Source: Dehalococcoidia bacterium
GTDB taxonomy: Bacteria > Chloroflexota > Dehalococcoidia > Tepidiformales > Tepidiformaceae
Assembly (NCBI GenBank): GCA_020432045.1
Contig: JAGQHB010000009.1
Coordinates: 1-42,853, forward strand
Length of the DNA: 42,853 nt
Direction of reading: 5' to 3'
Below, piece after piece: positions 1-42,853 of this stretch. The position numbers were made by a program, and so were the translations under genes. The notes under the pieces were generated by a model. That model did not search any database, was not told where the DNA came from, and saw nothing but the letters and a program-made list of their open reading frames with translations. Numbering within the stretch: the first letter of the stretch is position 1; each line of letters opens with the position of its first letter.

Positions 1-182
1 GCCCGCGTACCGTGCGGGTCGAAGTTCGGGTGTGGCCAGCCGGACGAAGGCTCCGCCGGCGTGGTGCTACCGCCACAGGCGAGTGGCGACAACGCCGCAC
101 CCAGTGCGATGAGACCTGTATTTCGGACAAATTGGCGCCGGCTCAGCCGGCGAGGCGCAGGACGCCTTCCTCGTTTCTGCAT
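1..182 (-). CDS. Tat-exported lipoprotein, 5' part only (runs off the window)
   Basis: The first 60 codons of a gene reading out of the left edge. The start ATG is at 182-180. The N-terminus has a twin-arginine signal (R-R-Q-F-V-R, about residues 15-20), a hydrophobic stretch and a lipobox ending L-A-C-G near residue 36, so the product should be folded in the cytoplasm, exported by Tat and lipid-anchored. After the Cys comes a short Thr/Ser/Pro segment and W-P-H-P-N-F-D-P-H. There is no Shine-Dalgarno, but a CAGAAT hexamer lies exactly 6 bases before the ATG, like the leaderless starts elsewhere in the window. The enzyme class cannot be told from this fragment. It lies 72 bases downstream of the portal gene on the same strand and does not look phage-derived. 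Confidence 0.72.
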   Translation of the reverse strand, partial: MQKRGRRPAPRRLSRRQFVRNTGLIALGAALSPLACGGSTTPAEPSSGWPHPNFDPHGTR

Positions 183-254
183 GGACAAATTCTGGCACAG
201 CGGCGCCGGAGGGTTTGGCCTGGATGCTCGACCGCACTCACGAAAGTGCGTCGC

Positions 255-1556
255 CTACGCAAACCCCTCTTCCCGCACCCGCGCCCACTCCGCTTCCGGG
301 TCGTCGACACCGAGGATGGCCGCGGCTGTCCGCCGCGAGTGGATGCCGGCGCCGACCAGACCGCGCTCGTCGGCAACCTCGCGGCTGCGGTCGATCGGCA
401 GTACCGGCCCCCAGCGCATCACCGGACGCAGGCCAGAAGTATCGAGACCGGCGAACCGCTCCAGCAGGCGCAACGCCAATGCAGCGCGACGCTCATACAC
501 GGTCGTGCGGATGCGACGTTTGCGCGCGACCTTCTTCGCCAGCGGGTCCAGCTCCGTGTTCAGGGCGACGCCGCTGAGCCCCTGCGGGTTGTGCCCGAAC
601 GCAGTCCGCGGAGATTCGCCGAGGTCGTGCAGCGTCCGGTAGATGAGGTCGATGTAGTCCGTATGCAGCTTCACACCGCCGCCCTGGAGCAGGTCGAGCA
701 GGTAGGCGCGGGCCTTCTCCGGCACCTCCCAGACGGCGCCCGGTTCGACCGCGATATCCTGCGAGCCGGTGACGCCTTCGATCACGGCGATTGGGTTGCC
801 GCTCAGTTCGAGGATCTGGCTGAGCTGACTGAAGGCACGGTTCAGCTCGCGGTTGGACTCGACCAGCGGCGGGATGTCGCTCGCGCCCCACGCCTGTTTC
901 GGTTCGCGCACGTTCGGGAAGAGGACGAACGGGATGAAGCCGTAAGGATTCGGGGCCGCCTCGTCGAGGGTGTCGCCACGCCAGAGTTCGAAGGCCGTGG
1001 GCGTCCAGTATTCCGTGATCGTTGCCGCCGGGAGCTGCCCGTTCGCGCTGGCGGGCGCGCCGCTGCCGTCGAGCGAGTACTGGCTGGCGATGGCGAGAAG
1101 ACGCGACGGGTCGTCCGGCGTGCGCCAGGCGAAGATGCCCTGCACGTCCGGCGCGGTTACGCGCACCTCGGAAGCTTCGGCGTCCCACGTCACCTTGAAG
1201 GCGCCGTCGCCAAGGATGGCGCAGTCCACCTCCGTCTCGAAGTCGAGCTGCGCCAGTCCGTTCGCCGACTCGATCGTGCGAAGCGCACGTTCGGCCGTGC
1301 GGGCACGATCACGTCCGGCCAGCGTACGGGCGTCGTCCGCCTCCACCTGGATCGAGGCTGAATCGAGCAGGTAGCCAGTCACCTTTTCGACGAAGGCGCG
1401 GGCGTAATTAAAGGTAAGCCGCCGCTCGGCGCGACGGGAGCGCCCGGGCCACTGGTCGCCGGCATAGAAACAGAGGTGCTCGTGGTACCGCCGCAGCCGC
1501 TCGGCGTCGAGCGTGCGGAGCTGTTGGGGTCGCGGCAGGTCGAGAGATGTGGGCAT
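255..1556 (-). CDS. Phage portal protein, SPP1 Gp6-like family, isolated
   Basis: 433 residues resembling the SPP1 Gp6 type of portal protein, the dodecameric ring at the capsid vertex through which DNA is packaged and ejected. Supporting features are the N-terminal helical region with Y-H-E-H-L-C-F-Y-A-G-D-Q-W, the early L-T-F-N-Y-A-R-A-F-V-E-K-V-T-G-Y-L segment typical of Gp6-like portals, the central stem/clip part with G-F-I-P-F-V-L-F-P-N, and a C-terminal part with G-V-A-L-N-T-E-L-D-P-L. Length is usual for the family. The start is supported by a GGAG 6 bases upstream. The neighbours on both sides encode exported lipoproteins, not terminase, protease or capsid, so this is a lone phage gene here: prophage relic, domesticated gene, or the edge of an element lying left of the window. 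The frame is intact. Confidence 0.8.
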   Translation of the reverse strand: MPTSLDLPRPQQLRTLDAERLRRYHEHLCFYAGDQWPGRSRRAERRLTFNYARAFVEKVTGYLLDSASIQVEADDARTLAGRDRARTAERALRTIESANGLAQLDFETEVDCAILGDGAFKVTWDAEASEVRVTAPDVQGIFAWRTPDDPSRLLAIASQYSLDGSGAPASANGQLPAATITEYWTPTAFELWRGDTLDEAAPNPYGFIPFVLFPNVREPKQAWGASDIPPLVESNRELNRAFSQLSQILELSGNPIAVIEGVTGSQDIAVEPGAVWEVPEKARAYLLDLLQGGGVKLHTDYIDLIYRTLHDLGESPRTAFGHNPQGLSGVALNTELDPLAKKVARKRRIRTTVYERRAALALRLLERFAGLDTSGLRPVMRWGPVLPIDRSREVADERGLVGAGIHSRRTAAAILGVDDPEAEWARVREEGFA

Positions 1557-1666
1557 CGCGCGCTCCGGGAAAGGGGTGCAACCGAGCGTGGCCCCGGGTC
1601 GAATGGAGCGCGAAGGGGGCGTTGGCGCGGCCGGTCCCGGTAACCCGCTTCTTCCCCTCTAGCACA

Positions 1667-3016
1667 TCACCGCGCCAGGAACTCCTTACTCGCAAACCCT
1701 TTCGTCCCATCCGGACCCAGCACTTCCAGCCAGGTGATGCCGTCACTCGAAGTCTCTCCCGGCTTCGCCCAGAGGATGACGCCATCGGCGAAGCAGCGGA
1801 GGATTCCTGACGCTGCCGCGGGCTCTTTACGGACGTTCAGGCAGTCGGAGTCGGCGGTGACGACGTAGCGCAGGGTGAAGCCGCCTGCAGCGTCACCGGT
1901 ATCGATCGCCCGGACCGTGTTGCGCCCGATGTACGCATCGCTGAAGAGCGGACCGTACAGCTCCAACGGAGTGACGGTCCCCTTGTCCAGATTAATAAGG
2001 GAAGGGATCGAGAAGGAGTGCTGCGGGCCAGTCGCGCCGGGGACATCGGCGGGCATCATCCCGGCCCGGCCGACCGCACGGGTACCGTCAATCCAGCCGC
2101 CTACCCAGATAAAGAAGCCGGCATCGCCGCCCTTGATGGTTCGAATCGCTTTCCCGCCGTCGATAAGCGCGTGTTCCCCAAGCGCGAACGGAGGATCGGT
2201 CTCTCGCCAATAGACGAGGGCAGTGCTCGCGTTCGAAGCCGGGGTCCCGGCGACCTGGAACGGCCGCTCCGATTCGAAGACGATGCTGCCGTCGGTCTTG
2301 CGCAGCTTTGTGTTGCCTTCTGTCTGCCAGAGCATGTCGCTTCCACCGGACTGGTAGACCGGGAACGCGCCCGCCGGGGTGGTAATCACGCGGCCACCCT
2401 GGAGCGTGAAGTACACGGCGGCCGGATTTCCGCTGGCATCGACGCCACCGCGTGAGAGGATCGGCAGTCCTGCGACCACGCTGACGATGCCGGTATCCGC
2501 TCCGAACACGGCAACCTCACTCCAGGTAATCCCGCCGTCATCGGAGTGGTGCAGCGTCTGTTTGGCGTCTGCGCTGGCCGGTCCGAGCGGGCCACAACCG
2601 CCTGCCGTGCACACGAAGAGCCAGATGTCATGACCGCCAGGCGCGACGTACAGCGAGGTGATGTAGGTGCCCGGCGTTGTCGCTTCGAAGAGAGTGCGGA
2701 CCTGGGGGCTGCCAACGCCGGCGGTGCTTACCCGCTCCAGCGCCGTGGCCGGACCGTCGCACTGGTAGCAGCCCTTTTCGACGATGAAGACGGTGTCGGC
2801 CGGCATCGGCTGTGGCCGCGTGATCGTCCAGGTGAGCGGGGTGTCCGCGGCTGGCGTCGTGGGAGCCGGACTTGCGGTCGCGGTGGCCGGAGGTGGCGTG
2901 GCGCCGGGCGACACCGATGGCGATGCATCGCTTCCCGGCGACGGGGGCCCATCACCGGAACAGGCCACGCCCAGCAGCGTGAAGAGGGCGAACGTGGCGA
3001 AGAGCGAGCGTTTCAT
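1667..3016 (-). CDS. Lipoprotein with Asp-box motif and C-terminal SH3-like domain
   Basis: 449 residues. Signal peptide with lipobox L-G-V-A-C (Cys19), then a Ser/Pro/Thr/Ala-rich linker to about residue 70, a cysteine pair (G-C-Y-Q-C), a region with an Asp-box/BNR-type motif S-D-D-G-G-I-T-W, and a C-terminal SH3-like domain starting D-C-L-N-V-R and ending K-E-F-L-A-R. It should sit on the outer face of the membrane and bind a ligand or wall component; no enzyme motif is visible. It shares its order of elements with the outer part of the LuxR-type protein at 6391-8103, so the two look paralogous. The start was chosen because the signal peptide begins there and a TAGACT box lies 7 bases before the ATG, with no Shine-Dalgarno. 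Confidence 0.75.
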   Translation of the reverse strand: MKRSLFATFALFTLLGVACSGDGPPSPGSDASPSVSPGATPPPATATASPAPTTPAADTPLTWTITRPQPMPADTVFIVEKGCYQCDGPATALERVSTAGVGSPQVRTLFEATTPGTYITSLYVAPGGHDIWLFVCTAGGCGPLGPASADAKQTLHHSDDGGITWSEVAVFGADTGIVSVVAGLPILSRGGVDASGNPAAVYFTLQGGRVITTPAGAFPVYQSGGSDMLWQTEGNTKLRKTDGSIVFESERPFQVAGTPASNASTALVYWRETDPPFALGEHALIDGGKAIRTIKGGDAGFFIWVGGWIDGTRAVGRAGMMPADVPGATGPQHSFSIPSLINLDKGTVTPLELYGPLFSDAYIGRNTVRAIDTGDAAGGFTLRYVVTADSDCLNVRKEPAAASGILRCFADGVILWAKPGETSSDGITWLEVLGPDGTKGFASKEFLAR

Positions 3017-3023
3017 GCGTCTG

Positions 3024-3029
3024 AGTCTA
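3024..3029 (-). promoter_or_regulatory. -10 box of a leaderless promoter
   Basis: TAGACT (minus strand) 7 bases before the ATG at 3016. No Shine-Dalgarno follows, so transcription probably starts at or next to the start codon. Confidence 0.5.
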
Positions 3030-3124
3030 GCCGGAGCGCGCGGCCGCCATTCTCCATCGATCGGATGACTGCTCGTACGCCTTTGGAGTTCCATCCGGAT
3101 ATGGCAGAGGTCACATGCATGGCC

Positions 3125-3130
3125 TAAAGT
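3125..3130 (+). promoter_or_regulatory. -10 box before vapB
   Basis: TAAAGT followed by six bases (AAAAAC) and the vapB ATG. There is no ribosome binding site, which fits a leaderless transcript. Confidence 0.5.
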
Positions 3131-3136
3131 AAAAAC

Positions 3137-3391
3137 ATGGCACAGAGATCCGAATCGGTACGAGTGCTCGAAGGTGGGCGGATTGTGATTCCTGCCAGGA
3201 TCCGCAAGGAACTCGGCATCAAGGCCGGCGACAGCCTCAGCCTTGAAGTGGAGGATGGTGTCCTCCGGCTCGAGACGCCGGTCCAGCGAATCAAGCGGGC
3301 ACAAGCGATGCTCGCGCCCTACCTCAAGGGTCCTTCCCTCGCTGACGAACTCATTGCCGAACGCAGGGCCGATTCTGCCGCCGATGGTTGA
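3137..3391 (+). CDS. vapB: VapB-type antitoxin, SpoVT/AbrB fold
   Basis: 84 residues. The N-terminal half is a SpoVT-AbrB swapped-hairpin DNA-binding domain: G-G-R-I-V-I-P-A-R-I-R-K-E-L-G-I-K-A-G-D followed by a second strand pair. The C-terminal tail (about residues 55-84) is the expected toxin-binding part. It should neutralise the VapC ribonuclease encoded immediately downstream and repress its own operon. The vapC start lies inside the last codons of vapB (8-base overlap), the usual arrangement for translationally coupled pairs. The start is fixed by the domain and the TAAAGT box 6 bases before it. Confidence 0.88.
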   Translation: MAQRSESVRVLEGGRIVIPARIRKELGIKAGDSLSLEVEDGVLRLETPVQRIKRAQAMLAPYLKGPSLADELIAERRADSAADG

Positions 3392-3779
3392 GGCCGTGCT
3401 CGATGCGTCGGCGGTCCTTGCGCGCTTACAGGACGAGCGCGGTGCGGAGGTCGTCGATGCCGTGCTCGAACGCGGCCCCTGCGCTATCAGCGCCGTCAAC
3501 CTGGCTGAGGTTGGCGCGCGCCTCTCGGATCGTGGCGCAACGCCGGCCGCAATCGAGGCGGGCCTTGCGGCCTTTCCACTCGAGATCATTGCATTTGATG
3601 AGGCCGCTGCCTACGCCTCGGCACTGCTCAGGCCGCCGACCCGCCAGGCCGGGCTCTCGCTTGGAGACCGTGCCTGCATCGCGCTCGCCGAGACGCTGAG
3701 CGTCCCCGTAATCACCTGCGACCGCGCATGGCAGCAACTCTCGCTCACTGTGCCCGTGATCCTCGCCCGCGCTGACTGA
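3384..3779 (+). CDS. vapC: VapC-type toxin, PIN-domain ribonuclease
   Basis: 131 residues, normal size for a VapC. PIN domains use a cluster of acidic residues to hold Mg2+/Mn2+ and cut RNA, often tRNA or rRNA. The acidic residues are present in order: D7 (V-L-D-A-S-A), E42 (N-L-A-E-V), D95 (L-G-D-R-A-C) and D113 (T-C-D-R-A-W). The ATG at 3384 overlaps the end of vapB by 8 bases, and the conserved first strand begins directly after it, so longer upstream starts are not needed. No frameshift or lost catalytic residue is seen, so the pair looks functional. The RNA target cannot be inferred from sequence. Confidence 0.9.
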   Translation: MVEAVLDASAVLARLQDERGAEVVDAVLERGPCAISAVNLAEVGARLSDRGATPAAIEAGLAAFPLEIIAFDEAAAYASALLRPPTRQAGLSLGDRACIALAETLSVPVITCDRAWQQLSLTVPVILARAD

Positions 3780-3804
3780 GGGCGACGCTGCCGGATCTTC
3801 CCCG

Positions 3805-3810
3805 TATGAT
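3805..3810 (+). promoter_or_regulatory. -10 box before the CoA-transferase gene
   Basis: TATGAT about 30 bases upstream of the ATG at 3840. A GAGGAA ribosome binding site lies at 3830-3835, so this gene has a normal leader, unlike vapB. Confidence 0.4.
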
Positions 3811-3839
3811 TCGCGCCGTTCGAAGCATCGAGGAAGCCC

Positions 3840-6296
3840 ATGCCAGACACTAGCAAGACTCAACTCCCCCTCGACGGCGTGCGCGTCGTCGACCTGAGCG
3901 ACGGCGTTGCAGGTGCTTACGGCACGAAACTGCTGGCAGGATGGGGTGCGAACGTCATCAAAGTGGAACCGCCTGGCGGTGACCCCACGCGACGGCTCGG
4001 GCCAGGGGCGCCCCCGGCTGACCCGGACGCGAGTGTCCTCTTCAGCTACCTGAACACCGGGAAGAAGGGCGTGGTCTGTGACCCGGCAACCTCAGACGGC
4101 CGCAAAGCGATCGTGAGCCTCTGCCGCTGGGCCGACCTTGTCGTCGAATCCGGAGCCCCCGGCGAATGGGCGGCAAACGGCATCGATTTCACCATGCTGA
4201 GGCGGGATCGTCCTGCACTCGTCGTCTGCTCGGTGACGCCGTTTGGGCAGGACGGGCCCCATTCCGGCTGGCGGACGACCGCGCTGACCGCGTTCGCCCC
4301 TGGCGGACAGATGTCGCTCTGCGGAGACGACGACAAACCACCGCTCAAGACAGCGGGCTTCCAGGCCGAGTACCAGGGTGGATTGCACGTGTTTTCAGCG
4401 GCACTGGCCGCACTCGTTGGCGCGCGCCGATCGGGCCGCGGAGACCACATCGACCTTTCGCTGCAGGAAGTGCAGGCCGCCTGCCTCGAAAACGCCGGCC
4501 CGGTGGCGATGGTGCGCGAGACCGATGCCGCCCGCACGGGCAACCAGCTCCGGGCGATCTGGGGCATGTATGCGAGTGCGGACGGCTACATCGGCGTGAA
4601 CGCGATGGCACGCCAGACCGCGGCCGTGTACCGGGTCATCGGCCAGCCGCAGCTCTCAGAAGACCCGGCGTTCATGAACCTCCTCGCCAACCCGGAGATG
4701 AACCCGATCGTCGAGGCACTGATCACAGAGTGGGCCGGCGAGCGGACATCGAAGCAGATCTACGACGAATCCGGCCGTCAGCGGGCGCCGATGTCCGTGG
4801 TCGCTTCGCCGCGTGAGCTGCTGGATTCCGAAGCGCTGCGCCAGTCGCACTTCTGGCAGGAGATCGACCATCCGCGCCTCGGACGGCATGTCACGCCGGG
4901 ACTCCCATTTGACCTGGACGGCGACGGCGGCAAAGTTACGCGGGCGCCGCTGCTCGGAGAGCACACCCTGGAAACGCTCGCCGCGCTGCCGCTGGGCACC
5001 GCGACGACCAGCCCCGGTGAGCTGAGACCGTTCCTCGAAGGTATCCGCGTGCTCGACCTCTCGCAGGTGTGGGCCGGGCCATACGCGACACGCTTCCTCG
5101 CAGACATGGGCGCCGACGTTATCCATATAGAAGGGCCCGCATTCCCGGACGCGGTCCGGGGCGTGGGCCGTGGCGGCGACCCGGAAGCGCACGACAAGTC
5201 CGTTTACTTCAACGAGTACAACCGCAACAAGCGCGGGCTCGTACTCGACCTGCATCGGCCGGAGGGCATCGCGGCATTCAATCGCCTCGTCCCCCACGCC
5301 GATGTGGTGCTCGAAAACTGGAGTGTCGGCGTCGCTGAACGGCTCGGCATGGGGTACGACGACCTGCGCGCGCTCAACCCCGGCATCGTCTTTGTGCAGA
5401 TGCCCGCCTTCGGAAAAACCGGCCCTGAAGCCGAGCGCGTCGGTTTCGGGCCGAGCATCGAGCAGATGGGCGGACTCGTCTCGCTCCAGGGCTACGAAGG
5501 TGGTCCGCCCCACCGCAGCGGCATCTCGTACGGGGACCCCAACGCGGGCATTATCGCGGCCGGGGCGGCAGCACTCGCGCTATTCCGGAGAGAACAGACC
5601 GGAGAGGGCGGTCACGTGGTCGTCCGTCAGCGCGACAACCTGGCCGGGATGGTCGGCGAATACATGGTGGCCGAATCGCTCGGCGTCGAAATCCCGCCGC
5701 GCATGGGCAACCGTGACCCACTGTTCGCGCCACAGGGTGTCTACCGCTGCAAGGACGACGAAGGACGCATCATCGGCGACATCATGGGAGAGGAGATTGG
5801 CCGCGTCTTCGACAACTGGATCGCCATCTCCATCGACAGTGACGCGAGCTGGGCAGCGTTCGTCAATGTGGTTGGTGATGCTCGCCTGCGCGCGCCCGGG
5901 CTCGAATCCGTAGAAGGACGCCGGGCCAATCACGACGCAATAGACGAAGCGATGACCGAATGGACGCGCACCCGGGATGCAGCCGAGATCGCGACAACCC
6001 TGCAGGCGGCGGGTGTGTCCGCCGTGCCTGTGCTTTCGCCATTACAGGTCATCCAGGACCCGCATCTCAACGCGCGCGATACGTTCCCGTCCGTCGAACA
6101 CCCCGTCGCAGGGACCCATCGGACCATGGGGCCAGTGTGGCGGCTGAGCGACCGGCCCTTCACGGGCGCGACGGCTGCCCCCGCATTCGGACAGCACAAC
6201 CGCGAAGTGCTGTCGGCACTCGCGGGCTACAGCGACGAGGAACTCGACCGGATGGAAGCTGAGGGCATCCTGGCGACCACGCCAGTGGGGACGTAG
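3840..6296 (+). CDS. Tandem family III CoA-transferase (CaiB/BaiF), two domains in one chain
   Basis: 818 residues, about twice the family length, made of two CaiB/BaiF domains (about 10-385 and 390-805). Each starts with the typical L-x-G-[VI]-R-V-[VL]-D-L-S motif and a G-A-x-V-I-x-[VI]-E segment. Family III enzymes move CoA between carboxylic acids through an aspartyl-CoA intermediate. By eye, the catalytic Asp aligns with D599 in the second half (R-Q-R-D-N) and with E210 in the first half (S-L-Q-E-V), so the second half is the better candidate for a complete site. The start is supported by GAGG just upstream. Substrate is unknown; neighbouring MaoC and hydrolase genes suggest acyl-CoA catabolism. 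Alternatives in the family include alpha-methylacyl-CoA racemase-like activity. Confidence 0.88.
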   Translation: MPDTSKTQLPLDGVRVVDLSDGVAGAYGTKLLAGWGANVIKVEPPGGDPTRRLGPGAPPADPDASVLFSYLNTGKKGVVCDPATSDGRKAIVSLCRWADLVVESGAPGEWAANGIDFTMLRRDRPALVVCSVTPFGQDGPHSGWRTTALTAFAPGGQMSLCGDDDKPPLKTAGFQAEYQGGLHVFSAALAALVGARRSGRGDHIDLSLQEVQAACLENAGPVAMVRETDAARTGNQLRAIWGMYASADGYIGVNAMARQTAAVYRVIGQPQLSEDPAFMNLLANPEMNPIVEALITEWAGERTSKQIYDESGRQRAPMSVVASPRELLDSEALRQSHFWQEIDHPRLGRHVTPGLPFDLDGDGGKVTRAPLLGEHTLETLAALPLGTATTSPGELRPFLEGIRVLDLSQVWAGPYATRFLADMGADVIHIEGPAFPDAVRGVGRGGDPEAHDKSVYFNEYNRNKRGLVLDLHRPEGIAAFNRLVPHADVVLENWSVGVAERLGMGYDDLRALNPGIVFVQMPAFGKTGPEAERVGFGPSIEQMGGLVSLQGYEGGPPHRSGISYGDPNAGIIAAGAAALALFRREQTGEGGHVVVRQRDNLAGMVGEYMVAESLGVEIPPRMGNRDPLFAPQGVYRCKDDEGRIIGDIMGEEIGRVFDNWIAISIDSDASWAAFVNVVGDARLRAPGLESVEGRRANHDAIDEAMTEWTRTRDAAEIATTLQAAGVSAVPVLSPLQVIQDPHLNARDTFPSVEHPVAGTHRTMGPVWRLSDRPFTGATAAPAFGQHNREVLSALAGYSDEELDRMEAEGILATTPVGT

Positions 6297-6378
6297 TCGC
6301 CGTTTAGTCCCAAGCCAGGCTACGCATGACGCGTCGTGGTCTTTACCATGGAGTAGGGCTGCCCTTTGGATGCTTTAG

Positions 6379-6384
6379 TACCCT
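6379..6384 (+). promoter_or_regulatory. -10 box of a leaderless promoter
   Basis: TACCCT followed by six bases (CAATCC) and the ATG at 6391. No Shine-Dalgarno. The same hexamer and spacing precede the gene starting at 34955. Confidence 0.5.
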
Positions 6385-6390
6385 CAATCC

Positions 6391-8103
6391 ATGCCCACAT
6401 CGCACGACCGTCCAGGCGCACTCCCCACCAGGGAGTTCGAATTCACGCCACGTCAGCGCGAGGTGCTCGACCTGTTGGCGGCCGGGCGCACGAACGCACA
6501 GGTCGCTGACGCGCTCGGGGTCTCGCTCGATGGGGCGAAGTGGCATGTCCGCGAAATCCTCTCGATCCTCGGCGTCGAAGGGCGCGAGGACGCCGCCGAG
6601 TACTGGCGCCGTCACAACGGCGTTCCCTCGCGCTTCCGCCGCACATGGCGGTCTTTCACCTCCGCGGGGCTCGCCCTGCGGCTCGCGGCCGCTGCCGGAG
6701 GCGTGGTTGTGGTGGCGGGCCTTGTCCTCGCCGTGCTGTTCGTCCTTGGTGGCGGCGAGGATCCGGAGCCCGCGGAGCCGATCCAGCCATCGCCAACGCC
6801 CGTCCCGGCCACCGCTACCGCTACCGCAGCTGCAACGCCCAGCCCCACGGCTTCCGGCACGCCCGCAACCACGGCTATCGCGCTGACGGTCGGGTCGCAG
6901 GGGATCATCGGCTACGACACCACCGTCTATTACACAGCCGGCTGCGTAGGGTGCGGGCGGGCGAAGGTGCCACTGCTCTACCGCCTCCGCCGCACACCGG
7001 ATGGCACGCTTGAACGTCGTGATCTCTTCCCGTTCCGCGCGAACTATCCGCAGGGCTATGTGAATGGCTTCGCAGCCGAATGGGATCGCGGCCACTTCAT
7101 CGCCGCCGTCTGTGTAGAGAAGTACTGTGGCGGCGAAGGCGAACCGACCACGGACAAGCCGCTCGACCTGTGGGAGACGCACGACGGTGGCGTCACGTGG
7201 TCGAAGGTCGGGACCCTGCCGCTCAGACACTTCCTCGTCGGGTTCGTCGCTGACCGGACGAAGGTTGATGGCGCGATCGACGGCAAGCTGCTCGTCGCAG
7301 AATTTGCCGAGGGCACGCGCTATTACTACTGGCCCACCGGCGATGCCGTGGAGCCACCGGATCCCCGGATCACCTTCCCCGTCGTCATCGAAGGCGCCGG
7401 CCTGCTCTGGCGGGGCCGCGAGACGCCCGATGGCCCCGAGATCTTCTTCGGCGCCGACGGCAAGGAGTTCCTCCGCGTCGAAGGCTCCGGCGCACAGCTC
7501 ATCGGGACGTTGAAGGACGGCGGCTGGGTCGCCAAATGGGATGGCAGCGACGGCGAGTACGTTGGCCACTTCAACGGCGGCCTCGACTGGTCGATGCGCA
7601 TCGCAAGCGGCTACTTCGAGGTCGAGGGCATCATCCTGCCACACGTCGAATCGAGCGGCAGCGCGCTGACGATACCGTCGCAACTGTACGGGAACGTCCT
7701 GCTCGACGACTTCTATTGCTTCGGCGTTTCCACCACGAATTGCAACAACACCGGCCGGACGTACCCGCTCTATCCATCGCTCATCGAGATCGACCCGGCG
7801 CAAATCCATCCGATCGCCCAGATCGTCGATGAGTACCCCGAGTTTACGGGCAACTACAACCCGTTCGTGCTCAACATCGACATCAATCCGCGTGTCAGGG
7901 TGCTCGCCGACGCCGGTCCCGGCGACTGCCTGAACGTCCGCGCGGACCCATCGGCCACTGCACCTGTCATTGCCTGCGTGCCTGGCGGCGTACTCCTCCT
8001 CAAGCGCAGCGACGCGCCCGTGACAGCGGACGGAGTCACCTGGGTCCCCGTCTGGACGCCGTCCGTCGAAAGGGGCTGGGCAAGCACCGAGTTCCTCAGA
8101 TAA
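6391..8103 (+). CDS. Membrane-anchored LuxR-type regulator with extracytoplasmic Asp-box/SH3-like sensor
   Basis: 570 residues. Residues 17-75 form a LuxR/GerE helix-turn-helix (F-T-P-R-Q-R-E-V-L-D-L-L-A-A-G and V-A-D-A-L-G-V-S). A single membrane helix follows at about 94-120, then a Pro/Thr/Ala linker. The outer part has a cysteine pair (A-G-C-V-G-C-G), an Asp-box motif H-D-G-G-V-T-W ending at W270, and a C-terminal SH3-like domain starting near C513 (D-C-L-N-V-R) and ending T-E-F-L-R. This layout suggests a one-component regulator that senses a signal outside the membrane and acts on DNA from the membrane. The outer part matches the lipoprotein at 1667-3016 in layout and motifs. The start follows the TACCCT box with no ribosome binding site. 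Ligand and target genes are unknown. Confidence 0.78.
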   Translation: MPTSHDRPGALPTREFEFTPRQREVLDLLAAGRTNAQVADALGVSLDGAKWHVREILSILGVEGREDAAEYWRRHNGVPSRFRRTWRSFTSAGLALRLAAAAGGVVVVAGLVLAVLFVLGGGEDPEPAEPIQPSPTPVPATATATAAATPSPTASGTPATTAIALTVGSQGIIGYDTTVYYTAGCVGCGRAKVPLLYRLRRTPDGTLERRDLFPFRANYPQGYVNGFAAEWDRGHFIAAVCVEKYCGGEGEPTTDKPLDLWETHDGGVTWSKVGTLPLRHFLVGFVADRTKVDGAIDGKLLVAEFAEGTRYYYWPTGDAVEPPDPRITFPVVIEGAGLLWRGRETPDGPEIFFGADGKEFLRVEGSGAQLIGTLKDGGWVAKWDGSDGEYVGHFNGGLDWSMRIASGYFEVEGIILPHVESSGSALTIPSQLYGNVLLDDFYCFGVSTTNCNNTGRTYPLYPSLIEIDPAQIHPIAQIVDEYPEFTGNYNPFVLNIDINPRVRVLADAGPGDCLNVRADPSATAPVIACVPGGVLLLKRSDAPVTADGVTWVPVWTPSVERGWASTEFLR

Positions 8104-8186
8104 GCGCAGTCGCGGCCGCCCATTGCCGTGGCCTGTTCGGGCCATGCCCTGGGCCGGACAACAACCGCCCGGTTGCCCGCACATCC

Positions 8187-8225
8187 TTCAGAGGCCCGCG
8201 GCCAGGGGCGGCCACGACTACGGGG
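8187..8225 (+). repeat. 39-base dispersed repeat, copy 1
   Basis: 39 bases identical, except for one A/G difference, to 23435-23473. It contains a GGCC-rich inverted repeat (GGCC-GCCCCT-GGCC read on the minus strand). It overlaps the 3' end of the minus-strand gene at 8218-9105 and supplies its TAG stop codon (8220-8218). Confidence 0.8.
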
Positions 8226-9105
8226 CGCTCAGCTCCGGATACAATGGTGAGCTCGCCTTTAGGAAGCGTAGCTGCTGCCGCATCCGGACGGCCGTCTCGC
8301 CCCGTTCGTCCCTCGCCGTTGCGTCCCACCAGAGGTACTCCGTCTGGGGGCTGTGGCCGACGCCAACGACCGTGCCTTCGATGGTGTACGGCCTGTCGAG
8401 GAACACGGGCCCGCGTTCGTAGGCGAGTTCGATGGCGCCGAACATGCCGAAGCTTTCGCCGATGTCCGGGGCGATGCGCCGCTGGTTTTCGGGATTGACG
8501 AGGTCAAGCATCAGGATCGCTGACTGGCTGACGCAGGCGATCGGCCCGCCCCAGGGCGACGCACCACGGTACCAGTCGAGCGGTTCGTTGATCGCGCCGC
8601 TGGCGAGTAACGCATCCTGCGTTTCGCGCTCCACGCTGGCGGTGAGTTGTCCGAGCGATTGGCCCGGCTTCACGCCCTTCAGCATACGCAGCTGCGATTC
8701 GTCGCAGAGCCGGAGGCCGCGCGTAGCGAGGGCCGAACGCGAATGGTCTCGTAGCGACGCAGTGCCGGCACCTGCGAGGATAGCATGGTCATCAGCGCGC
8801 CGCGCGAGGACGCCCACCTGCGCGGCGGGCGTGGCCGGCCGCTCGACGACCGCCTGCACGGCTTCGCCAGAGACGATGACGTTGAGGAACATCACGGAGA
8901 GCGCGCCGCGTTCGAACCACTCCGCGCCGTACGTCTCCACAAGCAGCGGTGCGAAGACGTCCATGTGCGTGGTGCCGCCAACGGCGGTCCCTCGAAACCC
9001 GAGCCCCTTCGCGGCCTCCTCGTCGTGAAGGCTGCCGGTCACGTGGTTTATCGCGACGCGCGGCGGGCCAATCCGGTGCGTGGTGGTCTCGTGAGTGGCG
9101 GCCAT
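8218..9105 (-). CDS. MaoC-like hotdog-fold protein (acyl dehydratase family)
   Basis: 295 residues. The N-terminal half has the feel of a MaoC/hotdog domain: H-D-E-E-A-A-K-G-L-G-F-R-G-T-A-V-G-G, then a helix with D-V-F-A-P-L-L-V-E-T-Y-G and a strand with the G-E-A-V-Q-A-V motif. Such proteins hydrate enoyl-CoA or act on related thioesters, but the catalytic Asp/His pair is not evident, so activity is uncertain. The start at 9105 is preceded by GGAGG at good spacing; an in-frame ATG further upstream has no such site. It is divergent from the hydrolase at 9229 and related in type to the gene at 10285-11118. Its last codons lie in a dispersed repeat, so the C-terminus may have been changed by that insertion. 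Confidence 0.65.
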   Translation of the reverse strand: MAATHETTTHRIGPPRVAINHVTGSLHDEEAAKGLGFRGTAVGGTTHMDVFAPLLVETYGAEWFERGALSVMFLNVIVSGEAVQAVVERPATPAAQVGVLARRADDHAILAGAGTASLRDHSRSALATRGLRLCDESQLRMLKGVKPGQSLGQLTASVERETQDALLASGAINEPLDWYRGASPWGGPIACVSQSAILMLDLVNPENQRRIAPDIGESFGMFGAIELAYERGPVFLDRPYTIEGTVVGVGHSPQTEYLWWDATARDERGETAVRMRQQLRFLKASSPLYPELSAP

Positions 9106-9228
9106 GATTGTCCCTCCATCCGGCGTCGCGATTACACGGGCCATGCACGTGAAACGCAACACCCCGCACCTCGCGCCTCCCCGCGCGCTACAATGCCGCA
9201 CCAATGATTCACGAGGTGGGAGGCACGC

Positions 9229-9987
9229 ATGTACGAAACCGGTGACTACGAAGGCATGATCGCCGAGACAACGAAGGTGCAGGGCCACAACGGCGACTGG
9301 GTGACGGCCTATGTCGCGCGGCCGCTCGGCCCGGGGCCCTTCCCGGGCGTCGTCATGGTCCACCACATGCCCGGCTGGGACGAGTGGTACAAGGAAGCGA
9401 CGCGCAAATTCGCTCACCATGGCTATGCCGCGATCGCGCCTGACCTCTATTGCCGCGCCGGCTCAGGGTCGCCGGATGACGTGGCCGCGAAGGTCCGCGC
9501 CGATGGTGGCGTGCCGGACGACCAGGTGGTCGGCGACCTCGCCGGCGCTGCGCGATTCCTGCGCGCACTGCCGAACGTGAACGGCAAGGTTGGCATCTTC
9601 GGCACCTGCTCCGGCGGCCGTCATGGCGTGCTCGCCGCGTCGCGCACCACCGAGTTCGACGCACTCGCGGACCTCTGGGGCGGCGGCGTCGTGATGGCCG
9701 AAGCCGACCTCACGCCCAAGCGGCCCGTGGCCCCGATCGACTACACGAAGGACCTGTCCTGCCCGATCCTTGGCCTTTTCGGCAACGACGACCGCGCGCC
9801 GACGGCGGAACAGGTCGATATCCACGAAGCGGAGCTGAAGAAGCTCGGCAAAGCGTACGAGTTTCATCGCTACGACGGTGCCGGCCACGGCTTCTTCTAT
9901 CACCACGCGCCTGCGATGTACCGCGCCGAGCAGGCCGTGGATGGCTGGAAGAAGGTCTTTGATTTCTTCAGCCGCAACCTCGGCTAG
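9229..9987 (+). CDS. Dienelactone hydrolase family protein
   Basis: 252 residues, alpha/beta-hydrolase of the dienelactone hydrolase type, which uses a Cys-Asp-His triad to open lactones or cleave esters. The nucleophile motif G-T-C-S-G-G places Cys at 127, the acid is D188 (G-N-D-D-R-A-P) and the base is H220 (G-A-G-H-G-F-F). H-H-M-P-G-W matches the oxyanion-side loop. A GGGAGG ribosome binding site (9218-9223) precedes the ATG, and a TACAAT at 9189-9194 may be its -10. It is followed by the genes at 10029 and 10285 on the same strand, which probably form one unit. Substrate unknown. Confidence 0.88.
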   Translation: MYETGDYEGMIAETTKVQGHNGDWVTAYVARPLGPGPFPGVVMVHHMPGWDEWYKEATRKFAHHGYAAIAPDLYCRAGSGSPDDVAAKVRADGGVPDDQVVGDLAGAARFLRALPNVNGKVGIFGTCSGGRHGVLAASRTTEFDALADLWGGGVVMAEADLTPKRPVAPIDYTKDLSCPILGLFGNDDRAPTAEQVDIHEAELKKLGKAYEFHRYDGAGHGFFYHHAPAMYRAEQAVDGWKKVFDFFSRNLG

Positions 9988-10028
9988 GTGTCCACTGACG
10001 AACGGCAACGAAAGGGAGGGATGACCCC

Positions 10029-10283
10029 ATGTGCACCATGATCGCTGAGCGCGCCGCAATCGAAGGCGTTGGCAAAGGCACCGCCGGCTGGTTCGCGGTC
10101 GACCGCGTAAACGTCACGTTCGACCACCCGTTCGAGTTCGCGGCCGAGCACGCACTCTGCATCGACTTCGTGAATGAAGCGATGGGGCCGGGAGCACGCG
10201 TCGCGGTGGAGATGACCAGGGAGTCGGCCAGGAGCCTCATCGACGCCATCGAAACTGCGCTGGAACGCGGGCGGGACGCCTGA
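10029..10283 (+). CDS. Small conserved protein of the DUF6295 type
   Basis: 84 residues. It begins M-C-T-M-I-A-E-R-A-A-I-E-G and contains G-W-F-A-V-D-R and F-D-H-P, followed by a helix with A-R-S-L-I-D-A-I-E. This agrees with what is known of DUF6295 proteins, which have no assigned function and often lie beside acyl-CoA or dienelactone hydrolase genes. An AGGGAGG sequence stands about 10 bases before the start. It lies between the hydrolase (41 bases upstream) and the hotdog gene that begins one base after its stop, so the three are probably co-expressed. The conserved Cys2 and acidic/His residues might bind a metal; this is a guess. Confidence 0.75.
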   Translation: MCTMIAERAAIEGVGKGTAGWFAVDRVNVTFDHPFEFAAEHALCIDFVNEAMGPGARVAVEMTRESARSLIDAIETALERGRDA

Positions 10284-10284
10284 G

Positions 10285-11118
10285 ATGGCCGCGACGCCGC
10301 GCATCGAACCGTACGTTGGCCAGGTTTTTGAGCCGCGGGCCGTTTCTGTTGACGAATCGGAACTGGCCGCCTACCGGGCGGGGCTCGATGTGCCAGCAGA
10401 GCCGAACCCGCCGCAGATGTACGCGGGCGCATGGGACGCGGGGAACGGTGCGCTCTTCTCTCAGCAACGGGGCCACCTCTGGCTGCGGCAAGAATGGGAG
10501 TTGCATCAGCCGATCCGCGAAGGCATCACCTACACGGCCTCCGGGCGCGTGGTCGACATCTACCCGCGCCGCGAACGCACGATCCTGCTGACGGAGACAG
10601 AGGTGCGCGACCAGTCAGGTGCGCTCGTCTCCATCCAGCGGCACCACCAGAGCTTCTTGCTCGACCAACCGCCCACGGGCGAAGTGCAGCTTCGCGCCCC
10701 TTCAGAGAAGGAGGGCGCGCGCGCATCGTCCGGGCCGCCTGCTGGCGACGAACTCGGCGTCCTCGAACGGACGGTGACGCTCGAAATGTGCGGGCTCTTC
10801 TTCCACGGCTCCCGCAGCTACCACTCGGATAAAGAGCAGTCGCAAGCCCTGGGCTTCCAGGATGTGGTCGTCGGCGGGCGGATGAGCATGGGCCTCGCCG
10901 GCGAAGTGCTCGACCGGGCGCTCGGCGAACGCTGGGCCACTTCGGGGCGGCTGCTGGTGAAGTTCACCAATGTGCTCTGGCCGGGCGAACCGATTCGCGT
11001 CACTGCCCGCACGACAGGCCCGCTCGCGGACGATCCGGCGCGCACTGGCGTGTACGCGTGGGTGGAGAAGGCCGACAGCACGGTCGTGCTCGTGGCCGAG
11101 GGCAGCGTCGCCAGCTAG
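10285..11118 (+). CDS. Double-hotdog MaoC/FAS1-like protein
   Basis: 277 residues with two hotdog-like parts. The first (about 1-130) has the substrate-gate type N-terminus seen in two-domain MaoC dehydratases; the second (about 155-277) has G-F-Q-D-V-V-V-G-G-R-M-S-M-G and W-P-G-E-P-I-R-V-T-A strands. These proteins are related to enoyl-CoA hydratase 2 or 3-hydroxyacyl dehydratase, but here the canonical D-x4-H is not clear, so activity is inferred from fold only. It starts one base after the DUF6295 stop, which implies translational coupling. With the gene at 8218 it makes a second MaoC-like protein in the locus. Confidence 0.68.
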   Translation: MAATPRIEPYVGQVFEPRAVSVDESELAAYRAGLDVPAEPNPPQMYAGAWDAGNGALFSQQRGHLWLRQEWELHQPIREGITYTASGRVVDIYPRRERTILLTETEVRDQSGALVSIQRHHQSFLLDQPPTGEVQLRAPSEKEGARASSGPPAGDELGVLERTVTLEMCGLFFHGSRSYHSDKEQSQALGFQDVVVGGRMSMGLAGEVLDRALGERWATSGRLLVKFTNVLWPGEPIRVTARTTGPLADDPARTGVYAWVEKADSTVVLVAEGSVAS

Positions 11119-11133
11119 CCAGGACACGACGAA

Positions 11134-11182
11134 GCCCGCCTCTCGCCCGTCACCCGGTTGGGCGTGGAGCAAGCAGGCGGGC
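11134..11182. terminator. Nested hairpin between convergent genes
   Basis: Outer stem GCCCGCCT/AGGCGGGC (11134-11141 with 11175-11182) encloses an inner stem CGCCC/GGGCG (11144-11148 with 11160-11164). There is no T-run, so it may be a bidirectional, Rho-assisted or weak terminator between the plus gene ending at 11118 and the minus gene ending at 11198. Confidence 0.4.
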
Positions 11183-11197
11183 CCGTCTGGTGCTTCC

Positions 11198-12589
11198 CTA
11201 CGGATCGACGATGAAGATCTCCACGTCGACGAAGCCCTCGTCTGCCGGGACATCTTGCGTGATGTTGGCAACGACGGTCCCCGGCACGCTCGGGCTTTCG
11301 GCAACGGCCTGCACGCGATCCATGCCAATCCCGAAGCCATCCAGGAACAGTGTGGAGAACGAGCCGCCCTCGGTTTCTTCGTAGCCTTCAAGGTTGCCCG
11401 CCAGTTGAAAGAACGAGAACGATTTCGTGCCCGTGTGGACGGTGATCCATGTGCTCGTGGCCGTATCGATCGTGATGGCAACGAGATCAGTCCGGGTCGT
11501 ACCAAACGTCCCCAGACCGCCTGGTACGAAGTCGAGCGGGTACTGGTTGGTGATGATTCGGTCGCCGTTGTCGAGGGTCCCGTTTGCGTCCGTATCCACG
11601 AGCTTGGCTATGAGGGTGTCGACGGCATCGTTGTAGCCACCGTCCGCGGTGTTGTTGTCGACGTACGCCACGGCCAGCAGCCGCTCTGGAGCGAAGATCT
11701 CGACATCGATGAACGGGTCATCGGTATCGCGATCGAGGAAGGTCTCGGCGACCGCCTGTTCTGGCAGACTCGTTGAGGAAGTGCTCACGACTACCCTATC
11801 GAGCCCACTGAAGCTGTCGTGGAATTGCGTTGCACCGGCGGCTTCCTGGTAGAGATGCATGGTCCCATCGGTGCGAAAGTCGAAGCCACTGCCCGAAGCT
11901 AAGCCGGTGACGATATGAGGCTCTGAGTTGCTGACGAAAGAAATGAGGTTGACCGTCCGAGTGAAGGCGCCGGTCGCGTTGGCATCGAGGTCCAGCGGGT
12001 AGCGATGCGAGATCAGGTAGTCGCCGGGGCTAACGTTGCCGTCGAGGTTGTAGTCGATGACCTTCGCGATGAGCGTATCCACCGACTCGTTGTAGCCGCC
12101 GTCGTTTACGTCGTTGTCGATGTAGGCCACGGCCAGCAGCGGGCCGTCCGGATCGGGTTCCGGCTCCGGCTCGCACGCCACAACCGAGAAGATGGCTATC
12201 CAGAGCCCGCCGCCGATCGATACGGGCGTGAGAGCAGACCCGCTTTGCGGCCCGCATCCGTAGTCGCTGCCCGGGGCCGGAGGGCCACCGAAGATATTGA
12301 TGGCCTTCAGGTAGTCCACTTCCCAGTTGCCGCCGAACTCGTCCATAGCTTCATACGAAACCCGGCTGGCAATCGAAGAGGGGTCCCAGTCGCCGAGGAA
12401 GATACCTATGCCACGGCAACTGCCGCCCAGGAACAGGGATGAGCTGGTGATGGTGTCGGGCTCTTCGTACTGGTTGTCGCAGTTGCCGAAGAACCAGACG
12501 TGCGAGTCGTCGTAATCCTGGCCCTGGGCAATCGTCGCAAGGCTGAGTACCGCGACGATCGCCGCGCCAAGGACCAGCAGTTTCCGCAT
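11198..12589 (-). CDS. Secreted protein with two tandem repeats and EF-hand/dockerin-type calcium loops
   Basis: 463 residues with an N-terminal signal peptide (about 1-23, cleaved near A-Q-G). After an N-terminal region of about 130 residues with several Cys come two repeats (about 151-300 and 304-459). Each begins L-L-A-V-A-Y-[IV]-D-N, has D-G-G-Y-N-[ED]-[AS]-V-D-T-L-I-A-K, and ends with F-[IV]-D-V-E-I-F. Each holds a 12-residue calcium loop: D179-x-N-x-D-G...D190 and D332-x-D-x-N-G...D343. This looks like a calcium-stabilised surface or secreted protein. A GGAG lies upstream of the ATG, which overlaps the stop of the GYD gene by one base (TAATG). Function unknown. Confidence 0.72.
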   Translation of the reverse strand: MRKLLVLGAAIVAVLSLATIAQGQDYDDSHVWFFGNCDNQYEEPDTITSSSLFLGGSCRGIGIFLGDWDPSSIASRVSYEAMDEFGGNWEVDYLKAINIFGGPPAPGSDYGCGPQSGSALTPVSIGGGLWIAIFSVVACEPEPEPDPDGPLLAVAYIDNDVNDGGYNESVDTLIAKVIDYNLDGNVSPGDYLISHRYPLDLDANATGAFTRTVNLISFVSNSEPHIVTGLASGSGFDFRTDGTMHLYQEAAGATQFHDSFSGLDRVVVSTSSTSLPEQAVAETFLDRDTDDPFIDVEIFAPERLLAVAYVDNNTADGGYNDAVDTLIAKLVDTDANGTLDNGDRIITNQYPLDFVPGGLGTFGTTRTDLVAITIDTATSTWITVHTGTKSFSFFQLAGNLEGYEETEGGSFSTLFLDGFGIGMDRVQAVAESPSVPGTVVANITQDVPADEGFVDVEIFIVDP

Positions 12590-12987
12590 TAATCACTCCG
12601 TGCCCGTGGGTTAGGCTTGAGCATCGTACGACCCAAATGTCGCGGATGTATAGCCATCACGCGTTGGACGCCGCCACCGCTCGCGGTCGCCTGGTAGTTG
12701 AGGCCGTGGGCTTTCTGTTGCGCGGCAACGAAGTCCTCGCCGGAAATGAGCCGTGTGGTCTTGTAGCTCTTCAGATGGCCGGCGGCGTTTACGGCCAGGG
12801 CGAATGCGGCCGCGGCGGTGTCGTCCGGAAGCGTGGCGAGTGCGATAACGTCGTGCTCACCGAGTGAGAAGTCGAAGCTCTCCAGTTTTCCGCCGAGCTT
12901 CTCAGCCATGGCGCGGACGCCGGGGACGCGATCCTGGGGCTTGCTGACCAACGCAGCGACGGCATCGGAGTTGTAGGACGCCTGCAC
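12589..12987 (-). CDS. GYD-domain protein, start uncertain
   Basis: 132 residues from a GTG. The body matches the GYD family (Q-A-S-Y-N, A-E-K-L-G-G-K-L-E-S, G-E-H-D-V-I-A-L-A-T-L-P-D), a ferredoxin-like fold of unknown role. Family members normally begin M-x-x-Y-L-V-Q-A-S-Y; here the codons upstream encode T-P-T-S-R-Y-L but contain no ATG, GTG or TTG before an in-frame TAG, so only the GTG of the Y-L-V-Q motif is available. It has no ribosome binding site. Either this GTG is used and the first strand is shortened, or the start has been lost and the gene is decaying. The C-terminus is a little longer than usual. Confidence 0.6.
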   Translation of the reverse strand: MQASYNSDAVAALVSKPQDRVPGVRAMAEKLGGKLESFDFSLGEHDVIALATLPDDTAAAAFALAVNAAGHLKSYKTTRLISGEDFVAAQQKAHGLNYQATASGGGVQRVMAIHPRHLGRTMLKPNPRARSD

Positions 12988-13196
12988 GAGGTAGCGCGAT
13001 GTAGGGGTATGGCTCTCTTTTCGCTATCGAATATGTCCTGATCCAGTAGCCACCATAACTTATCTGCCAGCGACCCGTTTGTTCGCTCCGCGGAGGAGGC
13101 GGGCGAGACAGCACGAACCTGGACCGGGGGCGTTATACGACAGAAGATACGCGAACTTCACATCGTTCTTTACCATTCAGCGAGCCAGGCAGCCAG

Positions 13197-13202
13197 TATA
13201 CT
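13197..13202 (+). promoter_or_regulatory. -10 box before htpX
   Basis: TATACT, a close match to the -10 consensus, 28 bases before the ATG at 13231. No convincing -35 is seen at standard spacing. The stretch 12988-13196 between the divergent genes shows nothing else recognisable. Confidence 0.45.
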
Positions 13203-13230
13203 TGGAGCGGAGGTATCCACAGAAACACGG

Positions 13231-14076
13231 ATGAACACACTCAAGACCACGCTCCTGCTTTCGGTGCTGACGGGCATCCTCGTCGCTGTCGGTGGGCTCG
13301 TGGGGGGCACCGGCGGCGCCATCCTCTTCCTCGTCATCGCAGGCGTGATGAACTTCGTCGCCTACTGGTTCAGCGATCGGTTGGCCCTGCGCATGGCAGG
13401 CGCCCGCGAGATCCAGGAGAACGATGACCCGCACCTTTACCGCATGGTCCGCGAGGTCGCCGACCTCTCCCGTATGCCGATGCCGAAGGTCTACGTCATC
13501 CAGACAGACTCCCCGAATGCGTTTGCCACTGGACGGAACCCGAAGCACGCGGTGGTCGCCGTGACCACCGGCATCCGTTCAATCCTGAACGACCGCGAGC
13601 TGCGCGGCGTGCTCGGCCACGAGATGGGCCACGTAAAGAACCGTGACATCCTCACGAGTTCGATCGTCGCCACCGTTGCGGGCGCCATCCAGATGATCGC
13701 GCAGGTCGCCCTGTTCAGCCAGATCTTCGGTGGGCGGCGCGACAACCAGAACCCGCTGATTTCGCTCCTCCTGATCCTCGTCGCCCCGATCGCAGCGACG
13801 ATCATCCAGCTGGCGATCAGCCGGACGCGCGAGTATTCGGCTGACAAGACCGGCGCAGAGGTCACCGGCGACCCGGAGGCGCTCGCCAGCGCGCTGGAGA
13901 AGCTGCACCGCGGGGTCGCCTACCGGCCGATGAAGGAGACGCCGGTGCAGCAAGCGGTCTCCGCGCTCTACATCGTCCATCCGTTCAACGCGGGTGGCAT
14001 GTCGAAGCTGTTCAGCACACATCCGCCGATGGAAGAGCGCATCAAGCGCCTCCGCGCCATGGTCGGCCACGTCTAA
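13231..14076 (+). CDS. htpX: Membrane zinc metalloprotease HtpX
   Basis: 281 residues, the usual HtpX size. HtpX degrades misfolded membrane proteins. Two N-terminal membrane helices (about 7-25 and 30-47), the zinc motif H130-E-M-G-H134, two further membrane helices after it, and the third zinc ligand E201 in R-E-Y-S-A-D are all present. The C-terminus has the family's S-T-H-P-P-M-E-E-R-I. The ATG at 13231 is the natural start for the first helix. A GGAGG lies 17 bases upstream, far for a ribosome binding site. Its stop codon TAA forms part of the -10 box of the next gene. Confidence 0.95.
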   Translation: MNTLKTTLLLSVLTGILVAVGGLVGGTGGAILFLVIAGVMNFVAYWFSDRLALRMAGAREIQENDDPHLYRMVREVADLSRMPMPKVYVIQTDSPNAFATGRNPKHAVVAVTTGIRSILNDRELRGVLGHEMGHVKNRDILTSSIVATVAGAIQMIAQVALFSQIFGGRRDNQNPLISLLLILVAPIAATIIQLAISRTREYSADKTGAEVTGDPEALASALEKLHRGVAYRPMKETPVQQAVSALYIVHPFNAGGMSKLFSTHPPMEERIKRLRAMVGHV

Positions 14077-14079
14077 CCT
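14074..14079 (+). promoter_or_regulatory. -10 box overlapping the htpX stop codon
   Basis: TAACCT, whose first three bases are the htpX stop, followed by seven bases and the ATG at 14087. No Shine-Dalgarno is present. Confidence 0.4.
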
Positions 14080-14086
14080 GCACACG

Positions 14087-14644
14087 ATGCCAGGTCCATC
14101 GCGGCCCGTCGTCCTCGTCCCATACAACTTCACCTGGCCAGGCAGCTTCGCAGGCCTCCGCGACGAAATCGCGGGGGCCTGTGGCGATCTGCTCGCCGGC
14201 ATCGAGCATGTGGGCAGTACCGCGGTCCCGGGGCTGGCGGCCAAGCCGGTGATCGACCTGATGCCCATCCTTCGGCGGTTTGAAGACGGCCCCGCCTGCG
14301 CCGAGGCGCTCGGACCCCTCGGCTACGATTATCTCGGCGAATACGGCATCCCCGGCCGTCAGTTCTTCACCAAGAACGAAGCACGCACGGGAACGCGCAT
14401 CGCGAACGTCCACATGTACGAACGCGGCCACGACGAGGCGATCGCCCACCTTGCCTTTCGCGACTATCTCCGCGCGCATGACGACTGGCGCGACCGTTAT
14501 GAATCGCTGAAGCGTGAGCTCGCCGCGCGCTTCCCGGGCGATGTCGAGGCATATGCCGAGGCAAAGACGGAGTTCGTGAAGGAAGTGGTCGCGCTTGGGC
14601 TGGCGGAGGCTGGCAGCGGGCACCTCTATCGACGGGCCCGCTGA
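14087..14644 (+). CDS. GrpB-family protein (nucleotidyltransferase-like fold)
   Basis: 185 residues. GrpB/UPF0157 proteins have a nucleotidyltransferase-like fold and unclear function. The hallmark is present: I-E-H-V-G-S-T-A-V-P-G-L-A-A-K-P-V-I-D (about residues 40-58), where G-S and the Asp pattern resemble the polymerase-beta family core, followed by N-V-H-M-Y and a C-terminal helix with Y-A-E-A-K-T-E-F-V. The start was placed at the ATG that gives the usual N-terminus (V-L-V-P-Y) rather than at codons inside htpX. It may be read from its own promoter and also through from htpX. Confidence 0.85.
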   Translation: MPGPSRPVVLVPYNFTWPGSFAGLRDEIAGACGDLLAGIEHVGSTAVPGLAAKPVIDLMPILRRFEDGPACAEALGPLGYDYLGEYGIPGRQFFTKNEARTGTRIANVHMYERGHDEAIAHLAFRDYLRAHDDWRDRYESLKRELAARFPGDVEAYAEAKTEFVKEVVALGLAEAGSGHLYRRAR

Positions 14645-14652
14645 GGCCGCGC

Positions 14653-14658
14653 TAGAGT
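14653..14658 (+). promoter_or_regulatory. -10 box of the Rdx-selenoprotein operon
   Basis: TAGAGT followed by seven bases and the ATG at 14666. There is no ribosome binding site. The placement supports ATG at 14666 over the GTG at 14657, which lies inside the box. Confidence 0.5.
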
Positions 14659-14665
14659 GCACGCG

Positions 14666-14911
14666 ATGGCGAAGCTCGAGATCTCGGTGGAGTACTGCGC
14701 GAGCTGCAACTACCTGCCCCGCGCCTTGTGGATGGCTGGTGAGATCCTCACCGAGATCCAGTTCGACGTGTCGCGCTTCGACCTCGTTCCAGGCGACATG
14801 GGCGTCTTCGAATGGTCGGTGGGCGGGGAACCGGTGTTCAGCAAGTCCGCAACCGGGCGTTTTCCCGACATCGAAGAGCTCAAGGAAGCCATCTACGCAA
14901 AGCTGGAGTGA
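14666..14911 (+). CDS. Rdx-family redox protein (SelW/SelT/SelH-like), Cys form
   Basis: 81 residues. Rdx proteins have a thioredoxin-like fold with a CxxC or CxxU redox motif and are thought to act in thiol redox control. C11-A-S-C14 follows the first strand (I-S-V-E-Y), so this is the cysteine form of a family that often contains selenocysteine. The later G-x-F-x-W-x-V segment and R-F-P-D-I-E-E-L-K-E-A-I C-terminal helix are typical. It lies 5 bases upstream of the UGSC selenoprotein gene on the same strand and shares its promoter, which suggests the two work in the same redox process. Confidence 0.88.
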   Translation: MAKLEISVEYCASCNYLPRALWMAGEILTEIQFDVSRFDLVPGDMGVFEWSVGGEPVFSKSATGRFPDIEELKEAIYAKLE

Positions 14912-14916
14912 ACGCC

Positions 14917-15450
14917 ATGGCAGACACCATCCGCATCGTTAGCCCTGTCGGGCAGCCCTTCGTCACGGAGGCATCGCCGGCACTGCGCCCCTCGTCGCTA
15001 AAGGGCTTGCGCCCGGGCATCCTCGAAAACCGCAAGGCGAACGCACGCCTGCTCATGGAATCGATGGTCGACGGCCTGCGCGAACGTGTGCCCCTCGGCG
15101 CATTGACCGTCGGCAGCAAGCCGGTGGCCGGCCCGCCCAGTCCCAGCACCTTCGACCTCCTGGTCCGCAACTCGGACTTCGTGGTCGTCGGGAGCAGTGA
15201 CTGAGGATCCTGCACGACGTGGAGTATCCACGCCGCGATCGAGTTTGAAAAAGCCGGGATCCCGACCGTCACCATCGGTACCAGCGTGTTTGAAGACCTG
15301 TTGAAGCTGGAAGCGGAGCAGCGCGGGATGCCTGGTCTCACGTACCTGCTGGTCGAGCACCCGCTTGGCGGCATCCGTCCCGATGCTGTGCGAGCGAAAG
15401 CGCACGCTGCTGTCGATGCGCTTGAAGCTGCGCTCCTGGGGAACCGGTGA
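14917..15450 (+). CDS. UGSC-family selenoprotein (in-frame TGA read as selenocysteine)
   Basis: 177 residues when the TGA at 15202-15204 (codon 96) is read as Sec. The residues around it read S-S-D-U-G-S-C-T-T-W-S, the signature that gives the UGSC family its name, and the frame continues with sound family-like sequence (A-I-E-F-E-K-A-G-I-P-T-V and V-E-H-P-L-G-G-I) for another 81 codons to TGA at 15448-15450. Before it lie L-R-P-S-S-L-K-G-L-R-P-G and L-E-N-R-K-A-N-A. Sec and the Cys three residues on could form a redox pair. Biochemical role unknown. A plausible SECIS hairpin follows the TGA. It is 5 bases after the Rdx gene and overlaps the next gene by 4 bases (GTGA). A gene caller that treats TGA as stop would give a truncated 95-residue protein. 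Confidence 0.93.
15206..15240 (+). promoter_or_regulatory. Putative bacterial SECIS element
   Basis: Hairpin starting just after the Sec TGA (15202-15204). The top is a perfect 6-bp stem CGTGGA/TCCACG (15218-15223 with 15227-15232) with loop GTA (15224-15226), so the loop starts with GU as SelB-binding loops usually do. Below it G212C213 can pair with G235C236, and an outer stem GATC/GATC joins 15206-15209 with 15237-15240, leaving an unpaired CT (15210-15211). There are 19 bases between the TGA and the loop, within the range known for bacterial SECIS elements. Confidence 0.72.
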
Positions 15451-16502
15451 CTGCGCGCACCCGCCCCGCGGAGACGTTCGAACTCCCGGCCGACCCGGTC
15501 GAGTTCTCGCGCGAATGCCAGCGCCGGGGCTGGTCCGATGGGCTGCCGCTGATCCCACCGACGGCGGAGCGGGTCGCCGCCATGGTCACCGCCTCCGGGC
15601 GCGAACCGCTCGAACTCATCGGCGTGTTGTCCCCGCGGCAGGGCATGGCCACGGTGGAGGCGATCGCTGCCAACGCGGTGATGGCCGGCTGCGAGCCTCG
15701 CCAGTTCAGCGTGCTCCTCGCGGCCGTCCAAGCCGTTGCGGACCCGCGCTTCAACCACGATGGCATCAACGCGACGACGCACCCCTGTGGCATCTTCGTC
15801 CTCGCCAGTGGCCCAAAGGCGCGCGAAGCCGGAATTCATGGCGGCACCGGCTGTTTCGGGCCGGGCTTCCAGGCAAACGTCTCCATCGGCCGCGCCCTTC
15901 GACTGGTGATGCTCAACATTGCCGGGGCGTCCCCGGGCGTCGGCGACCGTGCCACGCAGGCGACCCCGGCCAAGCTTGCCTTCTGTGCGACCGAGCGCGA
16001 GGACGCAAGCCCCTGGCCGCCGTTCCACACCACGCGCGGATTCGCCGCCGGCGATTCGTGCGTCACGGTCTGGGCCTGCGAAGGGCCGCACAACATCCAG
16101 GAGCACGGCAGCAACACGGCGGAGGGCATCCTCCTCACGATTGCCGGGGCGATGGGCCAGGCCGGGAGCAACAATATCCTCGCGGGCGGCGAGCCAGTCC
16201 TCTGCCTCGGTCCCGAACACGCGGCCACGATCGCTTCCGGCGGCTACAGCCGCGAAGACATCCAGCAGTACGTCTTCGAACACGCCCGCTACCCGGTCGA
16301 TCGTCTTTCTCCCGAGTTCCTCGAGATGGTCCGCGACCGCATGCAGGGCGGCGAAGGTGAACGCGAGATCGATGGCACAATCGGCATCATTGAGCGCCCG
16401 GAAGAGCTCCACGTCATCGTCGCTGGCGGCGTCGGCAAGCACTCCTGCTGGATGCCCACCTTCGGCGGCATGACCCGGCCGGTCACCGTAGCGATCCGGT
16501 AG
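15447..16502 (+). CDS. Conserved protein translated with the UGSC selenoprotein; function unknown
   Basis: 351 residues, start GTG inside the stop region of the selenoprotein gene (GTGA overlap), so it is translationally coupled. It has G-W-S-D-G-L-P-L-I-P-P-T near residue 28, a region with A-N-A-V-M-A-G-C, T-T-H-P-C-G, G-G-T-G-C-F-G-P-G-F, and a C-terminal G-G-V-G-K-H-S-C-W-M-P. Cys residues are numerous and several stand beside Gly. I do not recognise a catalytic family; there is no signal peptide and no membrane helix. The tight coupling suggests that it is the partner or substrate protein of the selenoprotein. Glycine-rich loops suggest a ligand site, but this is only an inference. Confidence 0.85.
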   Translation: MTARTRPAETFELPADPVEFSRECQRRGWSDGLPLIPPTAERVAAMVTASGREPLELIGVLSPRQGMATVEAIAANAVMAGCEPRQFSVLLAAVQAVADPRFNHDGINATTHPCGIFVLASGPKAREAGIHGGTGCFGPGFQANVSIGRALRLVMLNIAGASPGVGDRATQATPAKLAFCATEREDASPWPPFHTTRGFAAGDSCVTVWACEGPHNIQEHGSNTAEGILLTIAGAMGQAGSNNILAGGEPVLCLGPEHAATIASGGYSREDIQQYVFEHARYPVDRLSPEFLEMVRDRMQGGEGEREIDGTIGIIERPEELHVIVAGGVGKHSCWMPTFGGMTRPVTVAIR

Positions 16503-16615
16503 GCGGCCGCACCTGGCGGCAGGCGACCCAAGCTGGCAAACGAGTGTCGCCGAGGTCCGGGCCGACGATTGGTTCGCCCATAGGGCTCCGCCCATGGCCT
16601 GAACGAGCCACCGGA

Positions 16616-16621
16616 TAGAAT
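16616..16621 (+). promoter_or_regulatory. -10 box before plsY-like gene
   Basis: TAGAAT followed by six bases (GGCGCT) and the ATG at 16628. No Shine-Dalgarno, consistent with a leaderless transcript. Confidence 0.5.
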
Positions 16622-16627
16622 GGCGCT

Positions 16628-17299
16628 ATGTCGATGCTCCTCGCGCCGTTTAACTGGTATCGCGTCTGGGTCGCTGGCGTCGCCGGCTACCTACTCGGCT
16701 GCATCCTTAGCGCCGACATAGTTACCAGGATGGCAAACGCGCGCCGCCACCAGCCGGTCGACCTCCGCAGAGTGGGGAGCGGCAACCCCGGGGGAGCCAA
16801 CGCGGTCGCGAACCTTGGCGCCGGTTGGGGTGCGGCCGTCGTCGCGGGGGATATCGCCAAGGGCGCCATCGCGGCCCAGGCTGGCCGCCTCATCGCCGGC
16901 GATGCCGGGGCCTACGCGGCAGCCACCGGTGCGGTTGCGGGCCACTCGTTCCCGGCATTCGCGGACTTCCGTGGCGGCAAAGGCGTCGCCACCAGCGCTG
17001 GGACGACGTTTATCTGCTTTCCTATTTACGTCCCGGTGGACCTCGGCATCGCCGGGGCGAGCTACGCACGTATGCGCCACGGCGCCGTCGCCACGCTGAC
17101 CGCGACCTTTGTGTTCTGCCTGGCTGCCGTTAGCTGGTACCGGCTCCGCCTGCCGAACGCCTGGGGTCCGCGCGCAAGCATCGGGCTCCCCCTGTATGCC
17201 CTTGCGACAAGCGCGATCATCACCTGGAAGTTCCTCAGCGCTCCCCCACACAAGGGGAACGCCGAAGCCCAACCTGTACCTGGGGCGGCCCCGAAGTGA
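16628..17299 (+). CDS. plsY: Glycerol-3-phosphate acyltransferase PlsY-like
   Basis: 223 residues, polytopic membrane protein. PlsY transfers the acyl group from acyl-phosphate to glycerol-3-phosphate, the first step of phospholipid synthesis. Family motifs are in order: G-Y-L-L-G-C-I-L-S-A-D near residue 19, G-S-G-N-P-G-G-A-N-A near 56, D-I-A-K-G-A near 75, G-H-S-F-P-A-F near 100 and F-R-G-G-K-G-V-A-T near 108. At least four membrane helices are seen. The Pro-rich hydrophilic tail is longer than usual. It overlaps the next gene by 4 bases (GTGA), so the two are probably coupled. Confidence 0.9.
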   Translation: MSMLLAPFNWYRVWVAGVAGYLLGCILSADIVTRMANARRHQPVDLRRVGSGNPGGANAVANLGAGWGAAVVAGDIAKGAIAAQAGRLIAGDAGAYAAATGAVAGHSFPAFADFRGGKGVATSAGTTFICFPIYVPVDLGIAGASYARMRHGAVATLTATFVFCLAAVSWYRLRLPNAWGPRASIGLPLYALATSAIITWKFLSAPPHKGNAEAQPVPGAAPK

Positions 17300-18192
17300 A
17301 CAGGCCCAAACCTACCGCTGTTGGCCGCTACCTCATCACCGTCCCGGAACGTGGCGTACGGGCCATCGTCGCCGTTGTCGGCGGCACCGCCCAGGAAACA
17401 GCCGCACTGGTGCTCCCCCGCTTCGTCCGCCGTTCGCGCCTCTACGAAGTGACGGCGAAGAACGCCCTCCGAATCGCGATCGAGCTTGTCGGCGGCGTGG
17501 AACCCGGAGAGCGCACGGACGCCGAGCCAGAAGCCCCGGCCGCCGGCCGCCTCGCCGTCAAGAAAGCGGCCGGCAACGCGGTCGAGTTCGGGTCCATCGC
17601 GGCGTTTGGGTTCTCCCCCCTCTGGTTGCTGGCCGCCGCTTCCGATGTCCTCAACGGCTCACGCGTCTATCTGAAGACGCTTGAGGACGAGCTAGCCCGT
17701 GCCGGCTACCTGCAGCCCGATGTGCATTTCACATCCGTCGACCAGCTCCTCGGTGCTCTGCAGGGCGCCGCCGGTACAAGTGCCGGCGCCATCGACACGC
17801 CCCCGATCGAAATCGCGGAGCTGAAGAAGTCCATCTCCGAATTCAAGCGCGACGCCACCGGGCTACCCTCACCGGGCGAACTCGCGGCGCTGTTCGATGG
17901 GCTCGTCCGCACGGCACGTCTCGAAGGGCGGCCACTGCTCGATGTCTCGACCGGCATCGGCCTCGCCTTCCTCACATCTGCAAAGAACGTCTCTCGCGAC
18001 CACGTGGTCGCGCCATACCGCCAGGACTGGGCGCCGCTGCGCAAAGAGGGGTTCGGCTCGTACGCGGTACGCATCTCCGGGCCCTATCGAAGCGCCATCA
18101 ACGGCCACCTCGACCCGTCGAAGGACACGTGGACGGAGAAGGCCGGCCGCTGGGCCTCTCGCAAGACCCGCGGCAACGGCCCATACCGCTGA
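17296..18192 (+). CDS. Hypothetical protein coupled to plsY
   Basis: 298 residues beginning with GTG that overlaps the plsY stop. I do not recognise a family. It has an N-terminal basic part, an Ala-rich central stretch with one or two hydrophobic segments (about 95-120, F-G-S-I-A-A-F-G-F-S-P-L-W-L-L-A-A-A) that could cross or sit in the membrane, then helical hydrophilic regions and a basic C-terminus. Coupling to plsY suggests a link with membrane lipid synthesis or lipid-associated function. The stop lies one base from the convergent lipoprotein gene end at 18194. Confidence 0.65.
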   Translation: MNRPKPTAVGRYLITVPERGVRAIVAVVGGTAQETAALVLPRFVRRSRLYEVTAKNALRIAIELVGGVEPGERTDAEPEAPAAGRLAVKKAAGNAVEFGSIAAFGFSPLWLLAAASDVLNGSRVYLKTLEDELARAGYLQPDVHFTSVDQLLGALQGAAGTSAGAIDTPPIEIAELKKSISEFKRDATGLPSPGELAALFDGLVRTARLEGRPLLDVSTGIGLAFLTSAKNVSRDHVVAPYRQDWAPLRKEGFGSYAVRISGPYRSAINGHLDPSKDTWTEKAGRWASRKTRGNGPYR

Positions 18193-18193
18193 C

Positions 18194-18970
18194 CTACTTC
18201 TTGCACTTCTTCCCGGCGCTGCAGGGATAGTCGAACTTCCCGCTGACCTGCACAGTCTTCGGATCGCCGTCAGCGAGGACCTCCTTCGCCGTAAACGTAA
18301 ACGTCCCGGCGATCCCCTTGTCGTCGAAGCGGGTGATGTTCAGCTCGCCGGGCTCCGAGACGCCGTAAAACGCGTCGTCGCCGGTCGTCATCAAGACGCC
18401 GAAGTCCTTTGATTCGCCATCCGCCCCGAAGGGGCCACCTTCCACAATCCGGTACGTGCCCGCCTTGAACGGCACGTCCGCGTACTTCGCCCCGCCGCCG
18501 GGCAGGAAACTGATGCTGAAATCGGGGTCCTGGACGCAGTTGATGATCAGCAGGAAGAGGCGCGGGTCGCTCTTCATGTCCTCATCTACCTGGCGCTTGA
18601 TCTCGTCTTCACTCGCGTCGGAGTTGGCGATCTTCGCGAACTGTTCGAGGTTCTTACGCATCTCGTCGTCGTCGTAGTAGTAGTCCGAACCAAACGAACT
18701 CGGACCGCCGCCAGTCTTCGCCTCAAGCTGCAGGTCGCCACTGAACGTCACCTCGCATGACCCGGGCCCGGACTGCTGCACGGGCCCGGAACCGGGCGCC
18801 GTGGCTCCACTCGAACCCGGCGTGGTCGCCGTCCCGGGGTTGCCACTGCTGTCGCCCGGCGACGTGTCATCGTCGTCACCACTGCCACCGCACGAAGCGA
18901 ATCCGAAAACAAGGAAGAGAATAAGGAGCGGCCCGGCCGCCAACTTCAGGGTCGCCGTCGATCGACGCAC
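18194..18970 (-). CDS. Lipoprotein of unknown function
   Basis: 258 residues starting with GTG, preceded by GAGGG at a spacing of 6. The signal peptide ends in a lipobox F-A-S-C (Cys27), followed by an acidic Gly/Ser/Asp linker. The rest is hydrophilic with a beta-rich pattern (for example C-E-V-T-F-S-G-D-L-Q-L-E and G-T-F-T-F-T-A-K-E-V), and C-terminal Cys residues near the end (Y-P-C-S-A-G-K-K-C). It should be anchored outside the membrane. No catalytic motif is seen. It faces the unknown plsY partner end to end. Confidence 0.7.
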   Translation of the reverse strand: MRRSTATLKLAAGPLLILFLVFGFASCGGSGDDDDTSPGDSSGNPGTATTPGSSGATAPGSGPVQQSGPGSCEVTFSGDLQLEAKTGGGPSSFGSDYYYDDDEMRKNLEQFAKIANSDASEDEIKRQVDEDMKSDPRLFLLIINCVQDPDFSISFLPGGGAKYADVPFKAGTYRIVEGGPFGADGESKDFGVLMTTGDDAFYGVSEPGELNITRFDDKGIAGTFTFTAKEVLADGDPKTVQVSGKFDYPCSAGKKCKK

Positions 18971-19057
18971 GTGTATCCCTCATCCGCACCCGTACCGGGC
19001 ACTAAACGAAGTATCGTCGGAAGTCGCGTGAAGCGGAGGGCGCGGACGTGAACCCGT

Positions 19058-19576
19058 TCACGCAGGTGGCTCCGCCAGGGAGAGGCTCGCCGCCACCACC
19101 TCCCAGTAACGTGTTGTCGCGGGGACCTTCAGCCGCTTTTCGATGAAGCCGAAATCGAAGCCGCGTGGCGCGCCCGGCAGGACCGTCGCAAGGAGTTCCT
19201 GCTCGTAGGCAGCCGCGACCACGAGCATGGGATGCTCGATCGACGCTGTGTCCGCGGGCTCGCGTAGCAGCGTCACGTACCGTTTCGTGCCTTCCGGGAG
19301 CTCTCCATACGGGTCGACCGCCAGCAGCCGCTCCAGGTCTGCTCGTGTGCGGACCATCGCCGAGACCCGTTTGAGCCCCACCCCGGCCAGGGCGCGCTCC
19401 ACCGTTTCGGTTGCATCCGTGGCCGCGCCATCGAAGTCGAAACCCACGTTGCCGCTCTGCAGATAGGTGCGCACGTCTCCGAGCCCCGAGGCGGAGAGCA
19501 GATCGCGCATCGCGTCCATCTTGATCCGGTTGGCAGTGCCAACATTGACCGCGCGGAGGAAGGCAACGTATCGCAC
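19058..19576 (-). CDS. DUF1697-family protein
   Basis: 172 residues starting with GTG. DUF1697 proteins are widespread and of unknown function. The typical N-terminus Y-V-A-F-L-R-A-V-N-V-G and K-M-D-A-M-R-D-L, then T-Y-L-Q-S-G-N-V, are present, as is the C-terminal K-V-P-A-T-T-R-Y-W-E-V. The GTG is placed by a TAGGCT box 6 bases upstream, which contains the stop codon of the SRPBCC gene, and no ribosome binding site is seen. It probably has its own leaderless transcript and may also be read from the SRPBCC promoter. Confidence 0.85.
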   Translation of the reverse strand: MRYVAFLRAVNVGTANRIKMDAMRDLLSASGLGDVRTYLQSGNVGFDFDGAATDATETVERALAGVGLKRVSAMVRTRADLERLLAVDPYGELPEGTKRYVTLLREPADTASIEHPMLVVAAAYEQELLATVLPGAPRGFDFGFIEKRLKVPATTRYWEVVAASLSLAEPPA

Positions 19577-19582
19577 GGGGGT

Positions 19583-19588
19583 AGCCTA
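19583..19588 (-). promoter_or_regulatory. -10 box that includes the SRPBCC stop codon
   Basis: TAGGCT on the minus strand, six bases before the GTG of the DUF1697 gene. Its first three bases are the TAG stop of the gene at 19586-20029, the same arrangement as at 14074. Confidence 0.45.
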
Positions 19589-20029
19589 CCCCGCCGCCTC
19601 CAGCACGCGCTTCATCTGTTCGAGGTCGCCCTGCACGCGGCCGTTTACCATGCGGCCAATCAGCGGGCCGAACAGCGCGAACAGCGGCCCCTTGCCGCCG
19701 CGATTCCGCACCCGCACCCGCGTCGCGCCCTCTCCCGCGTCATCAAAGTGGTAGTCGACGACCATCGGGAAGGGGCCGCTCACGGTCTTCATCCCCAGAT
19801 GGCTGCCGGGCTCGAACGCGACGACTTCGGTCGTGTACGCCATCGCCCGGCCCATCATCTTCGCCGTGCGCTCCACCCGCGTGCCCATACCGAACGCGTC
19901 CTCCCCCTGCTTCCCTGACCGCGACAGCGCGCGGATCCACTCCAGGTCGTTGGCGGGGTCGCAGGCCCAGGCGGCGACAGCGTCCCTCGGCTTCGAAATG
20001 ACCACTTCGGCGGTGACGTCGATCGGCAT
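19586..20029 (-). CDS. SRPBCC-family protein (polyketide cyclase/START-like fold)
   Basis: 147 residues. SRPBCC proteins have a deep hydrophobic pocket and bind lipids or other small ligands. The N-terminal strand with I-S-K-P-R-D-A-V-A-A-W and D-P-A-N-D-L-E-W, the G-T-R-V strand, the G-P-F-P-M-V-V-D-Y strand and the long C-terminal helix are all as expected. AGGAG lies before the ATG and a TAGACT at 20057-20062 (minus strand) may be its promoter. No catalytic residues can be named. Confidence 0.83.
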   Translation of the reverse strand: MPIDVTAEVVISKPRDAVAAWACDPANDLEWIRALSRSGKQGEDAFGMGTRVERTAKMMGRAMAYTTEVVAFEPGSHLGMKTVSGPFPMVVDYHFDDAGEGATRVRVRNRGGKGPLFALFGPLIGRMVNGRVQGDLEQMKRVLEAAG

Positions 20030-20138
20030 TGTGGGGACTCCTGGTAACGTAAGCGCAGTCTAACGCAATTTGGATCATGTCTTCCTCCCCGGACACGTCC
20101 TGGGCTGGGCTCTGGCAGGCCGGGGTGAGCGGCCGGGC

Positions 20139-20369
20139 TCAGGCTGGGGTCTTGTCCGGCACCGAGAGATCCCATCGCCGGACGTTGCGACGCACCGGCG
20201 GCGTCTCGCCATCTTCGTACGCACCAAGACACGCCTCAATGGCTTCGAGCACGTTGTGCTCAAGCTCGTCCAGCGTCTCCCCCTGCGATCCGCAGCCTGG
20301 CAGTTCTGGTACTTCGGCCCAGTAGCCGCCCTCTTCGGCCTCATATACAAGCACGGTGTACATCGGCAT
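20139..20369 (-). CDS. HicB-like antitoxin-type protein without a HicA partner nearby
   Basis: 76 residues from the ATG at 20369. It has the HicB-like ferredoxin fold pattern: Y-T-V-L-V-Y-E-A-E-E-G-G-Y-W-A-E-V-P-E-L-P-G-C-G-S-Q-G-E-T, then the helix E-L-E-H-N-V-L-E-A-I-E. A GAGGGGG about 10 bases upstream supports this start. HicB normally neutralises the HicA ribonuclease. No HicA-sized gene is seen in the flanks 20030-20138 or 20370-20466; the latter holds only a short open stretch with no clear start. It lacks a DNA-binding tail, so it could be an orphan or an unrelated HicB-fold protein. Confidence 0.72.
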   Translation of the reverse strand: MPMYTVLVYEAEEGGYWAEVPELPGCGSQGETLDELEHNVLEAIEACLGAYEDGETPPVRRNVRRWDLSVPDKTPA

Positions 20370-20466
20370 TCGAATCAGACCCCCTCGCACTATCGGCGCG
20401 CTGCTTTCAGGAAATCGTCGTCAGTGAACCCCGAAAGTTGGACGCGTACGCGGCCGGTGACCACCC

Positions 20467-21570
20467 TCACCCCCACCCTAACGGCGACAACAGCACGTGC
20501 TGCGACACCGTGTGCAGGTCCCGCCACGCCCGCCCCAGCGCGCTCCCCATCGCCAGCGGCGACATCCCCGCGTAGGCGTACAGCCGGTCCGACACGCCCA
20601 CCGCCGTCCGCGTCGCGAACGCGGCCGAGTGACGGACGTCATCTGAGTGCGCTTTGGTCACGGCTTCGCCCGCAAGCGTCGTGGCCCACGCGCGCCCTAC
20701 GGCGGCAAGGAATCCAAGCCTCGCCGCCTCCAGCGCAACCGTGACCTCGGCCATCGCGGCAGTCACGGCCGGGTGTCCGCCGAGCGGTGCTCCATCGTGA
20801 ACCCGCTTCGTCGCCGCCAGTTCGCGGAACAGCTCCAGGAAGTGCGCGGCCACGCCGAGCGCCACGGACGCGAACGACGCCTCCGCAATCGAGAGGAACG
20901 GAAACCGGAACAGCGGCCCCGGGAGCGACGGCGGGCTAAAGGCGTCGAACGTGTGCGCTTCGGGCACAAAGCAGTCGATCTCGAAGTCGTGGCTGCCGGT
21001 GCCGCGCATGCCGAGCGTGTCCCACGTCTCGTGGATGCGTACCGACTCTCGCGGGACCGCTACCGCGCGTAGCAGCGGCTCACCTGCCGCGTCGAGAACC
21101 GGCACGCCCTCGCGCATCACCCGGCAGCTGGCCGTGAACCAGGCCGCCTGGTGCGCGCCGCTGGCGTACTTCCAGCGACCGCGCACATGGTAGCCACCGT
21201 GAACAACCTCAGCCTCGCCCGATGCGGTGCCCGACCCGGCGATCAGTGCGTCCGCGGGCGCGTAGATCTGTCTCGCCGTCGCCTCCGGGAGCAGGGGTGC
21301 GAAGAGGGCACCGCCGGCACCGATGGTCACTGCCCAGCCAAACGCGCCATCGATCCGCGCAGCCGCTTCGAACACGCGCAACGAGTCGAGCAGGTCCAGC
21401 TCTTCGCCATCGAACGGGCGCGGGATCCAGAGCCGGTAGAGCCGGTTCGCGACGATGCCGCCCGCGACCACGTTCGGCAGCCGCCGGTCTCGATCCCCTT
21501 CGGCCGCGTGCGCGTCCACCACCTCGCGCAGCGATTCCACGCGGCCGAGCCAGGCATGCAGGTCAGGCAT
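20467..21570 (-). CDS. Acyl-CoA dehydrogenase superfamily flavoprotein
   Basis: 367 residues. The order of domains fits the acyl-CoA dehydrogenase fold in its flavin monooxygenase/desulfurisation-like branch: N-terminal helical part, middle strand region with G-x-Y-H-V-R-G-R-W-K-Y-A-S-G (about residues 127-140) and T-W-D-T-L-G-M-R-G-T-G-S-H-D-F, and a C-terminal four-helix bundle. The substrate-base Glu of true dehydrogenases cannot be placed. It could be a two-component monooxygenase component or a dehydrogenase of an unusual substrate. AAGGGG lies about 11 bases upstream of the ATG. Confidence 0.78.
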   Translation of the reverse strand: MPDLHAWLGRVESLREVVDAHAAEGDRDRRLPNVVAGGIVANRLYRLWIPRPFDGEELDLLDSLRVFEAAARIDGAFGWAVTIGAGGALFAPLLPEATARQIYAPADALIAGSGTASGEAEVVHGGYHVRGRWKYASGAHQAAWFTASCRVMREGVPVLDAAGEPLLRAVAVPRESVRIHETWDTLGMRGTGSHDFEIDCFVPEAHTFDAFSPPSLPGPLFRFPFLSIAEASFASVALGVAAHFLELFRELAATKRVHDGAPLGGHPAVTAAMAEVTVALEAARLGFLAAVGRAWATTLAGEAVTKAHSDDVRHSAAFATRTAVGVSDRLYAYAGMSPLAMGSALGRAWRDLHTVSQHVLLSPLGWG

Positions 21571-21604
21571 CCAGGAGGTCCCCTTGGAGGTTCACGAGGA
21601 CAGG

Positions 21605-21820
21605 CTAGGAGTCCGCGAGCCGGTCGAACAATGGGCGATAGTGAGTGATGGTATCGTCGATCACGGCAGCCACCTTCTCGTCAGGGGCGTGGTTAAAACC
21701 CTCCGCCAGCCGGTCGAAGACCGGGCGGTAGTCGCGGATCTGACGTCGAATGATCTCAGCAGTCTCAGGGTCGATATTTCCGAGGTCAACGGCCTCCGAG
21801 AGCCTGTCGGGCTGTGCCAT
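21605..21820 (-). CDS. Small protein with two copies of a YRPxFDRLA motif
   Basis: 71 residues, unrecognised. The internal copies Y-R-P-V-F-D-R-L-A-E and Y-R-P-L-F-D-R-L-A-D lie about 30 residues apart, each after a helix with D-P-E-T or D-E-K-V, so the protein may be a duplicated helical hairpin. The ATG is preceded by TACAAT with exactly six bases between, and by no Shine-Dalgarno, so it is a good leaderless-start case. It lies between the thioesterase-like gene and the acyl-CoA dehydrogenase-like gene, all on the minus strand. Confidence 0.62.
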   Translation of the reverse strand: MAQPDRLSEAVDLGNIDPETAEIIRRQIRDYRPVFDRLAEGFNHAPDEKVAAVIDDTITHYRPLFDRLADS

Positions 21821-21826
21821 CTAGCA

Positions 21827-21832
21827 ATTGTA
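21827..21832 (-). promoter_or_regulatory. -10 box of a leaderless promoter
   Basis: TACAAT on the minus strand, followed by six bases (TGCTAG) and the ATG at 21820. Confidence 0.55.
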
Positions 21833-21840
21833 GCCTGTCG

Positions 21841-22239
21841 CTACCCCTTCTTCTTCTCGACGCCCGCCATGAACCGCGCCGCGTCGACGACGAATCGCTG
21901 GTGGGTGCCGTGCCCTACCTGTTCGCGGTCGTCCTTCGCTGTCCATTCGAAGTCGACCTTGCGGCCCTCGACCGCCGCCACCTTCACTTCCACGGTCACG
22001 GTCAGCCCGGGCGGCGTCGCGCCTGTGTGGTTGATCACGATCTGGGTGCCGACGCTCATCTGCGTGCCCTCGATCTGACGCGACAGCCAGCCGCCCGCCG
22101 TGGCTTCCACAAGTGCGCCGAGACTCGGGGTCGAGAACACGTCCGGCGCACCGGGCAACACCTTGCTCGCGTAGTGTTCCGGGGCAGCTACCACCGCGCC
22201 CGTCTCAGTCTGTCCCACCTGGTCTGCCGTCAGTGCCAC
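21841..22239 (-). CDS. Thioesterase-like hotdog protein (fluoroacetyl-CoA thioesterase-like group)
   Basis: 132 residues from a GTG. The hotdog pattern includes V-F-S-T-P-S-L-G-A-L-V-E-A-T-A-G near residue 31, where Ser/Thr and Glu match the active-site region of FlK-like thioesterases, then G-T-Q-I-V-I-N-H-T-G-A-T and a C-terminal strand G-H-G-T-H-Q-R-F-V-V. It probably hydrolyses a small acyl-CoA. The GTG at 22239 was chosen since GGAGG lies 7 bases before it; an in-frame ATG further upstream has no such site. Confidence 0.78.
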   Translation of the reverse strand: MALTADQVGQTETGAVVAAPEHYASKVLPGAPDVFSTPSLGALVEATAGGWLSRQIEGTQMSVGTQIVINHTGATPPGLTVTVEVKVAAVEGRKVDFEWTAKDDREQVGHGTHQRFVVDAARFMAGVEKKKG

Positions 22240-22313
22240 GCCATTGCCTCCGAAATGTACTTTGCGTGGCGGCATCCTAGCGCAGGGACGGGCCGTCGTG
22301 CTTCGATTGCAGC

Positions 22314-23258
22314 GTGCGGATGCGGCGAATCCTCATGCTGGCCGGAACGATCGCGGCCCTGGCTACCTTTGCAGCCTGCGGTGAAGGAGATAGCGAACCA
22401 TCGTCGCCACCCGATTCGCCTACCTCGACCATCACACCGGTAGTCGCCACTCCCACCCTGAGCTCTTTGCCAACAGCGAACCCCACCGCGATGCCGGCAC
22501 AGACGCCAACGGCCTCGCCTGCCGCCACACCAGCCATCGAACCCCGGGGGTTCCCGCTCGATCCCGCGACGAGCCTCGGCGTGGTCACCGGCACGATCCC
22601 GAACCGCTCCATCACCTGGATCGGAGGCCTCAACGCCTTCGACTACAGCCAGCGAGACCAGCCAACGTCAGCGCCGGACCTCGCCAATCGCTCCGGCTGG
22701 AACTGCCGCGTGCACGTGGAATACGAGGGCTACCCTGCCGTCGACTGGTACGTCCCCACGGGGACGACGCTGGTGGCCACGATGGATGGGGTCGCAACGC
22801 TGCACGTCATCACTGTCGCGAACGCGTTTGACGTCTACGGGGCAGACCGGGAACCCTACCTTGGTGACCCGGACCGGGATCGCGCCGCTCTCTCGCCGTT
22901 CCCGGGTCCGGGCGGCGGCAAGGGCGTGTTTGTCACGATCGCAAACGAAGAGTTCGGGCTCGAATACGCGCACCTCGACCTCGCCGGAACGCTCCGCGTG
23001 GTCCCCGCGGATGCTTTTATCAGGCCGTACACCGCTGTCACCGATTACGTCGCGCTTTTCAGCGGCATGCGCGACTACCGGAGCTCAACACCCGTCGCCA
23101 CGTGGGCCGTCAAGCGTGGTGACGTCATCGGCTTTTCCGGCGATACCGGCTATAGCGAAGCACCGCACCTGCATTACACGGTCCACCGCCAGGACGGCCC
23201 GCTCCTCTGCCCGACGACCGAGTCGGGCTTTGCGGATGGAGGCTGGCTGCTCCGATGA
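22314..23258 (+). CDS. M23-like lipoprotein with an altered zinc site
   Basis: 314 residues. Signal peptide with lipobox F-A-A-C (Cys22), then a Pro/Thr/Ala linker to about 85. The C-terminal part matches the M23/LytM fold (wall-amidase type): Y-P-A-V-D-W (Y140-D144), Y-A-H-L-D with H220, G-D-V-I-G-F-S-G-D-T-G and H285-L-H287. In active enzymes the first zinc ligand is His in H-x3-D; here it is Tyr140, so the site lacks a ligand and the protein may be a non-catalytic binding or regulatory form. The start is either the GTG at 22314 or the ATG two codons later; neither has a ribosome binding site. It should act in the cell wall space. Confidence 0.75.
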   Translation: MRMRRILMLAGTIAALATFAACGEGDSEPSSPPDSPTSTITPVVATPTLSSLPTANPTAMPAQTPTASPAATPAIEPRGFPLDPATSLGVVTGTIPNRSITWIGGLNAFDYSQRDQPTSAPDLANRSGWNCRVHVEYEGYPAVDWYVPTGTTLVATMDGVATLHVITVANAFDVYGADREPYLGDPDRDRAALSPFPGPGGGKGVFVTIANEEFGLEYAHLDLAGTLRVVPADAFIRPYTAVTDYVALFSGMRDYRSSTPVATWAVKRGDVIGFSGDTGYSEAPHLHYTVHRQDGPLLCPTTESGFADGGWLLR

Positions 23259-23293
23259 GTCGTGGCGTAGGTGACTGAATCGCGGCATCCCCT

Positions 23294-23321
23294 CCCTTCT
23301 CCCCGGTCACGGGGAGAAGGG
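23294..23321. repeat. REP-like hairpin 1
   Basis: Perfect 12-bp inverted repeat CCCTTCTCCCCG/CGGGGAGAAGGG with loop GTCA. It sits in the 219-base gap between the M23-like and LLM genes and resembles interspersed palindromic elements found in many genomes. It could stop readthrough between convergent genes. Confidence 0.65.
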
Positions 23322-23378
23322 TCGGGGCTGAGGGGCCCGGTGGGATAAGGATTTCGGCGGGTTGCGCCCCTCACCCTG

Positions 23379-23404
23379 CCCTCTCCCCCTGCCGGGGGCG
23401 AGGG
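23379..23404. repeat. REP-like hairpin 2
   Basis: Inverted repeat CCCTCTCCCCC/GGGGGCGAGGG with loop TGCC and a single mismatch. It is preceded by CCCTCACC, as in common intergenic palindromes. It follows hairpin 1 by 57 bases. Confidence 0.55.
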
Positions 23405-23434
23405 TTCCGCGTGGTGTGTGTTGCCCGGGCTCGG

Positions 23435-23473
23435 TTCAGAGGCCCGCGGCCAGGGGCGGCCGCGACTACGGGG
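23435..23473 (+). repeat. 39-base dispersed repeat, copy 2
   Basis: Matches 8187-8225 with one A/G difference in 39. Here it ends 4 bases before the stop codon of the LLM gene at 23478. Read on the minus strand it contains GCGGCC-GCCCCT-GGCCGC, a 6-bp stem, so it can fold at the 3' end of the transcript. Confidence 0.8.
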
Positions 23474-23477
23474 GACC

Positions 23478-24626
23478 CTATAACGCGGCAGCCGCGCTCC
23501 GCAGTGGCGCCGGGTTCAGCTTCTTCAGCTCCGGCAGCACTTCCTTCGCGAACAGCTCCATGCTCTTCTGTGCCAGGTCCAGCGGCATGCCGCCGTAGCG
23601 GAATACGAACGTCAACTCCGATGTCCCGAACGCCTCCGCCAGCTGCTTCGACCGTTCGATGATCATCTCCGGCGTCCCCCATGGGTGACCGCCCGTGAAC
23701 CCGCGTGCGAAGATGCCGGGGTCCTGCCGCATCGCCGCCGACCTCTGACCGTAGCCTTCGTAGCCCTTCAGCTTAGATAGATGGTCGCCTAGCAGTTCGT
23801 AGTGCCGGAGCGCCGTGTCCGCGTAGCAGGCCATGTACTTCTCAGCTGGCCCGCGAGCCTCGTCGACTGTCGGTGCGCAGTACGTCCAGAGGGCGAGACG
23901 CGTGTCGACCGGCCCAAACCCCGCCTGTTCTCGCAGCTCGGTATAGCGGCGGATGCCCGCCAGCGATGTCTCCAGGTCCGTGTTCGGGATCACCATCGGC
24001 TTCACGCCGGCGTTGGCGATGACCTCCATCGTCTCCGGTGAACCCGCGGCGCAGTAGAGATTGTCGCTCAGGTCGTAGGCAGGCTGGGGGCGAAGGCGAA
24101 GGTCCTGGATGTTATAGAACTGGCCGTCAAAGCTCTTGATCTGGCCGTCGCGCAACAGATCGCGGAGGACCTGGATATTCTCGTCGAAACGGCCACGCGC
24201 CTCGTTCTGGTCCACGTTCAGGCCCGCGAATTCGCGACGCCCAAGGCCCCGGCCCACGCCCAACACCACGCGGCGTCCGCCGAGCAGCGCGTCCAGCATC
24301 ACCACGTCTTCGGCGACCCGCACCGGGTTGTGCCACGGGAGGACGACCACCATTGTCCCGAGGTCCACCTTCTTCGTAACTCCGGCGATGTAGGTGAGCA
24401 GCTGTAGCGGGTTGGTCACCATCGTGTACGGCGTGAAGTGGTGCTCGATCGTCCAGACCGTGTCGAAGCCGAGCGAGTCGGCCTGCACGGCAAGGCTCAC
24501 ATCTTCAAGAAAGATCTGGCGGTCGGATGTCGCCGGGCGGTCCGGCACCTGTTCGCCGCGCTCTTCCGCCTCATAGCGGTCCCAATCCTCGGCGTTCTGG
24601 CAAAAGATCGTCATCCCAACGCGCAT
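23478..24626 (-). CDS. LLM-class flavin-dependent oxidoreductase
   Basis: 382 residues. Luciferase-like monooxygenase/F420-dependent oxidoreductase (TIM-barrel) family, which use FMN or F420. The N-terminus R-V-G-M-T-I-F-C, L-G-F-D-T-V-W-T-I-E-H-H-F (about residues 52-64), and L-L-G-G-R-R-V-V-L-G-V-G-R-G are hallmarks. The ATG at 24626 has GGGAGG about 7 bases upstream. A hairpin CGGCCC/GGGCCG lies between a possible TAGTAT -10 (24671-24676) and the ribosome binding site. Substrate and cofactor cannot be told apart from sequence. Confidence 0.88.
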   Translation of the reverse strand: MRVGMTIFCQNAEDWDRYEAEERGEQVPDRPATSDRQIFLEDVSLAVQADSLGFDTVWTIEHHFTPYTMVTNPLQLLTYIAGVTKKVDLGTMVVVLPWHNPVRVAEDVVMLDALLGGRRVVLGVGRGLGRREFAGLNVDQNEARGRFDENIQVLRDLLRDGQIKSFDGQFYNIQDLRLRPQPAYDLSDNLYCAAGSPETMEVIANAGVKPMVIPNTDLETSLAGIRRYTELREQAGFGPVDTRLALWTYCAPTVDEARGPAEKYMACYADTALRHYELLGDHLSKLKGYEGYGQRSAAMRQDPGIFARGFTGGHPWGTPEMIIERSKQLAEAFGTSELTFVFRYGGMPLDLAQKSMELFAKEVLPELKKLNPAPLRSAAAAL

Positions 24627-24814
24627 CGCGGGCCTCCCGGTCCGGCCCTTTGGGCCGAAAATATGGCGGGATACTAGCACGCGCAGGGAGCGGGTTGCGG
24701 GACGTGGCCCACCCGCTCCGTCGTACGGAGCTGCACCATGTCGCCGGGCTCCAGTCCGGTCGAAGAAGAAGGCGAACCCTCGCCGTCCAAACAGCGGTTA
24801 GGGAGGTTGTAAGC

Positions 24815-25126
24815 ATGTTGCGAACTGGACTGTGGTTGCTCCTCGTCTTTCTCGCCGGCCTCGCCGTGCCAGTAGTCTGTTGGGCAAGAATCGGCAACGT
24901 GCCACTCAACTGGACGCTGACCGCAGCGAGTGTGCTCGCGACGCTGGGCATGGTCACCTTCGTCCTGGCGGCCTCGCCGGATACGTCCGTGGGTGTTTCG
25001 GTGACCATCGCGTCAATCTCCAGCTGCTTCGTAGCACTCTCGCTGACCGTCGTCGGAAAGAGCTTTCAGAACGCCCGACGCCTGGCAGATGATGCCCAAG
25101 ATCGCCGAGCCAAGAGCGGGTGGTAA
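24815..25126 (+). CDS. Small membrane protein
   Basis: 103 residues with a likely three membrane helices (about 5-24, 32-52 and 58-78) and a basic, polar C-terminus. I do not recognise a family. GGGAGG lies 8 bases before the ATG. It is followed 6 bases later by another small membrane-type gene, then a third, all on the plus strand. They could form an operon of unknown function. Confidence 0.62.
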   Translation: MLRTGLWLLLVFLAGLAVPVVCWARIGNVPLNWTLTAASVLATLGMVTFVLAASPDTSVGVSVTIASISSCFVALSLTVVGKSFQNARRLADDAQDRRAKSGW

Positions 25127-25132
25127 TCCATC

Positions 25133-25387
25133 GTGGCTCCAGAGTACGCGGGCGTCGCAGCGATCCTCCTTCCGTCAGGGCTGGCTCAGCTCCTGTTTCA
25201 CCGGCGATTCCTTGAGGTCGTGCTGAGAAATGGGCGTCGATGGGACGGGTCGGGAGCGGCTTCGCATGCGTTCGGGGAAAGCAATTGGCGCCCGGTGCCG
25301 AGAACTCTGTCGATGGTCGTTAGGGCGCTTGGAGCCGCCGAAATCGCGGTTGGACTTTGGATGTCGGCCCTCGCAGCGGGACGATGA
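25133..25387 (+). CDS. Small hypothetical membrane-associated protein
   Basis: 84 residues beginning with GTG 6 bases after the previous stop. It has a hydrophobic segment near the start (A-G-V-A-A-I-L-L-P-S-G-L-A) and another near the end (A-L-G-A-A-E-I-A-V-G-L-W-M-S-A-L). No strong ribosome binding site is seen; coupling to the gene upstream is likely. Unknown family. Confidence 0.5.
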   Translation: MAPEYAGVAAILLPSGLAQLLFHRRFLEVVLRNGRRWDGSGAASHAFGESNWRPVPRTLSMVVRALGAAEIAVGLWMSALAAGR

Positions 25388-25465
25388 GGAGTACCTTTTG
25401 TATGTACGCGTGCCGCCCGGCTCCAACCCGAACGGTCACCGTCGACAGGTAGCCAGGAGCAATTC

Positions 25466-25654
25466 GTGAAGCTGACCGTCCTCCTGCTGTCGGGAGCGGG
25501 TGTGATCGCGACCGCCGTTTCCAACCTCGCGGACGGGACGGTGGTTCCCGGCGCGTTCACTACCGTGCTGACTGGCGTGCTTTCCGCCGCGTTCGCATTC
25601 AGCGTGATCCTTGCTGTCCGTAGGGCGCGCCGTCGAAACCATCCCGGCCGCTAG
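25466..25654 (+). CDS. Small membrane protein, two helices
   Basis: 62 residues beginning with GTG, preceded by AGGAG at a spacing of 6. Two hydrophobic segments (about 3-20 and 28-49) are joined by a short polar loop, and the C-terminus is strongly basic (R-R-A-R-R-R). Unknown family; third in the row of small membrane genes. The start is not ATG, which makes it easy to miss. Confidence 0.55.
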   Translation: MKLTVLLLSGAGVIATAVSNLADGTVVPGAFTTVLTGVLSAAFAFSVILAVRRARRRNHPGR

Positions 25655-25707
25655 CCTCGGTACCTCTCTTCAGTGGCCGAACGCGCCTCTCGCGCGCCCC
25701 ATACGCT

Positions 25708-26286
25708 TCACTCGCCGATGGGTGCAAACTCCATGAGCGACATCGCGCCGTCGCACGGCCCAAGCGTGACCTTCGCGGGCAGGCTGACGACGATGCCCTG
25801 CCCGAAATCGACCACGATCGTGAGGTCGTCGACGGCCCACGTACGGCACGGTCCCGTCGCTCCATCCTTCCACGACCAGACCAGCCAGAGGCGGGCCGAC
25901 CCGTTCGGGGGCTCTGCGAGATCGACCCAGCGATCGCTGCCTGGCTGGAGGACCGCCGAATCCAGCACCACTTGCGCGCGAGCTGGCCCCGCGACAACCA
26001 TCCCGTCGCCGTCGCGGAGCGTGACGTTTCGCGGCACAGGGAGCGTGCAGGGCTCGGTACCCGCCTGTCCGAACCAGAGCACCAGCGACATCATCGCGGT
26101 CGAGCCGACGGGCGCGTCGCTGACGCCGGAGACCGCGCCGGGAGCGCACGTCGCCACCTCCGGCGCGCTGCCGCTAGCGGATGGTCGCTGCGTTGCGGGG
26201 GTCGGGGTCGCTGCGTTCGAGGAACCACCGGAGCAGCCAGCGAACAGGACAACCGCCAACACGATGGCCGCGTACATCAACCTCAT
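25708..26286 (-). CDS. Lipoprotein, DUF4232-like
   Basis: 192 residues with a signal peptide and lipobox F-A-G-C (Cys18), then a Ser/Thr/Ala linker. The rest has a beta-sandwich look with two Cys (T-C-A-P-G and E-P-C-T-L-P) and L-R-D-G-D-G near the middle, similar to DUF4232-type lipoproteins. AAGGG lies shortly before the ATG. It should be exposed outside the membrane. No enzyme motif. Confidence 0.62.
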   Translation of the reverse strand: MRLMYAAIVLAVVLFAGCSGGSSNAATPTPATQRPSASGSAPEVATCAPGAVSGVSDAPVGSTAMMSLVLWFGQAGTEPCTLPVPRNVTLRDGDGMVVAGPARAQVVLDSAVLQPGSDRWVDLAEPPNGSARLWLVWSWKDGATGPCRTWAVDDLTIVVDFGQGIVVSLPAKVTLGPCDGAMSLMEFAPIGE

Positions 26287-26387
26287 TGCCCTTGGAGTGT
26301 GGGGCGTGGCGCAGGACGCTGTCCACGCGAGCCGGGCTGCTTTAGCGGCCCGCCACGGTTCAGGCTTTCCGCGCCAACGTTCGACAA

Positions 26388-28772
26388 TTGCAGGCCACGC
26401 CAGCATCATCCTTTAAGGCAGCCGACCGTACAGCGCCCGAGATCGCCCGGCCGCCGTCCAGCTCCCACCGAGGTGCAGTGGCGCAGACTCTTTCCCCCCC
26501 GGATTCCCATATAACCACGGAACCCGGCGCCGGCAGGACGCCCGGACACGCCCGCATACCCTATCTCCCCGCTATCGATGGCCTGCGCGCTGTCGCCGTG
26601 GTGGCGGTGCTCTGCTACCACGCGGGAGCGGCGTGGCTCCCCGGCGGGTTCCTCGGCGTCGACGTCTTCTTCGTGATCAGCGGGTACCTCATTACGTCCT
26701 TGCTGGCCGGCGAGTGGCGTTCCAATGGCCGGATAAGCCTTGGACGGTTCTGGCAGCGGCGGGCACGGCGGCTCCTGCCCGAGCTGTTCGTCCTGGTCGC
26801 CGCCGCCCTCCTCTGGACCGCGATCTTTCATGCAGACGAGCTTGCACGCCTGCGCGAGGACGCGCTGGCGGCCGCCGCCTACGTGATGAACTGGCGGCTC
26901 GTCTTCAGCCACCAGTCGTATTTCGACTCTTTTGGGAGGCCGTCCGTCCTCCGTCACCTGTGGTCGCTGGCCGTTGAGGAGCAGTTCTACCTTGCCTGGC
27001 CGCTGGTCGCCGCGCTGACGCTGTATCTGACTCGCCGCCGCGGGGCGTTGCTCGGGATCGCGCTCGCGGGCACGGCAGGCTCGGCGGTCTTGATGGCCGT
27101 CCTCTACGCCCACAACGGCAACGACCTTTCGCGGCTGTACTACGGCACGGATACGCGCGCTTCAGCCGTGCTCCTCGGGTCCGCCCTGGCGCTGTGCTGG
27201 TCGCCCTGGCAGCGGCCATCCGATGGATCGAATCGGCGCATGCGTATTGGCGCAGATGGACTGGCACTTGTTGCACTCGCAGGGCTGGTGGCCTGCTTTG
27301 CGACGCTCGGTGACGCCAGCGCGACGCTCTATCGCGGGGGATTCCTCGGCGTCGCCGCGATCACGGCCCTGCTGCTTGGCGCGGCGGTCCACCCGGCGGC
27401 GATTGGTACAAGGCGCGTCCTCGGTAATCGCGTCATGCGCTTTCTCGGCGAGCGATCCTATGGGATCTATCTCTGGCACTGGCCGCTGTTTGCCTTCACA
27501 CGGCCCGGCGACGATGTCCCGATCGACGGCATCGTCCTTGCGGCAGTGCGCTTCGCCGCAACGCTGGCACTCGCCGACCTGTCGTACCGGTTCGTGTACG
27601 GCCCGGTTCGCTCTGGAGCGTTCGGGCGCGCGTTCCGGACGTTGCGCGCACCTACCAACCGGCGGGAATGGTCGCTCCGCCCGATTGCGGCCCTGCTCGG
27701 TGTCATGCTGGCGGGCAGCGGCGTTTTCATCATGGGAGCCAGCTCCTCGTCAGCATCGACTTCGGAACGCCTCACTTCATTCACCGGCATTGTCACGGCG
27801 CAGCCGGCGAGCCCAACACCAACGCTGACCTCCGCCGCCGCAACGCGCTCGTCCCAAGCGACGGCCACGATGACGCCCGGGACCACCACCACGGTGACCG
27901 GAACGCCGGATGCAGAAACTCCTGCTGCAGCGGCGACGCCAACCCCGGCGCCGCGGCCAATCGCGCCACTTCCATCGCTGCCACCCGCCTACATCGCCGC
28001 AGACGTCCTCGCGATCGGCGACTCCGTGATGCTGGGTGCGGCCCAGGCCCTCGGGATCGCAGGGACAGTGCAGGTAGATGCGGCAGTGGGGCGCCAGGCA
28101 TCGTCAGTCCCCGCGCTCATCGACGCATACCGGGCAGCGGGGCCGCTGCCGCCCGTGCTCGTCATCGACATCGGCTCGAACGGGACGTTCACGCGCTCGC
28201 AGTTCGACCAGATCGTGGCAGCGGCCGCCGGAGTCACGCAGATCGTCTTCGTGAATGTGAACGTGAATCGCTCCTGGGAGAGCGGCAACAACGCGATGCT
28301 CGCGGCTGCCACCGGAGCATATCCAAATACAACGCTCGTGGACTGGAAGACGGCGAGCGACGGCCACGATGAGCTGTTCGTGGCCGATGGCATCCATCTG
28401 ACGGCTGAAGGCGCGGACCTCTACGCGCGGCTGATCGCGGCGGCGATCCGGCCGCTTCCGCCTCCACCCACACCAACACCAACGTTGACGCCGACGTTAA
28501 CGCCCACGCCCATTCCGACACCGACTCCAATGCCGAGCCCAGATCCAGGCGGGAGCCCATCACCGGCGGTTGTCGGCACACCCGGCCCGAGCCCGTCCAC
28601 AACGCCTACTGGCACTCCGGGCGGGAGCCCGAGTCCGGCCGCCAGCCCATCGACGGCCACGGCGTCGTCCACCGGGACGGGGCAAGGTGGCAACGCGACA
28701 CCAACTCCGGCGGAGACGCCCACCACGACGGCCGGGAGTCCAACGCCAACGGCGACCACCGGAGGCGGCTGA
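26388..28772 (+). CDS. OatA-like acyltransferase with SGNH domain and long Thr/Pro tail
   Basis: 794 residues (TTG start). An acyltransferase-3 membrane domain (about 57-430, starting Y-L-P-A-I-D-G-L-R-A-V-A-V, with L-W-S-L-A-V-E-E-Q-F-Y) is followed by a linker and an SGNH hydrolase-like domain: G-D-S with S546, D-I-G-S-N-G, and D667-G-I-H670. Such proteins transfer acetyl groups to wall polymers or lipopolysaccharide-type sugars on the outer face of the membrane. After about residue 690 there is a 100-residue Pro/Thr/Ser tail with T-P-T-x repeats. The first 56 residues are not conserved, so the true start could be the GTG at 26478; neither has a good ribosome binding site. Confidence 0.85.
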   Translation: MQATPASSFKAADRTAPEIARPPSSSHRGAVAQTLSPPDSHITTEPGAGRTPGHARIPYLPAIDGLRAVAVVAVLCYHAGAAWLPGGFLGVDVFFVISGYLITSLLAGEWRSNGRISLGRFWQRRARRLLPELFVLVAAALLWTAIFHADELARLREDALAAAAYVMNWRLVFSHQSYFDSFGRPSVLRHLWSLAVEEQFYLAWPLVAALTLYLTRRRGALLGIALAGTAGSAVLMAVLYAHNGNDLSRLYYGTDTRASAVLLGSALALCWSPWQRPSDGSNRRMRIGADGLALVALAGLVACFATLGDASATLYRGGFLGVAAITALLLGAAVHPAAIGTRRVLGNRVMRFLGERSYGIYLWHWPLFAFTRPGDDVPIDGIVLAAVRFAATLALADLSYRFVYGPVRSGAFGRAFRTLRAPTNRREWSLRPIAALLGVMLAGSGVFIMGASSSSASTSERLTSFTGIVTAQPASPTPTLTSAAATRSSQATATMTPGTTTTVTGTPDAETPAAAATPTPAPRPIAPLPSLPPAYIAADVLAIGDSVMLGAAQALGIAGTVQVDAAVGRQASSVPALIDAYRAAGPLPPVLVIDIGSNGTFTRSQFDQIVAAAAGVTQIVFVNVNVNRSWESGNNAMLAAATGAYPNTTLVDWKTASDGHDELFVADGIHLTAEGADLYARLIAAAIRPLPPPPTPTPTLTPTLTPTPIPTPTPMPSPDPGGSPSPAVVGTPGPSPSTTPTGTPGGSPSPAASPSTATASSTGTGQGGNATPTPAETPTTTAGSPTPTATTGGG

Positions 28773-28787
28773 GCCGCGACTCCTTAT

Positions 28788-29585
28788 TCAGTCCAGCGGC
28801 TTCATGAAGGACCAGAGCGTGCCCTCCGCGTCCAGCGCACTGTATTCGCGGTAGCCGTACGGCTGGTCGACAGGTTCGTAGCGGATGGCCGCACCCTGTT
28901 CCTTTGCATGACGGTAGTGGGCATCCACGTCGTCGACCATGATCACCATCATCGCTGTGGCGGCACTGGCGCTTCGCGGCGATGCGAGCCCGAACTCCGG
29001 CGATTCCGGGTGCAGCCAGATGACGCCGTCGCCCGCCTGGATCTCGCCGTGCTGCGCCGTCCCATCTTCGCTACGTGTGACTTCGCCGGGGCCGAGCCCG
29101 AAGACGCGGACCAGGAAGTCGAACTCTTCCTGGATGTCGGCGCAGACCAGCACGGATATCCGCCGTTGCACATTTCCTTCGAGCATTATCATTTCCTCCA
29201 TGATCGTGATCAGGTCGTCGGCGCTGGCCGGTCTGTCCGCGGCGGGCGTGTCCAATAGCTGCATCAATTTGCCGCGGAGGCGTCCCGCGGCATCGATGCG
29301 CCGGTCCAGCTCACGCAGATGTGCGGCCATCGCCGGACGCAGCCCCCACGCCGGGTCGTCCAGCGCCCGCGCGATGTCCGCCAGCGCAACACCGACCCGG
29401 CGCAGAAGACAGATCCGATAGAGCCGCTCCACGTCCTCGCCGGTGTAGAGGCGGTGGCCCACGTCGCTGCGTTCCGAAGGCGGAAGCAGGCCGATCTCCT
29501 CGTAGTAATGGAGCGTGCGCACGGTCAGCCCGGTGGCTTTCGCCAGCTGTCCGACTCGCTTGAGTGGTCTCTTGCCGTTGCCCAT
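28788..29585 (-). CDS. MerR-family regulator fused to a VOC (glyoxalase-like) domain
   Basis: 265 residues. The N-terminal MerR helix-turn-helix (K-R-V-G-Q-L-A-K-A-T-G-L-T-V-R-T-L-H-Y-Y-E-E-I-G-L-L, about 10-34) and coiled-coil helix (to about 120) are followed by a glyoxalase/bleomycin-resistance-like domain (about 140-265) ending G-Y-R-E-Y-S-A-L-D-A-E-G-T-L-W-S-F. MerR proteins twist the promoter on effector binding; here the VOC domain probably is the effector site. A TAGCGT box 6 bases before the ATG fits a leaderless start. The effector is unknown. Confidence 0.88.
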   Translation of the reverse strand: MGNGKRPLKRVGQLAKATGLTVRTLHYYEEIGLLPPSERSDVGHRLYTGEDVERLYRICLLRRVGVALADIARALDDPAWGLRPAMAAHLRELDRRIDAAGRLRGKLMQLLDTPAADRPASADDLITIMEEMIMLEGNVQRRISVLVCADIQEEFDFLVRVFGLGPGEVTRSEDGTAQHGEIQAGDGVIWLHPESPEFGLASPRSASAATAMMVIMVDDVDAHYRHAKEQGAAIRYEPVDQPYGYREYSALDAEGTLWSFMKPLD

Positions 29586-29591
29586 GCCGAT

Positions 29592-29597
29592 ACGCTA
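29592..29597 (-). promoter_or_regulatory. -10 box of the merR-VOC gene
   Basis: TAGCGT on the minus strand, six bases before the ATG at 29585. No Shine-Dalgarno is seen. Confidence 0.45.
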
Positions 29598-29641
29598 CGG
29601 CCTGACGCGGCGTGAGGTGCAAGGGGGATCTTGGGACGGGC

Positions 29642-29941
29642 TCACCTCGCCAGATCATTCGCCGGTCCGCGCCACCCGGCGCCTACACTGCTGAGGAGCG
29701 TCAGGATCCAGGCCGCAGCAGCGGCAAGCGCAACGAGCCCGGCCGAGAGCAACGCACCGCCGCCGTGTGCGCCAGATAGCGATTGCATCGCTCCAAGCCC
29801 GGCGAGCCCGAAGCCCGCAACGCCAAAGCTGCCCACGGCCACGGCGGGGGCGAACGCCGCCGGGAGGATGCGCTGGGACTGGCGGAAGTTGAGCACAACG
29901 CTCGCAACAACCGCATGCGCGCGAAATAGCGGCGGGCGCAA
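29642..29941 (-). CDS. Small membrane protein, start uncertain
   Basis: 99 residues from a TTG. Two or three strongly hydrophobic segments (V-V-A-S-V-V-L, F-A-P-A-V-A-V-G-S-F-G-V-A-G-F-G, L-L-S-A-G-L-V-A-L-A-A-A-A-A-W-I-L-T-L-L) indicate a membrane protein with two or three helices. An AGGAAA lies 12 bases upstream. No family recognised, and the start could differ. It is divergent from the aldo/keto reductase gene. Confidence 0.45.
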   Translation of the reverse strand: MRPPLFRAHAVVASVVLNFRQSQRILPAAFAPAVAVGSFGVAGFGLAGLGAMQSLSGAHGGGALLSAGLVALAAAAAWILTLLSSVGAGWRGPANDLAR

Positions 29942-30016
29942 TGCCCAATCGTTTCCTGGGCCCGCAGGGCCGGGATACGGGCGAATGCCAGGCAACCCAC
30001 GCCCGGCCGCTCCCTC

Positions 30017-30022
30017 TATACT
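30017..30022 (+). promoter_or_regulatory. -10 box before the aldo/keto reductase gene
   Basis: TATACT about 33 bases before the GTG start. A GGGAG ribosome binding site lies at 30041-30045, so this transcript has a leader. Confidence 0.45.
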
Positions 30023-30054
30023 TGCGTGCACACCAATCCCGGGAGAAAAGCACA

Positions 30055-30993
30055 GTGGAATATCGCAACCTCGGCCGCTCAGGCCTGCAGGTCTCGGTGG
30101 TCGGCCTCGGCTGCAACAACTTCGGCGGGCGCATGGACCAGGACGCAACGCAGAAGGTGGTCGACCACGCGATTGAACTCGGCATCAACCTGTTCGATAC
30201 CGCGGATGTCTACGGTGGCGCCGGAAAGAGCGAGGAGTTCCTCGGCAAAGCGCTCGGCAGCCGGCGGAACCAGGTCATCGTTGCCACGAAGTTCGGCATG
30301 AAGATGGGCGAAGGCCTCTACAAGTCGGGTGCGTCGCGCCGCTACATCATCGATGAGTGCGAGGCGAGCCTCCGCCGGCTCAACACCGACTACATCGATC
30401 TGTATCAGATCCACGCACCTGACCCGAAGACGCCGATCGACGAGACGCTGCGGGCACTCGATGACCTGGTGAAATCGGGCAAGGTCCGCTACACGGGCCA
30501 TTCGAATTTCAGCGGCTGGCAGTCAGTCGAGGCCCATTACCTGGCGGAGAAGCACAACCTGACGGCATTCATCTCGGCACAGAACGAGTACAGCCTGCTT
30601 TCTCGCGGTATCGAGAGCGAACTGGCGCCCGTCTGCTTGAAATACGGCCTCGGCATGCTCCCGTTCTTCCCCCTGGCCAGTGGGCTTCTGACCGGCAAGT
30701 ACCAGCGGAACGCCCCGGCGCCCGAAGGCACGCGCCTCGGCGGCGCAAGCCCGATGGCTTCGCGCGTGATGACCGACCGCAACTGGGATCTCACCGAGAA
30801 GCTGACGGACTACGCGCAGGGCAAGGGCCACACGATCCTCGAACTGGCCATGAGCTGGCTGGCGTGCAAGCCGTTCGTCGGGAGCGTCATCGCCGGGGCG
30901 ACGAAGACAGAACAGCTCGATGGAAACGTCGCCTCTGCGAACTGGAAGCTGACGGCTGAGGAGATGGCCGAGGTCGACGCCCTCGCGCGGTAG
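30055..30993 (+). CDS. Aldo/keto reductase
   Basis: 312 residues starting with GTG; GGGAG lies 9 bases upstream and the family's Y-R-x-L-G-R-S-G-L-x-V-S begins here. AKRs are NADPH-dependent oxidoreductases with a TIM barrel. The catalytic set is complete: D48, Y53, K79 and H120 (I-H-A-P-D). The nearest type is the YajO/Kv-beta-like group (N-L-F-D-T-A-D-V-Y). Substrate unknown. It ends 5 bases from the convergent kinase gene. Confidence 0.9.
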   Translation: MEYRNLGRSGLQVSVVGLGCNNFGGRMDQDATQKVVDHAIELGINLFDTADVYGGAGKSEEFLGKALGSRRNQVIVATKFGMKMGEGLYKSGASRRYIIDECEASLRRLNTDYIDLYQIHAPDPKTPIDETLRALDDLVKSGKVRYTGHSNFSGWQSVEAHYLAEKHNLTAFISAQNEYSLLSRGIESELAPVCLKYGLGMLPFFPLASGLLTGKYQRNAPAPEGTRLGGASPMASRVMTDRNWDLTEKLTDYAQGKGHTILELAMSWLACKPFVGSVIAGATKTEQLDGNVASANWKLTAEEMAEVDALAR

Positions 30994-30998
30994 CGGGG

Positions 30999-32918
30999 TT
31001 AGGGCACGCGCTCGAGGAACCGGATGGTCCCATCGACTGTCACCTCGGGCACCCAGCCGACAATCTGCGTGCCTTCGATGACCACGCGCCAGAAGACAAG
31101 TCCCTCCGTTATCCGGACGGTGCTGTTTTCTGGCGTGTTGGTGACGACGATCACGCGGTCATCGGCACCGAGGGGGCGCAGGACACGTGCCGTGCCGGAG
31201 GGCGCTTCGAAGAGATCGACCTGGCGGATGGGCCGGGCCTTTGCACCGGATGTGAGCGTGGCCGAGGCTGCGGCAGCCGTAACCGAGGGAAGCGGCGTAT
31301 CGGTTGGCGTTGGCGCCTGTGTCGTGGGCGTTGCCGGAGCCGTGCGCGTCGCGGTGGCAGGCGAAGTTACCGAGGGCGATGGCGAGCCGCCTGCCGTCGC
31401 GGAGTCTGCGCGCACTTCGAAGACGCCGTTCATCCGCGTAGGGTGATTCACGCATTCGAACCGGTAAGCACCAGGCCCGGGCGTCTTGAAGCTGAACGTC
31501 GTCGATTCACCGCCACCGATGACCTCGCCAGTCGAACCGGGCGCAAGCTCCGATCCGCCTTCCTTATTCTTGAACTGCAGGCTGTGCCGGGCCTGGCCTT
31601 CATTGACGAGCGTGAATGTGACGTCGGTGTTCGGTGGCGCAGCGAGCAGCACACGGTCGAACTGGAACTCGACCGCAGTGAGTTCGAACTTCGTCGCCGT
31701 TTGAATGACGGGGCTCGCGCTGGGCGACGGGGAGGCCGTAGCGCCATTGTCGTCGTCGCCACCACCAGCGAGTGCAAAGAAGAGCCCGGCGCCCACTACG
31801 ACAGCGGCGGCCACGCCGATACCCCCAATCATCAAGAGCCGGTTGTTGCTGGCCGGCCGCCCGGCTGCAGGCGCGGACGGGGGTGATGACGGTGGCGCCG
31901 GCTGATGCTGCGCGGCTGGCGGCGCCGAAGCCGGTGCATAGGGCCGGGCGCCAGTCGATGCCACCGCTGTCGGCAGATCCACGGACGGCGTTGGTGCGAC
32001 CGTTGGTGGCGTCGACGGTGACGGTGGCGCCTGGGTCCTGCCGCCAGTTGCCGGGCGCATGGCCGTTCCGCCGGAGGATTGTCGCTGGAGACCCTGGCGC
32101 GCGCGGTCAATCGCTCCCGCGAGTTCTGCGGCCGACTGGTAGCGGTCCAGCGGGTCTTTTTCGCAGGCGCGGCGGACAACATTCTGGGCAGCTACCGGAG
32201 CAGACTCGATCAGCTCCATCGGCAGGTTCGAAGAGGCGTGGTGCATCATCAGTTCGATCGGGTTGCCACCGCTAAATGGGGGTTGCCCCGCCAGCATGGC
32301 GAACAGCATGATCCCGACGGAGTAGATGTCGGAGCGAGGGTCGGAGTTGCCATCGGCCTGTTCCGGCGACGCGTAAGCGGGAGTACCGACGAACCCGCCA
32401 GCCATCGTCAGCCCGCCCGACATCATTGAGCGGGCGATGCCAAAATCCGCGACCTTCACGCGGCCGTCGGCATCGAAGAGGATATTGTCCGGCTTTATGT
32501 CGCGATGGACGATACCACGGGCGCCCGCTTCTTCGAGCGCGCGAGCCACTTCTCCGGCGATCCAGAGGGCCCGGCCTGGCTCCATTCGCCCTTCCTGGCG
32601 GAGGACATCGGCCAGCGACTGACCTTCGATGAACTCCATGACCATGAAGTAGCGGCCGTCCTGCTGGCCAAAGTCGAGAAGATGGACCGTGTAGGGAGAG
32701 CGCAGGAGTGCTGCCGTGTGGGCTTCCCGCTCGAACCGTTCAGCGAACGATGGGTCGGCAGCGGCAAGGTGCGGATGGAGCACCTTCACGGCGACGCGCT
32801 CGTTGATGCGTTCGTCGACGCCTTCGAAGACGGAGCCCATGCCGCCCTGCCCGAGCTGGCGGACGAGGCGATAGTGTTTGAACCGTTCGGGGACGCCCTG
32901 CGGGCCAGGTTGTGTCAC
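30999..32918 (-). CDS. Ser/Thr protein kinase with extracellular cupredoxin and SH3-like domains
   Basis: 639 residues. Kinase domain about 15-275 with G-Q-G-G-M-G (23-28), K45, H-R-D140-I-K-P-D-N, D158-F-G and G-T-P-A-Y-A-S-P-E-Q. A Pro-rich linker leads to a membrane helix (about 361-384). Outside is a plastocyanin-like cupredoxin domain (about 408-502) with the full type-1 copper set: H445, C489, H492 and M496 (C-V-N-H-P-T-R-M). A second linker and an SH3-like domain (about 562-627) end the chain. Pkn-type kinases more often carry PASTA or other sensors; here a copper/redox sensor is suggested. The start is GTG with CATAGT 7 bases upstream. It is the last of three minus-strand genes from 33616. 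Confidence 0.9.
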   Translation of the reverse strand: MTQPGPQGVPERFKHYRLVRQLGQGGMGSVFEGVDERINERVAVKVLHPHLAAADPSFAERFEREAHTAALLRSPYTVHLLDFGQQDGRYFMVMEFIEGQSLADVLRQEGRMEPGRALWIAGEVARALEEAGARGIVHRDIKPDNILFDADGRVKVADFGIARSMMSGGLTMAGGFVGTPAYASPEQADGNSDPRSDIYSVGIMLFAMLAGQPPFSGGNPIELMMHHASSNLPMELIESAPVAAQNVVRRACEKDPLDRYQSAAELAGAIDRARQGLQRQSSGGTAMRPATGGRTQAPPSPSTPPTVAPTPSVDLPTAVASTGARPYAPASAPPAAQHQPAPPSSPPSAPAAGRPASNNRLLMIGGIGVAAAVVVGAGLFFALAGGGDDDNGATASPSPSASPVIQTATKFELTAVEFQFDRVLLAAPPNTDVTFTLVNEGQARHSLQFKNKEGGSELAPGSTGEVIGGGESTTFSFKTPGPGAYRFECVNHPTRMNGVFEVRADSATAGGSPSPSVTSPATATRTAPATPTTQAPTPTDTPLPSVTAAAASATLTSGAKARPIRQVDLFEAPSGTARVLRPLGADDRVIVVTNTPENSTVRITEGLVFWRVVIEGTQIVGWVPEVTVDGTIRFLERVP

Positions 32919-32965
32919 AGCTGTGACTATGGCGGAACGCCGGGACGGGCGCTACTTCGGGACGT

Positions 32966-33250
32966 TCAGGACTCCCAGGATTTCAGATGATGCGCGAAGC
33001 GTGCGCGGATATCGGCCGCAGTGGCGTCGTCGACGATGCCGGCGAAGAACCTTAGTCGGTCCGCCAGGTACTGCCGGGCGCCGTCTGTGCTGGTCACGTC
33101 GTCGTTATCCGCTGCCTCGACAAAAAACGCGGCCGCCAGCACGTCGCCATGTTGGCGGACCGCGTCAAGGATCACATCCGGGGCGGTGGTCCGGGGAAGC
33201 CCGAGCACACGGGCAAGCTGCACCAGCCGGATATCGGCGACATCGGCCAC
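32966..33250 (-). CDS. Small hypothetical protein between the zinc-ribbon and kinase genes
   Basis: 94 residues starting with GTG 3 bases after the stop of the zinc-ribbon gene, so it is probably translationally coupled. It is helical and acidic, with no membrane helix and no Cys. I do not recognise a family. Its place before the kinase gene (47 bases) makes a substrate or regulator of the kinase possible, but this is a guess. Confidence 0.6.
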   Translation of the reverse strand: MADVADIRLVQLARVLGLPRTTAPDVILDAVRQHGDVLAAAFFVEAADNDDVTSTDGARQYLADRLRFFAGIVDDATAADIRARFAHHLKSWES

Positions 33251-33253
33251 GGG

Positions 33254-33616
33254 CTAGTGCGCGGGCGCCTCGCGGGGGGTAGGCGGCTTGATCTTGGAAT
33301 AGCAGGCGCTGCAGTACACGGGGCGTTCGCCGCGCGGCACAAACGGCACTTCCGTCATCTGGCCACAGTCGGCGCAGGCGGCGGGGTGCATCTGGCGCGG
33401 GGTCTTGCCGCCGAAGCTGGCGAAGTTACCGTACTTAACGTATCCGTCGTTTTCCTGGAGCGTGCTCTGCGTCGCGCGGCGTGCGGAGCGGCACGAAGAA
33501 CAACGCGTGGGCTCGTTCATGAGCCCCTTGTTCGCGTAGAACTCTTGCTCTCCCGCGGTGAACGTGAACGGACGGCCGCAGTCGCGGCACGTGATTTGCT
33601 TGTCCGTGAAGGCCAA
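33254..33616 (-). CDS. Double zinc-ribbon protein
   Basis: 120 residues. Two four-Cys zinc sites: C10-x2-C13 with C39-x2-C42, and C81-x2-C84 with C102-x2-C105. The first follows the motif F-T-D-K-x-I-T-C-R-D-C-G and has N-E-P-T-R-C-S-S-C-R; the second belongs to the CxxC/CxxC ribbon type. It could bind RNA or DNA or carry zinc. The start is a TTG, preceded by AAGGA about 10 bases away; no ATG or GTG gives the usual M-A-F-T-D-K. It heads the kinase gene group. Confidence 0.78.
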   Translation of the reverse strand: MAFTDKQITCRDCGRPFTFTAGEQEFYANKGLMNEPTRCSSCRSARRATQSTLQENDGYVKYGNFASFGGKTPRQMHPAACADCGQMTEVPFVPRGERPVYCSACYSKIKPPTPREAPAH

Positions 33617-33752
33617 GGGCTATTGCTTCCTTTGCGTGGAGATTCCGAATCGAGTGTATCACAGCGGGCAAGGGGGCTTGTTGGGTGGGAGCTTACCGCG
33701 GCGCAGCCCCTGGCCTCTCGCCCCACGCGCCAGGAGCAGGCATGCTTTCCTT

Positions 33753-34166
33753 ATGAGTACGACGCTGTTCGACGCAGCAGGCGGCACCGAAGGCGTATCC
33801 CAGATCGTGGAGGCCTTCTACCGCCGGATCGAGGCCGACCAGTTCATGCGGTCCATCTATCCGGAGGACCTCGAACCCGGGAAGGCGAAACTGAAGCTGT
33901 TCTTCGAACAGTGGCTCGGCGGAGGACCGGTCTATTCGCAGAAGTTCGGCCATCCGCGGCTGCGGGCCCGGCACTTTCCCTTCGTCATCGGGGACCGCCA
34001 TGCAGGGCTCTGGTTGCGCTACATGCGTGAAGCCTGGCACGAGTGCGGCGTGCCGGCACAAGTCGAAACCGTCGCGTTCGAGCGGCTTGGCCCACTTGCC
34101 CGCCACATGGTGAACGAAGGGCAGGACGTTCCCCGCGAGCCAATCGGCGATGCCTTCATGCAGTAG
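33753..34166 (+). CDS. Truncated haemoglobin, group II-like
   Basis: 137 residues. Two-over-two globins bind O2 or NO and act in NO detoxification or O2 handling. The proximal His is H74 (R-A-R-H-F-P-F-V-I-G), Y23 matches the B10 position (A-F-Y-R-R-I) and W87 (L-W-L-R-Y-M) the G8 Trp of group II. The ATG has no close ribosome binding site but stands 6 bases after CATGCT, like the leaderless starts. It converges with the HAD gene, 6 bases apart. Confidence 0.88.
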   Translation: MSTTLFDAAGGTEGVSQIVEAFYRRIEADQFMRSIYPEDLEPGKAKLKLFFEQWLGGGPVYSQKFGHPRLRARHFPFVIGDRHAGLWLRYMREAWHECGVPAQVETVAFERLGPLARHMVNEGQDVPREPIGDAFMQ

Positions 34167-34172
34167 CCTGCC

Positions 34173-34955
34173 TCAGGACCAGAGGGTGCGAATCGCCATG
34201 GCGACGCCATCTTCGGCGGCACTGGCGGTCTGGTGCGTCGCCCTGTCACGGACGTGCGCGGGTGCATTGGCCATCGCCACGGAGGTCCCTGCAACATCGA
34301 ACATCGGCAGGTCTACCTCGCTATCGCCAAACACGACCGCTTCCGCAACGTCGATAGCGAGGGCATCGCAGAGTGCCTGCAGACCGTGGCCCTTGTCTGC
34401 GCCGATCGCAGTCGCGTTGACGAGCGCAGCGCCGTTGAACGATGCGGCACGATGGATGCCAACACGCCCGTCCCAGCCAAGCAGCTCCTCGAAAAGGTGG
34501 TCCGGCGCCTGGGGTTCCAGCAAGGCGGAAAGCAACACCGTGAGGTCGACACCTTGAAGCGTATCCACGATTGCCAGGAAGGGGCGCTGCCGCGAGGGGT
34601 CCGGAAGTGGCGACTGGCGGCGATACATCATCTCCGGCGTCATCAGGGTGATGGTCCAGTTCGCCTGTTCGGCGGCGGCAACGAGGAAGTCCGTGAACTC
34701 CCCCGGGAGCGGTGACTGGCGCACCACCTGTCCGCCGGCGAGCCGGACGTCAGCGCCACCGGATGCGACGGCGGCGGCCGGGATACCAAGCGAGTCGAAG
34801 CTCCGCATCGCCGCCTGGTAGGAACGTGCGGTGGCCGCGGCGACGATCACACCCTGCTCGACGAGGTCCCGGAGAGCTTCGGCGTTCGCGTCGCTCACGG
34901 CGTTCTGGCCGTTGAGGAGCGTGCCATCGAGGTCGAACGCAGCGAGGCGGTACAT
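34173..34955 (-). CDS. HAD-superfamily phosphatase, Cof type
   Basis: 260 residues. Cof-like HAD phosphatases dephosphorylate sugar phosphates and similar small molecules. The nucleophile motif is D8-L-D10-G-T-L, motif II follows at T-A-R-S-Y, motif III is K (G-A-D-K-G-H) and motif IV is G-D-S-E-V-D. A C2-type cap lies between. The start at 34955 matches the family N-terminus and lies 6 bases after a TACCCT box, with no ribosome binding site. Confidence 0.88.
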   Translation of the reverse strand: MYRLAAFDLDGTLLNGQNAVSDANAEALRDLVEQGVIVAAATARSYQAAMRSFDSLGIPAAAVASGGADVRLAGGQVVRQSPLPGEFTDFLVAAAEQANWTITLMTPEMMYRRQSPLPDPSRQRPFLAIVDTLQGVDLTVLLSALLEPQAPDHLFEELLGWDGRVGIHRAASFNGAALVNATAIGADKGHGLQALCDALAIDVAEAVVFGDSEVDLPMFDVAGTSVAMANAPAHVRDRATHQTASAAEDGVAMAIRTLWS

Positions 34956-34961
34956 GGGCCG

Positions 34962-34967
34962 AGGGTA
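34962..34967 (-). promoter_or_regulatory. -10 box of the HAD gene
   Basis: TACCCT on the minus strand, six bases before the ATG at 34955. Same box and spacing as at 6379-6384. Confidence 0.5.
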
Positions 34968-35003
34968 GGCGATCAGTGATGAACGCGACAGCAAGAGCGG
35001 CCG

Positions 35004-35468
35004 TCACAGCTCCTTTCGGAACTCCCACATATCACGCAGCGGGAGGCCGTGCTCTTCGAGCGGGACGCCGGGCTTCAGCTCGCGCACGCGGTCCATCGAA
35101 TCCAGGTGGAGGCGCACCAGCCGGTAACCCCGGCGCAGGTAGATGCCGATCGCGCGGACGTTGTCGTTCGTCGTAAACAGGCGCGCATAGGTCCCGCCGC
35201 CTTCGCGAATGTGCCCTTCGACGTGGTCGAGCGCGGCGCGTCCGTAGCCACGGCCTTCAACGTGGGCGTCGAGCGTCACGATCTCCGCTCCGGCCGGCTC
35301 GTCCGCCCAGGAGACGAACGCCACCTGCTGCCCACCATCGAGAAGCGCGACCGCCTGCACATCGGCGGGCCGGTAGACGCGTTCCGGGGTTACGACGAAC
35401 CCGCCCCAATCGCGGGCCCACCATTCAGTAATCTGCCCGGGGGAGGCAGGGTCGAATTGCAGCGTCAC
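35004..35468 (-). CDS. GNAT-family acetyltransferase
   Basis: 154 residues from a GTG. The acetyl-CoA-binding motif A is G-R-G-Y-G-R-A-A (about residues 76-83) after the strand I-V-T-L-D-A, and the motif B part N-D-N-V-R-A-I-G-I-Y-L-R-R-G-Y is clear. Substrate unknown. The start was placed at the GTG giving M-T-L-Q-F-D; upstream codons belong to a basic region without structure. It lies 11 bases after the end of the ABC permease gene and may be read with it. Confidence 0.85.
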   Translation of the reverse strand: MTLQFDPASPGQITEWWARDWGGFVVTPERVYRPADVQAVALLDGGQQVAFVSWADEPAGAEIVTLDAHVEGRGYGRAALDHVEGHIREGGGTYARLFTTNDNVRAIGIYLRRGYRLVRLHLDSMDRVRELKPGVPLEEHGLPLRDMWEFRKEL

Positions 35469-35479
35469 GTGTGTGCACG

Positions 35480-36457
35480 CTATCCGCGGCCGAGTCGCGG
35501 GTCGAGCACGTCGCGAAGGGCGTCGCCGAGGAAGTTGAATCCGACCACGAGGAGCGCGATGCCGCCGCCGGCGAAGACCGACAGCCAGGGATGACTTTCG
35601 ATAGAAGCCCGGCCCTCCTGGACCATCTTGCCCCACGAAACTACGTTCCGCGGACCGACTCCGAGGAATGAGATCGTCGCTTCAAACAGGATGTAGGCGC
35701 CGATACCGATCGAGAACGTGATGAGTACGACGGAGGCGATGTTCGGGAGGATGTGGCGGAACATGATCCGCAGGTCCGTGGCGCCGGTTGCCCGCGCTGC
35801 TGAGACGTAGTCGGTACTCGACACGCTGAACACGGTCGAACGCACGAGTCGCGTTGAAACGGGGACCCCGACAATGCCAAGCGCGATCACAGTGTTGCGG
35901 ACTGAGGGTTCGGCGATCTGGACAAGCAGGAGCAGCAGGACAAGCGCGGGAAACGCCTGCAGCGCGTCCACGAATCGCTGGAGGATCAGATCAATCCAGC
36001 CGCGGTAGTAGCCGGACACGACGCCAAGGATGAGGCCGAAAAACACGGCGATGAGCGACGCGCCAAAGCCAACGATAAGCGACAGCTGTGATCCGTAGAT
36101 GACCCGCGCATAAATGTCGCGTCCGACGCTATCGGTGCCGAACCAGTGTTCCGCGTTCGGAGATTCGTAGGATGCGACGATTCGTGGCGAGCCGATATTC
36201 GGGTCGCGGGCGAGGTCGACGATCGATGGGTTCGTTTTGAAGTTCGGGTTCTCGCTATCAAACACGCGTTCCGTGTCGTAGCGGCTGAGCACCGGGGCGA
36301 ACAGGGCCATGATGATGAAGAAGATGGCGATGAACAGCCCCAGCGCGCCGAGCCGTTTTCGCACGAGGAACCGGAAGAAGTTCTGCCGGAACCGGGCAAG
36401 GCCCGTTGGCCGGACCCTGATCCCCGCGTCCAGGGCAGTCGCTGCCGCGTCGCTCAT
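35480..36457 (-). CDS. Peptide/nickel-type ABC transporter permease, DppC/OppC type
   Basis: 325 residues, membrane permease of the BPD_transp_1 family with an N-terminal cytoplasmic part, a first membrane helix (about 34-55), an outer loop with D-S-V-G-R-D (about 113), and five further helices. It holds the EAA-type loop A-A-R-A-T-G-A-T-D for contact with the ATPase. It overlaps the DppB-type gene by 4 bases (ATGA) and follows it in the operon, so they form the channel. No ATPase gene is in this window on the downstream side. Confidence 0.93.
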   Translation of the reverse strand: MSDAAATALDAGIRVRPTGLARFRQNFFRFLVRKRLGALGLFIAIFFIIMALFAPVLSRYDTERVFDSENPNFKTNPSIVDLARDPNIGSPRIVASYESPNAEHWFGTDSVGRDIYARVIYGSQLSLIVGFGASLIAVFFGLILGVVSGYYRGWIDLILQRFVDALQAFPALVLLLLLVQIAEPSVRNTVIALGIVGVPVSTRLVRSTVFSVSSTDYVSAARATGATDLRIMFRHILPNIASVVLITFSIGIGAYILFEATISFLGVGPRNVVSWGKMVQEGRASIESHPWLSVFAGGGIALLVVGFNFLGDALRDVLDPRLGRG

Positions 36458-37413
36458 GCCAGCCTCACTCGCGGGTCGAGATAGCCGTACAGGACATCGA
36501 CTGCGAGGTTCGTGGACACGATGACAAAGGTCGTCAGGAGGACGAGGCCCTGCGTCAGCGGGTAGTCACGCAAGAAGATCGATGTGAACAGCAGGCGGCC
36601 AATGCCAGGGATGTTGAACATCTGCTCGAGTACGATCTGGGAGCCGACGATGGTTGCGACTGTGAGTCCCATGACCGTGAGCACTGGCAGGAGGGCGTTA
36701 CGGAGCGCATGACGCATGACGACGCTGCGCTCATTGAGCCCTTTCGCCCGCGCGGTGCGGATGTAGTCGTCGCGCAGTACTTCAAGCATCTGCGAGCGGA
36801 GGACACGCATGGTGTTTGCCGTGGAGGCGAGCCCGCCCGCAAACATCGGGATCAGGTACCACTTGAGCGCGCCGATGGGGTCGTCCCACAGGTGCGGCTG
36901 TCCGATGACGTCGATTTTGAACAGGTCGAACGCGAGCACGATGGACACGGCAATGGACGCGGTCCAGAACACGGGCGCGGCAAGCGCACCGATCGCGATA
37001 CCGCGTAAGACATAGTCCGGCCATTTGTCCTGATTGACCGCGCTCAGGATGCCGACCGGCACCGCGACGCCAAACCCGACGAGCACAATCAGGAACGCGA
37101 GTTCAGCGCTGTACGGAAACGCATCTCGCAGCTCGCTCCAGACAGAACGCTTGGTCCGGAACGAATCGCCGAGATCCAGGCGGATTGTGTTCCACATGAA
37201 GTCGCGGTACTGGGTGGTGACAGGTTTATCGAGGCCGAGCTCTTTCTCGGCATTGGCGATCGCCTCGGGAGTGACGCCGCCAAGGTTCGCGCCGGCGAAC
37301 TGCGCCACGGCGTAGTTCCCGGGCAAGACACGAAGGGCTGCAAAGACGAGCGTCGCAACCATCCAGAGAACAAGGATATTCAGCAGCACTCGTCGAATTA
37401 TGTAATCAATCAC
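36454..37413 (-). CDS. Peptide/nickel-type ABC transporter permease, DppB/OppB type
   Basis: 319 residues from a GTG (M-I-D-Y-I-I-R-R-V-L). Six membrane helices are predicted, and the motif Y-I-R-T-A-R-A-K-G-L-N-E of the EAA loop is near the C-terminus, followed by the R-N-A-L-L-P-V-L segment typical of DppB. The outer loop after helix 1 is the usual large one (G-L-D-K-P-V-T-T-Q-Y). An AGGT lies 5 bases before the start. It pairs with the DppC-type protein downstream and serves the binding protein encoded at 37502-39370. Confidence 0.92.
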   Translation of the reverse strand: MIDYIIRRVLLNILVLWMVATLVFAALRVLPGNYAVAQFAGANLGGVTPEAIANAEKELGLDKPVTTQYRDFMWNTIRLDLGDSFRTKRSVWSELRDAFPYSAELAFLIVLVGFGVAVPVGILSAVNQDKWPDYVLRGIAIGALAAPVFWTASIAVSIVLAFDLFKIDVIGQPHLWDDPIGALKWYLIPMFAGGLASTANTMRVLRSQMLEVLRDDYIRTARAKGLNERSVVMRHALRNALLPVLTVMGLTVATIVGSQIVLEQMFNIPGIGRLLFTSIFLRDYPLTQGLVLLTTFVIVSTNLAVDVLYGYLDPRVRLA

Positions 37414-37452
37414 GGAGACCTGGCCTGTGACGCGAAAAATGAGCTTGCCGGG

Positions 37453-37489
37453 CCGGAAGGCGGGCGCCGGGCTGCGCCCCACCTTCCGG
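37453..37489. promoter_or_regulatory. Strong hairpin between binding-protein and permease genes
   Basis: Outer stem CCGGAAGG/CCTTCCGG (37453-37460 with 37482-37489) and inner stem GGGCGC/GCGCCC (37462-37467 with 37474-37479). It stands 12 bases after the binding-protein stop on the minus strand, with no T-run. Such hairpins often protect the binding-protein mRNA or lower the reading of the permease genes. Confidence 0.6.
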
Positions 37490-37501
37490 GGTTTGCGCGG
37501 C

Positions 37502-39370
37502 CTAGAGGCCAGTGATCGTCGGAGTAGCCCGGCCCTTGTAGGTCGGATCATCCGTATCGATGAACAGGTCCAGCGCGTCCAGCGAACTGGAGATGAGGTT
37601 CCAGCCCTCTTCCGCGGAAGGTCCGGTGGGGTTCACGTAATGCCAGTACAGCGTCGGGGCGATGTAGTTGTACATGATCACCCGGCCGAACTGGCCCTTC
37701 GAGAGGACGAAGTCCTGCACCTCACGGACGAGCTTGAGCGCTTCGTTCTTGTTCGTCAGCGTCAGCGACTTTGTGAGCTTGGCATCGATCTCGGTCGCCT
37801 CGCTGACATCCCAGATGTTGGAGGTGGAACCTGTGGTGAAGGCGCCAACCATCTCCGCGCGGGCATCCGGGATCTCGACGTTCGGGATCCAGCCGAAGAA
37901 CGGGTCGAAGTTCTTTGAGAACCAGCTCGGGATGATCTCCGTGTAGTTCTTCGTCCGCGCCTTGAACTGCGTCGTGCCGAATGCCTTGTTGAACATCTCG
38001 GCGATGATCTCGGGCGTCGATGACCAGGCCGCTCGACTGGCCCAGGTATCCGGCACAACCCAGGTGATCTCGCCGATATCGGCGCCTCCGGCAGCATCCC
38101 AGAGGGCTTTGGCATCCTTCAGGTCCTGGTCTCGCTGGACCTTGTAGCCGGGGACCTTTTCGAGGTCGGTCTGGGGGATCGCCCAGGCGTCCTGGAGCCA
38201 GGTGACGGGGCCTGAGACTTTGCCGAGGCCGCTGTGCAGCTGCTGGATGAGCTGGCGCCGATCCGCGGCAAGGTTGATCGCCTGGATCAGGCGATCGTCC
38301 TTCCATGGCGCCTGCGCCCGCGGCAGATAGATAGCGACCGTATTGGCCACGCCGGCGTATTTGATCCGGGTCTTGTCCTTGTTTGCCTCCCAGAACTTGG
38401 TCGTCTGGCCGGGGTCCGGGTCGGTGAACGAATCAACCTGCTTCTGTTCGAAGGCGATCCGGTAGGCGGTCGGGTCTTCGAACGTCTGGATCCAGCGGTT
38501 GCCGTCCAGGTAGGGCCGTTCTTTGTTGTAGTAGTCCGGGTTACGGACGGCCGAGATGGACTTGCCGGGAACCCATTCCGTGAGGATATTGGGGCCGGTG
38601 CCGATCACCTTATCGGCGGAGATCTCCGTCGCCTTCGGCTCCACCGCCTCGATCAGTTCCTTTTGCACCATCAGGTTGAACTCGTTCGCGAGTCCGCCGA
38701 TGAACGTCGCATCGGGCTTCGCCAGCTTCATTGTCACCGTATTGCCGCTGATCGTGACCGTATCGACGTTCTTCCAGTAGGCGTTGCGGCCGAACGAGCC
38801 CTTTTCGCCGCTGGCGAGGAGGCCAGCCTTCTGGCGCTCAATGTTGTACTTGACATCTTCCGTCGTGAAAGCCCGGCCACCCGCAGCCGCCGGGTTCTTG
38901 GCGCCGGGTCCGGCCCCATGCCACTTCACGCCCTGCCGAATGGTGAGGACGATGGTCGAGGCGTCGGGGTTTTCCCACTTCTCCGCCAGGTCTCCGGCCA
39001 TGTCGCCCGTGTTGGGGTTGGAGAAGCGCAGGAGCTTGGACTGGACACGGGCCAGCACCTGCAAGACCGGGCTCGCCACCGTGCGCTGCGGGTCGACTGA
39101 TTCGTAGACATTAGCGGACTGGCTAACGTAGATGCCGCCCTTCTTGCCAGCGGCGGCGGCAGTGCCAGTCTTGGTCGCCGCGGCGGTACCGGTGCCAGTC
39201 GCGGCAGCCGTCGTTGCGGCAGCAGTCGTCGCCGTGCTGGTGGGACTGCTGTCATCGTCATCGCCACACCCGACGAGTCCGAGGGCAGCAGCACCGACAG
39301 CGCCCACCCCGGCGCCCTGGAGCATGCGGCGACGCTGAATACGGCGCGTCCAGTAGTTGTTCCGTTCCAT
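37502..39370 (-). CDS. Peptide ABC transporter substrate-binding protein, Tat lipoprotein
   Basis: 622 residues, family 5 (DppA/OppA-type) binding protein. The N-terminus has a twin-arginine region (R-R-I-Q-R-R-R-M-L-Q-G), a hydrophobic stretch and lipobox L-V-G-C (about residue 36), then a long Thr/Ala linker. The mature part has the family pattern (E-N-P-D-A-S-T-I-V-L-T-I-R and G-x-G-P-N...). It should be lipid-anchored and bring peptides or similar compounds to the permeases. A very strong GGAGGAGGG lies 5 bases before the ATG. Ligand type unknown. Confidence 0.93.
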   Translation of the reverse strand: MERNNYWTRRIQRRRMLQGAGVGAVGAAALGLVGCGDDDDSSPTSTATTAAATTAAATGTGTAAATKTGTAAAAGKKGGIYVSQSANVYESVDPQRTVASPVLQVLARVQSKLLRFSNPNTGDMAGDLAEKWENPDASTIVLTIRQGVKWHGAGPGAKNPAAAGGRAFTTEDVKYNIERQKAGLLASGEKGSFGRNAYWKNVDTVTISGNTVTMKLAKPDATFIGGLANEFNLMVQKELIEAVEPKATEISADKVIGTGPNILTEWVPGKSISAVRNPDYYNKERPYLDGNRWIQTFEDPTAYRIAFEQKQVDSFTDPDPGQTTKFWEANKDKTRIKYAGVANTVAIYLPRAQAPWKDDRLIQAINLAADRRQLIQQLHSGLGKVSGPVTWLQDAWAIPQTDLEKVPGYKVQRDQDLKDAKALWDAAGGADIGEITWVVPDTWASRAAWSSTPEIIAEMFNKAFGTTQFKARTKNYTEIIPSWFSKNFDPFFGWIPNVEIPDARAEMVGAFTTGSTSNIWDVSEATEIDAKLTKSLTLTNKNEALKLVREVQDFVLSKGQFGRVIMYNYIAPTLYWHYVNPTGPSAEEGWNLISSSLDALDLFIDTDDPTYKGRATPTITGL

Positions 39371-39429
39371 TATTCCCTCCTCCACGTACGGATAGACCTC
39401 AATTTCGAGCCCTCCGCGCGGAAGGATGC

Positions 39430-39458
39430 AATCTATCAATACCTGCCGTTGACGGCAA
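39430..39458 (-). promoter_or_regulatory. Promoter of the binding-protein operon
   Basis: -35-like TTGCCG (39458-39453, minus strand), 17-base spacer, -10 TAGATT (39435-39430). This is the best -35/-10 pair in the window. The leader would be about 50 bases and ends in the strong ribosome binding site. Confidence 0.6.
39444..39457. promoter_or_regulatory. Operator-like palindrome between -10 and -35
   Basis: TGCCGT-TG-ACGGCA, a 6-bp perfect inverted repeat with a 2-base centre, overlapping the -35 box and the spacer of the transporter promoter. A repressor binding here would block transcription. Which regulator binds is unknown. Confidence 0.5.
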
Positions 39459-39485
39459 CGTTTGGCCGCTGCCCTTACGGAGCGT

Positions 39486-40280
39486 TCAGTAAAGGGCCCA
39501 CTGGCGGCGGTAGAGATAGCAAAGGACACCGCAGGCGACCCCGGCGTTTAGCGATTCCACGCGTGCATCCATCGGGATGGAAACGACGAAGTCGCTCTCC
39601 CGGCGGAGCAGGTGGCTCACACCGTCAGCCTCGCTGCCAATGACGAGTGCCGTCTTCTGCGGCCAATCGAACTGTGTCGCAGGCTGAGCGTCGTCGCCGG
39701 TATCTGCTGCGACCACCCAGAACCCGTTTTCCTTGAGGATTTCCACGGCCTGGGCGAGATTCTGGGGCGATGCCACCGGCGCCAGGAAGCTCAGTCCGGC
39801 ACTCGCCCGGTGCACACCCGGCGTCAACTGAGCGCCCCGCCGGCGCGGCAGGACGATCGCCGCAACACCGGCAGCCACCGCCGTGCGAAGGATCGCGCCA
39901 ACGTTCTGCGGATCCGTGATCCCATCGAGCAAGACGGCCAAGGACGGACCTGGAGCAGCGGCGACGGCACGCAGGTCCGCGGATTCGAGCTCGCGCAGAC
40001 GGACCAGCACACCCTGGTGGACGCCGCCGCCCGTCAGTTCATCGAGCCGGCGCAGGTCCACCTGTTCGACGCGGATGCCAGCATCGGTCGCGGTCTGCGC
40101 CAGCGCATGGACGCGATCGTTGCGCGTCTCACCGAGATACAGCAGCTGGCGTACGACGCCCGCTTCCAGCGCCATAGCGCAGGCATTGATGCCGAATGCG
40201 AGGTCGTCCGGTGTCGCGTTCGGCTTCGGGCGCATCCGCCCCACGGCTTCTCGTGGCAGCCGGCGGCCCGGGTTCGTCAA
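39486..40280 (-). CDS. rlmB: SpoU/TrmH-family rRNA 2'-O-methyltransferase, RlmB-like
   Basis: 264 residues. RlmB methylates the 2'-OH of a guanosine in 23S rRNA, using SAM bound in a knotted C-terminal domain. The N-terminal substrate-binding part (G-I-N-A-C-A-M-A-L-E) is followed by the three SpoU motifs: N-V-G-A-I-L-R-T-A, the region with L-V-I-G-S-E-A-D-G-V, and I-P-M-D-A-R-V-E-S-L-N-A-G-V-A. The last motif has S-L-N-A-G rather than the usual S-L-N-V-S, a mild change. It overlaps the glycosyltransferase gene by 4 bases, so it is coupled to it. Confidence 0.88.
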   Translation of the reverse strand: MTNPGRRLPREAVGRMRPKPNATPDDLAFGINACAMALEAGVVRQLLYLGETRNDRVHALAQTATDAGIRVEQVDLRRLDELTGGGVHQGVLVRLRELESADLRAVAAAPGPSLAVLLDGITDPQNVGAILRTAVAAGVAAIVLPRRRGAQLTPGVHRASAGLSFLAPVASPQNLAQAVEILKENGFWVVAADTGDDAQPATQFDWPQKTALVIGSEADGVSHLLRRESDFVVSIPMDARVESLNAGVACGVLCYLYRRQWALY

Positions 40281-41554
40281 CGCGCAGCCGCGACGACGGC
40301 AGCTTCGAAGGCCTCGCGTGAAATCCCGGCAATGCCTTCGTTACCGCTGCCGTGCCAGTGGTCCGCGTAGACGTGGCTGTAGAACGCGGCCATCTCCGAG
40401 CCGATCCGCGACCAGCGGTAGCGTTCCACGGACCGGCGCGCGGCTATCCCGAAGTTGGCACGAAGCTCCGGGTTGTTCAGCAACACTTCGAGCTTTTCAG
40501 AGAACGGCTCGGGACAGCGCCAGGGGATGAGGTAGCCGGTGACGCCGTCTGCCACGGTGGACTGGAGTCCACCCACCCGCGACGCCACGACCGGTGTGCC
40601 ACAGGCCATCGCCTCCACCGCGACGAGGCCAAAGCTCTCGTAGTAGCTGGGCACGACGACCACGTCGGCGGCGCTGTAATAGAGAGGAAGGGAATCGTGC
40701 GAGACTGCGCCGTCGAAACGGACGTTCGCGGCCACGCCCTCTGCCGCCGCCTGCGCTTCCAGTTCGCCGCGAAGCGCGTGTGCCCGGTCGTCGCCGCCGA
40801 CGATGAGGAGCGTAAAGTCGCGCTCGGCGAGCTGGGCGGCGGCGCTGACGAGAATGTCCACGCCCTTCAGCTTTTCGAGCCGCCCGACCCAGAGGAGCAC
40901 AGGCGCCGCCGGGTCCAACCCCAGCTGCTCACGCGCCATCGTGCGGTCACGCGGATAGAAAAGGTCGAGGTCGATGCCGCAGGGGATGGTGTGTACCTGG
41001 CCGGGATCAGCGCCGTAGTAGCGTTCGAGGAAGACGCGCTCGTGGTCACTGGCGGTGACGATGGCATCGGCGCGGCGGACGACGTTGCGCTCGTGGTGGA
41101 TGCGCTGCACCGGCTCGTGTTCACTGATGCGGGCACGGTTCTTCACCTCGCCGAGCGTATGGAACATCACGACATGGGGGACATCGGAGGCGCGGGCGAG
41201 GATGCCCCCGGCCCAGCCGCTTTGCCAGTAGTGGCTGTGCACGACGCCATAGGGCACCGGTTGGGCCGCCGCGAATCGCCGCATGTTCGTGGCGAACTCC
41301 GGCAAATGGTCGACGATCGTTTCCTTTTCAATCAGCGCGGCAGGCCCGGCCTCGATCCGCACGAGACGGACGTTCGGGGCGACGTCCTCGATCGCCGGGA
41401 GCACGCCATCCAGCCGCGTAAAGATGTCGACTTCGAAGCCGATGCGTCCAAGCTCCCGCGAGAGTTCCAGCACGTAGACATTCATACCGCCCGTTTCGCG
41501 CCCGCCAAGCGGGGCGAGGGGGCTGGTGTGTGCGGAGACCATCGCAATGCGCAT
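40277..41554 (-). CDS. GT4-family glycosyltransferase (sucrose-phosphate-synthase/MshA-like)
   Basis: 425 residues. GT-B fold: N-terminal G-G-x-x-V-Y-V-x-x-L motif (G-G-M-N-V-Y-V) at about 22-28, H-S-H-Y-W in the acceptor domain, and in the C-terminal domain the E-x7-E nucleotide-sugar motif (E-S-F-G-L-V-A-V-E). The start M-R-I-A-M-V-S-A-H-T is as in MshA- and sucrose-phosphate-synthase-type enzymes. Donor and acceptor are unknown. A TACACT box stands 10 bases before the ATG, giving a very short leader. Confidence 0.88.
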   Translation of the reverse strand: MRIAMVSAHTSPLAPLGGRETGGMNVYVLELSRELGRIGFEVDIFTRLDGVLPAIEDVAPNVRLVRIEAGPAALIEKETIVDHLPEFATNMRRFAAAQPVPYGVVHSHYWQSGWAGGILARASDVPHVVMFHTLGEVKNRARISEHEPVQRIHHERNVVRRADAIVTASDHERVFLERYYGADPGQVHTIPCGIDLDLFYPRDRTMAREQLGLDPAAPVLLWVGRLEKLKGVDILVSAAAQLAERDFTLLIVGGDDRAHALRGELEAQAAAEGVAANVRFDGAVSHDSLPLYYSAADVVVVPSYYESFGLVAVEAMACGTPVVASRVGGLQSTVADGVTGYLIPWRCPEPFSEKLEVLLNNPELRANFGIAARRSVERYRWSRIGSEMAAFYSHVYADHWHGSGNEGIAGISREAFEAAVVAAAR

Positions 41555-41592
41555 GAGGAGATCCAGTGTAGCGGACGGGAGGAGCAGGCGAG

Positions 41593-41625
41593 AAAAAGAG
41601 GGAGCGCGGGTGGCGCTCCCTCTTT
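41593..41625 (-). terminator. Intrinsic terminator
   Basis: On the minus strand: 13-bp stem AAAGAGGGAGCGC/GCGCTCCCTCTTT with a 5-base loop, ending in a run of five T. It lies 30 bases after the stop of the secreted-protein gene at 41656-42252 and would end its transcript. It is also the best terminator in the window. Confidence 0.9.
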
Positions 41626-41655
41626 CTACCTTTCAGGGCGGCGGATGACCGCGGA

Positions 41656-42252
41656 TCAGAAGCCGGCGCCGTACTTCTCCTTGATGGACATGACGCAGTT
41701 GCCGAGCGGGACGGCCTGTTCCTCGTCGCCGTGTGCCAGGATCTCCTGGGCTTCGGGCCAGGTCAGCAGGTGACCCGCGGGGACGTCCCCGCCACCGGCG
41801 GCGAAGCAGGCGGTGAACTCGGCCTGGATGGCGGCACGGTCCTGGTCGTCCAGACCGGCAGCGAGCTGGTGTGACCACACAGACGTGGCGAGCAGGCTGT
41901 TGCGCCCGGCGCAAGCGTCGACGGCCGCCCGCTGCTCGCTACCGAACACTCCCGGGTTATAGATGCCGATTTCGCGGAGGATGCCGGGCTCGATCCGGGC
42001 GTCGAAGCCGGCCGCTCGCATGCAGGCGACGGTTGTTTCAATGGCAGTGACGTATTCCTCTTCGGTGAGGTACCCGTCGGCCAGCGCCGCGACAAGCGCC
42101 GGGTCCGTCCCAGGACCGGCCTGGCTGACCGGGGGCCTCTGCGACGGATCCCCGCGGGTCTCAGAGAAGGCGAACGCGGAGGCTGCCCCAAGGGCTGCCA
42201 GCGCAGATAGGAGAAGGATTGACCGGGTCAGTGTGCTGGAACTCAATAACAT
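41656..42252 (-). CDS. Secreted protein of unknown function
   Basis: 198 residues with an N-terminal signal peptide (about 1-30, A-S-A-F-A). The mature part is helical with E-E-E-Y and A-C-M-R-A-A-G-F-D-A-R-I and three or four Cys (C-M-R, D-A-C-A-G, T-A-C-F, N-C-V-M) that may pair. No known family is recognised. GGAGG stands 6 bases before the ATG. Its own terminator ends the transcript. Confidence 0.75.
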   Translation of the reverse strand: MLLSSSTLTRSILLLSALAALGAASAFAFSETRGDPSQRPPVSQAGPGTDPALVAALADGYLTEEEYVTAIETTVACMRAAGFDARIEPGILREIGIYNPGVFGSEQRAAVDACAGRNSLLATSVWSHQLAAGLDDQDRAAIQAEFTACFAAGGGDVPAGHLLTWPEAQEILAHGDEEQAVPLGNCVMSIKEKYGAGF

Positions 42253-42349
42253 GAGGAGCCTCCACGCTCTTTGGGGGCACTGCCAAGATACTCCCGCTCC
42301 GGCCAGGCCGCCATGTACAGACGTGGGCGCCTCTGCGAAGATCGGGGCA

Positions 42350-42730
42350 ATGACCGGACAGGCCCGTCATTCGAATGCCCTTGCCGAAGCTGCGGAAGAG
42401 GCCGCGCGCGTCGGCGTCGGCGGCTATGACCGGCACGTATTCCTCTGCATTGGCCCCGACTGTTGCACCCCGGAAGAGGGCGCCGCGGCATGGTCCCACC
42501 TGAAGAAGGGCGTCGCCGAGCTGAACAAGCGCGACGGCAGCTCGCACATCGCGCGCACCAAGGTTGGTTGCCTTCGCATCTGCCGGCTGGGGCCGACAGC
42601 GGTCGTCTACCCGGAAGGCACCTGGTACGGAGGGCTCGATCCGGCCGGGCTCGAACGAGTCTTACGCGACGACCTGGGCGGCGGGCAGCGCGTAGAAGAC
42701 CTCGTTATCGGTGAAAACCCGCTCCCCTGA
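42350..42730 (+). CDS. Thioredoxin-like [2Fe-2S] ferredoxin
   Basis: 126 residues. Thioredoxin-fold ferredoxins carry electrons with a [2Fe-2S] cluster. The four ligands appear as C33...C38 (C-I-G-P-D-C) and C74-x3-C78 (G-C-L-R-I-C), with H-V-F-L-C at the first strand and G-P-T-A-V-V-Y-P-E-G-T-W-Y-G near the end, typical of NuoE/HoxE-like folds that stand alone. The ATG has GGGG a few bases upstream. Confidence 0.88.
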   Translation: MTGQARHSNALAEAAEEAARVGVGGYDRHVFLCIGPDCCTPEEGAAAWSHLKKGVAELNKRDGSSHIARTKVGCLRICRLGPTAVVYPEGTWYGGLDPAGLERVLRDDLGGGQRVEDLVIGENPLP

Positions 42731-42853
42731 GCATTCTCTTGATAGATCGGTGGTGGCGCTGTCGGCGTTTGGGGAAGATGATGAAGCGGAATGGCATCGA
42801 CTGACTACGCTGATCTCCGACGACAACTCACCGAACAGGGCCTTTTCCACGGC
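42711..42853 (+). CDS. Possible gene start at the right edge (partial)
   Basis: An open frame from the GTG at 42711, overlapping the end of the ferredoxin gene by 20 bases and running to the window edge (47 codons). The reading has R-S-V-V-A-L-S-A-F-G-E-D-D-E-A-E-W-H-R-L. No ribosome binding site is clear. A minus-strand alternative covers the same DNA. Not firmly a gene. Confidence 0.3.
   Translation, partial: MKTRSPEHSLDRSVVALSAFGEDDEAEWHRLTTLISDDNSPNRAFST

Follow-up and report, generated by a model that had tools for sequence, protein, structure and literature searches.

The gene at 14917-15450 of the 42,853-nucleotide stretch of Dehalococcoidia bacterium DNA analyzed here (the window) very probably encodes, judging from comparative sequence evidence, a selenoprotein of the UGSC family with selenocysteine (Sec) at an in-frame TGA codon. 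UGSC genes are almost always found beside a gene for a second protein, here called ds. At the level of sequence profiles, the UGSC protein proves to be a stand-alone domain distantly related to the one that bears Sec in GrdB and PrdB, the selenoprotein B of glycine/sarcosine/betaine/D-proline reductases (PF07355, TIGR01917, TIGR04483). The features of the locus are as follows.

14657..14911, + strand: small redox protein of the SelW-like (Rdx) type, encoded first in the cluster; CxxC (CASC); PF10262, E 2e-20
14917..15450, + strand: UGSC-family selenoprotein gene, 177 aa, Sec at codon 96; PF24696, 144 bits, residues 7-173; homolog alignment
15202..15204, + strand: in-frame TGA, very probably read as Sec (the U of UGSC); TGA in 41/41 aligned class homologs, Cys in named plasmid homologs
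15216..15234, + strand: candidate bacterial SECIS hairpin, whose core helix pairs 15218-15223 to 15227-15232 around the loop GUA (15224-15226); covariation over 41 sequences
15447..16502, + strand: ds, the partner protein of 351 aa, from an undescribed family; starts with GTG, its first 4 nt shared with the end of UGSC; co-occurrence and adjacency; model pLDDT 91

The recoded UGSC gene

The original prediction placed a selenoprotein of this family behind an in-frame TGA, and its reading frame was reproduced from the sequence: starting with ATG at 14917, the frame has as its codon 96 a TGA (15202-15204), set in GSSD-TGA-GSCTTW, and runs on through 81 more sense codons to TGA at 15448-15450. The UGSC motif occupies codons 96-99, with Cys99 as the candidate resolving cysteine. 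One Pfam profile, UGSC (PF24696), spans the TGA and matches residues 7-173 of 177 with 144 bits against a gathering score of 25 (E 6e-42), bearing out the proposed family identity for both halves of the read-through protein. The NCBIfam equivalog model NF041046 (UGSC_fam) gives 113.5 bits, which is under its curated cut-off of 125, and so the protein is filed under PF24696 and not as an NF041046 equivalog. It differs in this score from the family as presented in the available text of PMC2398784, PMC9312934, and PMC13188914, but shares with it the full-length profile match, the UGSC motif, a SECIS-type hairpin, and Sec/Cys exchange. PMC2398784 counts UGSC proteins with the most abundant selenoproteins of the Global Ocean Sampling data, in both the marine and the nonmarine part.

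UGSC was found in 61 of the 197 genomes of the class, with one internal TGA in each of the matches listed. TGA stands at the homologous column in 41/41 aligned class homologs, nearly always as D-U-G-S-C. Plasmid homologs from Natrinema, Halorientalis, Haloterrigena, Halosolutus, Halostagnicola, Halalkalicoccus, Arthrobacter, Roseovarius, and Variovorax have the Cys form, CGSC, and UGSC with TGA occurs in Acidovorax and Paracoccus plasmid records. Codon 96 is thus Sec or Cys in these homologs, as it should be if the original prediction is right. Two fused UGSC-ds homologs, from Sporomusa and Vibrio plasmids, have lost both Sec and Cys, reading DMGTS where the others have D-U/C-G-S-C; aside from these outliers, U/C-G-S-C is strictly conserved. 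The Arthrobacter protein (L101:6991-7806) has a C-terminal NifU-like domain.

Codon differences between the window gene and a homolog with 94% identity (L051) are predominantly silent, the silent:replacement counts being 34:6 upstream of the TGA and 33:4 downstream. Since silent changes dominate equally on both sides, selection on the C-terminal part matches that on the N-terminal part. This result and the retention of TGA throughout the aligned class homologs uphold the earlier opinion that a pseudogene is unlikely. The L051 sequence is a 3-kb contig labelled Phycisphaerales HKST-UBA08, on which all three genes are present and 93-95% identical to their window counterparts; the contig is probably misbinned. 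A 571-aa antisense open frame (14880-16595 of the window, - strand) spans all of UGSC and ds and is probably a high-GC artefact.

SECIS hairpin and Sec machinery

The SECIS test used a gap-free alignment of the 48 bases from the TGA in 41 sequences. In the hairpin columns (15-33), 86% of cells are paired and there are 27 two-sided changes, versus 8.1 in shuffles. The covariation score is 0.243 versus 0.095 for shuffled alignments, a value that 0/500 shuffles reach, and slid controls score at most 0.065. At column pair 21-27, 25 sequences have C-G and the remaining 16 have G-C, with zero exceptions; this swap mostly tracks a Cys (TGC) to Trp (TGG) codon change, via the third position of the codon two steps on. 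In the window sequence alone, the region 3' of the TGA folds no better than its shuffles (z -0.2), and the hairpin is accordingly judged by the comparative test only.

The genome from which the window comes (3.48 Mb, 97% complete) has tRNA-Sec (anticodon TCA), selA, selB, and selD, all above cut-off, so that a search for selA, selB, selC (tRNA-Sec), and selD, suggested with the original prediction, located all four. The selD gene (L019/L055, G000:C2:37669-38601) itself carries one in-frame TGA, making SelD of this genome a likely selenoprotein. There is also a second UGSC gene, of the ALADUGSCTTC type (L054:8118-8621, G000:C30), and, on a different contig, a second ds gene (G000:C83:29754-30710). 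Another likely selenoprotein is a PrdB-like protein (L087:1120-1890, - strand, G000:C81) in which an in-frame TGA is followed by PDC, giving UPDC, a UxxC motif. It has the C-terminal domain of GRDB but not the complete N-terminal region, a form that is common in the class, with 22 loci.

Could codon 96 instead be a true stop or a nonsense mutation, with the downstream half being a pseudogene or a gene of its own? Standard annotation treats TGA as a terminator, and the window hairpin taken singly is not unusually stable. Set against this are the invariant TGA of the class homologs and its replacement by Cys elsewhere, the equal purifying selection on either side, the complete Sec machinery, and the covariation 3' of the TGA; termination at codon 96 is therefore highly improbable. 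Rather, the profile match across the TGA, TGA/Cys conservation, silent changes, covarying hairpin, and Sec machinery point to a genuine member of a known selenoprotein family.

A near-constant partner protein

The rdx, UGSC, and ds genes are tightly packed on one strand: rdx (14657-14911) stops 5 bp short of UGSC, and ds starts with GTG at 15447, within the last 4 nt of UGSC. The overlap had been noticed before and used to argue against a pseudogene. It is indeed present, but the earlier account missed the role of the overlapping gene as near-constant partner, which emerges from co-occurrence and adjacency. In the class, ds is present in 58/197 genomes, namely 58 of the 61 that have UGSC and 0 of the 136 that lack it (Fisher p 8e-47, a value that overstates independence because the genomes are related); 3/61 UGSC genomes are without ds. 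Among the 108 UGSC genes listed, 94 have ds no more than 1 kb away; the two genes share a strand in 93 of these cases, and ds is upstream in 50 and downstream in 44 of the 94. The 14 that are not near ds include contig-edge cases and unlinked copies.

The two proteins can also be fused in one frame, in either order: ds-UGSC at L056, and UGSC-ds at L063 and in the Sporomusa and Vibrio plasmids. The two plasmid fusions (L104:5299-7023 and L146:5323-7008) are near aconitase X / DUF126 genes. A fusion of UGSC to a domain termed 'Unknown_1' is reported in the available text of PMC2398784, and 'Unknown_1' may well be ds. The pair extends to haloarchaea, alpha- and betaproteobacteria, and actinobacteria. 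On several haloarchaeal plasmids two ds paralogs flank a Cys-type UGSC (L103, L105, L149, L150), and this ds-UGSC-ds arrangement suggests a three-subunit enzyme. Haladaptatus has ds with no UGSC annotated beside it. The Acidovorax record has no listed ds gene.

The ds protein has zero Pfam, NCBIfam, or PDB sequence matches, and 31 aligned relatives had no consistent match either. Its near-invariant stretches DGLP, NAVMAGC, and NATIGRA suggest, from conservation, a putative active site. The AlphaFold model is of high quality (pLDDT 91, pTM 0.91), and fold searches with it (Foldseek, VIA) gave no confident relative, the best Z being 5.3. The best Foldseek rows, class I fumarases, are weak (E 7.5e-4 but TM 0.27). 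These rows, and those for Toblerone-fold proteins, FtsZ, and chorismate mutase, were dropped as evidence of function.

Kinship with GrdB and PrdB

The AlphaFold model of UGSC (pLDDT 94, pTM 0.87) is a five-stranded, flavodoxin-like alpha/beta domain of beta-alpha repeats. In the model Sec96 is located just before helix 97-112, which follows the third strand; this is not the thioredoxin order, in which the redox motif comes after the first core strand. A likely Trx-like fold is stated for UGSC in the available text of PMC2398784, but is not supported by the predicted model. Fold-search matches were generic alpha/beta domains, among which the lack of any given family carries no weight, and a PDB sequence search with UGSC found nothing convincing.

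TIGR01917, the glycine reductase selenoprotein B model, is matched by 15/41 UGSC members. For direct comparison, profiles were made of the PrdB-like proteins and of GrdB as found in the class, each sequence being read on past its own Sec. In hhalign, UGSC aligned with the PrdB-like profile at a probability of 94.5% (E 8e-8) and with full-length GrdB at 92.9% (E 4e-7), in both cases with Sec on Sec in register. The UGSC-ds comparison, which served as negative control, gave 0.2%, i.e. no homology. By profile comparison the Sec domain of UGSC is thus homologous to that of selenoprotein B, but the 177-aa protein lacks the N-terminal part of GrdB and matches the Sec region alone. The idea that ds is this missing N-terminal part was dropped since ds shows no relation to GrdB in such a comparison (probability 1%). 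Glycine and D-proline reductases use dithiols to drive reductive cleavage through Sec (reviewed in PMC10298544), and thiol-reductant genes near some UGSC loci are a further point of likeness to the GrdB/PrdB systems.

Dithiol supply and gene neighborhood

The gene upstream of UGSC in the window is a member of the SelW-like/Rdx family (PF10262), with CxxC where several relatives have CxxU. The order rdx-UGSC-ds occurs in seven loci: the window, L051, L052, L053, L115 (with a 1.7-kb gap after rdx), L116, and L125; the Rdx proteins of all seven have CxxC. Rdx homologs with CxxU are found near unlinked UGSC copies (L040, L044, L062, and, some 2.6 kb away, L060). Overall, rdx is near 4/23 test loci versus 0/20 controls.

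Elsewhere the neighboring thiol genes are of another kind. The UGSC neighborhoods of Roseovarius, Variovorax, and Arthrobacter contain trxB, and that of Arthrobacter also trxA; L120 has TrxR-like and glutaredoxin-like genes near UGSC, and L109 a TrxR-like gene. In the class, TrxR neighbors are a minority (3/23 loci versus 1/20 controls). Other neighbors include TRAP, TTT, branched-chain ABC, and MFS transporters, CoA transferases, a CoA ester lyase, the PEP mutase family, DUF6282, and a 2-hydroxyacid dehydrogenase. The neighboring genes for transport and CoA compounds, seen in other organisms, point to organic-acid uptake and catabolism, though weakly since several are common genes. CoA transferase, SDR, and LLM neighbors were left uncounted because they occur near control regions too.

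A possible modular reductase

That UGSC is almost always encoded beside ds suggests a two-part, thiol-driven reductase. The association of the genes is observed directly; that the proteins form a physical complex is what we infer from it. On balance we favor the interpretation that UGSC is the redox subunit, and ds the other near-constant subunit, of a multi-protein enzyme, a Sec reductase recharged by dithiols. In such an enzyme ds would hold a small, carboxylate-type substrate, and attack by the Sec96 selenolate would reduce it or cleave it reductively. The adduct would then be resolved by Cys99 of U-G-S-C, giving a selenenylsulfide, which a dithiol protein would re-reduce: the SelW-like CxxC protein in the window, thioredoxin plus thioredoxin reductase elsewhere. 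More tentatively, and with the odds slightly against so broad a formulation, UGSC and ds may constitute a new class of modular selenium-dependent reductase that combines a stand-alone Sec domain of the GrdB/PrdB type, an undescribed partner, and a separate dithiol donor; it would be distributed among Chloroflexota, proteobacteria, actinobacteria, and (in Cys form) haloarchaea, and would reduce an organic acid.

The main counter-evidence to the reductase mechanism comes from the fused homologs without Sec and Cys; the DMGTS of the Sporomusa and Vibrio proteins means that redox chemistry is not essential in every family member. The small share of class loci with TrxR neighbors and the dissimilarity of ds to GrdB also count against it. 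The same fusions, which retain ds and adjoin aconitase X / DUF126 genes, would fit an arrangement in which ds is the catalyst (e.g. an organic-acid lyase, hydratase, or isomerase) and UGSC a domain for redox regulation or substrate delivery with a non-catalytic Sec. The solitary ds of Haladaptatus and the weak fumarase rows also favor this, but the otherwise strict conservation of U/C-G-S-C, the lack of a confident fold match for ds, and the three UGSC genomes without ds make it unlikely. Only a little less unlikely is the assumption of the metagenomic literature that UGSC has a general role in thiol redox reactions or antioxidant defense, resembling thioredoxin or peroxiredoxin; ds would then be its protein client or a chaperone-like companion. 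UxxC is a thioredoxin-type redox motif, the Trx-like fold has been put forward in PMC2398784 (in the text available), and SelW-like and Trx/TrxR genes are neighbors. The flavodoxin-like model with Sec after the third strand does not have the thioredoxin order, however, the profile relative of UGSC is GrdB/PrdB, and nearly strict pairing with one partner family better fits a dedicated enzyme.

Significance

As far as sequence comparison can tell, this selenoprotein adds a new member to the known UGSC family. In the available text of the open-access papers that name UGSC proteins, we found no function or fixed partner described for the family, save for the fusion to 'Unknown_1', and no description of the near-obligate partner, the GrdB/PrdB kinship, or the thiol-donor context. 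UGSC genes are also lost in annotation: those of the Paracoccus (L102:5420-5989) and Acidovorax (L099:5392-5682) plasmid records are annotated as fragments, split or truncated near the Sec TGA. A near-constant partner, a probable source of electrons, and remote kinship to glycine and D-proline reductases move the family from 'function unknown' to a testable reconstitution.
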